From NCBI GenBank assembly GCA_029204225.1, contig CM055106.1, positions 44,119,003 to 44,183,002 of the forward strand: a stretch of DNA of 64,000 nt. The letters are read 5' to 3'. Shown here in pieces: positions 1 to 64,000 of the stretch. The position numbers and the translations under genes were made by a program. This DNA is from Diphasiastrum complanatum (Eukaryota > Streptophyta > Lycopodiopsida > Lycopodiales > Lycopodiaceae). Position 1 is the first letter of the stretch, and every line of letters begins with the position of its first letter. The notes beneath the pieces are model-generated. The model was not told the origin of the DNA. It ran no database searches and was given only the letters and a program-made list of their open reading frames with translations.

Positions 1-485
1 AGCTTATGCTAGAAGTAAAGTTCGAGCATAAAGATCTCATAGTACCTCTTGCAAACAAAAGAGAGGAAGTCGTATTAAAGTCCATGGAATGTCATTATGG
101 GAACTTCAATTATTATAGAGCATATGGACGTAGGAGAATAGATTAGTGAATATGGCCTTATGATGATGTGTGTTCGAACTTAAAGATCTGACAATGTCAT
201 ACAGAGTTCATGAGAGTAGTAGTGAGGCTATGCTTGAACTTAAGTTCGAGCATAAAGCCTACTAGCAATTCTTATGAAGTGCATGGAAGCATTATGTAAG
301 CTTATGCTAGAAGTGAAGTTTGAGCATAAATTGAAGTTCAAGCATAAAGATCTCATAGTACCTCTTGCGAACAAAAGGGAGGAACTTGTATTAAAGTCCA
401 TGGAACGTCATTATGGGAACTTCAACTATTATAGAGCATATGGAAGTAGGAGAATATATTAGTGAATATGGCCTTATGATGAGAG
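1..485. repeat. Imperfect direct repeat, two copies about 298 bp apart
   Basis: Bases 1-172 recur at 299-485, both starting AGCTTATGCTAGAAGT and ending near GGCCTTATGATGA. The second copy carries an extra internal stretch of about 18 bases that repeats its own GAAGTTCAAGCATAAA motif. No coding signal is seen. The first copy is cut by the window edge, so the array may extend to the left. Confidence 0.75.
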
Positions 486-489
486 AAAG

Positions 490-645
490 AGTTTTAGAAG
501 ATGAGGTCTTCAAGGTAATACTCCTTATGCCTTCAATATTGCATTCTTGGTCATTTGTTGTATAGATAGTCTTATTAGCTTGTCCATAAGGCATAATAGA
601 TGTGAAGGACTCCTTGGAGCTACACATATGTGAAGATGCTCCAAG
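490..645 (-). pseudogene. Copia protease-region fragment
   Basis: On the minus strand the translation contains GASSHMCSSKESF and then TIYTTND and IEGI. This matches, nearly residue for residue, the protease segment of the family A polyprotein at 36.5 kb in this window. The Asp of the DSG active site is missing, so this is a fragment. It abuts a plus-strand fragment of the same protein region at about 646. Confidence 0.7.
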
Positions 646-715
646 ATGACAAGAGGGTGATCTACATGGCCAATGATGGTGAGTGTGCAATCAAAGGGAT
701 TGGCACAAATCCAAG
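646..715 (+). pseudogene. Copia protease-region fragment, opposite orientation
   Basis: The plus-strand translation RVIYMANDGECAIKGIG corresponds to the post-active-site part of copia protease, as in AIHMANGGEC of the element at 46.3 kb. It begins immediately where the minus-strand protease fragment ends, so two related pieces lie head to head. Confidence 0.6.
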
Positions 716-2870
716 TACCCATTTGTAATGCAACATCCACTGATGCTTGTAGACTCACTTGGTAGAATTCTCTTTCTATCTTTAGTTGCCTAATGCTTGA
801 TTGATTCTATTAGTTATGCCCTCTATGATGCTATGGTTGATGGATCCCAAGATGACTCTATGCATTTGGTGATCTTTGGAGGATTGCCATATTTCTCAAT
901 CGTCTCAAGGCCAGGTGGCACTATGATTGACATTGCATTATGAACTACAAGGTGGTTGGATCATCTCGATTTCGACATTTTGATCGGTGATGGCTTCCAC
1001 CACTTCAAACAATGTACCATGCACAAGACACCATTATCTTTGAGGTGATAAGGATAAACAAGTAAATGTTGTCTTTTGTAACCTCCACATAATCGAGTGG
1101 AAGCTATTATTGTCTTCTAATGAGTTTGGAAAGACACATCATGATATGACCAGTACTTCCACTCCACTACTTCCAACTAAAGACTGTTATGATGTGATTG
1201 AGAAAATAAATTCTTTCATCAATGGATTTTTTCAGGGCTTGTCGTCAAGATGACCTTTGTTGATGTTGCACTCTAACGTAATGTTCTGTATTATGCCATT
1301 GATTTTGCAACCAAGGATTTTTTACTGGAAATTAAGTGAATTTCCTCCAAAGCAATATCTATACTAGATTGCTTGTAGAATTTTTATTCTAAAGGTCCAA
1401 ATGCTCATGTTGGTCAACTTCTCGACACCTAACACTTGGTTCTTCCTCGTCACTCTATTGTCATGCCATGTCTTCCTCAATTGCTTGACATAATATTCTT
1501 CCTTATGTAGTAGCGTCTTGCCATTTTATTGAGCATTATTTGATTATTAAAAGACTCATGTTAGTTAGAACACGTGACACCAGAAATAAGATTGAGTCTT
1601 GCATCTTGATTCTTAGTTTGAATATCTGTTGGGTGCAAGATTCAATTCCCACCCATGAGTACCAATGGTAGTTCTGTACAAGATTCAATGAGTACCCTGA
1701 CAAAATCCAGAGCCTAGCTATGGAGTATCATAAAAACTAGTAAGCACACTATGAAAGCTTGAAAAAACCAGCTATGGAGTAGAAGACAAAAGCAAGAGAG
1801 ACAGAACTTCAAAGCTCACACAATTTGAAGGATTAGTCAAGGAGTCCCGTGGAAATCCCTCCAAACTAAGGGCCACATATAGCATGTAATGTATAGAGGT
1901 GGTGTCTTTCAAATTCTAGCTCTAGACCCCACATGGGTCCTTAACTAGCTTGTTATTACTTGCCTAATTAGCACAAGTGGGGTGTACTATGTACATAAAT
2001 GTTTTATCTCCATGTCTTATGCACAACTTACAAGTTACAAGTATACAAACCATAAGGGGCAAAATAGACAGTATATTTCAACATACCCTTGGTGTTGTAA
2101 GCAGCTCTTTGCATTGGATTGTTGGTTGTTAGTTCTTATCCTCACCTTGAGGTCCGAATTTGAATCCACTCGGGCATACTTAAAACATGCAAAGACAAAA
2201 AAAATTTCAGGAGTATTTGAATATGAACACACACTAGAAATTTTCTCAAAAATTAATTCGTATATTTACCAAACACGTATATGATGTTGTTGTCAGATTC
2301 CTCTGTCTGTCTACTAATCTGCTTGTTTGCTTCTTGTTACAGCTTATGCTACCTCCATTCTGGTTGTTAGCTGGGCATGTTCTTGATCATTTCTATTTGA
2401 TTTAATGCCCAGATCAGGCAGCAAACTCTCGGGGTTGTAGTATGGTTCAACCTGTCACAGATACTCAGATTTCGAACACTCTTGAACTCTTGAAATCACT
2501 TGCAATCATTCTACCATGCAAGCACACCAAGAATGCCCAAAAATAGCTCTTCTTGAAACATGGTTGGGCATTATTATGGCACTTAAAAATAGAATGCTAG
2601 AACAGCTCATTGCAAAATGGAAACTAAACTACTTGCAAGATCAGAAAACTAGCCTAGCATGCTACATTCATCATAAAAAACAGAAAACTAACTCCTACAA
2701 GCATTCAAGAATCAAGAAGCTCCATCTTCTTGGTTCTTGAATTTCCAAATGTAAATGAATTTGCAAGATCTATACCACATTATTGGCTACAAATCTCTTG
2801 GATGCTTGCAACCTACATTAATCCACAAGAAAACATGAAATCTAATTCACAACTAGGAAAGCAAGAAAAC
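716..2870. other. No recognisable gene
   Basis: AT-rich sequence with short open frames only. The longest (1,982-2,284, 100 codons, plus strand) shows no domain, codon bias or homologue within the window. It is probably old repeat sequence decayed beyond recognition. Confidence 0.5.
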
Positions 2871-2879
2871 TAATCCACT

Positions 2880-3060
2880 CTAAATCCACAACCACACACA
2901 ATATGAATGGAAGGGCATGATCATAGGGGCATCACTCAAGAAAACCATCATGATCAAGGAGCTTAGTGTAGCATCAAACTCATGGGAAATCTTCTTATTA
3001 AGCATGGAGTAGATACAATGCAAAAAGCTCCTCTTCACAAAGAGGGAGTCTCTTAAATAA
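2880..3060 (-). pseudogene. Possible copia gag fragment
   Basis: The minus-strand translation LHCIYSMLNKKISHEFDAT resembles the copia gag stretch LHCLKMNVSNELLKEV found at 11.1 kb. Only the spacing of hydrophobic residues and a few identities support this. It could be coincidental. Confidence 0.25.
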
Positions 3061-3099
3061 GCAAGAGAGCTCCTTAGGTGGCATCCTAGTGGAATTTCC

Positions 3100-4630
3100 A
3101 CGTTTCACAAATTACAAGTGAAAAATTGCTCTCCACTAGAGGGCACCATCAAAAGGTGGCTCACTCTACTATCTTTAAAGAGGGGTCTACTTGCATTTAT
3201 TGCATTGGCCTAGAAATACTAGTTCCTACATGGTCATTCCATCTTCCGGGATTCACCATGAGGCTTACACAGTTCTTACTTGTCATTACTAACTAGTATT
3301 CCTCGGCTCTCATACTCGGCTCTCAGTCTTCGTTGGTCTCGTCTTCTCAGAGACCTCCTCGGTCTAAGGTGAGAGGTGCTCTTGAGTTGCTCTGTCCGAG
3401 TATCTTGGGGATTCGTCAGAATCAGCCAACAGATGTTCTTATATTATACGCTCTTTTTAACCAATATCTTGACACTAGGTCCTCGACAATTATTTTAGTG
3501 TGTAGGTGGCCTTTTTTAGTTCGCACACCTAATGTTCACTTGATTTAAATTCAGGGAACAACCTCATGTACACTACCATGTCGGGGTCGCCATAGGAAAA
3601 AGGCAGTCTTTATGTCTATTTGTTCAACATCCGAATCCCATATGGTTGCATTACAGATTTAGTATTTTAGGTTATGTTGGGTGTAGTTCTATGTTAGGGC
3701 ACCTTAGTTATATGCCTATTACCACATGGTAGTAGGTATGCTATAACATGTCAACAATTACACTTCTATGCCCAATGCCCATTGCCTATCCTATATCTTA
3801 TAAACCCTAGCCCTTAATTTGGGCTTTATCATCAATGGGACCCCACAAACAGGTGATAGTATTGTATACACTTGTAGAAACTAGACACCACCATCCTCCA
3901 TACATATTAAAGACTGAGTTGAAAGTTCTTAGCTCAAAGTGCTGAGTGGCAAGTGCTTTAGAGTTCACATGTAGTAACAATAGTTTCGAACATAATAGTT
4001 TTTACATCTCTTGTTTTGAACATAAGCAATTACATCGTAGAAATAGGACCAAATTTTTTTTATCTATACCAAAACCATCAATGTGCAACAAAGTTCTTGT
4101 GCCACCATTCCAGCCCAAAAAAAATGCCGTCCAGAGCTAGCACAATGATTGGAATTTAACCTTTTAGAGCATATTACCCCGGTCCGATAACTGTCATAGG
4201 TTCCTATTATTAAAATGAACCAACATGTGACATTAGTGTTTCAAAGTTCTTTATGATTGAATGGGATCGGATGTAGGAGTCATCTGGGCTAATAGGCAAT
4301 ATCACAATGAACCAAGGGTGCTAATCTAGAGCTAAATAGATGGGTCCAAGGAGGGAAACATGTCGACAAAGCTAGGTTAGGAAGCATGCACGTACGGAGG
4401 AGTCCAAATATGGCAACATCAATATGGGTGAAGGGTCCAATGGAATCAATCTGTGACACTATCCATGTGTTGTTTTTAGAGGGATATAGCGAAAGGTAGT
4501 GCTATATACAAAATCATCGACTTTGTGATCATAAATATAGGTCGAACCAAACTTAACTCGAAGGCCTTTTGTCTTTTTGTCTATTCAACTTCATAGCCAA
4601 TGCTAAAACAAACCATATTATGGGGTTGCT
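3100..4630. other. No recognisable gene
   Basis: Low-complexity to moderately AT-rich sequence with only short open frames (3,333-3,548 and 3,946-4,140). No domains, LTR ends or tRNA-like structures were found by eye. Confidence 0.5.
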
Positions 4631-4632
4631 TT

Positions 4633-5153
4633 TGTTGATTTCACATGTGTGGATTGTCCACAACATGTACTTGTGATCTCCTAAGGTGTGTAGATGCACC
4701 AAGATCAAGCCTAGATTGAGATTCAAGATCAATCTTAGATTCTATGGCAAAAACACACTACTACATGCATTCAATCACTTCCAACTCTCACTCACATGCG
4801 TGGGAAGTATTCAAAAATTATTCTAAGTAAAAACAAGCTGCTCTCCTTGGGTAGAGAGAGAAAAACCATCATGAGCTCTCGGGTAGAGAGAGAAAGCTAG
4901 AAATCCAATAACACTAAAAATCCACACAATCACCAAATCAATTAGATCCAAAATGAGGAGTACAATGATACTAGTAGATCCACGAGCTACCGCTATGCTT
5001 AACTATGATTGGACCACACTTTGCCACCTCTTAATCCTATTGGACCATTGATCCATGCACCTTAATTCTATTGGACTATATTCAAGCACACCTCAAATTC
5101 CTATTGGACCACACATGGTTCCACCTCTAAATCCTATTGGACCTCTTAGAATT
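4633..5153 (-). mobile_element. Family A LTR, truncated and diverged
   Basis: On the plus strand it begins TGTTGATTTCACATGTGTGG, the reverse of the 3' end of the family A LTR (compare 38,297 TGTTAAATTTCACACGTG). It carries the same repeated ctctctacccgag-type motif and the same row of ATTGG (CCAAT) boxes. It stops at about 5,153, so the first 200 bp or so of the LTR are missing. It is clearly more diverged than the two A LTRs at 30.5 and 38.3 kb. Confidence 0.85.
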
Positions 5154-5154
5154 T

Positions 5155-5726
5155 TAGGTCAAGTCCATAGGGTTGGTCATGTCATTTTGGTAGTGATTCC
5201 TAGTTTATAGGACCTAAATCCTAGATTTGAGATGAAAATTTGACCAACTAGCTATCTACCAAGCATGACTCTAGGAAATAGACTAGGGTTTCATTTTAGG
5301 GCAAGAAGAGTGAGTTAACTTCCTTATTGCATGCTGGAAATCCACCTAACTTCAAAAAGAAAGTCGAATTTGCTATGTATTCCAAGCTCCCATAGTGAGA
5401 AGATAGAAATTCTTTTTTGGAGCTCATTAGCAATCTCAAGCTAGTTCACTATGTACATTGAGTTTTTGTGATCCAAATGAAACCAAATCAATTTGTACTT
5501 GTTTCTCAGGTTGAAGGTCGTACTACAGACTGTAGTACACACGTGTGGTCTCAGATTTCAATGTTGATCAATGCTTTTGATTGTTAATGCTTGTTGTGTG
5601 TCAAATTGCCAATCTAGATCAACTTTTTTGTGTCTAGTTTTTTGATAGATAGTTAAGCAAGCATCCAATCACTCTTGTGGATCTTTTGGAGATCCATTTA
5701 TGGTCCTAAAGTATAGTACTTTCACA
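5155..5726 (+). mobile_element. Family C 5' LTR, first ~130 bp missing
   Basis: Nearly collinear with 7,371-7,939. It ends in TTTCACA and is followed directly by a primer binding site, so it acts as a 5' LTR. The start of the LTR is replaced by the family A fragment that ends at 5,153. Confidence 0.85.
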
Positions 5727-5740
5727 TGGTATCAGAGCCA
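5727..5740 (+). promoter_or_regulatory. Primer binding site (tRNA-iMet type)
   Basis: TGGTATCAGAGCCA lies immediately after the LTR terminus. It is complementary to the 3' end of plant initiator tRNA-Met, the usual primer of Ty1/copia elements. Confidence 0.85.
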
Positions 5741-6389
5741 AGTACAAGAGCATAAGCCATTGATCTAATGCAAATCCATTTTTAGCAAGTTTTGGTGCTA
5801 AAAACTAGTATTGAGAGGGCAAGCTAAAATCTTGATTTTGGTGAGGAGATTTGATCCCAAAATTGGTAGGGGTCCAAATCCATACTGTCCATATGTGTGG
5901 GCACCTCTGAACCTGCATTTAAAGCATGGTATTCGTTTGATCCAAAGAAATTCAATTTGTGAGCTTTTGATGTAATTTTTGGTGGAAATCTTAGGATAAG
6001 CTACCAAGATTGAGTGCCATTGATTAGATTTGACATAGGGTCATGAATTCTAACTAATCTAGGCTGAAATCAGGTCCTCTAAACTTGTTTTACAGGTCTT
6101 GAAAGTACATCAAAAAGTGTGAGGGAGATTTAGTCATGTTATTTTCCAAAAATAGCCAAAATTGACAAGATTTGATTGTAAGTAGATTTCATGTCATCTT
6201 ATCTTCATTCCAACTTTGTGAGAGAATGCTAGAACTGAGATTATAAGTCCATTTGTTGGATTAGAAATCTAATTTGAGTGAAAAACTACAAGAGAGAGAC
6301 CTTAGTGAGTTTCTAGAGACAATCAAATTCATTTCTTGGCAAGATTTGTTTGAAAGTAGTTTTCACTGTCTACTATCTTTGAGTTCTTT

Positions 6390-7031
6390 TTGGAAAGTAG
6401 TAGGAGACATGAGGTGACTTGTTTCTTACCTTTAAGATTCATGGTGTTTATTACTTTGTATGACAAGACAATGAAATGGAATGCTTTGAAATCTACATTT
6501 GTTGTTGATAAAGCAATTTCATTGGATAAGTATTTTTGTAATAGTTTGAATAGAGTCATAAAAGATGAAACATCATTTGCTTTGGAAATCTTTGTGTCCA
6601 CATGCTTTGTGCATGATCATTCCAATGTAAGGACCAAAGATTATCCTATTTTAATGATAGGAATAATGGTAGTGTTTTGCTCTTCAAGTAGAGATTGTAG
6701 AATCTACTTGTTTTCAACCAAAGAATTTGTCAATGGTGGAAATGTGACCTTTCAAGAGTGGAAGATTTGTAAACTTGAAGAAGCACCTTTGGATCAACAC
6801 CTTATTCAATTCATTGATGTTTTGGAGTCAATTCAAGTGGAGGATCAAGCTCAAGGCCTGAGGACTCCAAGAAGAATCTTGAGTATCAAGATGGAGCCAT
6901 CAAGGCTCAATCATATGGATCAAGCAAGGCAAGTTGTCTTTGGCAACATTATTTATGCACTTAATATTTTAATTGATGTATCTTCAAGTGCACAAAATGC
7001 CTTGGAATCCATGGCTTGGAATGATGTTTAG
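6390..7031 (+). pseudogene. Integrase-derived ORF of family C deletion element
   Basis: An open frame of 213 codons. It is close (by eye about four residues in five) to the minus-strand frame at 28,567-27,875. Its order of motifs follows the C-terminal half of copia integrase: KTMK.. then YFCNSL, GIMVVFCSS, FSTKEFVNGGNVTFQE, then RTPRR and EPSRL of the integrase-RT linker. Compare GIMVGYSSTKKAYRV and RRDVLFHE in the family A polyprotein. The catalytic Glu segment (NGVAERKN in copia) reads HEVTCFLP, so no integrase activity is expected. It lies between the family C LTRs, downstream of the primer site. Either it is a neutral relic amplified after decay, or it is kept open for another reason. 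Confidence 0.6.
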
Positions 7032-7065
7032 TTTTGAAGTGTGCTACATGTATATAGACACATTT

Positions 7066-7182
7066 ATGGAACATCTTGTAAGGGATCCTCTAAGAGGTGG
7101 TGAAAGATCCTTCATGGACATCATTCTCTATTGGAGTCTCAAAAGTTCCTTGTTTGTAGCTGGATTTTTTAGACACTTCTAA
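7066..7182 (+). pseudogene. Copia RT/RNase H junction fragment
   Basis: The translation MEHLVRDPLRGGERSFMD matches MEQIVKDPNKGDERSFED of the family A reverse transcriptase at 29.75 kb. Everything between the integrase linker and this point is deleted, so the family C element is an internal-deletion derivative. Confidence 0.75.
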
Positions 7183-7238
7183 AAGCTTCCATTCATCTAT
7201 CAAGAGAGTTGTAAATAGATCAAGCTAAATTTGAGGAG

Positions 7239-7939
7239 TGTGAGAATTGCCAAAAATTGGCAAATCTAGCTTGATCAAAGCCCATGTAGTATAATGTAAA
7301 TTTTGTACATAAGTGGATTCCACACATGTGAGGCCAATATGCCACGTGTAAATCCACTCCTAATGTATGTTAGGTCAATTCCATAGGGTTGGTCATGTAA
7401 TTTTGGTAGTGGTTCCTAGTTTATAGGACCTAAATCCTAGATTTAAGGTGAAAATTTGACCAACTAGCTATCTACCAATCATGACTCTAGGAAATAGACT
7501 AGGGTTTCATTTTAGGGAAAGAAGAGTGAGTTAAATTCCTTATTACATGATTGAAATCCACCTAACTTCAAGAAGGAAGTCGAATTTGCTATGTATTCCA
7601 AGCTCCCATAATGAGAAGATAGAAAAATTTTGCAGCTCATTGGCAATCTCAAGCTAGTTCACTATGTACATTGAGTTTTTGTGATCCAGATGAAACCAAA
7701 TCAATTTGTACTTGTTTCTTAGATTGAAGGCCGTACTACAGCCTGTAGTACACACGTGTGGGCTTGGATTTCAATGTTGATCAATGATTTTGATTGTTAA
7801 TGCTTGTTGTATGTCAAATTGTCAATCTAGATCAACTTTTTTGTGTCTAGTTTTTTGATAGATTGTTAAGCAAGCATCCAATCACTCTTGTGCATCTTTT
7901 GGAGATCCATTTATGGTCCTAAAGTACAGTACTTTCACA
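7239..7939 (+). mobile_element. Family C 3' LTR, complete
   Basis: About 701 bp, starting TGTGAGAATTGCC after a GAGG purine run and ending TACTTTCACA. It matches the 5' copy at 5,155-5,726 with scattered substitutions. It holds CACACGTGTG (about 7,752) and its decayed forms. The base after it (7,940) opens directly into copia protease code (DSGA), so the element sits in, or recombined with, an older copia ORF. Confidence 0.85.
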
Positions 7940-10781
7940 GACTCGGGAGCCACAAGACACATGACAAGTAACAAGAATTGGTTCAGTAGCTTGAAATTGT
8001 TGGATAATGGAACGTCCCTTTCACAAGCAAATGGTGAAGTGTGCAAGATCAAGGGGATAGGCACCGTTTCAATCCAACTACCTGATGGAAAAAGCAGGAT
8101 GATCAAGGAGGTACTTTACGTACCAGGTTTGAAGAAAAATCTACTTTCTATTGGAGTCATTACTGTTCAAAAGTTGAAAGTAGAATTCGCTCATGATCGT
8201 TGCTTTGTGAAGGATGTGAACCAAAAGTTCAAAGTTATTGTGGATGGAGTAAGGGAGCCCAATACAAAATTGTACAGGTTGAATGATACAATCAAGGGGC
8301 AACATGGACTTGTATCGTCCATTCCATTGCAAACTGAGTTGTGGCATAAGAGGCTTGGTCACTTGAACTTGGGAAGCCTCAGTTTGATGAGGAAATTGGA
8401 GGTGGTAACAGGATTGTCTACTATAGAAGACCACTTGAAATTGATGTGCGAATCATGTGTATATGGGAAGCAACATCGAGAGAAGTTCAATAAAGGTGGT
8501 GTTGCAAGGGCAAAGAACATCCTAGATCTAATCCACACAGATTTATGCGGGCCTATGAGGACTATGTCCTTAGGTGAAGCCTTCCATTTCATGACCTTTA
8601 TTGACGATATGTCATGTAAGACGTGGATCTACTTCTTGAAGAAGAAATCAGATGCATTTGACAATTTCAAGAGCTTCAAAGCATTGGTCAAAAATCAGAC
8701 AAGTAGGAAGATCAAAGTCCTAAGATCAGATAGTGGAGGTGAGTAGAAGTCTAATGACTTCAATGATCTTTGTGATCAATGTGGGATTAAAAGACAATTT
8801 ACGCAAGCTCATACTCCTGCTCTCAATGGTGTAGTTGAGCGCAAGATTCGTACGATTGTGGAAAGTGCCAGATCTATGCTAGCTGAGATGAAACTACCAA
8901 AAGATTTTTGGTCAGAAGCATGCAGTACGGCAATCTATCTTCAAAATAGAAGTCCTACCATTGCCATACCAAAGATAACACCTGAGGAAGCATTCACGAA
9001 GAAGAAGCCAAAGGTGAACCATTTGCAAATCTTTGGATGTAAGGCCTTTGTACACATTCCTAAGGAAGAGAGACGTAAACTTGATGTAAAAGCTATCAAG
9101 TATATATTCCTAGGATATGATGATCGTGTGAAAGGCTATAGATGTTTTGATCCAGTGGAAAACAAAATCCATATAAGCCGTGATGTTATATTTGATGAAT
9201 CCAAGATGTATGAAGACGAGGATACTGAGAAGATAGATACATCCAGTGGGAAAGATGGTATAGTGAGGATACCCCTTGATGATAATCCATTTATTGACCT
9301 TCCGTGTGATGAATATGAGGATACATCTCAAGATACTACTACCCAACCTCAAGAGACATGTTGGAGATGTAGAGACAAACCTTTTGGTGCAAGAAGGATT
9401 GAAGTTGCAGGTGACAAATGCAAGGAGAAGGATGTACCGTGGGATACATTTTCACCGGGAAGTTGATCACCTAACAAGAAACTTTCTAAGTGGTTTGAGA
9501 GATTGTTGGAGAGCTGCGACATGGATGACTTTCCAGGATCATCTAGTCAGGGAGAGCTACGAAGAATAACAAGAGAGAAGACACAACCTGAAAGGTATGA
9601 AGCAAATTATGCTCTCTTATCTAGCATTATTCAAAGCAAAGAACCTTCGACTTATGGTGAAGCGAAGGATGATGACATTTGGGTCAAGGCCATGGGAGAG
9701 GAGATGGAGTCAATTGCTAAGCATAGCACATGGGACTTAGTAGAACCACCAGTTGGCAAGAAACCCATTGGTTGCAAATGGGTATACAGGACTAAGTACC
9801 AAGCAGATGGAAGTATAGCAAAGCACAAGGCAAGATTGGTGATCTTAGGGTATGCTCAAAGTAAAGGCATTGATTATGAGGAGTCCTTTGTGCCAGTATG
9901 TAAGTGGAATACTCTACACCTACTTGTTGCTTTAGCTTCACATTTTGGTTGGCCTTTGCATCAGATGGATTTGTAGCGAAGGGATAGGAAAATAAAGTAT
10001 GTCGCTTGAAGAAAGCACTTTATGGTCTTAAACAGGCACCACGTGCGTGGTATAGTAGGATTGATGCCTACTTTCGTTCAAAGGGGATGGTGAGAACACA
10101 TTCTAATCCAAATCTATATGTCTTATGATTTGATGGTATGGTTTCTTTGATTGCTCTTTATATTGATGACTTGATTATTACGGAAAATAATCAAGAGATG
10201 ATAGACATGATCAAGAGAGACCTCATGAAACAATTCGAGATGACAGATCTTAGCCTAATGCACTATTGCCTTGGATTAGAAGTGTGGCGAAAAGGGCACG
10301 AAGTGGGTTTAACATAGGTGAAGTGTTTCAAAGAGTTGCTGCATAGATTTAGGTTGCAGGATTGCAAACCAGTGAATACTCCTATTGAACTAGGTAAAAA
10401 GCTTTCTAAGCTTGATGAGTCACAATCATTTGATGCTACGCTATATAGGCAATTAGTAGGGAGCTTGATTTACCTTACCACGACTAGACCAGATATATGC
10501 TATGTTGTTGCATTGTAAGGCAGTTTATGGCAGCACCTACAAAAACGCATTGAAAGGCAGCTAAACGCATTTTGCGCTATGTGAAAGGCACTTCAGATTA
10601 TGGCTTGATTTACAGGAAGCATGAGGGTTTATCTGAGTTGTGTGGCTATGTGGATGCGGATTGGGGAGGTGACTATGATCGTAGATCCACCACAGGGTAT
10701 GTATTCCAGCTTTGTGGCAGTAACTTTTTCTGGTCTAGTAAGAAGCAAAGTACAATTGCTCTTTCCACCACAGAAGCAGAG
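7940..10781 (+). pseudogene. Degenerate Ty1/copia polyprotein (protease to RNase H)
   Basis: Domains in order: protease remnant DSGATRHMTS (7,940); GAG-pre-integrase WHKRLGHLNLG with C..C at CESCVYGK (about 8,340-8,480); integrase core HTDLCG, FIDDMS, LRSDSGGE (8,530-8,745); NGVVERKIRT (about 8,830); integrase tail GYRCFDPV (9,130); RT start GCKWVYRTKY (9,770); [13 protein letters not shown] (10,010) and YIDDLII (10,165) in place of YVDD; RNase H DADWGGD and STTEAE (10,645-10,780). Lesions include TAG at about 8,744, a frameshift at about 9,450, loss of the KSAFLNGDLEEE block near 9,975 and further stops. It belongs to the same lineage as the fragment at 41.5 kb. Confidence 0.9.
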
Positions 10782-10917
10782 TGAAGAACTATATGTACAA
10801 TGTAATTTCATATGAGAAATACAGTTGCTATGTGAGCTTGTTGTGGAGAGTGTTTTCTATATGTGTTACTGTGTAGCATGATCTGTGTTCCTGTTTGAAG
10901 CAAATTCTAAGTCTTTG
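10782..10917 (+). repeat. Dispersed repeat H, copy 1
   Basis: Bases from GTGAAGAACTATATGTACA to AAATTCTAAGTCTTTGT recur at 47,440-47,578. It directly follows the RNase H code, so it is probably the 3' leader or the start of the LTR belonging to that lineage. Confidence 0.6.
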
Positions 10918-11243
10918 TTTCTTATCATAAGCACTCTAGAGGTATTTTTGGATTCATAAATCCCTTTAAGATAGTCCCATGCCTCTTTGGCCGAGGTAAA
11001 AGATGCCACTTCTTTTAGAAGCTCATTACTAACATTCATTTTTAGGCAATGTAATGCTAGTCTAGCTCTCCTTTTGTACCTCACTAGATCTTGCCCTCCT
11101 TGAGGTTCTTCTTCCTCTCCTATGACAATATCATACATATCTTGGAGCACAAGTAGTGACTCCATTCTTACTTTCCAAGTTGAATAATTATTAGAATTTA
11201 TCCTTTCACTAGCCTCAAGAAGATAGGCTCCAATTGAACCCAT
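10918..11243 (-). pseudogene. Copia gag N-terminal fragment
   Basis: Minus-strand translation begins MGSIGAYLLEASER and continues NYSTWKVRMESLL, ALHCLKMNVSNELL and KEAWDYLKGIYESKNTSRVL, the typical gag start of the lineage also seen at 37.5 and 48.6 kb. It breaks off at 10,918, where it meets repeat H in the opposite orientation. An untranslated leader of about 600 bp separates it from the primer site at 11,870. Confidence 0.85.
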
Positions 11244-11856
11244 TCTATCTAGTAACAAGTACAACAAATGTACTATTCAAAGGCTCTCCTTTCTCTCTTT
11301 CTCAAAATTTAGCTACAATTCTACTCTCTTGAATCACACAAGACTCAAGAAGCAAGATATGTAATTATCTTGAACTCAAAAAGACTTGGGAAAATGTATT
11401 CTAGACAATCTATTCAATTTAGAAGCTTGGATTGACTCTTGGAAGTGCCAATGCCTTTCTATGGTGTTTAGAATGGTTTTAGTTTCACTTTTGAACTAAA
11501 AAACATAAGCCTCAAACTCACTCTCAATGATTTGGAGGTTTAATAAGCTTCTAACACCTTTAAGTCAATCATCAAATCTATAATGGCAACAATGGATTTT
11601 CATAAGCACATCACTAGTTTCACTCTTCACAACTTGTTTTGAAACTCAAATATTGAAAAAACACAAAGTTTTGGTGAAAGTACAACTCCAGTAGCCTCTC
11701 ACACATGTGAGAAGTACATCTGAACTTTACAAACTAATCTGAACCTCAACAACACAAGTAAACTATTAGTAAAGGTCACCCTCCTTCAAAATGAGTCCTG
11801 CACCAATGCTTTCACCAAAATGAAGATTTTTGGATCATCAACTAAGCTCTTTGACT

Positions 11857-11870
11857 TATCTCTGATACCA
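11857..11870 (-). promoter_or_regulatory. Primer binding site (tRNA-iMet type)
   Basis: Minus strand TGGTATCAGAGATA, next to an LTR terminus at 11,871. It fits as the start of the leader for the gag fragment at 11,243. Confidence 0.8.
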
Positions 11871-12470
11871 TGTCAAATTTCAAAGTAAAGGACCAAATTT
11901 GATCTACAAATGATCACAAAGAGTGATTGGTAGCTTGGGATCTTGATCTATATCAAGACTAGCTTCCAAATCTAGCTTCTACTTGACAATCTTTGTGATT
12001 CCAAGCAAGAACAATCAAATAATGATGACCCATGGCTTCACATGTGTGAAGTATAGCTACTGTACAGGCCTGATAACAGAGAAATAGTTTACTAAACATT
12101 TACTAAGCATTCATCCACAAAGAAAGTACTTAAGAGAGTGTAAACACTTAGATTGCTTCACAAACCAATGTTCTCATCATTAGCTCAATAATGGGTCCAT
12201 CATGGATCAAGTACATAATCATCATAATCTCTTTCTAAGCTACATCCAGCACGTGTGGGACAACTCATTGTACTTATCCACATCCACTTTGGATAAGATC
12301 TATCAAGTTTGACACATCATCCATTGGTGGTTTGTGTTGACCTTCTAGATTCCTACAATCTAGGACCTAACTCCTATAATTTAGGAGATGTCATATTTGA
12401 CTCAAATGAGAGTTAATCAAAATGGATATGATGGAAATTGTCAAATTTTGGTGAATTCATGGTCATTTTC
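11871..12470 (-). mobile_element. Family E LTR, outer boundary uncertain
   Basis: The 3' end (minus strand, ...TTTGAAATTTGACA) is fixed by the adjoining primer site. The 5' end is not clear, since no second copy is in the window; 12,470 is an estimate. It contains CACATGTGTG (about 12,040) and GCACGTGTGG (about 12,250). Confidence 0.6.
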
Positions 12471-12639
12471 TTGTGTCAAGTAGATCTTGAAGATGGATTA
12501 ATAAAACTTGCTTGACTTATGGAGTCATGTGGTGCTGGATTAGTATCATTGATGTACTCACTTACTCATGGATATCCACTGTTTGATGTTTTCTTGTGGC
12601 AAGATGGAGTTTGATGGTGGATACATGGCAACAAAGGAC

Positions 12640-12893
12640 AAAGAGTAAGAAGACATGCAAGCAAATTCATTTACATTCTATGTGATTCTTCATGTCATAT
12701 TGAAGTGATATGTCAATATTTTGTGAGGCAACAAGTCATTACAAAGGAGTTGGAGCTTCAACATGTGTCCTCAAGGGAATGTGTAGGTGATATCTTCACC
12801 AAAGCATTGAAAAAGGACTTGTTCATAAAGCATAGGACTTCACTTGGAGTGCTATCAAAGTATATGCTAAAACTGGTTGAAGAGGGAGTGTGA
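12640..12893 (+). pseudogene. Copia RNase H C-terminal fragment
   Basis: The translation VICQYFVRQQVITKELEL then DIFTKALKKDLFIKHR and LGVL is the end of copia RNase H. It closes EEGV-stop, with the stop overlapping the first bases of the following D LTR. The same EEGV ending adjoins the D LTR at 44,457. Confidence 0.85.
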
Positions 12894-13442
12894 GAAATTC
12901 AACTGGTTTAGTCATATTTGCTACATTTGTGTATTTGGCAAATTGAGGCCAACTTTATATTAGACTTAGAGTTTTACTTTTCAAAGTTATATTAGTCTAA
13001 ATGCATTTGAATAAACACTTTTGGAACATGTGGGAAAGATTAGAAGTTGAGTTTGAGTAGATTCAAATTTGAATGTTGGGTACATTGAATCTAGTCCTAA
13101 AACTAGTAGGGTTTTCTCATTCATGCTTATACATGGTTCTCTTGGGTTCTACTATCCATTGGTGGACTATACTTGTGATATCTTGCAATTCTGTGTGTAG
13201 AATGGTCAATATTTGCTATTTTCAGGTTCACATGTGTGAAATACAGTAGGGTACTATTGTTGTACGTAAAGTAGCTTCTACGTATGTTTTGATTCATGTT
13301 TGATCAAGATCTATTAGAGTTTGCATCTCATTTTGTGTGTAGATGCTGATTTTTCTACATTGGCAAGATTGGTGATTTGTTGTTCTTCTAATCCAAGATC
13401 ATTTTATAGATTTAGATCTTTGTGGATTTGAAATCTTTCACA
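12889..13442 (+). mobile_element. Family D LTR (3')
   Basis: About 554 bp, TGTGAGAAATTCAAC...AATCTTTCACA. It is homologous to 63,320-63,940 (+) and to 40,918-41,547, 43,805-44,457 and 47,165-47,424 (all -). It is shorter than the 653-bp copy because of internal deletions. It contains CACATGTGTGAAATA near 13,232. Confidence 0.85.
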
Positions 13443-13675
13443 AATTATATCCAACATAGAATCACTTGATCTACTTTTTTTTTATTGAACCACGTCACAT
13501 TACTGGCTACAGAAAATACTTTCAGTGGCTGACCAAAAGAATCACCACCATTTGCAAAATGTAGAGCTGAAGAGAACAAGCTTATGAGTATCATCAAAAC
13601 TAGTAAAGTGTCATGATAAAAGAATGATTCTTCTTGAACTTTCTTCCAAAAATGATTTGTTCTTGGATGGAATGA

Positions 13676-13800
13676 GGCCAATACCTAGCACAATATCCAT
13701 CAAATCTTCATAGTTATCAAGGACTCCATCCCTGCCTTCCATATTGAGTAGTTGCTTGCATTTAGCCTATCATTGCTGCCAAAAACAAACCTGCTTGGTT
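13676..13800 (-). pseudogene. Copia gag N-terminal fragment
   Basis: The minus-strand translation NDRLNASNYSIWKAGMESL matches the gag start of the copia lineage (compare SERLTTSNYSIWKMRMES at 37.5 kb). Frames are lost on both sides. Confidence 0.65.
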
Positions 13801-14734
13801 TGCGACTTGAAGAAGATTGATCCACTTTGATCCTTGATAGATGTCTAAATGTGACTTGTTCATTTCAAACCTTACAAGTCAACCTTACTTCTATTACAAT
13901 CATGAACCTAGTTGACTAGCATGCTAGAAATGGGCAATTTTTTCTCGCAAAGTAGAACGAAACTCAATGGACAGAAATGGAACCCAACCAAGTGTTCTCT
14001 AAAACTTTGAATGCATAAGTTACCAAACTATTATAGTATCATGTTGTCAAGTAAAAACTATCTATGATATAATTGATTGGTAGAGAAATTTCATTCAGTA
14101 GAAACTTTTATGTAATTTTGTCAAATCTTATGGACTTTTATATCCACTAGGTAGGTGGATACTATCAATAATGGACGTAACTTTTCTACAATGCAACTAA
14201 TTTCTATTTTAATTCATGAAAATTTAGGAGTGATTTAAGGTATATGCATCAACTTTTTAGTGAACTTTGCACTTGGGTAAAACTTTATGGGTGGAAGCTC
14301 CTTGTATAACATTTATGAGGAGTTTTTATGGGCTGAAACTCAACTTAAAACAAAATAAGTCATAATATGTCAAAAAGAAAGATAATGTCACTTTGAGTTT
14401 CATAATATGTAATCATAATACAAACAAGTTTTAAAAGAAATTTTGCAAAAAGATAAGAACTTCTATTGATTTAGTCTAATCATGGACACATGCCTCCATG
14501 GAACATTTAATGCCACTTTTGGAAATTTTCTTGTATATCAAGCTTCATGGCTGCAATTCAACAACATTTTGGGAAACTCAATGTTCATTATTTGGACAAC
14601 ATTGTAGACAAAAGGCTCTTACAAAAAAAAATCTTATTTAAGAATTTCAAAAGTCACACTATATGGTGGAAGGGCCCTTTCTTGCGGCCCTTCCACCCTT
14701 GTCGGGTGAACGGACCTTGAATTGCTGCCGTCGC
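13801..14734. other. No recognisable gene
   Basis: AT-rich intergenic sequence. It marks the left edge of the segment that holds the MYB gene and has no retroelement signature that I can see. Confidence 0.5.
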
Positions 14735-14846
14735 CTGTTCACCTCAACAAGAGGGCCTACAAAAGGGCCTCCTTTTCCCTTCCCCCTCCCCTGTTCACCT
14801 CAACAAGGGGGCCTCTAAAAGGGCCTCCTTTTCCCTTCCCCCTCCC
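14735..14846. repeat. 56-bp tandem duplication, C-rich
   Basis: Two near-identical units (14,735-14,790 and 14,791-14,846), each starting CTGTTCACCTCAACAAG and ending CCCTTCCCCCTCCC. The strong pyrimidine bias stands out against the AT-rich surroundings. Confidence 0.9.
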
Positions 14847-15983
14847 CGAAAAGAAAAATCTCCCTCCCCCACTTGCACTTCTTTGAACAATATGCTCCCC
14901 ATAATATATATGCACACCTGCATTCCTTTGCAGAGTGTTCAAGCATGCGAAAAGATACACACTAAAATGTGAAGCAAATTCTTTGCAAGCTGATATCATT
15001 TTCCTGCAGCCAGTAAGGACCTTATGTTCTTCTAGTTAGGAGTGCAGTGTGAATAAAGATTAATGAGAAAATGACTCTTTAGCTTGAAAAATCCATTTAA
15101 CCGTCACTCGGGTCTGCATTCGGATGACATTCCACTTTTCACTTTTCTGGACCCACCACCCACTTTCAACCTCACTCCTCTTGCCCAACCCACCTCGCCC
15201 CACGCGCCATCACTTCGTCATCGCCATTTGTTACACGAGTAGGACATCTGAGCTTCTGGGAGCTCCTCTCTTGCGAAGAATACACCCAGCCTTAATCCAC
15301 ATTTCTGTTGAAGTATAACTCACTCCAATTTAAAAATTGAAGCACAAATCTACTTACCTTGTGTGAAAATGAGTATCTGCATCAGTACAACCGAATATTT
15401 AGATGACGATAAAGCTGGGCGTGCAATGGCCAAGTTTATTTTATAAAAGGGAAAAGTGGATCAGTGAAATTTTGGATAAAAAGTTCGAGCAGGCCTCTTA
15501 TAGCAAAAAGTTTTCGCTTGACAATGGCACGGGAGCAATTGTTATTAGTTGGTAAGTTTATCTTCAGGCATTAGGAATATTCCTGGGAGGAGGAAAAGTG
15601 ACTTACCTTTTATAGAAAATGATAACTTCGATGGTGATGTATGGCGCACACACAAAGAATATTGCTCGGCGATGCTTCCATTATCGATCTGGAGGCAGCA
15701 GATCTGTGCAAGTAGAGAAACTACTTGAGCTGCAAGCTCAAAACATAGCAGAAAAAGCTTTATATGTAGCAATCCATTCAACAGAAGCATTTTCTTCAAA
15801 TGCTCTTTTCCATCATGATAGTGCAAGTAGTCCAGCATCTCAAAACGCTGGGATATTTCTGAGAAGCTGGTTATTTACTGAAGAATTACGTAACACAATT
15901 TTGAACATTCTATTCTAATAGCTTGAAACTTGAATATTTGATTCAGTTTTCGGGATTCTACTTCTCCTAGACATCGATGTTTT
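14847..15983. other. Intergenic, no supported gene
   Basis: Opposed short frames overlap at 15,545-15,838 (-) and 15,619-15,918 (+). Neither shows a domain, and I would not call either a gene. The sequence is less AT-rich than the transposon regions. Confidence 0.4.
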
Positions 15984-16048
15984 GATCCTAAACACTGTAT
16001 GTTTGACAATTTCGGGATCCTAAACACTGTATGTTTTGACAATTTCAA
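15984..16048. repeat. 32-bp tandem duplication
   Basis: Two adjacent copies of a unit starting GATCCTAAACACTGTATG and ending in GACAATTTC. Confidence 0.9.
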
Positions 16049-16109
16049 AATTTAGAGGCAATACCAGGTTTCTTTTCAAACGGCTGGGCATTATTTGAAT
16101 AGTAAGAAA

Positions 16110-16606
16110 AAAGTTTCCGCAAAATTGACAACCTTTCACAGAAGTCCATCATCCATGATAGCACGTTAAAAGTAAACAAAACATTCATATCGAAATATCA
16201 ATATTCAGTTCACCAGGGGACTATCAGTGCCTATAATTGTCTCTAAAAACAGATTGTATAAGTCGCAGATTATAACACATCATAGGACTAAATATTGTTC
16301 TGCGGCGAACTTTTTGAGAAGCATTGATAACTGCAGAAGCATTAATTAGCTAGCAGCAAGAAACCAATTCATCCGCTTGCTTTTGTATTGATCTAACAAT
16401 ACAACAGAATGATTTGCTATACATTTTCCAACCCCGCACAGACTTCAAGACTTTAACTCCAATTAAGGAGTTTAATTCAGAAAAGGAATCTTGATACAAG
16501 TCTTAAAAGGCATCATTAAAATGCAGTGGAAAAGATTTAGTACGATTCAAATTCAAGCTCGATTCGATATCCTCTCTTCCTAGGAAATTAATGGTCACCA
16601 TTCACA
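16110..16606 (-). pseudogene. Decayed tandem copy of the MYB 3' end
   Basis: This block repeats 16,607-17,060, which covers the last ~35 codons and 3' flank of the MYB gene, at an offset of 507 bp. Shared landmarks on the plus strand: ATTGACAACCTTTCACAG / ATTGGCAACCGTTCACAG, GAGAAGCATTGATAACTGCAG in both, and the region of the stop codon (GGAGTTTAATTCAG / GGAGTTTAAATCAG). In this copy the frame matching the MYB C-terminus is broken by stops and an insertion of about 40 bp, so it is non-coding. Confidence 0.8.
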
Positions 16607-16951
16607 CCATAGTTTCTAGTATTCTACACAATTGGCAACCGTTCACAGCAGTCCATCACGATAAAACATCAATTCCTCATTTCAACATGGGAGTACCGTG
16701 CCTATTGTAATATATAAACTGATTGTATGAGTTACAAATTACATTACATCATAGGATTAATTGCGCATCCAGCAAGTGACCTGCTTGAGAAGCATTGATA
16801 ACTGCAGGCGCATCAACTAGCTTACAGCTCGACGATACATGCATCCGTTCCTTGGCATGGATCTAACGTCCATACAGCAAATATGACAATCTGCTATACA
16901 ATTTTCAGTATCTGAGAGACTTAAGTCCAAGTTTCAAAATAGGAGTTTAAA

Positions 16952-18715
16952 TCAGAGCAAAGAATCCTGATACAGGTCTTGAAATACGTGATCCAGACTG
17001 TAGCGAGCTTCATCACCACTTCCGAGAAAGTTAAGTAGCCACCATTCAAAGTTCGCCAAGTTTTCCTGGAAATCCAAATGGTTTGTACTGCATTCAGACA
17101 CATTCCAAAAATCTGATTCGGTAAAAGGTTCTGCTGTCCCCAAATCCGCAACTGTCGATTTGTCCACACAATTCCATATCTCTCTTTCTATAGGATCATC
17201 TGACAAGAAGAGCTGTCCAGAATGGAGTGTGCGTGCATGACCAGAATCTTCAGAAAAGTAAAAATATTCACCGTCACTTAATGTTACTTTATGAGTCGAA
17301 ACTTTTTCCATTTCTGAAGAAGGTAATATGATCATAGAATTTTCTTGTTCTGAGAGAGAGAACTTTCCGGCTGGAAATAAGGAGTTGCACTCAACAAGAT
17401 TACTATAATTCTCTATGTCTGGTGGCAGAGAATTCGATGATGAAATAGTTACAATGGCGCGAATGCTGGAAGTAGTACAATCAGAAGAAGATGAGGTGCA
17501 TTTTGATGAGTCCCAAAAATCACTAACGACTGATGAAGGCGGTCCAAGATACACAGTGCTTATGGACACGGGCTTTTCTAAGTGCAAATAGCCTAGACGG
17601 TTGTCTCTGTCAGGCTGAATTTCAAGGGAATCAGAACTCAGTGAGGAAATGGAATAGTAGTTTATCACAGGATCCAAACACTTCACCTTCTCTGAGTAAT
17701 CGCTTCTGTTGTCATGTGAGCCATACGTCGAGGACGCTTCGCTGCTATTTTTACTAAGCTCATCGTCTGATCTAACAGGAGAAGCCTTTCTTGCAAAATC
17801 TTCTTCACTGTCCAATACAATAGGTGCTGGTGCGTAAAGCGTTTCTCCCTGGTGATCACAATGTGGTCCAAGAAAAGCCAACGCAGATTGAGAGCCTTCA
17901 TTGGGGTTTTCGGTAATAGGAGCTTCATTGATACGCATCGGATTCAAAACATTCAAAGGCTGACAATTGTAACGATCAGCTTTCGTATGCTTTGGATCTG
18001 AACTATTCAGCCGCTTATGAGTTTTAGGATCGATACCTTTTCTGGCCAATTTCTTGCTTAAGTGCGTGTTCCAGTAATTTTTAATCTCGTTATCCGTTCT
18101 GCCGGGCATCCTCGCTGCAATCAGAGACCATCTGCATCAAAACTGATTAATAATTTCTTCAAGGGACTACCGACAGTCGTGATAATCAAAATCGTCATTG
18201 CAAGTACAAACTGAGTAATCTCTTCATGTAACTTTACAAAAACGAAGGGATACCGATTTCCGAGGAGTGAATGCAGTGTAATGATCAAATCTTCCTCGTC
18301 CTCAGAAATATTGCCTCGTTTCACAGTTGGGCGCAGATAATTCACCCACCTCAATCTGCAGCTCTTACCACATCTCAGCAAACCTGCCAAAAGTGAAAAA
18401 GTTAAGAACGTTAAAAGCAGCATTGAGAATTTTAGAAGTTTTACTGCTTTGAGATACGTAATTTAGTGCACTAAGTTTGTTGCGGATGTAGGTCCACGGC
18501 GCAGGATATGCTCATATACGCTTAACGTGTATAATGTGAATCAATTTGTCAATTAAAGCAGTAATTCAGATACAGAACACACCTGCTGCTTCGGGTAGAC
18601 CTCTCCAGCACCCTTCGCCATGTGCCTGGATATGCTTGGCAAGAAGAGCATCCTCTTCTGGAGTCCAAGGGCCTCTGTTTAGTCCCACTTTCGAACAGCA
18701 CGGTGCACGGCCCAT
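16952..18715 (-). CDS. R2R3-MYB transcription factor, three exons
   Basis: Exons 18,715-18,583, 18,383-18,254 and 18,131-16,952 (stop TGA) give 480 residues. Introns of 199 and 122 bp have GT..AG ends and sit at the two positions usual for plant R2R3-MYB genes: after LPEAA, within the Gly codon, and after LLGN, within the Arg codon. Repeat R2 has W17, W37, W57; R3 has I70, W89, W108, the normal plant pattern. The start is MGRAPCC, the family hallmark; an upstream ATG in the same frame (18,811) is ignored for that reason. After the repeats comes [16 protein letters not shown], then a Ser/Asp/Glu-rich tail of about 360 residues, likely regulatory. The R3 stretch [13 protein letters not shown] lacks the Arg/Lys expected of the bHLH-interaction signature, so partnership with a bHLH is doubtful. 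It should bind DNA in the nucleus; the target pathway cannot be read from sequence. No lesions are seen. Confidence 0.93.
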
Positions 18716-18846
18716 CGTTTGAACGGAGCGACTCTGCTCTCGACTATAACATGCAATAGTATGACATTCACGACGTGGTCTGGCGTATCTACCAAACGAT
18801 TTTGGATCCAATCAAAGATCAGACAAAATTTACAAATGTTCCTTGC

Positions 18847-18855
18847 CTATATATT
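18847..18855 (-). promoter_or_regulatory. Possible TATA box of the MYB gene
   Basis: Minus strand CAATATATAG lies about 130 bp upstream of the MYB start codon, which would give a 5' leader of about 100 bp. It is supported by position and composition only. Confidence 0.35.
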
Positions 18856-18859
18856 GTAC

Positions 18860-19560
18860 TAGACTCAATAGGTCCGCGAACTTCACCAAAAGGTCGACAA
18901 CCACAGAACTTGCTTACCAGAGAGAAGAATCCAGCTCTATTGTATGGCAGAAACTTTGATCTGCTGAATCTCTTAATTACCTTCATATCGCTGCGAGGTC
19001 TGAAACCTGCCTGTTGGTAGCCTTCCTTCGTCAATGAAAGACACCGGGGGTCATGCAAGAGGAATTCCATGACAACGATGGGGATTATCAGTTAAAGCGC
19101 AACCAGTAAAATCAAAGGTTGAAATTCTGGTTTGCGATCGGGGACATCGGTAGATGCTAGAATAGACAACGCAGCAGAGGTTATAAGAAATGTGACAGAT
19201 GCTGCAGCGTCCTCGAACAAATCCGCTGCTTCCTTACGATCCAGCATACTCCCTCCCTGGGCATCTGTATGTCGTTGCTGTACGAGAGAAAACGAGGGGG
19301 GGTATGGGAAATAGACGCAGACGGGATGGGAGGACGAGAAGCGCCACCGCCCAGGTGGCGCCGACATCTAAAGCGACAACATATAGCGAGTACTGACGGG
19401 AGGCGCAAGGGCTGCAGACAAGACGCGCAGAGGCGGCAGACAAGAGGCTTGCAGACCAGGAAGCATGGGACGTAAGCAAGTGCTCACAAGGAACCGGCAA
19501 AAGTCCATTAACCAACAAATTCATTTTAAATTTAGCAAAAATTAAAAAATTAAATTAAAT
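18860..19560. other. MYB upstream region, GC-rich
   Basis: Bases 19,090-19,500 are unusually GC-rich for the window and produce overlapping open frames on both strands (for example 19,092-19,367 and 19,234-19,524, both minus). None has a recognisable domain. The most economical reading is distal promoter or 5' flank of the MYB gene. Confidence 0.4.
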
Positions 19561-19715
19561 TAAAAGAGTAAAAAATATACTATCTTAAAAATGGAATGAT
19601 TTAGGTTTTTTAGTCAAACTTTAACACTGGTGGAACTAAAAGTTTGCAAAAAGAAAGAACCGTCCAATGAGAAACGGGAGTGAAATAACCAAATCTTCGG
19701 AAAAAAAAAAGAAAA

Positions 19716-19830
19716 GGAAAGAGATGATGAGCTAATGACGTGATTGGATTCGAAAAAAAGAAGGAAAGAGATGATGAGCTAATGACGTAATCTGCTCTCT
19801 CATGAGTTAATGACATAACTTGCTCTCTCA
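19716..19830. repeat. Short degenerate tandem repeats
   Basis: GGAAAGAGATGATGAGCTAA followed by TGACG occurs at 19,716 and again at 19,763, followed by two copies of TTGCTCTCTCATG-like sequence with GAGTTAATGACATAA between them. Confidence 0.75.
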
Positions 19831-19839
19831 TGGTATTAA

Positions 19840-20640
19840 CAAATAAATGGCGTATAGGCCATGACCCCAGCTACTTTGGCAATGAAAACTCTATTTGTTT
19901 TATGTTTGATCATAACAAGATGTTCAATATCTTAATTCTAGAGCTTTGTAGGCAAGGTCTTGCTATTTTAGTGTTGGGCTTTGACCTACTTGTGTTTGTC
20001 TTTTATTTTCTTCTCTTTTGAGTTTTTAAGAAAACATTGTAGGTAATCTTTTTGAAAGCATGGCCTCTCTTTTTTGCAAGCAAAAAAAAAAAGATGTCTT
20101 TCTTGTCATTATAGATTTTCTCATAATCTCATTGCCATAGTTACAAGGTTCGAGTCCACATAGGACCCACATGAAAATCTCAATGGCATTTATGTTTTTG
20201 TATGAAGAGCTAATGATGAACCTATTAAGGCTTGCGTTTTACGTTTGAGGAAGCAATCTACCTCTATATGGTGTGAAAATTTTCTCTAGGAGAATGATTT
20301 TGTAGCTGTGAAAATTCAATAGTTAGAAGATTTGAGTGGCAGATTTATGTGCTAGATCGACTTTGTAGTTGTGAAGATTGAAGTGGCAAATTCATTTGCC
20401 AACAACATTCCTAGGTTCTAAAAATCTTGTGGTAGGAAATATTTAGAAAAGCTTATACACGAGTTATGGTTTTCTTATATTTTCGAACGATTCATCACTC
20501 ACACTTCATGCAACCATAGAGATTGCCTAGGAATTGTTGGAAATCCACAATCGATTCTAGAGACCATAACTCCAAAAGAAAACAAGAAAGTCCATAGGAG
20601 TCTGAAGATGTAGACTCCTGCTTGTTTGAAACATGTCACC
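19840..20640. other. No recognisable gene
   Basis: AT-rich intergenic sequence; nothing found beyond short frames. Confidence 0.5.
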
Positions 20641-20650
20641 AAATTCACGT

Positions 20651-20651
20651 C

Positions 20652-20739
<88 letters not shown>
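20651..20739. repeat. Compound microsatellite (CT)n(TA)n(TG)n
   Basis: A CT run, then about ten TA units, then about 22 TG units without interruption. The open frames across it are artefacts of the repeat. Confidence 0.98.
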
Positions 20740-20740
<1 letters not shown>

Positions 20741-20804
20741 GCGAACAAGTTTTGTATCGCGGACGGATTTGATTCTTTTGAATTTTCTTGTGCGAAAGCT
20801 TGCA

Positions 20805-21310
20805 GAATCCTAGACACGCGACTACAGATCACAGAATGGAACTCATTCTAGCAATCAAGACAACAGAAAACAAGGAGATGCACAAGAGAGAGTAACTATA
20901 TTATCAGTTTGATTTTTAGAGCGAGATGATCAGTGTCTCGCTCGTTTGCGGCCTGACACTCTGCTCTTTCACTATATTCTGCTCGTTGGCAGACTTTCAC
21001 TCACAGCTATTTCGTTTTTCTTTCTTTTATGCTCTACTCTCGCACACTATTCTTTCTCTTGTTATTTTATGTTGATCTAGAATTTCATTTATATCTCCAT
21101 TGCATGGAGTTTACAAGATAGCTAAACAGAAAAATTACAAGAGTAGTTAACGCTAATCAACTAGTTAGTTACTCGTTGTTATTGCTAACTGCTTCAGCTG
21201 AGCGTGAAGTTCAAAGCTCCACGCTCGTTGAGCTGCCAGTTGGTAGCGCAAAAGATTTTCTTTCGTTTTCTTTTCGTTTCGTGTCGTGTTGTGTCTTTTG
21301 GTCCTGGAGG
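20805..21310 (+). repeat. Dispersed repeat X, copy 1
   Basis: Bases from about AATCCTAGACACGCGACTAC to TGTGTCTTTTGGTCCTGG recur, diverged, at 28,625-29,092 in the same orientation. Shared landmarks: CGGCCTGACACTC, TTGGCAGACTTTCA / TTGGTAGACTTTCA, TTTACAAGATAG, AACTAGTTAGTTA, TGAGCGTGAAGT and GCTGCCAGTTG. The class is unknown, possibly an LTR. Downstream (to about 21,410) TTTCGCGAAT-type words recur. Confidence 0.75.
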
Positions 21311-21421
21311 CATGTTTGACTTTCACGAATCATTACGTTTGACTTTCGCGAATTGTTCGCCATTCGACCTTCGCTTCGTGTCGCGTCGCGGCAAAGTTGC
21401 AATAGTTCACAATTTTTGACA

Positions 21422-21538
<117 letters not shown>

Positions 21539-21540
21539 AT

Positions 21541-22246
21541 GCGACCTTCTAAACGTCTTGTTGACAATTAGTGTAGATGAAATAAGCTTAACAATGGTGT
21601 TAGTCCTAACCCTTCGAAGATTTCGGAGTCTAGTTCATGTTGAAGCATGCTAGAGTCTCCTCCAAGTAGTGTTTTGGCCTATCTTGGTGGTGAAGTTGAG
21701 AGCAATTCTACAAGCTACTTCTATCCTCTTTCTCATACATTGAAATCAAGGTTGGAGGCATTAGGGTCTCTTTCATTAAACGCTTTTAAGCAGGACACAT
21801 CTAGCAATGATGGAGTGACACTTGATTTATGACCCCTCTTACTCTCCTTGTTTCCTCAACTTGTAACACTATTATGGACATATTTCTATCTAATACTTGT
21901 TAATCAACCATTGCTTCATCTATTCTTCATTTGTCACAAATTTTTGGGGTAGCAAAGTATTGATTTTTCCATCTTATATATGGAGTTTGATGGGACCTTA
22001 CAGGCAAATGTGTTTATTATGATTGTTTCATTTTTGTGAAATTTTTTCTTGTGATGGCTATGTTCAATGATGTGTATCAAAATCTATTTTGAAATGCAAC
22101 AAACTTGCCCTGATGAAAAATGCAGATAGCTGCCAATATGCAGGTTTTATATGTGTCTATATATACCATGAAAATAGTGTGTGGAAAGAGATAATTCCAT
22201 GTTGAATGCATTGCATGTTTGACATGTGCACAAAAAAAGTTAGAGG
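21541..22246. other. No recognisable gene
   Basis: A 61-codon frame at 21,647-21,832 (+) has no recognisable features. The rest is AT-rich and non-coding. Confidence 0.45.
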
Positions 22247-22870
22247 TGTTGGATTTCTATCCTCTCCATCCCTATTCTCTGCTAATCTAGATCCATTCAT
22301 TGAGCTGTTGTAAATATTTGCACAGTCACATGCTCTGTAGAAATACATTTGTTTCCTGACAGTCTGCAAAAATATAAAGGAATCGATGACAGTGTTATCC
22401 GATAGTTCGGCCACCTCTTCTTTGTTGGCCACCTTCTCTTATTCGGCTATCATCGATTGTTCAGCCATACCCGATTGGTCGGTCATCCTAGACCATTTGG
22501 GCAGATTCTCTTATTCAGTCTATCTCGAACAATCAACCACAATTTTAACTATTAGGCGTACAAACAAGCACACACACGTCACGACCAAACAAAATCAAAA
22601 GTTGTCTGACGATGACTGTTAATAGCCTGTAGTGCCTTAACCTAATTGTAAATTATGGATTAACTATTCTTTAATTAGTTAGTCATGTGTATATATCCAG
22701 CAACTTATCAGTTGTTTCGTTAGCTGAATTCTCTATTTATCGAGAGCGCAATTGTCTTGTTCTTTCTCTCTATTATTACAGAATATCATCTCAAAAAGAA
22801 CGCCTCTCTGTCTGCATTCAGATTGTATTTTGTAGACTAATCTGTCAATGTTCCAGCAATTTAAGTTGTG
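22247..22870 (+). mobile_element. Family B LTR, copy 1
   Basis: Begins TGTTGGATTTCTATCC and is collinear with 31,260-31,896, including CGGCCA..CTTCTTATTCGGCTAT, GTAGTGCCTTAACCTAATTG and AGCAACTTATCAGTTG. Remnants occur inverted at 57,995-58,119 and about 39,033-39,160. The right boundary is approximate. It precedes a gag-protease frame in the correct orientation, so it is probably the 5' LTR of the element to 25.3 kb; no clear primer site was found. Confidence 0.75.
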
Positions 22871-23329
22871 TATACTGAATGCTTATTCATTTTATTGTCA
22901 GATAGATTCATTCTCACAGATTAAATTCTTCATAGATTATATTGTCTCATGTCACTAATAGCACTACTCGATCTGTTGTTCTAATAAACGTACCCAAACC
23001 GCTTCTGCAAAGCTAAATCTGATAAACAAGATAATTTGTGCATGGCTATGGAGTCAACTGTTTAGATCCAGTGACTTCGAAGTTGTGAATTTGATAGACG
23101 TAGTTGCATGTACTGAGGATTCCCCGCTCGTTTCTCTCTGTCTGATGGGAAGTACACCAAATCCAACATGATATCTCAGCCTTTACTTTCATTTCAATAC
23201 GTATTTAGAGCTGACATCATCAGAACGATCATTTTGATATAGTGTAGACAATAGCTATAATTATTTTCAGTCACATTAATGTACTATCTGTATTATACTC
23301 ATCCCGAAATTCCAAATGGATTCGCAATT

Positions 23330-24780
23330 ACAGTCTGCTCTAATGATAGACAGACTTGATGGTTCGAACCACCATTTATAAAAATTAAAGATGAAGGTAA
23401 TTTTGATGGCCAAGAAACTCTGGAAAATTTTCACTGGAACCGAACTACTTCCCATTGTTGATGAACAAGCCATTTTGGAATGGAAGCTCAGAGATGGCAA
23501 GGCTTTCGCCTTGATCACCCTTAACATCTCTAACACACAAATTAGAAAAGCCCAATCCTCGAAAGAAGCTTAGGATATACTGAGCACAATATATGAAGTG
23601 AGAGATGTCACTTCAAAGTTGCATCTAAGGAGAAAGTTAGAATGTCAGATAATGCTTATGTTTAGAATCACATAAATGAATTTAAGACTCTATTAGAGAA
23701 GATGGTGGCAATAGATTCAGTAGTCGAAGACTCTGATGCTGTAATGACCTTACTGTCCAGTTTGTCATCCTCTTAGGAAACTGGGTGATGATGATAACCA
23801 CACACTCAGATATAACATTGTCCAGAGTTTTAATCATGATGTTGCAGGAGGAAACAAGAAGGAATGGAGCATCCTCGTCCTCCATCAACGACTCGCAGAC
23901 ATTATTCTCGAAGAAGAGAACCAGGAAGCAATAGAAGAAGAAAGTTGTCCGACAAACCGACAACAATCAGAAGAAATCCAACATTGTCGAATCTTGAAGT
24001 TCAACAACGACAAGAAGAAGCAGCCAGACCAGCAAGCCCATGCAACACAAAGCAGAAGAACCAAGATTCAGAAGATGACAAGCATGAAGTCTTCATGGTG
24101 AGCCATCACCATGTCGAACAATCGGAAGAATGGTTCCTCGATTTTGGAACAACACAACACATGACAAGCCATCAAGAATGGTTCATCGATTATTCGGCTT
24201 ACAGCACCAAGAAATTTGTTCACCTTGGAGACAACAGCTTCCACAAAATCGAAGGTGAAGGTATTGTTAGAATGAATTTGCAGACTGGAGTGTCAAAACT
24301 TGTACCAAATGTATTGTATGTCCCAAATCTGACAACAAATCTATTGTCAGTCAATCGAATCATAGATCTAGGGCATAGGGTAGAGTTTCAGATAGATTCC
24401 TGTCAAATTCTTGATAATAGCAGGAGAGTTTTTGCACTCAAAAGAGGCAAGGATATCTTTATAGGCTTAGTCATTGAAATACTATGGCTGATCGTGCTTT
24501 AAGTAGTTCAACATCTGTTAATAAATAATTGATTTGGCATTACAGATTTGGTCACCTTAATCATACTTCAATAGGATGAATGTCTAGACATTCTTTAGTT
24601 CTTGATCTTGACTACCGAATTGTCAACCCTCTTGTCTGCCAAAGTTGTATTATAGGAAAGTAGACAAGAAGGTCATTTAAGTCAAATCAAGAACACATTT
24701 CTAAAGATCTGCAAGATATTGTACACATTGATATACATGGTCCAATGCAAACACCATCACTACTTGGTGTAAAATTCTTT
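23330..24780 (+). pseudogene. Degenerate copia gag-protease-integrase 5' part
   Basis: gag: MIDRLDGSNHH, then KLKMKVILMAKKLW and ITLNISNTQIRKAQSSKEA (23,340-23,575), with stops after it. Protease remnant EEWFLDFGTTQHMTSHQEWF (24,127-24,186), where the catalytic D-S/T-G reads DFG. Then VLYVPNLTTNLLSVN (24,313). Pre-integrase WHYRFGHLNHTS with CQSCIIGK (24,535-24,665) and integrase start IVHIDIHGPMQTPS. The sequence then jumps to RNase H near 24,790, so nearly all integrase and all reverse transcriptase are deleted. Confidence 0.85.
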
Positions 24781-24799
24781 ATTACTTTCATAATCCTGA

Positions 24800-25345
24800 C
24801 ATGATCCACTAGAAAGCTCTTATCAGATATGTACAAGCCACTACAGACCTTTGTATCTGCTATGGTGATGGAGATCCATCCGATATCCATACTCTTCATG
24901 GATATACAGATGCAAATTGGGCAGGTGATCTTGACACCATAAAATCGACTTATGGGTATGTCTTTCTGCTCAACAATGGTCCAATATCATGGAACAGTCG
25001 AAAGCAAACCTCCATCGCAATGTCATCTACAGAATTAGAATACATTGTAGCCTCTCAAGCTACCAAAGGGGCAATCTGGTTGAGAAATTTATTGTCTGAC
25101 ATTGGTCTCAGACAATCTGCTCCAACAATGATACAGTGCGACAATCAAAGTGCTATTGCATTATCGATCAATCCTAGATTTCACTCTAGGAACAAGCACA
25201 TCGAGATTAAATACCACTACATAAAGAGCAAGATACTCAACAAGGAGGTAAGTTTGAAGTTTTGCAAAACCTAGTACATGGCAGCTGATATATTTACAAA
25301 AGGGTTAAATCATAAAGCACACAAGAATTTTTGTGCTATCTTCAA
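24800..25345 (+). pseudogene. Copia RNase H domain
   Basis: ALIRYVQATTDLCICY, GYTDANWAGDLD, SWNSRKQTSIAMSSTELEY, IQCDNQSAIALSINP, NKHIEIKYHYIKSK and MAADIFTKGL follow in order, the full copia RNase H pattern (first catalytic Asp in YTDANW). One TAG interrupts the frame after KFCKT. It is joined in the same orientation to the truncated integrase upstream. Confidence 0.85.
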
Positions 25346-25361
25346 TTTGATTAACACCATA

Positions 25362-25965
25362 TAACCCAAAAGCCAATGGACTTACAGAAAGAGCCAATGG
25401 AATTCTGTGCAAAATTTTGAGTAAAATTACAGAAACACAATATTCTGATTGGGATAAAAAACTTTCATCCATTTTATGGGCGTATAGAACTAATGAGAAA
25501 ATCACCACCAATCAGACACCATATTATCTGGTATATGGAATGCATCCCATATCAGCTATAGAGTTTGAGGTGCAAACGTTTTGAATTATTTATGAGGAAT
25601 GGATGGATGAAAATGATAGTTTATAGGAGCGAATGATAGCCTTAACAAAGTTAGAGGAAGATCGTCGCTTATCTCTGATTGAAACCGAAAGGGTGCATAG
25701 AAGAAAGAAGAAAAATTTTGATCAATCCATTTGAAAGGTCAAAATTAAACGTGGAGACTATGTTCTTCTATATGATAACAGACACATGCTATTTTTAGGG
25801 AAATTACATACTAGATGGATGAGACCTTATAAGGTGATCAAAGGTTTTAACAATGGATCTCTACAGTTAGCCAATCTCCAAGGTCATTTGCTTGATACTA
25901 GACTAAATCTGACAAATGCATGGGAGTTACCAAAATATGAATGTTTTTTCATAGAGTGTGTAAAT
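25362..25965 (+). pseudogene. Ty3/gypsy integrase C-terminal fragment
   Basis: The translation KANGLTERANGILCKIL, then LSSILWAYRTNEKITTNQTP and YYLVYGMHPISAIEFE, is the Ty3 integrase region around the catalytic Glu and the tail motif. It is followed by RHRRKKK-type basic residues and KLHTRWMRPYKVIKGFNNGS, a chromatin-distal tail like the GPY/F module. Stops occur at about 25,583, 25,624 and 25,732. It abuts the copia RNase H fragment within about 20 bp. Confidence 0.85.
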
Positions 25966-26382
25966 TTTTATTTTCGCAGTCCAATACTCAAAAATTTTGA
26001 TTTTGACTTTGCGAACTATGCAAAAGATTTTTGCGAACTGTGTGAACTTTTGCGAAACATTTGTTGTATTTTATTTTATTTGAATTTTATTTTATTTTAA
26101 TAATTTGGTAATATCTAAGGGACTAATTTACTTAATTCTTTTTTTACTTTCAATGCACAATGGTCACTTCCAATTAATGCTTGTCCTAGTCCATCGTCAT
26201 ACCATTAATAACACTCGTTCATTGCTCGATACTCTCACTCACTCACTTTCGCGTTCATGTTTTTGTTTTCTGCTTTCTTTTCTACACTTTCCCTTCACTA
26301 CGATCAAACGTCTTCGTTACCATCAAGCACTCTGATAGGTTTCATTCCATAGTTTTCCACGGATTGCTTTGAAGCTCTTCCA

Positions 26383-27050
26383 ATGGCTACAAGTGATACC
26401 ATTACTTTCAAGACTCACCCAGAACCCATACTGCCAGTGTTGCATCCTTTAGCAACAAGGGCTAGAATAGAAAGTCTGCTACAATTTGATCCATTTGTCA
26501 TACTATCTTAAGTATGTCATGAGTTGGTAAGGAATTTAGACAGGACCGAAGATGATCATATCTGCAATATAGTTCGTAATATTCCTATGATTATTACAGA
26601 AGATTTCTATTGCCAAGCCTTAGGATTACCGGTAGATGGTAGCATACCAATTACCAAAGCAGAATATATTAACCGAAGTGGAGCGATTCAAGAAGGAGCT
26701 TACCTTGAGAAGAGGGGCTATAGGTTATCCTACATTATAGACCCCAATTTGAAAAGCTTCGTTTGATTTGCCCTCTCTTCTATATTTTTGTCAAAACAAG
26801 AATATACAATATCTACAACCACCATGGGATATTTGCTCAAAGCCATTAATGGAGAACTTGTTGCTTTCGGACAGATTGCTTTTAAGCAATGCTGTAAGCT
26901 AATCAAAGGTAAGCAGTTCTCTAGATTAGGACTCTAGTTTGGAATACTGTGTTTGCTTGCTGGAATTAACTGCACAAGAAGCACACACCATTAGGATAGC
27001 TCTAGTACATCAGGAAGGTGAGCTTTCAATTGAAGATGCAGAATCCTAGA
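26383..27050 (+). pseudogene. Decayed ORF of unknown function downstream of Ty3 integrase
   Basis: From ATG 26,383 the translation reads MATSDTITFKTHPEPILP.., with stops at about 26,511 and 26,764, continuing in frame with NIPMIITEDFYCQALGLPVD, GYLLKAINGELVAFGQIAF and LVHQEGELSIEDAES. I do not recognise the family. Its position suggests an accessory 3' frame of the Ty3 element, or gag of a neighbouring one. Runs of sensible protein between few stops suggest recent loss. Confidence 0.5.
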
Positions 27051-27315
27051 TGCAGACTACGAAGACAAGTTTTGTGAGAGCATCATCCTTTGTGAAAATA
27101 GCATCATCATCAACATAGCACAATGTGGATTCCATTCATGAAGAAGTTCATGAAACATAGAGTGAACCTCTTGCAAGTCAACGAGAAGAGACACAATAGC
27201 GAGACGTTCATGAGCATCAAGAGCAAAAAATTTCTGACATCCAATAAGGGCGGAGGATGAAGCCAAAGCTGCGATGTTAGATGAAAGAACATACCGAAAA
27301 GTATGTGGTATTATT

Positions 27316-27862
27316 TGTGAAAGTACTATACTTTAGGACCATAAATGGATCTACAAAAGATCCACAAGAGTGAATGGATGCTTGCTTAACAATCTATCAA
27401 AAAACTAGACACAAAAAAGTTGATCTAGATTGACAAACAACAAGCATTAACAATCAAAACCATTGATGAACATTGAAATCTGAGCCCGCGGGTGTAATAT
27501 AGGTTGTATTACGGCCTTTAAGCTGAGAAACAAGTAGAAATTGATTTGGTTGCATTTGGATAACAAAAACTCAATGTACATAGTGAACTAGCTTGAGATT
27601 GCCAGTGAGCTCCAAAAATATTCTATCTTCTCACTACGAGAGCTTGGAATACATAGAAAATTCAACTTCCTTCTTGAAGTTAGGTGGATTTCCAATATGT
27701 AATAAGGAATTTACCTCACTCTTATTGCCCTAAAATGAAACCCTAGCCTAGATCCTAGAGTTATGCTTGGTAGGTAGCTAGTTGGTCAGATTTTCACCTT
27801 AAACTTAGGTGTAGGTCCTTTAAAGTAGGGATGACCACCAAATAGACATGACCAACTCTCTT
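27316..27862 (-). mobile_element. Family C LTR, copy 3, truncated
   Basis: The reverse complement matches 5,155-5,726 and 7,371-7,939 (AAAACTAGACACAAAAAAGT, ATTGATTTGGTTGCATTTGG). Like the copy at 5,155 it lacks the first ~130 bp. No primer site adjoins its 3' end, so it is a 3' or solo LTR. Confidence 0.8.
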
Positions 27863-27874
27863 GACTTGAGCTTG

Positions 27875-28567
27875 TCATGTTATTCTTGGAGTCCTCGGGC
27901 CTTGATCTTGCTCCTCCAAATGACTTGACTCCAAACCATCAATGAATTGAATAAGGTGTTGATCCAAAGATGCTTCTTCAAGTTTACAAATCTTTCGCTC
28001 TTGAAAGATCACATTTCCACCATTGACAACAACTTTGATGGAAAATAAGTAGATTCTACAATCTCTACTTGAAGAGCAAAACACTACCATTATTCCTATC
28101 ACTGAAATAGGATAATCTTTGGTCCTTACATTGGAATGATCATGCTCAAAGCCTGTGGACCCAAAGATTTCCAATACAAATGATGTTTCATCTTTTATGA
28201 CACTATTCAAACTATTACAAAAATAGTTATCCAATGCAATTGTTTTATCAACAAAAAATGGAGATTTGAAAGCATCAATTTTCATTGTCTTGTCATACAA
28301 AGTACTAAACATTATAGATCTTAAAGATAAGCAACAAGTCACTCCATGTCTACTAATACTATCCAAAAAGTATTCAAAGATAGTAGACTCTCCAATGCTC
28401 ACCATCCTTGCAAGATGCACAATTGGATGGACAATTTGCATGCAATTTGATGACTTGGCCATTGTCATTGAGGATTCCCTTGGAACTCTCATGATTTGAG
28501 GCTGATCCTCAAGATGTTCCTCCTTTTGATACTCCTCCTCAATGCAAGCAAGATCACACTTTGCCAA
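27875..28567 (-). pseudogene. Integrase-derived ORF, second copy, 230 codons
   Basis: An open frame strongly similar to 6,390-7,031, from SRHGVTC to DQGPRTPR, and directly followed by a family C LTR. Shared blocks include YFCNSLN.VIKDETSF, HDHSNVRTKDYPI, IGIMVVFCSSSRDCRIYLFS and FQE.KICKLEEA. It is diverged copia integrase tail without the catalytic Glu context. The N-terminal ~70 codons have no counterpart that I recognise. It has no internal stop. Confidence 0.55.
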
Positions 28568-28624
28568 GATCTCCTCTTTGTAGTGGAATTTGGCTTTTTG
28601 TTTCTATGTTTGTTTTGTTTTCAG

Positions 28625-29092
28625 GATCCTAAGCAAGCGACTACAGATCATAGATCATGACAGAATCAATCAAGAAGACGACACGACAAAGAAGAGGTGG
28701 AGAAGAGAACAATTTGTATTTTCTGTTTTTCATCTTCAGGTGAGTCGTTCAGTGTCTCACTCGTTGGCGGCCTGACACTCACCTCAGTCGATGTATTCTA
28801 CTCATTGGTAGACTTTCATGCACAACTCTACACTCTATCTTCCTCTCTTGTCCTCTCTGTTTTGTGTTAATCAAAATACGTATTTATCTCCACTATGAAT
28901 TTACAAGATAGTTTATTAGAGAATAACAAGACAAGTTAATGCTAATTAACTAGTTAGTTATTCTTTGTTATCGCTGCCTATTTCAACTGAGCGTGAAGTA
29001 CAATACACCACACTCGTCAAAAGCTGCCAGTTGACAGCACGAATTGTTTCATTTCATTTCGTGTCTTCCTCCACTGTGTTTTGTCACCTGGT
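28625..29092 (+). repeat. Dispersed repeat X, copy 2, truncated
   Basis: A diverged copy of 20,805-21,310. Its right end is cut off near 29,092, exactly where copia RT code begins; this is one breakpoint of the inversion proposed for the family A element. Confidence 0.75.
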
Positions 29093-29095
29093 CAT

Positions 29096-30471
29096 ATGGC
29101 ACCATCAACAAGCATAAAGCAAGATTATGTGCCAAAGGATTTGCTCAAATCCATGGTCTTGATTATGAGGAGACCTTTGCACCCGTTGCAAAGATGGTGA
29201 CAATAAGAATTCTTATTTCTCTTGCTTGTTTTTTCAAGTGGAAGGTGTTCCAATTAGATGTATCCAATGCTTTTCTAAATGGTTATCTTGAGGAGGAGAT
29301 CTATATGGAACAACCTCAAGGATTCATCAAGGATGAGTCCAAAGTGTGCTTGCTCTTCAAAAGTCTTTATGGACTCAAGCAAGCACCAAGATCATGGTAT
29401 TCAAGACTTAACTCTTTTCTTATCTCACTAGGATTTACTCTTAGTGACTATGATCCTTCCATGTATCTAAAGTTTGTTGATAGCAATATTGTCATTCTTC
29501 TAATTTATGTTGATGACATTATTCTTTGTGGAAGTTGTATCAAGCTAGTTGATGAAACCAAGCTAGCATTTGGATGTGAGTTTAAAATGCAAGATCTAGG
29601 AGAGATACATTACATCCTAGGCCTAGAAATTGATTTTTATGAAAATCATGTCTTTATATGCCAATCTAGATATGCTCACTCTATGTTGAAAAAATTCCAT
29701 ATGGAAAATTCTAAGAGCATAGATACTCCAATGGAGCAAATTGTAAAAGATCCTAATAAAGGTGATGAAAGATCCTTTGAGGACATCACACTTTTTAGGA
29801 GTCTTGTAGGCTCCTTGATTTGGCTTACCATTACTAGGCCCGATCTTAGTTTTTGTGTGCACAAATTGAGTCAATTTATGCAAGAACCTAAGATCCATCA
29901 TTGGAAGATGGCCAAGAGGATTCTAAGATATGTATCTTCATCTTGTGATTATGGTCTACTCTATAAAAGTGAAGATCTATCCATTATTGGCTACTTGGAT
30001 TCGGACTTTGCAAGTGACAAGATGGATCGAAAGTCTATTAGTGCATACACTATCTTTCTTGGAGGCAATCTAATATCTTGGCTTTCCAAAAAGCAAGATA
30101 CTATATCTCTCTCTTCATGTGAGGCCGAGTACAAAGCACTCACTACAACTACCTAAGAAGTGCTTTGGATCAAGAGGTTATTAATGGAACTAAAGTGCAT
30201 CAAGGAGGATGATCTACCAATGATCAAGTGTGATAACATCTCGGCCCAAGCTCTTGCCAATAATCCTATATTTCATGCAAGAAGCAAGCACATAGAAGTG
30301 GCACACCATTTTGTGAGAGAAAAGCTTATTGGAGGAGAAATCTATTTGGAGCATGTCAACTCGTCCTCTTGTATTGCCGATCTACTCACCAAGCCTTTGA
30401 GCAAAAGTGCTTTCATCAAGCATAGATCTAATCTTGGAGTTATATCAAGATCAATGCTCAAATCTTCATAG
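29096..30471 (+). pseudogene. Family A copia reverse transcriptase-RNase H (displaced 3' half)
   Basis: The frame picks up at GTINKHKARLCAKGFAQIHG and runs through [48 protein letters not shown], the RT active site LIYVDDIILCG (about 29,500), LGLEIDFYENH, and RNase H GYLDSDFASDKMDRKS, SLSSCEAEYKAL, NPIFHARSKHIEVAHHFV and LLTKPLSKSAFIKHRSN. The only stop is TAA at about 30,154, a single-base change from AAA (compare 51,484). Three-prime LTR follows 16 bp after the stop. It lacks gag, protease and integrase; those lie at 37,540-34,946 on the minus strand. Confidence 0.9.
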
Positions 30472-30486
30472 ATAATTTTTTAGGAG

Positions 30487-31223
30487 TGTGAAGAATTGAA
30501 AAAGATTATCTATGTTAGATATAGGGGTCTTATGTTTTTTACATCAAGCATCTAGGTGTAGGATGTTGATAGGAATAAATTTGGCATAGATGGCAAATTA
30601 TGCATTTCCACTTATAATGCCACTATTGAGCCAAAATAGAGTAAGAGGCTAAACACTTGCTAATTAGAGTGTAGACAAGTGTAAAGTTTTTGTTTGATGA
30701 ATTCCAAGAGGTCCAATAGGATATAGAGGTGGAACCTTGTGAGGTCTAATAGGAAATTGAGGTGTGCTTGAATATAGTCCAATAGAATTAAGAGGTGCAT
30801 AGATCAATGATCCAATAGGATCAAGAGGTGACAAAATGTGGTCCAATCATAGTTAAGCATAGTGGTAGCTCGTGGACCTACTAGTATCATTGTACTCCTC
30901 ATTTTGAAGTCAATTGATTTGGTGATTTCATGGATTTTGTGAGTTATTGGATTTCTAGCTTTCTCTCTCTACCCGAGAGCTCTTGATGCATTTTCTCTCT
31001 CTACCCGAGGAGAGCAGCTTGTTTTTACTTAGATTATTTTTTGAATACTTCCCACACGTGTGAGTGAGAGTTGGAAGTGATTGAATGCATGTAGTAGTGT
31101 GTTTTTGCCATATGATTCAAGATTGATCTTGAATCTCAATCTAGTCTTGATCTTGGTGCATCAACACACCTTAGGAGATCACAAGTACATGTAGTGGACA
31201 GTCCACACGTGTGAAATTTAACA
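30487..31223 (+). mobile_element. Family A 3' LTR, complete
   Basis: TGTGAAGAATTG...GAAATTTAACA, 737 bp. It differs from the inverted copy at 38,297-39,032 at only a handful of positions by eye (for example TATAATGCC/TGTAATGCC and GGTCTAAT/GGTCCAAT). It contains a 33-bp-spaced row of CCAAT boxes, two ctctctctacccgag units, and CACACGTGTG at about 31,063 and 31,203. The following AAAAC matches the flank of the other LTR and is read as the target-site duplication. Confidence 0.93.
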
Positions 31224-31259
31224 AAAACAGACAAGAGAATGGCACCCGACTTGTTGGAG

Positions 31260-31896
31260 TGTTGGATTTCTACCCTCTTCATCCCTATTCTCTGCTAATC
31301 TAGATCCATTCATTAAGTTGTTGTAAATATTTGTACAGTCACATTCTCTACAGAAATACACCTGTCTCTTAACAATCTACAGAAATACAAAGGAATTGCT
31401 GACAATATTACCCGATAGTTCGGCCATCTCTTGGTCCACCTTCTCTTATTCGGCTATCCTTGATTGTTCGGCCATACCCAATTGGTCGATCATCCTAGAC
31501 CATCTAGGCAGATTCTCTTATTCAGCCTTTCTTGAACAATCAGCCACAATTTGACTATCTGAAAATGAACAAGTACACACGTCACGACCGGACAAAATCA
31601 AATATTGTCTGGTGGCGATTGGCGACAGCATGTAGTGCCTTAACCTAATTGTAAACTATAGATTGACCATTCTTTTAAATTAGTTAGCCATGTGTATATA
31701 TCTAGCAACTTATCAGTTGCTCAGTTAGCTGAATCATCTAATTCATCGTGATCAATCGGTCGTTCAGAGTGCAATTGTAATGTTCTTTCTCTCTATTATC
31801 ACGGAGTATTGTCTCAGAAAAAATGTGTCTCTATCTACTTTTAGACTATATTTTCTACAAGACTAATCTATCAAAGTTCCAGTAATCTAGGTTACT
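31260..31896 (+). mobile_element. Family B LTR, copy 2
   Basis: TGTTGGATTTCTACCC... ending near GGTTACTACA, collinear with 22,247-22,870. It is followed directly by the C-terminal part of copia integrase, so gag, protease and most of the integrase between them are gone. Confidence 0.75.
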
Positions 31897-31929
31897 ACAA
31901 AGTGATTGCTACAAAAGCTAGAGCCAACG

Positions 31930-33430
31930 GGAATTGACTCTACAAATTGAATGCGATATCTTTTACTCAAGCTATTTACGAGTATTTGGTTGTGATGCTT
32001 ATGCTCATGTGCTTGATGAAAAATGAAAAAAACTGGATGCAAAAGCTGTTAAGTGTATTTTCCTTGGATATGATGAAAAAGCCAAGGCATACAGGATGTA
32101 TGACACAAATACACAAAAGATCATGATTTTCAGAGATGCTACTTTTGATAAGTTGGGTCAAAATGACCAAATGAAATTGACAATTGATTCCTTTGATGAT
32201 AAAGACAAAGTAAAGGTGAAGAAAGAGTTGATGTCGATATGGAAGAGCCAATGGAAAAAGACAGGGTTAATAATGAGACTCGTAGGAGAGTGCCTAAGTG
32301 GTACTTGTTAGTGATATATTTAGAGCAACCTCAAGGGTTTGTTGAGCCAAGGAGAGATCATTTGGTTTGTAAACTCAACAAAGCCATATGTGGATTGAAG
32401 CAAATGCCACCAGCATGGTACTCTTGCATTTATGAACACTTCAAGTGAAGGGGAATGGTAAAGAGTGATGCTGATCCTAATCTTTACATTCTTAGGCAAA
32501 ACTCACATATAGTGTTTGTTGTCCTCTATGTCGATGATTTGATTATTATAGGAAGTAATATGGGCTTAATTGATGAAATCAAATCATACCTTTCCAATAC
32601 CTTTGATATGAGCGATTTAGGGTTGATACATTATTGTCTTGGTATTGAAGTTTGGCAAAAGGAAGACATTGTTATTCGTACGCAAAGCAAGTATGCACAT
32701 GATCTATTATATAAGTTCAATATGCAGGATTGCAAGTCACTAAGTACTCCAATGGAGGCCAATACCAAACTTGCTACATTGGATAAAGCTGAGAAAGTTG
32801 ATGCATACTTATATAGGCAATTAGTGAGCAATTTAATCTATTTGACACACACACGTCCTGATATTGCTTATGTTGTTGGTGTGGTAAGTCAAATTATGTA
32901 AGAATCTAGTCAAACTCACTAGAAAGCTGCTAATTGTATTTTGAGATATGTTTGAGGCACGTTAATTTTTGGCTTGAAGTATGATCAGTCTGAAGCCCTA
33001 ATGTTGGTAGGTTATACAGATGCTGATTGGACAGGAAATATTGATGATAGATGATCGACCAGCAGTCATACATTTAGCTATGGTATAGTTGCTATTTCTT
33101 GGAGCAGCAAGAAACAACCTACAATAGCCTTATCTTCGACGAAAGTTGAGTATCTTGCACTTAGCAATGCTACACAAGAGATAATATGGCTGCAAAGACT
33201 GCTTACTGATTTGGGTCAATCATAGGTGGATGCTACAACTGTATATTGCGACAACAAAAGCTATATCCATCTTGCCAGAAACCCAATTCTACATGCTCGA
33301 ACAAAATATATCGAGATATATCATCATTTTGTTTGAGAGAAAATAATTGATGGCGCCATTGATCTAGTTTTTTGTAAATCTGAAGACCAAGTGGCTGATA
33401 TTCTTACTAAGTCCTTAGGTAAATGTAAAT
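31930..33430 (+). pseudogene. Degenerate copia integrase tail-RT-RNase H
   Basis: FGCDAYAHVLDEK (31,985), [20 protein letters not shown] (32,065), RT: YLEQPQGFVEP, GLKQMPPAWY, VVLYVDDLIIIGS (32,520-32,560), DLGLIHYCLGIEVW, QLVSNLIYLTHTRPDIAYVV. RNase H: GYTDADWTGN (33,011), SWSSKKQPTIALSSTKVEYL, YCDNKSYIHLARNPILHART, QVADILTKSLG (33,390). Stops and frameshifts, including loss of the RT N-terminal half between 32,260 and 32,310, make it inactive. It is a different copia lineage from family A. Confidence 0.88.
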
Positions 33431-33439
33431 TTGAGAACC

Positions 33440-34945
33440 CCCATAGTAGCAAAAAGTCGAAGATCAACCCGACGAAGAAGAAACATTCGACCAACGACAA
33501 ATCGAACCCATGAGAAGATCGACAAGACAAAGAAGACCTCCAGAATGATACACTGACAACCTTCAATGGAGCAAAGAAATAGAGTTCGAATACTGCAACT
33601 TCATTGAAGAGCTAGCAATATATTAAGAAGCTATCCAAAGTCTAGAAGGTGAATTATGGAAGCAGACAATGTCAGAAAAATTGAATCAATGAGGCAAAAT
33701 GAAGCATAGACACTAGAGCCACTGCCTGAAAATAAAAAGATCGTCGATTGTAAATGGGTCTACAAAAGAAAAATCAAGTCAGATGGCACTATCAGATGAT
33801 ACAAGACAAGGCTTGTCGTGAAAGGCTACACACAAAGATACAACGTCGATTACTTCGATACGTATTCGCCAATGGTGAAAATGGCAAGCATTTGACTGCT
33901 CCTTACATACGTAACCCAATACAATCTGAAAATTCATCAGATTGATGTAAAGATAGTCTTTCTCCATGGAGATCTAAAGGCAAAAATCTTCATGAAGCAG
34001 CCTAAGGATTCGAAGACCCCGACAATTGAAAATATGTTTGTTGGTTGCAACGATGCATTTATGGTCTAAAACATGCATCACGATCTTGGTATAAGAAGAT
34101 CGATGGTCTTCTGAAGTCCCTACACAACCAGACTATAATGTTTATATAAAAAAAGTAGGAAGAAATTTTGTAATTCTGACTATATTTATAGATGACTCCC
34201 TAATAATAGGAAACTTCTTGATGCTAATCAAGAAAAAGAAGAGTCAAATTTTCATAAGTTATGAGATCATAGATCTAGGAGAAGCAACAAAATGCCTTGG
34301 GCTGGAAATCACAAGAAATTGAATGAGAATATAAATGCATCTGAGCCAGTCAGAGTACGCCCAGAAAGTGATGAAGTAGTACCAAATGATGGACTACAAA
34401 GAAAAAGCCACACCAATGATAGTTGGAGCCAGACTAATGAAACAGGATTGCCCGAATACAGATGATGAGAGATAGAAAATGGAAGGTATACCCTACCAAA
34501 ATCTGATCGGTAGTCTGATGTACCTCACAATTTATACCAGACCCGATTTGGCCTTCTCTGTCTATGCTTTAAGCCAATTTTTTTTTAATCTTGGCATGGC
34601 ACATTGGCAAATGGTGAAGCGAATCCTGCAATATCTGATGTATATCCAAAACATGGGATTAACTACAAAGTAGACAAAGGCAAAGGATTCGAACTGCAAC
34701 ACTACAATGATGCAAGTTGGGTGAGCTGCAAAGATGACAGCAAGTCCCTGACAGGAGGATGCTTGATTGTGTGTGGAGAAGCAATCAACTGGACATGCAA
34801 GAAGAAAACCTTGGTGGCTCAATCCTCATGCGAAGCTGAATATGTCACAGCTTCAAAGATGGTGAACGAGGTAGTATGGTTGCAAATGATGCTGGAAGCA
34901 GTTGGCATACCACAAAGAGAACCATGCACGATGAAACTTGATCCG
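33440..34945 (+). pseudogene. Degenerate copia linker-RT-RNase H, another lineage
   Basis: Integrase-RT linker RRSTRQRRPPEWYTDNL (33,512), then DCKWVYKRKIKSDGTI (33,748), [40 protein letters not shown], then heavily frameshifted RT to SLMYLTIYTRPDLAFSVYAL (34,510), and RNase H HYNDASWVSCKDD, LTGGCLIV, CKKKTLVAQSSCEAEYVTAS (34,700-34,860) and EVVWLQMMLEAVG. It is cut off at about 34,945, where minus-strand family A code begins. Confidence 0.85.
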
Positions 34946-37540
34946 AAATACCCACTTGCAACCAATCACATGCTTGTTAGAAGGAGGATCCACAAGCTCC
35001 CAAGTATTGTTGGTGATCAATGCATCATACTCTTGCTTCATGGCATCATACCACTCCTTGGTATTGAGTGCCTCTTGTACATTCTTTGGCTCTTCATGAG
35101 AGACATAAAAAACATAATTAGTGGAATCAAGATCCACTTGTTTGCCTTTGTCAACATATGAGAGCCTCTTAGGCTCGGATCTATCTCTCATGGATCTTCT
35201 TGGTGAAAAAATCCGAGGAGAGTCTTCTCCAAATCTCGACCCCATCACATCATGATTGTCTTCAAAATCAATAATTGATGATGCATCCATAGATTTCTTG
35301 ATCTCGGCCTCTTCAAATGATGAGTGTTGATCTTCATGAAAGAGAACATCTCTCCTTTCAATAACTTGAGAAGTAGAGAGTATAAAGACTCTATAGGCCT
35401 TCTTGGTGGATGAGTATCCAACCATGATCCCTTTGCATGCACTAGGATCTTCCTTCTTCCTTGTTTCCAAGGGAATATGGACAAAGCATAAGCATCCAAA
35501 AACTCTAAGGTGATCAACCTTAGGCTTCTTCAAAAATAAGATTTCATACGGTGACTTTCCTCCAAGAGCTATATGTGGGAGCCTATTGCAAAGATAATTT
35601 GCACAATTAATGGCTTCTCCCCAAAAATCTTTGGGCAAAGGTGCCTCAATTCTCATAGATTTTGCACATTCACATAGAGATCTATTCTTTCTCTCAGCCA
35701 CTCCATTTTGAGATGGAGAGTAGGCACAAGAAAACTCTCTTTTAATGCCTTCAAGCTCACAAAAATCTTGAAATTTATTGGAGATATATTCACCACCTCC
35801 ATCACTTCTAAGAGCTTTAATCTTGAATGAGAATCGCTTCTCTACATAAGCTTTGAAAATAAGGAAATGATCAAACACCATAGATTTTGAAGCAAGAAGA
35901 TATATCCAAGTGAATCTTGTGTAATCATCAATGAAAGTAACAAAACAAGTGGCTCCTCCCTTGCTTGTAGTTGATGAGAAATGCACATCTGAGTGGATTA
36001 ACTCCAAAGGATGCTTGCTTTTGATAGAAGATCTTGTAAATGGCTTTTTGTGAGATTTAGCAATAGCACAAGCCTCACAAGGCTTGATCTTCTTGGAGAA
36101 TGACTTTGGCAAGCCAATAGCTTTGGATTCTTTGATCATAGAGAGCATGGATTTGTAGTTGGGATGTCCCAACCTCCTATGCCATAATTCCTCCATAGAG
36201 AGCTTGTTCACAAGAGCAACATTACAAGCATTCACATACTCATTTGGATCTAGTTTATAGATGCCACCAAATCTAGATCCTAATGCAAGTATCTCATCAT
36301 TCTTCTTGATAGTGCAAGTATCAACATTGAATTTTACATCAAGGCCATTATCAAGCAATTGGCCAACACTAATAAGATTCTTGGTAAGCTTAGGTACATA
36401 AAGAACTCTAGAGAGAGAAAGAACTTTAGAGGATGCAAGCTTCAAGGGAATGTTCCCTATGCCTTCAATAGGACATTTAAAATCATTTGGAGTGTATATT
36501 GATTTCTTCACTCCATCATAAGGTGCAATAGAGGAGAAAGAGTCCTTGGAACTACACATATGTGAAGAGGCTCCGCTATCAATATACCATAGGCCGTCCT
36601 TCTTGAAAGGAGTAGATGAGAAACTACAGACCATAAGAGATCCCTCTCCATCACTTGCAATAGTGTCTTCCTTCTCATTGGTAATATTGGCTTGCTTGAG
36701 TTGATTATTTTTTTTGAAGCAATTGGTGGCATAATGACCTTTCTTGCCACAATAAAAGCACTTGATCTTCTTCTTCTTCTTGAGCTTGGATGATGAAGCA
36801 TTAGAGGAATCATCTTCCTCCTCATCTTTGTCTTTGGATTTGACTTTGTCCTTGCTTGAGGATTGTTGATGCTGGTTCTTGCTCCTCTCTTTGTGCTTAT
36901 CCTTGGCAAAGAGAGCTTTGCCATCATTATGAGTGAGAGAAAGCTTGTCCATCCTCAAGAACTTGTACTCTTGTCTTGATTCTTCCAAAATTAGCACACT
37001 TTGGAGAGCCTCCAAACTTGGTAGCTCCTCCTTAATGGCATAGGATTGGACAAGGTTATCAAATTCACTTCTCAAGCCATTGAGAATGACTTGAACTAGC
37101 TCATTTTGATTGATGGAATCACCAATGCAAGCAAGCTCTCTATGAATATCTTTTACTCTCAAAACATAACTAGATGCACTCTCATCACTCTTTTGGCTAC
37201 TTTGAAAGATTTGATTCCTAAGAGTGAGAAGCCTAGAGGTATTCTTAGCCTCATAGATAGTCTTGAGACAATCCCAAGCTTCTTTGGCTATTGTACAAGT
37301 ACCTATCTCCCTCAATATCTCATTAGAGACATTCATCTTAATGTAGTGGAGAGCCATCCTAGCTCTCTTTTTGTATTTTTTAACCTCTTGAAGAACTTGT
37401 GGTTCTTCTTCAAGGCCAAGAACTATGTCCATCACGTCTTGAAGGATCAAGATGGACTCCATCCTCATTTTCCAAATTGAATAATTTGAAGTGGTCAATC
37501 TTTCACTTGGTTCCAACAAGGATGAACCCATTGAAGACAT
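34946..37540 (-). pseudogene. Family A copia gag-protease-integrase (5' half)
   Basis: One uninterrupted frame of about 865 codons from MSSMGSSLLEPSERL (start chosen by the gag consensus; ATGs lie further upstream in the same frame). gag STSNYSIWKMRMES-type start; zinc knuckle CFYCGKKGHYATNC (CX2CX4HX4C); protease DSGASSHMC; pre-integrase LWHRRLGHPN with CEACAIAKSH; integrase Asp HSDVHFS, Asp LRSDGGGEY and Glu NGVAERKNRS; tail GIMVGYSSTKKAYRV; RT start GCKWVFRIK. The frame ends there because the DNA switches to another copia fragment at about 34,945. No stops or frameshifts were seen, unlike all other copies in the window. The missing RT-RNase H half is at 29,096-30,471. Confidence 0.92.
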
Positions 37541-38283
37541 TTGAAGTGAAGAAAACTCAAATGATGAACAATAAATGTTGTTACACACTTTCAATAGGGG
37601 CCAATAATTGAGTACTATCTCCTCCTATGAAAGATCTTACAACAATTTGTGAATTGATTCTCACTAGCTACTCAAATCTCTCTAAAACAAGATCTATTTC
37701 ACATCAAATGATGGAGTATAGGCAAAGTTAGGATCTAACACTCTTAGCACGTGTGAAATACACTAAGAAACCAAATTTGACTCAAATACAATGATATTGC
37801 ATGAAACAAAATGGCTAAGATCTCAAAAAAGTGCCTAGATCACATATAGATGAGATTGGCAAGCATACAACTGTGATTTTGGATCAACCAAGCAACCTCT
37901 TGACCAAACCAAATGTGTCCACCCAGGTCTAGGTGCCCTACCTAACCCTCTTCAAAAGCTTATAACTTTTGATTGGCTCAACCAAATGGAATGAAACTGA
38001 TTGCAACAGAAACTAGACAAAAATAGCTTCAAAACAAGCTATCAAACAAGATAAATGGATCAAACATGAGAGAGAACTTCCAAACTGAAATTGGATGTTC
38101 CTCACACGTGTCTGAGCACCTGATTCCGTACAGTAGAAGGTCAGACCCAATCAATGTCCTTTTGATCTCTTTTGATCCAAGATTGAACAAGATAGCTAGG
38201 AAAATGGGCCTTGACAACTTCTAGCTCAAGATTGATGAAAATTTTTCACTTAGATGGATCAAAATGCATGGTAACCTTAGGTA

Positions 38284-38296
38284 GGCTCTGATACCA
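38284..38296 (-). promoter_or_regulatory. Primer binding site of the family A element
   Basis: Minus strand TGGTATCAGAGCC directly follows the LTR end at 38,297. About 740 bp of leader separates it from the gag start. Confidence 0.93.
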
Positions 38297-39032
38297 TGTT
38301 AAATTTCACACGTGTGGACTGTCCACTACATGTACTTGTGATCTCCTAAGGTGTGTTGATGCACCAAGATCAAGACTAGATTGAGATTCAAGATCAATCT
38401 TGAATCCTATGGCAAAAACACACTACTACATGCATTCAATCACTTCCAACTTCACTCACACGTGTGGGAAGTACTCAAAAAATAATCTAAGTAAAAACAA
38501 GCTGCTCTCCTCGGGTAGAGAGAGAAAATGCATCAAGAGCTCTCGGGTAGAGAGAGAAAGCTAGAAATCCAATAACTCACAAAATCCATGAAATCACCAA
38601 ATCAATTGACTTCAAAATGAGGAGTACAATGATACTAGTAGGTCCACGAGCTACCACTATGCTTAACTATGATTGGACCACATTTTGTCACCTCTTGATC
38701 CTATTGGATCATTGATCTATGCACCTCTTAATTCTATTGGACTATATTCAAGCACACCTCAATTTCCTATTGGACCTCACAAGGTTCCACCTCTATATCC
38801 TATTGGACCTCTTGGAATTCATCAAACAAAAACTTTACACTTTTCTACACTCTAATTAGCAAGTGTTTAGCCTCTTACTCTATTTTGGCTCAATAGTGGC
38901 ATTACAAGTGGAAATGCATAATTTGCCATCTATGCCAAATTTATTCCTATCAACATCCTACACCTAGATGCTTGATGTAAAAAACATAAGACCCCTATAT
39001 CTAACATAGATAATCTTTTTCAATTCTTCACA
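38297..39032 (-). mobile_element. Family A 5' LTR, complete
   Basis: 736 bp, nearly identical to 30,487-31,223 in inverted orientation. The minus-strand 5' flank is AAAAC (plus strand GTTTT at 39,033-39,037). ATTGG boxes at 38,672, 38,703, 38,736, 38,769 and 38,802 are 31-33 bp apart. Confidence 0.95.
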
Positions 39033-40255
39033 GTTTTCACTAAGAGTATTTCTGCAAACTGTGCGACAATGCAAGTAAAACTATAGTGATATGAATGGAA
39101 CTAGATTAACATGGGATTTAGGGGAGTAGAGGAGACAAATCCAACACTACTCACATGTGGGATATGTACATCAAAATGCAAAATGATCAAGGTAAATTTT
39201 GCATAATTTTCACACTCCTCAAAATATAACTTGATAAGTGTGCTAGCTCTTTCCAAATCTTAAGTAGCCAAAAATAGCCTTTTAAGTGGATCCTTTGGCA
39301 TGCATTTGTTGAAAAAACCAACCAATAAGCCTGAGATTGCAACAAGATCACCATAGCCATAACAAGGCTTCTTTGATTGAAAAGCATCTGAGATGATCTT
39401 TCCACCATTTGAGCACTTTTGCCATTAATTTCTGTCATCCTTGAAGAACATGATTGATCCCAAATCTCCTCCTCGTTGAAAATAGCTGCAACTCCACGAG
39501 GAAATCAATATGCCTTCTTGACTCATAGGGATTACAAAGATCCAACATTATGTTACCAAGATCTTGAGGATTAGACATATCAAGATTGGCAAGACTATGC
39601 ATGCTAAAATAACAAAGATTTTTGAATCATTTTTTCATGCTTGATTTCCATGCTAATCTCAAATCTAATGAGGCTAAATACATCGTCATGGATATAAGTG
39701 TGTCTTGCCTTTGAATATCCTTGCACTTTCCAAGAAACGAAAGTTTCAATGCTGCTTTAGCTTGTTTTAAGACAAGAAACTCCATTTGAACAAATCACCA
39801 AAGAGACAACGATTGAGACAAAAGAACCTTTACTACTAAAACCACTACATCAACTCTTTACTATACAGTGTTCAAATTGAGAGAAATACAGGACAAAGTT
39901 TGAAAATCACTTTGAGAATTCTTGGGCTAGGGATTACATCTCGTTATTATCCAAAAAAAAATATCCCACTATAATAAGATATGTGGGTTGTGTTTTGGAA
40001 TCCAATCCCCATTCAAAATAGATGGTACCAAGGGCAAGGGGCATCAAGTTGTTTTATCCTATGGGATAGTTACAAGCCTTTTCATGGTACCCATGTTGGT
40101 GGTGCAACTTTGTTTTTAGTAAAACCTTGCTAGTTGTAAGTTTTTTGGTTTTTAAAAAATGTTTTTCAAAAAAAAATTATGTGGTTTGGCTATTTAGCCT
40201 GATATTGATGCTTTTCCTAGAATTAGCACCAAAAAATCATCAAGGTGATACAAAA
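39033..40255. other. Old LTR B remnant then no recognisable gene
   Basis: Bases 39,045-39,160 (TCTGCAAACTGTGCGACA ... AACTAGATTAACATGGG ... ACAAATCCAACAC) weakly resemble an inverted family B LTR start. The rest is AT-rich; the 83-codon minus frame at 39,187-39,438 has no recognisable domain. Confidence 0.4.
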
Positions 40256-40917
40256 TCAAATTGTTTGAATCTTGTGCATAATTAAGATTAAATGTAGGCA
40301 CAAAAGCATCATCATTTTCATCTTGCACATCCAAACCATCCTCATCAAGAGTAAGATTACCTTGCTTGTCTCCTTGATCTCTCTTCTTCTTGTAGCACTC
40401 ACTTGCAAAGTGTCCTTTGATGCCACAATAGAAGCACTGAGCTTTGATCTATCCTTCTTTTTGCCACTTGAAGAAGCATCCACTTGATCTTGCCCTTTAG
40501 ACCACTTGATTTTGGTTTTGCCCTTGAATTTGCCCTTTGTGAACATAGCATCCTCTTGAAGTGTCGATGTAGATCCACCTCTTGCTTGAAGCCTATATTC
40601 CTCATTGATCAAGATCTCTTGAAGATCCATCAAACTTGGCAAAGTCTTTTGAATAGCAATACTTGGAACAATGTTAGCATGAGCATCCAACAAGCCATTA
40701 AGAATCACTTGAATAAGCTCTCCTTCCTTAATGCTTTCATCTATGCAAGCTAACTCATCATTCAATGCTTTCATTCTCAAAACAAAAGTACTTGGACTTT
40801 CTTCATTCTTTTGCAAACAGAAAAAGATTTGCCTTCTTAGAATCAACACTCTAGAAGTAGATTTGGATTCATAAAGCTTCTTCAATGAATTCCAAGCTTC
40901 CAAAGATGATGTGCACT
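40256..40917 (-). pseudogene. Copia gag fragment, C-terminal part
   Basis: Minus-strand translation SLEAWNSLKKLYESKSTSRV, FVLRMKALNDELACIDES, ELIQVILNGLLDAHANIV, LMDLQEILINEEYRLQARGG, then a basic linker. The zinc knuckle is frameshifted (Cys codons remain in another frame near 40,430). The first third of gag is missing: it is fused at 40,917 to a D LTR. Confidence 0.85.
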
Positions 40918-41547
40918 TAAGATCCAATCTACTTGAATGATCTTTGGTTAGAAAGAGAAATACACTACCAACTTCACCAATGTAGAAAAATCAGCATCTA
41001 CACACAAGTTGAGACCCAGACACTAATAGAACTTGATCAAACTTGAATGAAATGATTATGTACTGTTGATGTCCATACAAAACTAGCAAGCTACTGTATT
41101 TCACACGTGTGTATCCAAAAATAACAAATATAGATCATTCTACACATAGAATTGCAAGCAATCACCAAGATAGTGCACCAATGGATAGTAGAACCCAAGA
41201 GAACCATGTATAAGCATGAAATGAGATAGAGAAGAGAGAAGATGACTCTCTCCACGAGTTACATCCTTTTATAGCAGGTCTAAACCCTATTTGGCCACTT
41301 GGCTTTCCCACCAAAATGCTAACCCTACCAATTTTGGGTCTAGATTCAATGTACCCAACTTATTCAAATTGAATCTACTCAAACTTGCATTCTATCTTTC
41401 CCACACTTTCAAAAAGTGTTCATTCAAATGAAATTTAGACTAATGAACTTTGAAAAGTCAACCTCTAAGTCTAAAACAAGTTTTGGCCTCAATATGCCAA
41501 ATATAGAAATATTGCAAAATGTGATGAAACTAGTTGAATCTTTCACA
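40918..41547 (-). mobile_element. Family D LTR
   Basis: Homologous to 43,805-44,457 and to the plus-strand copies at 12,889 and 63,320. Its minus-strand 5' end is TGTGAAAGATTCAAC at 41,547. The last ~20 bases and the leader are lost at the junction with gag. It contains CACACGTGTG at about 41,102. Confidence 0.85.
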
Positions 41548-41549
41548 CC

Positions 41550-42320
41550 ATGCAGATGGAACTATAGCAAGGCACAAAGCAAGATTGGTGATCAAAGGGT
41601 ATGCACAAAGTAAAGGGATCGAATATGAAGAGACCTTTGTGCGTCTACTTGTTGCTTTAGCTTCACATTTTGGTTGGCCTTTGCATCAGATGGATGTGAA
41701 ATCTGCTTTTCTAAATGGTGATTTAGAAGAAGAGGTGTTTATGGATCAACTTGAAGGCTTTGTAGCTAAAGGATAGGAGAATAAAGTATGTCGCTTGAAG
41801 AAGGCACTTTATGGTCTTAAACAGGCACCACGTGCATGGTACAACAGGATTGATGTCTACTTTCATTCTAAGGGGATGGCGAGAACACATTCTGATCCGA
41901 AATCTTTATGTCTTGTGCTTTGATGGTATGGTTGCTTCGGTTGCTCTTTATGTTGATGACTTGGATTAGTATGGGAATTAATCAAGAGATGGTAGATATG
42001 ATCAAGAAAAATCTCGTGGAACAATTCGAGATGACAGATCTTAGCCTCATGCATTATTGCCTTGGAGTGGAGGTGTGGCAAAAAGGACACGAGGTGGTTT
42101 AACACAGGTGAAGTATGTCAGAGAGTGCACAGGTTCAGGTTGCAGGATTGCAGGCTAGTGAACTCTCCTATTGAGCCAAGTAAAAGGCTTTCTAAGCTTG
42201 ATGAGTCACAGCCATTTGAGGTACACGTTGTATAGGAAGTTAGTAGGGTTTACCTTACCACGACTAGACCAAATATATGCTATGTTGTTTGTATTATAAG
42301 TCAGTTTATGACAGCACCTA
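41550..42320 (+). pseudogene. Degenerate copia reverse transcriptase fragment
   Basis: [92 protein letters not shown]. It is the same lineage as 9,503-10,500 and retains the block deleted there. The FAPV stretch is deleted (ETFV.RLLVAL) and several frameshifts follow. Confidence 0.85.
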
Positions 42321-42340
42321 CTAGAATTATTGGAGCAAAG

Positions 42341-42600
42341 AGGAGGCTCCACCATTTATATATTGTGATAATATCTCAGCCCAAGCCCTTGCCAATAATC
42401 CAATATTCCATGCAAAGATCAAGCACATAGAAGTGGCACACCACTTTGTGAGAGATAAGCTTATTGGAGGAGAGATCTGTTTGGAACACATTGATTCATC
42501 ATCATGTATTGCCAATCTACTCACCAAGCCACTACTCAAAAGCTCCTTCATCAAACATAGATCCAATCTTGGAATGATTCCAAGATCCATGATTTTCTAG
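42341..42600 (+). pseudogene. Copia RNase H C-terminal fragment
   Basis: EEAPPFIYCDNISAQALANN, PIFHAKIKHIEVAHHFVRDK, LEHIDSSSCIANLLTKPLL, KSSFIKHRSNLGMIPRSM, stop. It is close to the family A RNase H end and is followed after 23 bp by an LTR of related structure. Confidence 0.85.
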
Positions 42601-42623
42601 ATTAGATATCTTTTTAGGAGGAG

Positions 42624-43322
42624 TGTGAAAATTGCAAAAAGTTATCTATCTTAGCTTTATGGGGTTGACAAAGTCTGTTTGTCAAGCTCCTTGGTGTCAA
42701 AAGTGGATAGGGCCAATTTGGCATTTATTGGTAAACAGTCAAGTACACTTGTTTCTATTTGATTAGACCAAAAGTCAAAGATGACAAACTCGAGCTAGCT
42801 AGGTTGCTTACACATGTCAAGTTTAGGTTTGATGAGTGATGTACCCTATGTGGTGGCAAAAGTCAAAGGGTCCAATCATAAGAGAGACATGTGTTGTAAG
42901 GGTCCAATCAAAAGTGAGGGATGTTGCATCACACATCCAATAGGATTAGAGAGGCTATGATTAAGGGCTCCAATAAGATTGAAATATGGAACCTTTCATT
43001 ACCATCATAATTCTATGTGAGTTTTTGAGTCAATTTGCAGATCTCTCAATTTTGTGTGTATTTCCATCTCTCTCTACCAAAGAGCAAAACTATTCTCTCT
43101 ACCCGAGGAGAGGAGCTTGTTTTGCCTTAGTTTTTTCATGAAGCTTTTTCCGAACATGTGAAACACCTTTGGTTATGAATGTATGCATGTAGATTTGCCT
43201 CTTTGCCTTAGAATTTGACATTGATCTTGGATTTCAATCAATAGTTGATCTAAAGTGCAAAAGCATTGCTTAGGAAATCAATTTCACACATTAGGGAATT
43301 CCCACACGTGTAAATTTTTACA
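42624..43322 (+). mobile_element. Family F LTR (3'), complete
   Basis: 699 bp, TGTGAAAATTGC...AATTTTTACA. It resembles family A in plan: CCAAT motifs (about 42,871, 42,903, 42,940, 42,972), a ctctctacccgagg unit and CACACGTGTA near the 3' end. It differs in most bases. Confidence 0.8.
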
Positions 43323-43409
43323 TGAAATGTCTTCTAGATGGAAATACTTTGCATAAGCTTAGCATGATCATAACAATCCATTGAGTATTATTTGTACAAG
43401 CTCTACTTC

Positions 43410-43617
43410 TTTAATGTAAAGAATCCAGTGTTCCATGTGAGAACCAAACATATTGAGATTTAGTATCACTTTATACGTGAGAGGCTGCTGAGTCATGAAA
43501 TTCATGTTGTTCATTGTAGTACGGACGAACAACTAGCTGACATTTTCACTAAGCCACTTATTAGAGAAAAGTTTGATAAGTTTAGATCAAATCTTTCTAT
43601 ATTTAAAGTTTGTTGAA
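43410..43617 (+). pseudogene. Copia RNase H C-terminal fragment
   Basis: NPVFHVRTKHIEI, stop, YHFIRERLLSHEIHVVHCST, EQLADIFTKPLIREKFDKF, the closing part of copia RNase H from another lineage. A purine run (AAGAGAGAGAG at about 43,661) lies 45 bp downstream, as expected before a 3' LTR. Confidence 0.8.
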
Positions 43618-43804
43618 TTTAAAGCTATGTATATGACTGTATAAAAAGTAGACTCTACTTTAAGAGAGAGAGTTAGAATTAAAGTAGAGCTATTGTGTTA
43701 CTGTACTATGGGTCCTATCAGTGGATAAGGATCAGTTTGCCTCGCCACGAGGCAAGTCAATGGGACACGCGTCCCGTCAATGGCAACCTGGGTCATGCAT
43801 GGGT

Positions 43805-44457
43805 TGTGAAGGATTTTAGATCATTCAAGATCCAATCCATGTCCCAAATCTTTGGTTACAATAAGGAGCAAACCAACAATCCTGCCAACGTAGAAAAATC
43901 AACATCTACATACAAAATGAGATGCAAACTCTAAGAGATACTGATCAAACATGAACCAAAACATAAAACATGTTTGTTGTCCATACAGTTACAATACCCT
44001 ACTATATTTCACATGTGTGGAACCGAAAATAACAATAAATGGGCATTCTACACACAAGATTGCAAGATAACACCAAAATAGTGCACCAATGAGTAGTAGA
44101 ACCCAAAGAGAACCATGTATAATGATGAAATGAGAGATAGAAGAGAGAAGATGTGTCTCTCCACGAGTTACATCCTTTTATAGAGTTTTCAGACCCTATT
44201 TGGCCACTTGGCTTTTCTTCCAAAATGTAAATCCTACTATTTTTGGGTCTAGATTCAATGTACCCAAAGTTCAAATTTAAATCTCTCTCAAACTCGACTA
44301 CCAACTTTCCCACACTTTCAAAAAGTGTTTATTGAATGTATTTTAAAATAATATAACTTCAAAAAGTTTATTTCTAAGTCTAAAATGAGTTTTGGCCTCT
44401 TATTGACAATTTACCAAAATATGACTAAACTAAACTAAACTAGTTGAAATCTCTCAC
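43805..44457 (-). mobile_element. Family D 3' LTR, complete
   Basis: 653 bp on the minus strand, TGTGAGAGATTTCAAC...ATCCTTCACA. No primer site adjoins the 43,805 end, so it is the 3' LTR of the gag-protease element at 46,889-44,458. It contains CACATGTGTGG near 44,012. Confidence 0.85.
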
Positions 44458-46150
44458 ACTCCCTCTTCAACTAGGTTTGGCATAGTTTTGACAATAGAAC
44501 TTTGATCCAACTTTAGAATGATCTCCATCCTAATTATAGATCTCCTTTCTAAGGTTCTAAAGTATCTTTCATAATTGATATAGAGAATAGTGTCCAAATT
44601 GGATGCTTCACTATCTCTTACATCAATTTTACACATCAAGATATAACTAGAACATGAAGAACCAAATAGAATGTGGATGAAATGATTCCTCCATGTTTCA
44701 GACTTTGAAATCTCTGGAAATTTACAACAACCAAACAATAAATGTGAGTGATGACCATTTGCTTGCTTGTCTCCTCCAACTTTGTCCTTTCTTGATATGT
44801 CTCCACCACAAAACTCCATGAATGATCCTCCATCTCCATCTTGCCACAAGATATCATCAAACCTTGATGACTTGGCCATGAATGAGTGACATAATGAACC
44901 TCCATTAGCTTTATTTCCATCAGCAAAACCAGCCAAGAATGCTAGTCCAACTCCAACAATAAGATATTGAAGACAATGTAGCTAGTTTGTCCATATCTTG
45001 ACAATTTGCACACATCCATATGAAATAGCTCAAACATGAGATAGAACAAGTAAAGTAAACTTGAACAACACTTCCTTGATGCTCCTTTGACCTTACTTGA
45101 GTATTCAATAGGCTGCAAAAACAGATCCATAACATCTTTGCCAAAAAACCTTCCTTTGATGCTCTTGACTAGCTCCAAATTGCCACCTTTTCTTTTGTGT
45201 TGTTGAAGCCCTTTGAGACCAACCTCTTGATCTTCTTCTTGACCATCAAAGTCATTGAACAAAATTTATTTTTCAGATCCATTACTTGATTTTTCAGTAT
45301 GAAAACCATGAGAACCAATATCCACTTGCATAGCATCATCTACACAAGAAGATTCTCCAAAACATGTGAGTAAAGCAAAATGAGTTGCTTCTACTTGCTT
45401 ACCTTTCTCTTGATCATCAAAGATATCAAAGATATGAATATCTTTAGTACCTTCAACATAAGGATGATTGAAGTACTCTCTTTTTTCAAACAAGAACTTC
45501 TACTCAATGTTTTAGGTGATGACTCGTATGATAATGATTCTTTCTCACTATTATTCACAATGACATCATTCAAAGTACATCCTACTTTGAACACTTCACA
45601 TACATCTCTTCTTATTAACTTGTGACTATCTCCCTCACCAAGTCTCTTGATAGAACCATTTGATCTACTCTCTTTATGAAGACATGTGACTCCACTTGCT
45701 GCAAAAATGACTTTCGTGGACTCATCACAAAGGAATGTAGAAGAACCACCTCCTTCATGCATGCACCTAGCAACATCCTTTTCCATATGATCAAAGAAAT
45801 CATTAGCAACAATCTTTTCCAAGGAAGAACCTTCACCTCCATTGATGAAGTTAGCTCTTTCCTTACCTTTTGCATGCTTGCACTTGCCATGAAGAACCAT
45901 TGAAACACCATCATTATCCTCAAGACTAGCCAAGTTAGCACAAAGATGAACATCTCCAAGAAGCATATTAGATCTTGACCTAGATCTAGCATAAGGAAGC
46001 TTGTTAGACTTCGCATAAGATCCACCAATCTTATTGATGCTGAAAGAGAACTTTGGAAAGTTGAGACCAATCTCCTTTTCCATTCCATCCTTTTTTTTAG
46101 CCATAACAAAAGCATCAAGCTTGAAAAGTCTACCTTGTCTATTGCCCCTA
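44458..46150 (-). other. Non-copia sequence occupying the pol position of a family D element
   Basis: After protease the minus-strand frame passes GRLFKLDAFVMAKKKDGMEK and continues for about 255 codons (46,158-45,391). It then shifts frame to REYFNHPYVEGTKDIHIFD and on to NGSEK (45,269). Nothing in it resembles integrase, RT or RNase H. Only the last few codons (LVEEGV-stop at 44,454) match the normal copia 3' end. The origin is unknown: captured host sequence or a second element are both possible. Frames are open for long stretches but disrupted overall. Confidence 0.6.
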
Positions 46151-46889
46151 GCAACCAAGATTTCTTCCTTTTAATGAAACAAGCATCACCACCAAACTTT
46201 ACCATGTATCCTTTCTCTATCATTTGACCAACACTTAGCAAATTCTTTGAAAGTGAAGGAATGTAAAGAACACCATCAAGTCTTGCTTTCCTATTACTAG
46301 AGAGACAAATAGGAATTGAACCAATACATTCAATCACACACTCACCACCATTGGCCATGTGAATTGCTTTCTTGGCTCCATCATAAGTGACCAAAGAAGT
46401 AAAGAACTCCTTGTGTGAACTAGCTCCACTATCAATCCACCATGAATCTTTGTCACCTTCACTTGATATTGGACTTGAAGAACAACTCAAAAGAGAATCA
46501 CAACCACCTAGATCCTCATCATTAGTAGTAAAGTTGATTTGCTTGCTACCTTCATCTCTTTGCTTCTTCAAACATTCATTTGCAAAATGCCCTTTGATTC
46601 CACAATAAAAGCATTTTAACTTAGACTTGTCTTTTTTCTTTTTGTCAAAAGAAGAAGTCTCACCTTGATCTTGCCCTTTAGACCACTTGCCTTTGCTTTT
46701 GCCTTTGCCCTTGAACTTGCCTTTGATGAACATAGACTCCTCTTCAAAATGAGATGTTGATATAGATCCACCTCCTCTTGATTGAAGCCTATACTCCTCA
46801 TTCACCAAGATCTCTTGCAAATCCACAATACTTGGCAAATTCTTTTGAATAGCAAAACTTTGAACAAGATTAGCATGATCATCTAACAA
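46151..46889 (-). pseudogene. Copia gag C-terminus and protease of a family D element
   Basis: NLPSIVDLQEILVNEEYRLQ, a basic linker, zinc knuckle CFYCGIKGHFANEC, then WWIDSGASSH with part of the following loop deleted (SHKEFF), ECVIECIGSIPICLS, VLYIPSLSKNLLSVGQM and GDACFIKRK. A frameshift at about 46,160 separates it from the downstream frame. The N-terminal half of gag is missing: at 46,900 it meets a plus-strand D LTR piece. Confidence 0.85.
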
Positions 46890-46899
46890 GCCATTAAGT

Positions 46900-47052
46900 A
46901 TAACTCATGGAGAGACACATCTTCTCCCTTCTATCTCTCATTTCATCATTATACATGGTTCTCTTTGGGTTCTACTACTCATTGGTGCACTATCTTGGTG
47001 TTATCTTGCAATCTTGTGAATGATCTGAAATCCTTCACATGGTATCATAGCT
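46900..47052 (+). mobile_element. Family D LTR 3' fragment with primer-site-like sequence
   Basis: Plus-strand D LTR sequence (CATGGAGAGACACATCTT ... GAAATCCTTCACA, to 47,039), with an internal deletion, is followed by TGGTATCATAGCT. That is one base from the TGGTATCAGAGC primer site. Downstream, CAATGCTAGAGCATGCTAG recurs at 63,948, so this is the family D leader. Confidence 0.75.
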
Positions 47053-47164
47053 ATTGTGTTTCAGGTTATGAAAGGATCAGCCATCTTTAGCAAGGACTTG
47101 GAGGAGTTACCAATGCTAGAGCATGCTAGGTGATCTCTACTCAACAATCAGCATTTTTGCATGT

Positions 47165-47424
47165 GTAGGCCACTTGGCTTTCCCTCCAAAATGTAAACCC
47201 TACTATTTTTGAGTCTAGATTCAATGTACCCAAAGTTCAAATTTGAATCTCTCTCAAACTCGACTATCAACTTTTCCACACTTTTAAAAAGTGTTTATTG
47301 AATGTATTTTAAACTAATATAACTTCAAAAAGTTTATCTCTAAGTCTAAAATGAGTTTTGGCCTCTTAATGACAATTTACCAAAATATGACTAAACTAGA
47401 CTAAACTAGTTGAAATGTCTCACA
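47165..47424 (-). mobile_element. Family D LTR 5' fragment
   Basis: On the minus strand TGTGAGACATTTCAACTAG at 47,424 opens the D LTR, which breaks off near 47,165 (GGCCACTTGGCTTTCC). With the plus-strand piece at 46,900 it forms an inverted pair. Confidence 0.8.
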
Positions 47425-47439
47425 TGGGTTGCCTTAGTG

Positions 47440-47578
47440 AAGAACTATATGTACACTATATTTTGATTTCGAGAAATATGGTTGCTAAGTAAGCTTGGTG
47501 TGGAGAGTGTTTTCTGTCTGTATTATTGTGTAGCATGATCTGTGTTTTTGTTCGAAGAAAATTCTAAGTCTTTGTACC
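47440..47578 (+). repeat. Dispersed repeat H, copy 2
   Basis: Matches 10,782-10,917 (GTGAAGAACTATATGTACA, TGTGTAGCATGATCTGTGTT, AAATTCTAAGTCTTTGTA). No RNase H code precedes it here. Confidence 0.6.
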
Positions 47579-48556
47579 TCAAGAAAACACTTCTTCAAGT
47601 AAATCTTCCATTTGATCTATTTGAGGTGTAATGATAGTTAGATTGTGATGAATGCTCTTGCCTTGATGCTAACTAGCTTGCCAATATTTTCCATCACATT
47701 GTTTTTGGAATAGAAGCTAGTTTAGTGTGCAATCATTCATTCTCTTGATCATTTGTACTTGAAGTTGGTTCACACGTGTGAAAAGTTCTCATGGTTATTA
47801 GAGCTTGATAGGAGAGTACACTTCTAATCATTGCTTGTCAAATGGAATGACTTCTCATCCTTGTTGGTGACATTTTGCCTCTTACTAGCACTCAATTTTA
47901 AGCTAACTAGATCCACTCTCTTCATCACTCATTGATGTATCTTTTTCTCTGATTTCAGATTTGTATGACCTACTATAGCAGCACGTGTGAGGCCTTCAAT
48001 CAAGATAGAGTGGTGGCTATGTTACTTTTCATCGTTTCCATCCATGTTGCATATGAATTGAAAGCTAATCAAATGTAGATTGTGGTGCAAGTGACCTCAA
48101 GAGGATTGGTGGACCTTAAGGAGAGTTATTGGCATTCAAAGTGAGGCATATTGAAGGAGAAAACTAGTGCTTTACATGCTTGAAGGCTGTACTTTTAAGG
48201 ATCCTATTATGTAGGGGTCAAAATAGCAAGATTTGACTATTTTCCAATTTTTTCCAATCTATGAAGCATTGTTTGGATCTATGATCCTATGTATGGATGA
48301 AACTTATTAAATGATAAATCTGACTTTTTCAAGCTATTTCACACATGTGAACTCAGATTAACTTCATCCACTTTTGCTTTGGAAAATAGAGAGCATTTTT
48401 TGACTTCCATCTAGAAATTGTCATTTTTGGCCATTTTTTAGTTCATAATCGATTGTTACTTGATTCCATTGTGATATTTAGTCTACATTTGATTAGGTTG
48501 AACCTTTGAAAACATTTTCTTTAGTAAGCCAAAACCAATTTTCTAGATTGACTTCA
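47579..48556. other. Probable LTR/leader of the following copia element, boundaries unclear
   Basis: Non-coding, with CACACGTGTG at about 47,771, GCACGTGTGAGG at about 47,980 and CACATGTGAAC at about 48,342, words typical of the LTRs here. No primer site was found before the gag start at 48,557. Confidence 0.4.
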
Positions 48557-51500
48557 ATGGGATCTTATCTATTAGAACAAAGTGAAAGACTCACTTCTAC
48601 AAATTATGGTACATGGAAAGTTAGGATAGAATCCATACTTGTACTTCAAGATCTAATAGATATAGTGAATGGGAATGAGGAGGAGCCTACTAATCCTCAA
48701 GAAATTTCCAAATTCAAGAAAAGAGCATGTGTTGCTCTTCATGTTTTGCATAGATGATTCTATCAAATCCAAAGAAATTGTTCAAGTTATTTTGAATGGC
48801 TTAAGTGCGGATTTTGATACCATTGTTCAATCATATGCAATCAAAGAGGATTTTCCCTCTTTAGAAGCCTTACAAGGAGTCTTGATAGCCGAGGAGTATA
48901 GGCATCAAACTCGAGTGGCAAGATTTGAGAGATTGTCTCTCAAGGATGGAGGAAGTGATCAAGCACTCTTCACCAAGTCCAAGGGGAAGAGCAAAGACAA
49001 GAAGAATGGCAAGAGTTCCAAGGACAACACAAAAGCAATGGCTCATCCAATGTGAAGAAGAACAAGTACAAGGTTACTTGTTTCTCATGTGGAAAAAAGG
49101 GGCATTTTGCCTCTCAATGCTACAAAAGGAAAAAGCAAGCCAACATCACTTGTGAAGATGAATCTCCTTGTGACAAAGAAGATTCACTTATGATGTCTAG
49201 CTTTTCATCATCCTGTTTCAAACATTCTAATGTATGGTGGCTAGATAGTTATATGAGTAGTGTTGAAAACTCTTTTTGTAATCTTGTACCATACAAAGGA
49301 TCTAGAAGTTGTATCCATATCGCAAATGACGAGGAATGTATGATAGAAGGCATATGAAGCATATCTCTAGATAAGCTTGATCTTAATAATGTGCTCTATG
49401 TTCCTAATTTGACTAAAAATATAATAAGTGTAGGCCAACTCAATGATGATGGTCTACAAGTAGATTTTAGAGATGGTACTTGCTTGATCACAAAAGATGA
49501 TGATATAGTAGCATCATGTTCTCATTTTGGAAGGTTATTCAAGCTTGATGGAAATGGAAATGCTAATCTTTGCTCAGATATTGTGCTACAAGGAAAGCTA
49601 TCAAGTGAATATCTATGACATAGGAGGTTGGGCCATCCCAACTCCAAGGCCATGCAATCTATGTGCATGTTGGAGCTAGCTCATGGTTTGTCTAAGTCCA
49701 TGATCAAGGAGCCAAGTCCTTGTGATGCATGTGCATTGGCCAAATCACATGCAAGGCCACATCAAAGATCAACCATCAAGTCCAAAGCACCTTTGGAACT
49801 CATCCCATAGTGACATCCATTTCTCATCCACCAAGAGCAAGGGTGGAGCAACATGTTTTATAACATTTATTGATGATTACTCACATTTTTGTTGGGTTTA
49901 CATCTTATCTTTTAAAGCACTTGCATATGAAACTTTTGTGAAGTTCAAAGCTTTTGTTGAGAATCAACTATCATGCAAAATCAAAGCTTTGAGAAGTGAT
50001 AATGGAGGTGAATACATCTCCACAAAGTTCATAAACTTTTGTAATGATTTTGGCATTAGAAGAGATTTCACTTGGGCCTACTCTCCTCAATTCAATGGAG
50101 TGGCCGAGAGAAAAAATAGAACTCTATGTGAATGTGCAAAGGCATTTAGACTAGAAGCTTCTCTTTATAAAGATTTTTGGGGAGAAGCAATAGGATGTGC
50201 TAACTATCTTTGCAATTTCTTGCCAAATCATGCTATAGAAGATATTTCACCTTATGAAAAGTTGTATGGAAGGAAATCAGAGGTTAATCATCTTAGAACA
50301 AGGCAAGCAAGTGGAGGATTCAAGCTCTCTACATGCTTTTCACACCTCCATTTAAGAGCCATCAAGTGTGGAGGAAGCTCTTCAATCAAAGGAGTGGATC
50401 AAAGCTATGGAGGCCGAGTATGAAGCTTTGATGCAAAATGAGACTTGATCAATCAACAAGTTCAAATCAAGTCTTTGTGCTAAAGGCTATGCCAAATCAA
50501 AGGCATAGATTATGAAGAAACCTTTGCTCCCGTAGCAAAGATGGTAACCATTAGAATCCTCATTGCTACTTGTTGTTTTTATGATTGGAAAATGCTTCAA
50601 CTTGATGTTTCCAATGCTTTCTTAAATGGTTACTTAGAAGAAGAAATATATATGCATCAACCTCCAGGTTTTGTTGTGAATGGCGAAGGATCAAAAGTAT
50701 GCTTACTTTTGAAAAGTCTTTATGGCTTGAAACAAGCCCCAATTGGCTTGGTATGAGAGGTTGAACACTTATCTTCTTTCTATTGGTTTTAAGATTAGCT
50801 CATATGATCCATCATTATATCTTAAACATATTAATAATGATGTAATCATGTTGCTTATTTATGTTGATGACATTCTATTATGTGGAAACAACATGGATTT
50901 ACTTATTGATACCAAGATCTCCTTAGGAAAGGAATTCAAAATGCAAGATCTTGTATTTTTACACCATGTACTTGGATTAGAGATTAAGATCTCTAATGAC
51001 GTAGCTTTCATTTCTCAAGAAAGTTATGTAAGATCTATGCTTAAGAAGTTCAAAATGCAAGATTGTAAAGCATAGATACTCCTATGGAGTCTAATATTGA
51101 AGACACTAAAACTTGTGATGAAGCATCCTTTGAGGACACCACACATTTTAGAAGTCTAATAGGCTCTTTAATATGGCTCACTATCACTAGGGCTAATCTT
51201 AGTTTTAGTGTTCATAAGCTTAGTCAAAGCATGCAAAATCCAAAGATCCATGATTGGAAAAAGAGAAAGAGGATCTTGAGATATGTTGCATCTACTCAAG
51301 ACTATGAACTTTCATTTAAAAGACATGATTTAAGTCTTGTTGCCTTTTCAAATTTGGATTTTGCAGGTGTTAAGGTGGATAGAAAGTCCACAAGTGCTTA
51401 CACAATATTTTTGTCTAAGAAGCAAGACACCATCTCCTTATCCTCATGTGAAGCTGAGTACAAGGCTTTGACTACTACAACAAAGGAAGTCATTAGATCA

Positions 51501-51757
51501 AAAGGTTACTAGTGGAGCTCGGGATCATTCAAGAGGAGGAATTACCTTGCATCAAATGTGATAGCATCTCGGCCCAATATCTTGCAAGTAATCCAATCTT
51601 CAATGCAAGAAGTAAACACATAGAGGTAGCACACCACTATGTAAGAGAAAAAGTTATGAATGGTGAGATTCTCCTTGAACATGTATCAACTTCAAATTGT
51701 TATGCAGATTTACTCACCAAGCCTCTAGACAAGAAGGACTTTGAAAGACATAGATAA
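48557..51757 (+). pseudogene. Nearly full-length degenerate copia polyprotein
   Basis: gag MGSYLLEQSERLTSTNYGTW (48,557), with a deletion joining ALHV to the DDSIKSKEIVQVILNGL part; zinc knuckle CFSCGKKGHFASQC (49,079); protease WWLDSYMSS (49,228), with the DSG Gly lost; RRLGHPNSKAM and CDACALAKSH; integrase HSDIHFS, FIDDYSHF, LRSDNGGEY, NGVAERKNRT; tail truncated after GRKSEVNHL (50,290); [15 protein letters not shown] (50,523), [25 protein letters not shown] (50,858); RNase H VKVDRKSTSAYTIFLSKKQD, LSSCEAEYKALTT, NPIFNARSKHIEVAHHYV, LLTKPLDKKDFERHR. At least eight stops or frameshifts. It is closely related to family A, but older. Confidence 0.92.
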
Positions 51758-51815
51758 AATCTTGGCTTGATCTCCAAGTCTTTAATATTGTAAATATTAT
51801 TTTCATTTTAACGAG

Positions 51816-52535
51816 TGTGAAAGTATTGTAAAATAAAATAATATGAAACTTAGAGATTTAAGTTTTGGGGTTTGTCCAAATTTGAGGTAGACTAGTCAAG
51901 TGATTTCTCAACTAGAGTCAAGTTACATTTTTTAGTCTTCATAGTGATGTGTAGGTCTAGAACCAATCAAGAAGCATGTGAGGCTACTCTTGTAGGTCAA
52001 GGATTCTCAAAAAGAGAGATTCTTAAGTCTTATCTTTTACAAGTAGACATGAGGAAGTCCTCCAAATCCAAGGTAGAGTCTCGAAAAGTCCTCCAAGCAA
52101 CCTGCAAGCTTCAAGATGCTCCCCAACTCCAAGCTAGGATGCCTGCAAGTAAGGATCTACAAGCCTCCAAGGATCTCTCCTCCACATGTGTCCCTACTCT
52201 TTAAACACAAAGATAGATAACAAGCTGGCCTCAAGTATTCACCACCCAACCATAGCTAGATCCAAGCTCCAAGCAAGACCTATCTAGCACACCCTTGCTA
52301 ACCATAAACAAATCACAAGCATACCACAACACTCCATAGAGTACTCAAGATCCAGACCCTACTTATGTCGCATACCATAAGCAAGATCCAAACCTTAAGC
52401 ATACTACCACAAGAAAGCACTCTACACACTAGTAGCAACACTAGAGCATAAGCAAAGCAAACAAGAGAGATCTCCCCCTCCCAATGGGTTTCTCATTCGT
52501 GTTCATCATTTCTTCTTCCTCCCTCTCTCCCAACA
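51816..52535 (+). mobile_element. LTR region, possibly two fused LTRs
   Basis: TGTGAAAGTATTG at 51,816 follows RNase H as a 3' LTR start. CTCTCTCCCAACA at 52,535 is an LTR end because a primer site follows. Without a second copy I cannot say whether this is one 720-bp LTR or a 3' LTR joined to the 5' LTR of another element. The gag lineage downstream differs from that upstream, which favours two. Confidence 0.6.
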
Positions 52536-52548
52536 TGGTATCAGAGCA
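52536..52548 (+). promoter_or_regulatory. Primer binding site (tRNA-iMet type)
   Basis: TGGTATCAGAGCA immediately after an LTR end (CCCAACA). Confidence 0.85.
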
Positions 52549-52692
52549 ATTTTTATAGCTTGATTAGCTCCCACAGTACAAGACTCTACTAGCCAATAGA
52601 GTAATTATTTTCTTGTTCTGTATTTTTCAGTATCAGATTTTCATTCTTAAGTCACTGATAGTTTCTCCTATCACTTAGACTAATGCTTCCAC

Positions 52693-52764
52693 ATGGATTT
52701 CCAAGAGAAAGCCAGTCCTCTCATGGACAAGCTTGATGGAGCCAATTACCATTTGTGGAAATTT
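52693..52764 (+). pseudogene. Copia gag N-terminus, cut after 24 codons
   Basis: MDFQEKASPLMDKLDGANYH then LWKF is the gag opening of the lineage with the LDG-NYHLWKF signature. It switches at about 52,765 to unrelated sequence with ACACGTGTGAG. This marks the left boundary of the histone-like locus. Confidence 0.8.
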
Positions 52765-52765
52765 A

Positions 52766-52804
52766 CACGTGTGAGAATGAGGGGACGCTCTGCAGATATA
52801 AAAG
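52766..52804 (+). promoter_or_regulatory. G-box and TATA box upstream of the H3-like ORF
   Basis: ACACGTGTGAG (from about 52,766) and TATAAAAG (52,797-52,804), about 30 bp apart, lie 250-290 bp before the ATG at 53,054. The later ORF at 54,439 has the same order: CACATGTGTG, then TATATATAT at 54,202. Confidence 0.5.
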
Positions 52805-52890
52805 GATGTTTTGGGCTCATATTTCCGTTTCGGATTTCTTGGTTCTCTAGAGCTCCTCGAGATTCTACGTTCACTTGCCAACCTTGCTAT

Positions 52891-53053
52891 CCACATATCG
52901 CCACCACGTGTCCAGAGAGTTTGATACTAGTAAAGCTTTCCCCTTTGCGCGTCGTAGCGATACGCCATCTCGCATATCGTCATCACGTGCCTCCCTTGTC
53001 TGATATATTCTGTTCTCTCTGATTGGCGCGCCATAACGATACCTTAGGTTGAA
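52891..53053 (+). promoter_or_regulatory. Repeated-motif leader, copy 1
   Basis: ATATCGCCACCACGTGTCC at 52,894 and ATATCGTCATCACGTGCC at 52,974 lie about 80 bp apart and 80-160 bp before the ATG. GGCGCGCCATAACGATA follows just before the start codon. The same three blocks occur in order at 54,283, 54,372 and 54,422 before the second ORF. Confidence 0.55.
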
Positions 53054-54013
53054 ATGGCCTGTACCAAGCAGACAGCACGTCTTACCACATTTACCCCGCC
53101 TCCTCGTCCTCCTGTACAAAGGGCAGTGGGCACTGGTAGGAGAGTAGGTCGGCCTAGAAGACCATTGTTAAGGGATATCAGAAGACTACAGAGGACAACA
53201 AATCTTCTAAATCCTCGTGCTCCATTCTACAGGTCTGTGAAATTAGTGACAAGGTCACTCTCACATGATGTTCGCTGGAACATAACAGCCCTGGAATCCC
53301 TCCATACTGCCTATGAGGACTTTCAAGTTAAATTTTTTGAGGACTCTACACTTTGCACAGTGCACGCCAAGAGAGTTACCCTCATGCCTCAGGACATGCA
53401 TCTTGTCATGAGGCTGAGGAGTACATACGCTCAGGTCTTTAAGAGTGGCTTCACCTCTAGGCCACCACCTATAGAGAGAGAGCCTGTTCCTCAACAAAGA
53501 AGGAGAAAGCAGACCAAGCCCACCAGACCTGCCAGGCAAAGGGTCATAGTCAACAAATCACCATCCCCCCCTCATATCTCTCGTCCTTTGGTTGGACCAT
53601 CACACCATTTTGCAATGCGTTCTTCTCCTCCCGCCACCCCTAACTATTCAAGTAGTTCCTCTTCCATTCCCTCCATTCCATCCCACAATAACGAGGATAT
53701 GACCTCTACTGTAGATAAAATAATATCGGATCTAGATATAGCTTTAATAGGTGATTTTTATAAGGATCTTTGTGTAAGATTTCTTGTTGATCCGAAAGAT
53801 TCATTTTTGGATTCTGAGAGGTATATAGTTTTTGATGAGTATGTTCTCAAAGAGATTGATAAGCTAGGAGGTCAATTTTCTTTTTGTCTAAGTTCAATTA
53901 ATTATGTAAATCACAACACCCCTGCACGTGTGGCCACATGCTCATCACACAGACCTGCCACGTGTAAGGACATCAACGGTCTCATCGATCATACGACTGA
54001 CATGCACGTGTGA
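53054..54013 (+). CDS. Histone H3-like protein with long C-terminal extension, 319 aa
   Basis: Intronless open frame. Residues 1-10 (MACTKQTARL) match the H3 tail start, keeping Lys4 and Arg8 but with Arg2 to Cys and Lys9 to Leu; the rest of the tail is Pro/Arg-rich and lacks the K27 region. Residues 38-122 align without gaps to the H3 core: alphaN LRDIRRLQRTTNLL; alpha1 PFYRSVKLVTRSL; loop HDVRW; alpha2 ALESLHTAYEDF..FFEDSTLC; AKRVTLMPQDM (H3 AKRVTIMPKDI). Loop 1 has the canonical H3 length, yet a Trp where H3 has Phe, as in many CENH3 proteins. Residues 130-165 are basic, 168-212 Ser/Pro-rich, 213-285 acidic and hydrophobic; the last ~30 codons lie in a G-box repeat and may be read-through. 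Ordinary H3 is about 135 residues. Chromatin binding is an inference. It could be a transposon- or virus-borne histone gene or a retroposed CENH3/H3 variant. Confidence 0.72.
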   Translation: MACTKQTARLTTFTPPPRPPVQRAVGTGRRVGRPRRPLLRDIRRLQRTTNLLNPRAPFYRSVKLVTRSLSHDVRWNITALESLHTAYEDFQVKFFEDSTLCTVHAKRVTLMPQDMHLVMRLRSTYAQVFKSGFTSRPPPIEREPVPQQRRRKQTKPTRPARQRVIVNKSPSPPHISRPLVGPSHHFAMRSSPPATPNYSSSSSSIPSIPSHNNEDMTSTVDKIISDLDIALIGDFYKDLCVRFLVDPKDSFLDSERYIVFDEYVLKEIDKLGGQFSFCLSSINYVNHNTPARVATCSSHRPATCKDINGLIDHTTDMHV

Positions 54014-54165
54014 GGACAGTGTCCTGATATGGGCCACACACATGTAACGGGACGACTGGCTCGTATGATTATACAGCTGGCATGCACGTGCGAGAACACG
54101 TGTCAGGATCCAATTTGTACACATGTCATGCTAATGATTTGGTCGTCGTTTCCACATGTGTGACA
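53925..54165 (+). repeat. CACGTG-rich degenerate tandem repeat
   Basis: TGCACGTGTGGCC (53,933), GCCACGTGTAAGG (about 53,956), CATGCACGTGTGAG (54,001), CATGCACGTGCGAG (54,081), AACACGTGTCAGG (about 54,096) and CACATGTGTGAC (about 54,152). The two CATGCACGTG blocks are 80 bp apart and share flanking bases (ACTGACATG / AGCTGGCATG; GTGTCCTGAT / GTGTCAGGAT). It overlaps the end of the H3-like frame and precedes the second leader. Confidence 0.65.
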
Positions 54166-54201
54166 ATTTTTACCGCACGTTACCAATGCTCTGTATTACA
54201 C

Positions 54202-54438
54202 TATATATATGAGTGCTATTTTTTAAAATTAGTTTCGCATATTGAGTCCAAGAGACTGACCTGATCCAAAATTTGTACATACAATATCGCTACCACGCGC
54301 CCAACTGACGGTTCCATAGTCAAACTGCTCCTCCGGCGTGTAGTTTCGATATCCGAAATCATGAACAGTGCATATCGCCATCATGCGCATAGGTTTACAC
54401 CGTTTATGTCCCCGTCCTAACCGGCGCCTCATATCGAT
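54202..54438 (+). promoter_or_regulatory. Repeated-motif leader, copy 2, with TATA box
   Basis: TATATATAT (54,202), ATATCGCTACCACGCGCCC (54,283), ATATCGCCATCATGCGCA (54,372) and GGCGCCTCATATCGAT directly before the ATG. It is collinear with the leader of the H3-like ORF, with spacings of 80, 88 and 69 bp against 96, 79 and 82. Confidence 0.55.
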
Positions 54439-54795
54439 ATGGCCTCTTCTACTAGTTCGATCTATGATATAGCTCTTAGTTCTTTCCTTGTTGATGCTGA
54501 AGTTAGCAACAGACAGGCCATTTTTTGTCCTATTTCAATTTTTAGTTTGACATAGAGAGATTTGCTATTGAGCACAGGGAAGTTTTTTCCAAACTGTACA
54601 AGGATTTTTATGAGTGCTTGCAATAGGGTACCCTTCTGATGGACGGCCTAAGATTTGTGCATTTCACAGATTTGACTCATGCTCAGCCTAGTGCCAAGCA
54701 AAGGCATGATCGTAAGTTTACCAAACTTATCGATCTGTTTAAACATGTCATACCCTGTGAGGAACACAATCGAGTATGTCGCTTATTTTAGGAGT
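54439..54795 (+). pseudogene. Decayed ORF of unknown family sharing the leader of the H3-like ORF
   Basis: ATGGCC start as in the H3-like ORF. MASSTSSIYDIALSSFLVDA runs to TAG at 54,553; another frame then carries FDIERFAIEHREVFSKLYKD, FYECLQ, TAG, GTLLMDGLRFVHFTDLTHAQ and FTKLIDLFKHVIPCEEHNRV before a stop near 54,790. So there is at least one frameshift and one stop. LYKDFYE..LLMDGLRFVHF faintly recalls FYKDLC..FLDSERYIVF in the C-terminal extension of the H3-like protein; this is suggestive only. It overlaps the 3' end of the minus-strand gene at 54,748. Confidence 0.5.
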
Positions 54796-56129
54796 TGCAC
54801 ATGAATAACAGTCATTTTTTACCTGAAAACATGCTAGCCACCATATGTTGTTTTCTGATTGCACACTGAAGTTGAGATCCCTTGAGTTTGTTGCATTGCT
54901 CAATGCTCCATTCATGAGAGTAATACTTACTCTTTCCAACTTTTGTCCTTTTATAACTTTCGATTCATCTAGCTTGACCACCAGAATAAGTTTGCTCATA
55001 CTAACACTTGTTGTAATATTATAGAATTTCACTATAAATCTCAATAAATGATTCAAATCCACAAATAAGTTGTTGGTAGAATTATATGACAAATTGCCAG
55101 ACTTTGAATTGTAAATCTCATTGATGTGAAAAGAGATTCCATTGACGTTTTGCATACCCTTATTCAATACATCTCTCTCCAATCTTATCTGAAAAGGGCG
55201 AGGAATGGGAAATTTCTTACGTGCAATTGTCCAAAAGCCTCTTTAATGAATTTAAATATACTCGCATATGCCTCCCTACTAATACCTGAGAAATAACATG
55301 CTCCCTGAATTAACGTTCGATCGATTACCTTACCGACCTCGTTCATCAAAGCCTCAGTGACCTTGGACTTGATTCGAGAATATCGATTATTGTCCAATAA
55401 AGACTTTGTGGACCTGGTTGTCAATACTAAATTCAATGATTTTTTGATCAGGTCATTGTCCTTCATATGCTCATTTGCAACCAATGCTGATCTGCAAATG
55501 ATAATGAAAATCAAGAAACCCAAATAGGACACATAATAAATGTCATGCTACTTCACAAAACTAAAATAAAACTGATTCAAATCAAATCCTTACTTGAATG
55601 CTTGAATCTTTTTTCTCCGTTGGCCTCCATTTAACGAAAGCTCATCAATGTCCTTCAGAATTCTTTTTCGCTTGTTTCTTTTTAATTTCTTATCTAGTAT
55701 GCGAGTTTCTTCTTTTAACTCGTCATTTGATATACGTAATGTCTGAAGAACTTGTCAGAATTGATCATTACTTGCATTCAAATTTAATATAATATTATGT
55801 AAATGTGCATTATCTTTTTTTGTTTGTGATAATGTGGTCTCTTTTTCTCTATAGTCAGCAAGCAAACCATTTAACATACATTCTAAACTCTGTATTTTCT
55901 GAACAAAGTTTGCAACACCATAAGTCATCAATCTTTCACAATAACCCAGTAAACCGTTTTCTCCGTCACACAAAAGCTTTATTGATTGTGTGATGGATTG
56001 AAATTGTGGAGCTTGCATCGAGATCGGATCCAATGGATACAAACTTCCGTCAATCCACAAATCGTAATTCTTTCTTTGGTTGATTCTGTGAGTGATTATA
56101 TCAAGTGAAAAAACTGTGGATTCTTTCAC
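54748..56129 (-). pseudogene. Spliced gene of unknown family, one in-frame stop
   Basis: Exon 1 56,129-55,594: MKESTVFSLDIITHRINQRK, then LYPLDPISMQAPQFQSI and a heptad-rich coiled-coil-like stretch with an in-frame TGA at 55,757, then a basic segment (KKLKRNKRKRILKDID). Intron 55,593-55,492 (102 bp, GTAAGG..TTTGCAG). Exon 2: ALVANEHMKDNDLIKKSLNL .. EVGKVIDRTLIQGACYFSGI .. KEAFGQLH. Then a GTAAGA..TTTTCAG interval of only 32 bp (55,220-55,189) whose removal keeps the frame. Exon 3: IRLERDVLNKGMQNVNGISF .. SVSMSKLILVVKLDESKVIK .. NIWWLACFQV, to a stop at 54,748. I do not recognise the protein. The first splice junction is well formed; the 32-bp interval is too short for a normal plant intron and may be an internally deleted one. 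Confidence 0.5.
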
Positions 56130-56139
56130 TACTCCTCTT

Positions 56140-56600
56140 TTAGCTATCGGAACATTCTTGACAGGGTTATATTTGTATATCTATCAAGTATCATCCAATA
56201 AGTATATAGTCGCTCTGTGTAACTTTTAGATTAGAGTAATTAAGCATCTACAACTAATCAGGAAATTACAAGAGTGGCAGATTGGCCATGACCTAGAGTG
56301 TATCTGCTAACGTCATGCCATCATATCAGATATCTGTACTTTTGGGTACTTGCATGATCTTGCTGGTACTCTTTGGAGCGTTGAGGGCAGAAAAGATTTT
56401 GCGACGTTTTTTTTGTCGCGTAGTTTGGTTTGTCGTCATTGTCTGACTTTCTTGTGCTGGACCACAAAAGATTCTCGTTCGCAAATCTTTCGTGTTCGTG
56501 TCTTCTCGTCAGGTGTTCATGAATCTTTCATGCCTCGTGTCTCTTGACTTTCGTGTTCACGACCATTTTTGTCAGGCAGAGGGCTGAAAGCTAGCAAAGC
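56140..56600. other. No gene; CG-containing repeat-like sequence
   Basis: Bases 56,390-56,570 are rich in TCGTG/GTCGC words (TTTCGTGTTCGTGTCTTC, CTTTCGTGTTCACGACC). They recall the tail of repeat X at 21,260-21,400, but I could not establish a clean alignment. Confidence 0.35.
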
Positions 56601-56604
56601 TTTG

Positions 56605-57320
56605 TAAATAGAAACGTTTTGTTTCTTCAATTTTGACTTAATACACTTCCAATTGCAAAGGCAGAGATATCCACAATAGAATTTTCAATCCCAGTTGGGA
56701 GGCCCTAGAATTAGAGCTTATTTCAATTTACCTTTTAAAAGCTTGAATGCTTTTCGGCAATCCTCTTCCCAATTGTAATCGACATTCTTCTTTAAAAGCT
56801 TTGTCAAAGGAGATGCCATAATAGCATAGTCCTTGATGAATCTTCTGTATTATTGCAGATGACCAAGAAACCTTCTTAACTCTCTCTCAAGTTTGTAGGT
56901 GGTTGTAGAGCTTCAATTATCTTGACTTTATCTTGGTCCACTTCTATCTCTCTTTCTGATATTCGATGACCAAGAAGTATGCCCTCTAACATTCCAAAAT
57001 AACATTTTCAGCATGTAATGAGATTGATGTTTCCCTGCATCTTTGTAGGATCTCTTTTCCGTTTATCAAGGTGATCCTTTGCAGAATTGAAAACACATAA
57101 ATCATCTATAAATATTTTAAGAAATTTTCTCAAAAAATCCTGAAATATAACCGTCATCATTCTCTGGAATGTTGTTGATGCATGCATAGGTTCCTCCCCA
57201 ATCGGTCGTGAAGGTAGTTTTGTCCTAATCTTCTTTCTTTATCTGGACTTGATTGTATCTTGAAAAACCGTTCAGGAAACTATACTTCTCATAACCTGCA
57301 ACTTTATCAAGTATCAAATC
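56605..57320 (-). pseudogene. Ty3/gypsy reverse transcriptase fragment
   Basis: Minus-strand translation in several frames: YEKYSFLNGFSRYNQVQI, KTTFTTDWGGTYACINN, then FIDDLCVFNSAKDHLDKRK (active-site equivalent IDD), GILLGHRISEREIEVDQDKV, YRRFIKDYAIMASPLTKLLK, then the RNase H start. These are Ty3 RT palm, connection and thumb motifs in order. Frameshifts and stops are present. Confidence 0.85.
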
Positions 57321-57321
57321 T

Positions 57322-57446
57322 GTAAGTGATCAGCCGAATGTCTGTGGTAAGTGATCAACCGAATATCTGTGATAAGTGATCAACCAGATGTTTGAGGTAA
57401 GTTATCAGCCGAATGTTTGAGGTAACTGATCAGCCGAACTCTCAAC
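57322..57446. repeat. 25-bp minisatellite, five units
   Basis: Consensus GTAAGTGATCAGCCGAATGT followed by CTGTG, repeated head to tail with few mismatches. It sits exactly between a Ty3 fragment and a copia fragment and supplies the last codons of the open frame of the latter. Confidence 0.9.
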
Positions 57447-57734
57447 TATCCCATTGCTATGTGGCATATGTGATTGAGTAAATTGCCTTTTGATTCCATG
57501 CTCCTTGCAAAATGCATCAAAATCATCCCCTTTGTATTTGTCCCCTCTATCAAATCTTAGCACCTTAATGCATGCATCTAGCTGGTTCTCTACCAAAGCT
57601 TTGAATCTCTTGAAGTGAGCAAATGCATTAGATTTTGTCTTCAAGAAGTAGATCCATGTTCTCCTAGAGTAGTCATCAATCAATGTCATGAAGTAGTAAG
57701 CTCCTCCCAATGACATGGTCTTCATAGGGTGCAC
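57447..57734 (-). pseudogene. Copia integrase core fragment
   Basis: MHPMKTMSLGGAYYFMTLID, DYSRRTWIYFLKTKSNAFAH, ENQLDACIKVLRFDRGDKYK, KEHGIKRQFTQSHMPHSNGI. This is the middle of copia integrase (the second Asp reads FDRG; the Glu segment reads NGIVESS). It is the same lineage as 8,560-8,830. Ends are cut at the minisatellite and at about 57,734. Confidence 0.85.
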
Positions 57735-57994
57735 TTTCGTTCTTATATTAGTATCAAAAACTGTAGTACATTACAAGTAATGGCATAATAGCCGGTAAAT
57801 ATCGTATGGGCCATTTTTAATGGTCGTCAAAATATTTTAAGGGCCAATTCTAAGGCTGTAAGTCCTCTTCTAGTCACATGACCCCAACCTACTGGCAATT
57901 TTTGCCATTTTTTATAATATCAAAATTGGTACAAAATCGAGCTGATTTTTTATTTAAAAAATTTGGCTAACATTCTTGTTTTCAATTTCCATGT

Positions 57995-58119
57995 ATTTTT
58001 GCAGACTGTTCAAAAACACATGTATTTATGTAGAGTGCGTGACTATACAAGTATTTACAACAAATGAATGGATCTAGATTAGCTGTAAGATTAGGGATAG
58101 AGAGGATAGGAATCCAACA
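57995..58119 (-). mobile_element. Family B LTR 5' remnant
   Basis: The minus strand starts TGTTGGATTCCTATCC and matches the first ~125 bp of the LTRs at 22,247 and 31,260 (GCTAATCTAGATCCATTCAT). Confidence 0.7.
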
Positions 58120-58221
58120 AGATGTACCCTTCAAGTATGTGAAGGTTTTCTTAATTGCCTTGTAGTGAGCTCATTGTGGGATATTGCATTATTTTGCTAC
58201 ATTGCTTTTCTTATGTGCTAG

Positions 58222-58224
<3 letters not shown>

Positions 58225-58288
<64 letters not shown>
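58225..58288. repeat. (GT)n microsatellite
   Basis: About 32 uninterrupted GT units. Confidence 0.98.
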
Positions 58289-58289
<1 letters not shown>

Positions 58290-58299
58290 TATGTGTGTG

Positions 58300-61080
58300 A
58301 GTGAGGGAGAAAGAGAGTAAAATATATGTTAGAAAGAGAAAAACAAAAGAGAGAAAAAAGGTGGCAGTAGTCATTACGATGATGAAATGCTGCAAAATGC
58401 CTAATTTTGCTCAATTCATGGTACCCTCGCTATAATTTTACATGAAAATAAAGCCACACGAAGCATTAACACAATGAAAATTTCTTGATAGGAGTTCCAA
58501 ACACTACAAAGGAACAATAGTCTCTAACCCTAACTATTTATAATGGCTCAGAAATGGTGCCAAAACTAAGACCTAGCGAATTGCACCTACTTAATTGGGT
58601 GCAATAATCTTTTTTGGCCTGTCAATCGAATTCTATCCCAATAAATACTTTTGATTTATCACTCTTTCTAATTATAGCAACATGACATCTCCATGTACTC
58701 CTTGAAATCTAAACTTTGAGCAATAATGGATATGTTTTACCTACTAAGTACTTTTTGACTTGTGAATGAGCTTCCTCTTGACCCCGACTTGTGAATGGGA
58801 CATTCATGTATTTGCGAATGTCCTCAATGCATCCACTTTTTTTTATGTATGCCTTATGTCCAATATGTAAGTTCTTTGTGTGATCATTATTGGTGTACTT
58901 TGTAGGTTCTTTAAGGGGACCAATTACCTCATGCTCTTCGATGATTCATTGCCTGCTTTTTATGTAGGGTGTTTTACCCATTCTTCTTGTAAATGTTCTT
59001 AGAGTATTCATATGAATGGTTTCGTATAGTTTTTCAAAATCTATTATTACGGAGGTATACATTTTTTTTATGATAACACAAATGGGTCCCCCCTCCACCA
59101 TAGGTACTTGTTTCTTGTTAATAAACTTAGACAAATCATCAATTTGAGTGTTAAGGGGATGCCATTCTTATTTATGGTAATCTTTCTAATGGATCTCAAG
59201 GTGAGCATTTGTAGGTGCTAATGAAGAGAGGAGAATCATAGTAGAACTTTGAAAAGAAAAATGTGTTGTATTATAATAATGTTATCACATTGTCGCTCAA
59301 TATTGGCAATGAGTAAAACATGAGATTCAACCAGTCAACTAGTTGTTTCTTTGGCTTTTCTTAATATTTTTCAAGCTTTATAATTTGTGGCTATAAGTTT
59401 CTTTCTCTTCTGGATTATTTTATTCATGCTCAAATAAACTCTAATCTATTCTTTGCCAGCTCAGCACAATTATTCAACTACTCACAAATTGATTATGAAT
59501 TAACTAATTTAGGCTAACACTTCCATGCTTGAAATGAATGTCAAGAGAAATATAAAACAAGTAAAAAGCACGAGGATACAGTTATTTAAGGATCACCTAC
59601 CACTTTGGATATTTTGTAATAGATTTATACATGTAAAAGAGCCAAAACCATGAGTGTAATGATTAAGACCAGCAAGGTTGAGCTTTAAAGCTGTCCATGA
59701 TACCCATTGCCTTCCAAAACAGAGGAGAAGAACATCATATTTTGTCAAGAAAGAATTGACCTTAAATAGAATGAGTGTTTACCTTTTGTTGCAAGGGAGG
59801 CAAGCCTAGGTGGTTGTCCCTTATCATCTAGTAACAAAGGAGCTACTACTAAGATCACATACAATTATTTCAATGGAATTCCTAGCATCACAAAAGTAAG
59901 AATCATGTTACTCTCTCCATTATTTTTTACGTATTGTATTTCTTACACTTTACAAAACACACCTCACTACATAGCACACTAAGTGATGTATTGCTTGCTA
60001 TCAAGTTAAATCACGAGTACAATGATTTTGAGACTTGACTGATGTCTCATTTTTTATTTGCATTGGATGGCATGGCTGCTTCTACTTGTTTTGTCAATGT
60101 CAGAAGATTTATGAATGGAGATCTATATATTGTATTATAATGCATGGGCATAATTAAATATCACATGTATGGATATATATGTATAGCCTTTATTTTATTT
60201 TTTGCAATCACTATTCACAACTTGTGCATCAAAAGTTGCATAGCTATCACATATAGCAAATGTAGAATTCACATGGTTGTAGTGTACAAATGCAACAAAA
60301 CCTCTTAGACGTACTTAGATTGACCTCCATGGTGGACAAGGTGGACATGCTATCATAAAAAAAAGTTAAATCATTGTCAAGCGTATTAGGTAGAAGATAG
60401 CCTTGTAGCTATTTCTTTTACATTGATATAACAATTTAATAAGTAGCACTCTCTATTATTAATCTTGTGAGTCCTCAATGACAAATAAGTGCAAAGTATC
60501 TATAGAAAAGGAGATATAGTTTTAGCACATTCTCAAGAATTGCCATTTATGCTATATAAAAAAAACTACTAACCTAAAAAATCATAGTTCCTAATGCCTA
60601 TGCTCTCATAATCTTAAAATATCTTACATCATCAAAGACATGCGTCTCTTTTAAAAAGCACAAATATTTTTATGTACTGAAAAAATTTGAATTTTGTTAT
60701 GTTCATTTCTTGCCATTGAAAATTATTAACCAATCTCAAGGATGAAATTTTCATTTCAAATGGAAAAGGTTTTTAAAATTCACTAATAGACATGTTTATG
60801 GTTGGTAATTACTATTACATGGAACTCCTCTACCAATGGTTTCTTCATATAAATTTGTCTGCATATCTTCCTTTAGCCTTTTATATAATATCCATTCAAT
60901 TTAAGGTATAAAATCATAATTGTCAATCATTTTTTTAAATTGTTCACAAAATACTTCACAATGCTTTATGGCCTCCTAGAAATATCTCATCTATTTACAT
61001 GTATAAATATAATTCTAGAATGATTATGATTTAGTTTATCAAACTAAATGCAAAGAACATTTCCATCGTTTTTTCATAAA
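58300..61080. other. AT-rich sequence without recognisable genes
   Basis: No open frame above about 62 codons, no LTR ends and no primer sites. A poly-T/poly-A rich character and scattered short repeats only. Confidence 0.5.
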
Positions 61081-61084
61081 AGAT

Positions 61085-61139
61085 ATTTGCTCACTTGAAA
61101 GTAGTTTCTAAATATTTGTTCACTTAAAAGTAGTTTCTA
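61085..61139. repeat. 27-bp tandem duplication
   Basis: TTTGCTCACTTGAAAGTAGT and TTTGTTCACTTAAAAGTAGT, each followed by TTCTAAAT, adjacent to the left end of the MITE-like element. Confidence 0.85.
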
Positions 61140-61447
61140 AATGACTATCCCAAGGCTAAAAGCATGGTTTGGTGGTACAAAAAAAAAACCCATTTTTCAT
61201 TGTACCTTTTGGTAGTACATTTCACTTTTTGGGGATTTGGGAGGGAGCTTGATAGATTCTACCCACGAGTTAATGCAATGAAAGTGTCCCTAGTAATGAT
61301 GGGCCCTCTTTGGCGTATTGGGGGGTAAGTGGTGGGCCTACTCTCTCTCCTCCAATAAAAAGGTAGTGTATCTCTACCCCAAAAAGGTAGTGTCCTTAAC
61401 AGTCCATGTTGTACCACCAAACCATGCTTTTAGCCCCAAAGTCATTC
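61140..61447. mobile_element. MITE-like element with ~37-bp terminal inverted repeats
   Basis: The left end AATGACTATCCCAAGGC, then TAAAAGCATGGTTTGGTGGT, is matched in reverse complement at 61,410-61,447. Internal length is about 230 bp, non-coding, with GGTAGTGT-type repeats. No target-site duplication is obvious, so the superfamily is undetermined. A 34-bp perfect core makes chance pairing very unlikely. Confidence 0.75.
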
Positions 61448-61449
61448 GG

Positions 61450-62005
61450 ATTTACCCCTTGCTACATCATTCATGAACCTAAAAAATCTCAAATAAATCT
61501 TATACTACATCCAAATGAAATCTCTTTACATAACATTTTTCACATGTATAACAATTGTTTTTCCAATCAAACAACCCCTCAATTACTCTTTTTTGAATAT
61601 ACTCCTCTCCTAGAATCACTTGCTTTCATGATGTGTGACTTACACAACATTCAAACTGAAGATCCTTGAATCAAAGTCTTTGAATTTAAATGGATTAGAC
61701 AGAACATGAAAATGAGAATGATCCAAATGTAGAAGGATTAAACATGATCAAGTTTGCTAAAAATTCTCTTACCTAGTTTAGAAATGTAAAGCTTGTCCAA
61801 TAGCTTCAACATATAATATTTTATGTCTATATATAATTGAAGATAAAAATTATATCAAGTGAATTTTGATATATACAATTCAAATTCACAGAACATATTT
61901 CAATCCATACTATACAATTTACTACAATTAATCAACATATGTATTAAATATTGTCATGAATTATGTCGGATGAAAATGATTCGTCTTAAAGCCAAATGTC
62001 AAAGC
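61450..62005. other. No recognisable gene
   Basis: AT-rich. The 87-codon frame 61,406-61,669 begins inside the MITE terminus and has no domain. Confidence 0.5.
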
Positions 62006-62007
62006 AT

Positions 62008-62935
62008 GTCCTTACTATAGGACCCGTCAGGGTTTTTGTTAGATTATTCTCTTGATTATCAACTAATCGATCTTTTAATCTTCATCCACTTATTATTAAG
62101 TTCTATAGTTCTCTTCGTGTTTTTACAGTCTTCATAAATACTCGAGAATCGCTCATATGTGGCTCTGACATATCAGACATCATACGACAATCTTTATCTG
62201 GCATGGTCCGACGAATCTTATCAAGTGAAAGACAGTTTATTGTTCCACTTTAATTGAAGCTAAAGTCTTGCCCTAATATTTTTGGGAAGTACTAACTAGA
62301 TGGATGCCAACTCACTATGGCCAATCGACCATTATGACCTATGACCTAATCAACTGTCCTACTACTAGACGTTGCTGCATTTTGCTTAGTATAAATAGTT
62401 GATCATACTTCTATCAATTTCAAATTATTGACATCAATTCAATCAAGTTATTGATGTTATAACTTATCTTAGCAGCTCTCTCAAGCTTTCAAGTTTGAAC
62501 ACTCTTGAGAGTTTATCAGTGGAAGTGCAATTCAAACAGAGTTATCAGTTACTTAGAGATAGGTTTGAGTATGCGGTTTTTATCTACAATTGTCTTGTGC
62601 TCATCATCATCTATTTTTATGTTGAATCAATCTATCCTTTATTGTGTTCAGTATTATGTCAGAATGTATGCATCTCTGTGATTGTTTTGTAATTGATAAT
62701 CTCATATTGCTTTTGTTTGATAATTCAATACTTAATTGTTTGGTTACATAATCATTGTAGTGCTAATGATTTCAAAGTTGATCACTATAAGATTGAACGT
62801 GACTTCTGTCATTATGTTTTGTTCAATATTGATAGGCGTAGTCATGCATTAGGAAAGTAGGCTCCATTTTGTTATGCTCGATAAGTTGTTCACTATCTTT
62901 GACTTGTCATTATTGCATTATCACCTCTTTCCAAC
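62008..62935 (+). mobile_element. Family I LTR, 5' boundary estimated
   Basis: The end (CTCTTTCCAACA, 62,935) is fixed by the primer-site-like TGGTATTAGAG that follows. The start is a guess at TGTCCTTACTATAGG, as there is no second copy. Confidence 0.5.
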
Positions 62936-63130
62936 ATGGTATTAGAGTTGTAAGCATGGTATCAGAGCTATAATATTATATAGAATATTACCTTCATGAT
63001 ATCAAAGCGATCTGTTATATCAGAGCTCTAATACTTGATATCTTTTGTGATATCAAATTGTTATCATTAGATACTTTTCATAGTATCATATTCTTCAATT
63101 TTTGGTATCAAATTTCATTATCAGATAGTT
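62936..63130 (+). promoter_or_regulatory. Primer binding site with reiterated PBS-like words
   Basis: TGGTATTAGAGTTG (62,936) and a perfect TGGTATCAGAGCTA (about 62,957) are followed by TGATATCAAAGCGA, TATATCAGAGCTC, TGATATCAAATTG and TGGTATCAAATTTC over the next 170 bp. Confidence 0.55.
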
Positions 63131-63204
63131 GATTTCCAATTGTAGTGCAGTGCATGCTATCTCTCTCTTAACGTCACCAATATATCGACAGACTAATATT
63201 CTAG

Positions 63205-63319
63205 ATGGATTCTCAAAGTAAAGTCTGTCTTATTGCAGACAAGCTAAATTGATTCAGTTCTACTTGTGGAAATTTAAGATGAAGACCTAGCTAATCGCCA
63301 ACGAGTTGTGGGATGTTGT
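63205..63319 (+). pseudogene. Copia gag N-terminal fragment
   Basis: ATGGATTCTCAAAG start, then in a shifted frame LIQFYLWKFKMKT, stop, LIANELWDVV, the gag opening of the LDG-NYHLWKF lineage with frameshift and stop. It is interrupted at 63,319 by a family D LTR. Confidence 0.7.
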
Positions 63320-63940
63320 TGTGAGAGATTTCAACTAGTTTAGTCCAATTTACTACATTTGTTTATATGGCATTTGAGGCCAATTTCATATTAGAATTAG
63401 AGTTTGACTTTCAAAGTTATATTAGTCTAAAAGCATTTGAATAAACACTTTTGGAAAGTGTGGAAAATTGTAGAACATGAGTTTTGGAGGGATTCAATTT
63501 GAGTAGTAAAAACATTGAATCTAGTCACAATAATAGTAGGGTTTTCATTATGGAGGGAAAACCAAAGTTTGAATTTAAAATTTGTTGTACTCATGGGAAG
63601 AGGTATCACTCTCTCCCTCTTATCTCATTCATGCTTATACATGGTTCTCTTGGGTTCTACTATCCATTGGTGCAATATACTTGTGATATCTTGCAATTCT
63701 ATGTGTAGAACATTTTTGAAATGCTATTTTCATATCCACAAATGTGAAATATAGTATATTACTATCAATGTATAGACAACAACAACATTATTTTATGTTT
63801 TGGTTCATGTTTGATCAAGATCTATTAGAGTTTGCATCTCATTCTTAGAGTAAGTGCCGATTTTTCTATATTGGCAAGATTGGTGAGCTATTGTCTTTCT
63901 AACCCAAGATCATTTTATGGATTGGATCTTAATTGATCTA
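63320..63940 (+). mobile_element. Family D LTR (5'), element continues past the window
   Basis: TGTGAGAGATTTCAACTAG ..., homologous to 12,889-13,442 and 43,805-44,457. The sequence after it (CAATGCTAGAGCATGCTAG at 63,948) also follows the D LTR piece at 46,900, so the leader of a D element starts here. The last LTR bases are altered (AAATATTA instead of CTTTCACA). Confidence 0.8.
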
Positions 63941-64000
63941 AAATATTATCAATGCTAGAGCATGCTAGATTGGATTCTACACCAAAATCAAGTTTCTTGC

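What the first reader, a model, noticed from the sequence alone, without database searches (positions are those of the whole stretch)
53054..54013. Histone H3-like fold fused to a ~190-residue extension, inside a transposon-dense block
The sequence directly shows an intact 960-bp frame whose residues 1-10 copy the H3 tail start and whose residues 38-122 follow the whole H3 core without a gap. Lys4 context is kept while Lys9 is Leu and the K27 region is gone; loop 1 has H3 length but the Trp seen in many CENH3s. The extension (basic, Ser/Pro-rich, then acidic) is not part of any H3 that I know. No introns, an interrupted copia gag as its left border, and a leader shared with a neighbouring ORF suggest a mobile or viral cassette carrying its own H3, or a retroposed H3/CENH3 variant that became part of a repeat. 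A selfish element marking or evading chromatin with a mimic H3 is an attractive but unproven idea.
Basis: partly seen in the sequence, partly recalled or inferred. Interest (0 to 1): 0.9.

Follow-up and report, generated by a model that had tools for sequence, protein, structure and literature searches.

The report
Jumping genes carrying their own histone
The odd histone-like gene is a decayed copy of a gene carried by a very numerous family of plant DNA transposons, in which a version of histone H3 is joined to a SUMO-protease-like enzyme, hinting that these jumping genes interfere with the chromatin that silences them.

Summary
In detail: window 53054-54013 encodes a real H3-type fold (Pfam 1.5e-22); tail Lys9 is Leu. 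It belongs to a dispersed DNA transposon. The window copy is a rearranged remnant (about 52777-56166); its last 31 codons are antisense intergenic DNA. Fuller relatives are about 9 kb, with inverted termini CATTA...TAATG, no target-site duplication at two empty sites, and genes A (transposase-like), B, C, D. In families F1 and F2 gene C is H3-like domain, linker, Ulp1/C48 protease. A rearranged family, F3, keeps A, B, D and an H3-like gene. Lower bounds: 129, 150, 175 matches for F1-F3; 324 and 2435 termini. In 12 F1 copies the histone core is under purifying selection (pN/pS 0.16, 95% 0.10-0.28); the linker is not clearly so. Best reading: gene C is a chromatin-anchored anti-silencing factor, an H3 mimic lacking K9 that brings a SUMO protease. 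Anatomy and selection are shown; mechanism is inferred. 'Element-borne histone' is supported; 'no introns' and 'shared leader' are not.

The parts
52777..53915 (+). Family F1 element segment in direct orientation: part of the B/C intergenic region plus the 5' part of gene C exon 1 (similarity to copy c6b reaches back to about 52761)
   Evidence: 87.3% identical over 1139 nt to 5062-6198 of the c3 element
53054..53917 (+). Native part of gene C exon 1: H3-like tail, H3 core, Ser/Pro-rich linker (288 codons)
   Evidence: codons 1-288 shared with genome copies
53054..53083 (+). H3-like tail start MACTKQTARL (R2C, K9L; copies c6a and c14 read MARTKQTARL)
53165..53419 (+). H3 histone-fold core (residues 38-122)
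   Evidence: PF00125; PDB alignment; key residues compared
53918..54013 (+). Non-native end of the window ORF (codons 289-319 and stop), reading into inverted intergenic DNA
53920..54794 (-). Inverted F1 segment: B/C intergenic region and 5' part of gene B (its ATG, about 54439, lies on the + strand because of the inversion)
   Evidence: 81.8% over 903 nt to c3 element 5032-4134
54795..56166 (-). Inverted F1 segment: gene A (transposase-like) fragments; holds most of ORF 54748-55155 (-)
   Evidence: 90.6% over 1373 nt to c3 element 1680-356; conserved blocks

Best explanation
The window ORF is the broken first exon of gene C of a high-copy terminal-inverted-repeat DNA transposon (family F1 here). 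SHOWN: the element family has about 9-kb members with TIRs and genes A-D; in families F1 and F2 gene C encodes an H3-type histone fold followed, through a linker and three further exons, by a Ulp1/C48 protease domain (splicing read from the DNA, not from RNA); an H3-like gene is kept with A, B and D in a rearranged family (F3); the histone core is under purifying selection in F1; integration leaves no target-site duplication in the two cases with an empty site. INFERRED: gene C is an anti-silencing factor. Its H3 core, which keeps residues of the H3-H3' bundle and DNA contact, would enter nucleosomes or H4/chaperone complexes. Its tail cannot carry K9 methylation in the three families with an H3-type tail (position 9 is Leu or Ile, Asp, Ala). 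The attached Ulp1 domain would strip SUMO from silencing factors at that chromatin. In F1 the H3 K9L tail could also act on H3K9 methyltransferases in trans.
For: Histone domain. Dispersed copies: 129 F1, 150 F2, 175 F3 matches, the searches scoring 125, 150 and 150 of 7702, 7728 and 25377 candidates. Termini: 324 and 2435 sites with 3 or fewer mismatches, 0 in the reversed control. Anatomy and TIRs. Synteny and coding conservation F1/F2; F4, one copy; F3 (D in one copy, B and A in another). Ulp1: Peptidase_C48 E 1e-4 (F1 copy c3, 22.7 bits against a cut-off of 20.7) and 1.1e-10 (F2 copy L030, 42.1 bits); same 4-exon layout, F2 borders read by eye. Selection: F1 core pN/pS 0.16 [0.10-0.28] against linker 0.76 [0.49-1.30], CpG-masked, 12 copies not chosen for open frames; unmasked 0.19 against 0.71. 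No TSD: empty sites for c11 and the nested F2 copy. Tails: F1 position 9 Leu in 11 of 12, Ile in 1; F2 Asp in 7 of 7 read; F4 Ala in the one copy. [quoted passage not shown] Ulp1-bearing Vandal transposons cause hypomethylation of their relatives, though that review calls the role of Ulp1 unknown (PMC13317346, passages).
Against: No expression, protein or localisation data. The tail itself shows no constraint (pN/pS 0.80, 95% 0.33-2.46) and differs between families, so a K9L effect is at best family-specific. In F1 the start of the protease part (codons 289-362) is not clearly constrained either (0.69, 0.44-1.21), unlike F2 (0.21). The F2 core value is weaker (0.57 unmasked, 0.38 masked, 7 copies, no interval computed). 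Family F3 has no H3-type tail and no Ulp1 was seen in what I read. The usual catalytic Asp reads Asn in F1 copies c3, c6a, c14 and in the F2 copies read (Asp in F1 copy c7), so activity is uncertain. Synonymous divergence differs between regions of F1 (0.07-0.21 masked), which makes ratio comparisons rough. The single-sequence AlphaFold model was uninformative (mean pLDDT 43.1). Gene A matches no transposase family, so calling it a transposase rests on position, conservation and a DDE-like motif pattern recalled from other families.
Confidence: 0.5

Rival explanations
1. The H3 domain is a structural part of the transposition machine: it helps wrap or synapse transposon ends, or guides integration to particular chromatin, and Ulp1 processes or de-SUMOylates the transposase. 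Silencing is not the target.
For: The H3 gene is kept together with the transposase-like gene A in two different gene orders. The core is conserved, the tail is not shown to be. F3 lacks a usual H3 tail and a visible Ulp1, so the constant part is the histone fold.
Against: No transposase is known to me that needs its own histone; nothing here shows contact with A; insertion sites show no obvious sequence preference in 8 insertions.
Confidence: 0.25
2. The H3 part is a centromere-histone (CENH3) mimic that steers elements to, or away from, centromeric chromatin.
For: The alpha-N end reads LIPRAPF, as LIPxAPF in plant CENH3s (recalled sequences), and F2 loop 1 is one residue longer than H3. F3/F5 fall on the side of CENH3 and host H3 in the tree.
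Against: F1+F2+F4 form their own clade (98/98) apart from the three CENH3s typed in. The F1 loop has H3 length. Matches lie at many positions on contigs C1-C23; centromere positions are not known to me.
Confidence: 0.12
3. A captured host H3 fragment riding along without function, as in Pack-type transposons.
For: Plant transposons often capture gene pieces (recalled); many copies hold stops (61 of 150 F2 rows by hand count; 7 of 12 F1 copies).
Against: Purifying selection on the F1 core, presence in four families sharing genes A and B, and the same exon layout in families about 45% identical in the histone part.
Confidence: 0.06
4. An endogenous DNA virus carrying a histone, as some insect and giant viruses do (recalled).
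For: Several unknown genes and a Ulp1-type protease, a class also used by some DNA viruses (recalled).
Against: TIR-bounded, under 10 kb, thousands of termini; no capsid or polymerase match among the pieces scanned in Pfam; no related record in IMG/VR with the two queries tried.
Confidence: 0.03

Closest known systems
VANDAL/Mutator transposons with VANC and the Ulp1-bearing KIU genes (PMC13317346 passages; PMC5735166 passages, and abstract start)
   Same: A DNA transposon with several genes, one an accessory protein that relieves silencing, in some families with a Ulp1 domain.
   Different: The word histone does not occur in the main text of PMC13317346; VANC recognises short DNA motifs; different genes, and Mutator's long TSD (recalled) is absent here.
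TET/JBP-bearing fungal DNA transposons (PMC12730594 passages)
   Same: DNA transposons of several lineages carrying a DNA-modification gene.
   Different: The gene is a dioxygenase; TSDs of 2-8 bp in the passages seen; other transposases.
Ginger1 transposons with Ulp1 (PMC2836005 passages)
   Same: Ulp1 catalytic domain encoded by a DNA transposon.
   Different: There Ulp1 is fused to an integrase-type transposase; 'histone' does not occur in that paper's text; 4-5 bp TSD (passage).
Spy group of PHIS transposons (PMC4482050 passages)
   Same: No target-site duplication; inverted termini.
   Different: Spy inserts within AAATTT; the eight targets viewed here do not; no PHIS transposase match in Pfam.
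Ectopic H3 K9L in Neurospora (PMC3248561 abstract and passages) and H3K9M in fission yeast (PMC5030085, abstract start in the listing)
   Same: An extra H3 lacking K9 acts dominantly on silencing; F1 carries the same K9L change.
   Different: Those are laboratory mutants of full H3; here the rest of the tail is replaced and a protease is attached.
Virus-borne histones (bracovirus H4, giant-virus histone fusions; recalled, not tested)
   Same: A genetic parasite encoding a core histone.
   Different: Those are viruses; here it is a dispersed transposon and an H3-Ulp1 fusion.

Membership tests
Core histone H3 | Significant match to the core histone profile over the fold | tested here: met
   PF00125 1.5e-22; the 60 PDB sequences listed of 177 are H3 forms
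Core histone H3 | H3-H3' bundle and L2 residues (H113, K115, R116, T118, D123) | tested here: met
   31 element-type cores: H113 31, K115 31, D123 29 of 31; R116, T118 and the class at 123 were required by my extraction pattern, which also left out 4 of 12 F1 copies
Core histone H3 | Conserved modifiable tail (K4, K9, K14, K27, K36) | tested here: not met
   F1 keeps K4 in 12 of 12 copies, position 9 is Leu or Ile; the later lysines are not recognisable
CENH3 | Longer loop 1 than H3 | tested here: inconclusive
   F1 same length, F2 one residue longer
CENH3 | Groups with CENH3 in a tree | tested here: not met
CENH3 | Sits at centromeres | not testable with these tools
   needs ChIP or tagging
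Ulp1/C48 protease | Profile match above Pfam cut-off | tested here: met
   22.7 and 42.1 bits against 20.7
Ulp1/C48 protease | Catalytic His, Asp, Gln, Cys | tested here: inconclusive
   HW, Q and C present in c3 and F2; the Asp position reads Asn in c3, c6a, c14 and F2, Asp in c7
CACTA/CMC transposons | 2-4 bp TSD and matching transposase | tested here: not met
   no TSD at two empty sites; no transposase family in Pfam; TSD range from a passage of PMC4482050
Spy (PHIS) transposons | No TSD | tested here: met
   two empty sites; of eight insertions viewed, five no repeat, two a single base, one a 3-bp match
Spy (PHIS) transposons | AAATTT target and PHIS transposase | tested here: not met
   8 target sites; no Pfam transposase match
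LTR retrotransposons | Long terminal direct repeats | tested here: not met
   self-comparison of the c3 stretch shows no direct repeat at the element ends; ends are inverted
Plavaka B | CATCA..TGATG ends with 2-3 bp TSD | tested here: not met
   ends CATTA..TAATG, no TSD; criteria from a passage of PMC12730594

The most novel reading that the evidence does not exclude
A whole superfamily of DNA transposons, new in its transposase and its duplication-free insertion, has a core histone as one of its standing genes, and in two of its families the histone is welded to a SUMO protease. The elements make their own K9-less nucleosomes, or H3-H4 complexes, that bring a SUMO protease to their chromatin and so disarm silencing. 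In this genome the element-borne H3 gene copies outnumber the host's intronless H3 genes many times over.
Probability: 0.35. Interest if true: 0.96.

Novelty: new variant of a known kind. Interest (0 to 1): 0.88.

Why it matters
Transposons are silenced through marks on host histone H3. A large, long-lived transposon group that carries its own H3, fused to a protease of the class that removes SUMO, would be a direct counter-move in that conflict and a natural relative of the K9L and K9M mutants that act dominantly in fungi. It makes testable whether a mobile element can change the nucleosome itself. It also gives a large set of natural H3 variants, and warns that histone gene counts in such genomes are inflated by transposons.

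Tried and rejected
Rejected: chance ORF or non-histone; single host variant with read-through; LTR-borne or retroposed gene; virus (no relative in IMG/VR with two queries). The 'shared leader' was tested and not confirmed. Gene A was sought in Pfam in pieces and as joined blocks and against PDB sequences: nothing significant (best PDB E 1.1), so the superfamily is unnamed. Weak Pfam hits below cut-off for other pieces (DUF4292 0.0088 for gene D of F2, DUF5540 0.023 for gene A of F3, PB1 0.052 for gene D of F3) were not followed. Host CENH3 was sought with a recalled Arabidopsis core (150 of 5516 candidates scored): the best 13 places coincide with the H3 places, the other listed ones are 47-56% identical, and no CENH3 gene was recognised. 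AlphaFold of the window protein alone had mean pLDDT 43.1 and was not used further. A first regular expression found nothing and was corrected. Literature: of ten searches, five asked about histones in transposons: searches returned no paper; one search listed 15 of 87 papers, of which I saw titles and abstract starts, none about it. Repbase and most subscription papers are not covered.

Full report
WHAT WAS CHECKED. The ORF 53054-54013 is intact at 319 codons. It matches the core histone profile at 1.5e-22, and the solved-structure relatives listed are H3 forms (60 of 177 shown). The tail begins MACTKQTARL; K4 is kept and K9 is Leu.

THE GENOME SHOWS A REPEAT. A protein search of the window's own genome (1.74 Gb, 5176 contigs) gave 129 matches, 63-100% identical, with some on each of the contigs C1-C23. 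Only 125 of 7702 candidates were scored, so this is a lower bound. In the listed copies the similarity stops by about codon 288-298, where the window copy departs from them. Twenty-kb stretches round ten copies, compared with each other and the window, share a block of up to 9 kb round the histone ORF. Three of the ten (c3, c6a, c11) reach both ends, c6a with an internal inversion and c11 with an inserted copia-like element.

ELEMENT ANATOMY. Copy c3 runs from 4801 to about 13818 of its stretch. Its ends are imperfect inverted repeats of about 33 bp, CATTAGAGGAGTT... and CATTACATGAGTT.... There are no direct repeats at its ends. A second family, F2, was found nested inside the F1 copy on C7; it is 9.3 kb, its TIR about 42 bp, and its ends also read CATTA...TAATG. 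Genome-wide, the F1 left terminus occurs at 324 sites and the F2 terminus at 2435 sites with up to 3 mismatches, against 0 for the reversed control. F2 termini count both ends and probably include short deletion derivatives.

NO TARGET DUPLICATION. Two insertions have a recognisable empty site. Copy c11 sits in a copia-type sequence whose uninterrupted relative lies in the window at 46259-46061, and the joined flanks match it at 97% through the junction. The nested F2 copy splits an F1 sequence that copies c3 and c6a carry whole. In both, no base is duplicated or lost at the junction. Of eight insertions viewed (four known only by their two termini), five show no repeat, two a single matching base and one a 3-bp match, TCA.

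FOUR GENES. A translated comparison of F1 and F2 shows conserved coding blocks in the same order: A (+, transposase-like, several exons, with SAGDLK...HPCLYC and SSQGMEKSHWQAR motifs), B (-), C (+, histone) and D (-). The one F4 copy read (L058) shows the start of A, B and the histone gene in the same order. In family F3, one copy (L057) has D and the histone gene on one strand, and sequence downstream of another copy (L059) has B and A homologs on the other strand, so F3 is a rearranged cousin. In F3 the H3 part ends a 394-codon proline-rich frame and stops where H3 stops. Genes A, B and D have no Pfam match above cut-off.

GENE C IS AN H3-ULP1 FUSION IN F1 AND F2. Downstream of the histone exon, three more exons with GT-AG borders keep the frame in copy c3 (518 aa, no stop); copies c6a and c14 are broken. 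The same four-exon layout was read by eye in F2. Pfam finds Peptidase_C48 above its cut-off in both (22.7 bits, 1e-4; 42.1 bits, 1.1e-10) beside the histone. The His, Gln and Cys positions are present in c3 and F2; the usual Asp reads Asn in c3, c6a, c14 and F2, and Asp in F1 copy c7. I did not splice F4. In F3 no Ulp1 was seen, but its flanks were read only in part.

THE WINDOW COPY. It is a remnant: 52777-53915 in direct orientation, then 53920-54794 and 54795-56166 inverted. Neither terminus was found there: the only window site within 9 mismatches of 30 is at 58484. Codons 289-319 of the ORF are therefore an accident of the inversion. Left of it lies what reads by eye as a copia gag fragment (no Pfam match); right of it lies DNA repeated in other stretches.

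NUMBERS AND KINSHIP. F2 gave 150 matches, of which by my hand count 89 of 150 have no stop. F3 gave 175 matches from 150 scored of 25377 candidates. The Pfam histone search gave 153 matches from 150 scored of 6325 candidates: 13 places at 163.7-165 bits, two of which I read and which are canonical H3, and then places at 109.5 bits or less. I fetched 20 of the listed places: 2 canonical H3, 2 H3.3-type exon loci, 12 F3, 1 F2, 1 F4 and 2 unplaced variants. A tree of 35 cores puts F1, F2 and F4 together (98/98), apart from host H3, three recalled CENH3 cores, F3, F5 and F6; deeper order is unsure, the bootstrap had not settled and the root is arbitrary.

SELECTION. I used 12 F1 copies without choosing open frames (the window, ten aligned copies, L036) and masked CpG sites: core pN/pS 0.16 (95% 0.10-0.28 by codon bootstrap), tail 0.80 (0.33-2.46), linker 0.76 (0.49-1.30), codons 289-362 0.69 (0.44-1.21). 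Unmasked: 0.19, 0.93, 0.71, 0.56. In 7 F2 copies, six chosen for open frames, masked (unmasked): core 0.38 (0.57), tail 0.49 (0.67), linker 1.84 (1.19), codons 251-328 0.21 (0.21), without intervals. Among 31 element-type cores H113 and K115 are kept in 31, R83 in 30, R69 and D123 in 29, with the caveat that the extraction pattern itself required R116, T118 and the class at 123 and left out 4 of 12 F1 copies. So the F1 histone fold has been kept by selection during spread; linker and tail are not shown to be.

MECHANISM. The fold, its conservation and its fusion to a protease of the SUMO class point to a chromatin-bound accessory factor. In none of the three families with an H3-type tail is K9 present: Leu in 11 of 12 F1 copies and Ile in one, Asp in the 7 F2 tails read, Ala in the one F4 copy. 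[quoted passage not shown] Ulp1-bearing Vandal transposons cause hypomethylation of their relatives, the role of Ulp1 there being unknown (PMC13317346). I therefore favour an anti-silencing H3 mimic that brings a SUMO protease to chromatin. I put the anatomy at about 0.9 and this mechanism at about 0.4. The chief rival is a structural role in transposition, which fits F3 better.

NOVELTY. Transposons with accessory chromatin or DNA-modification genes are known (VANC, TET/JBP, Ulp1). A core histone as a standing transposon gene is not in what my five searches on it returned (four gave no paper, one a list of 15 of 87 titles); Repbase and most subscription journals were outside reach. I file it as a new variant of a known kind, with the bolder reading kept in the novel case.

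Noticed in passing
L057:4349-5530 and L039-L042, L044-L046, L048, L050, L052, L053, L056: Family F3: an H3 core at the C-end of a long proline-rich protein (read in full in L057 only), in an element that also carries gene D (L057) and genes B and A (seen downstream of another copy, L059); 175 matches in the genome. Its protease, if any, and its ends were not found.
   Followed up: partly
L043, L051: Two further H3-like variants (L051 called F5, L043 called F6) that fit none of the families; their surroundings were not read.
   Followed up: no
L009/L010 (copy c6a): Copy c6a carries a large internal inversion upstream of gene C; the window copy is also inverted internally, so inversions may be frequent in F1.
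   Followed up: no
G000:C1:47860002-47862593 (ends in L062, L063): An F2 terminus pair only 2.6 kb apart, so short non-autonomous derivatives probably exist and inflate the terminus count.
   Followed up: no
L037, L038: Two host intronless H3 genes have Ala31, Tyr41, Ser87 and Leu90, a mix of the residues recalled for flowering-plant H3.1 and H3.3; this may point to a non-flowering plant.
   Followed up: no
window 6441-7031 and 27875-28492: Two ORFs match the Pfam model 'Retroviral polymerase SH3-like domain' (E 9.8e-7, and 5.9e-6 just below cut-off).
   Followed up: no
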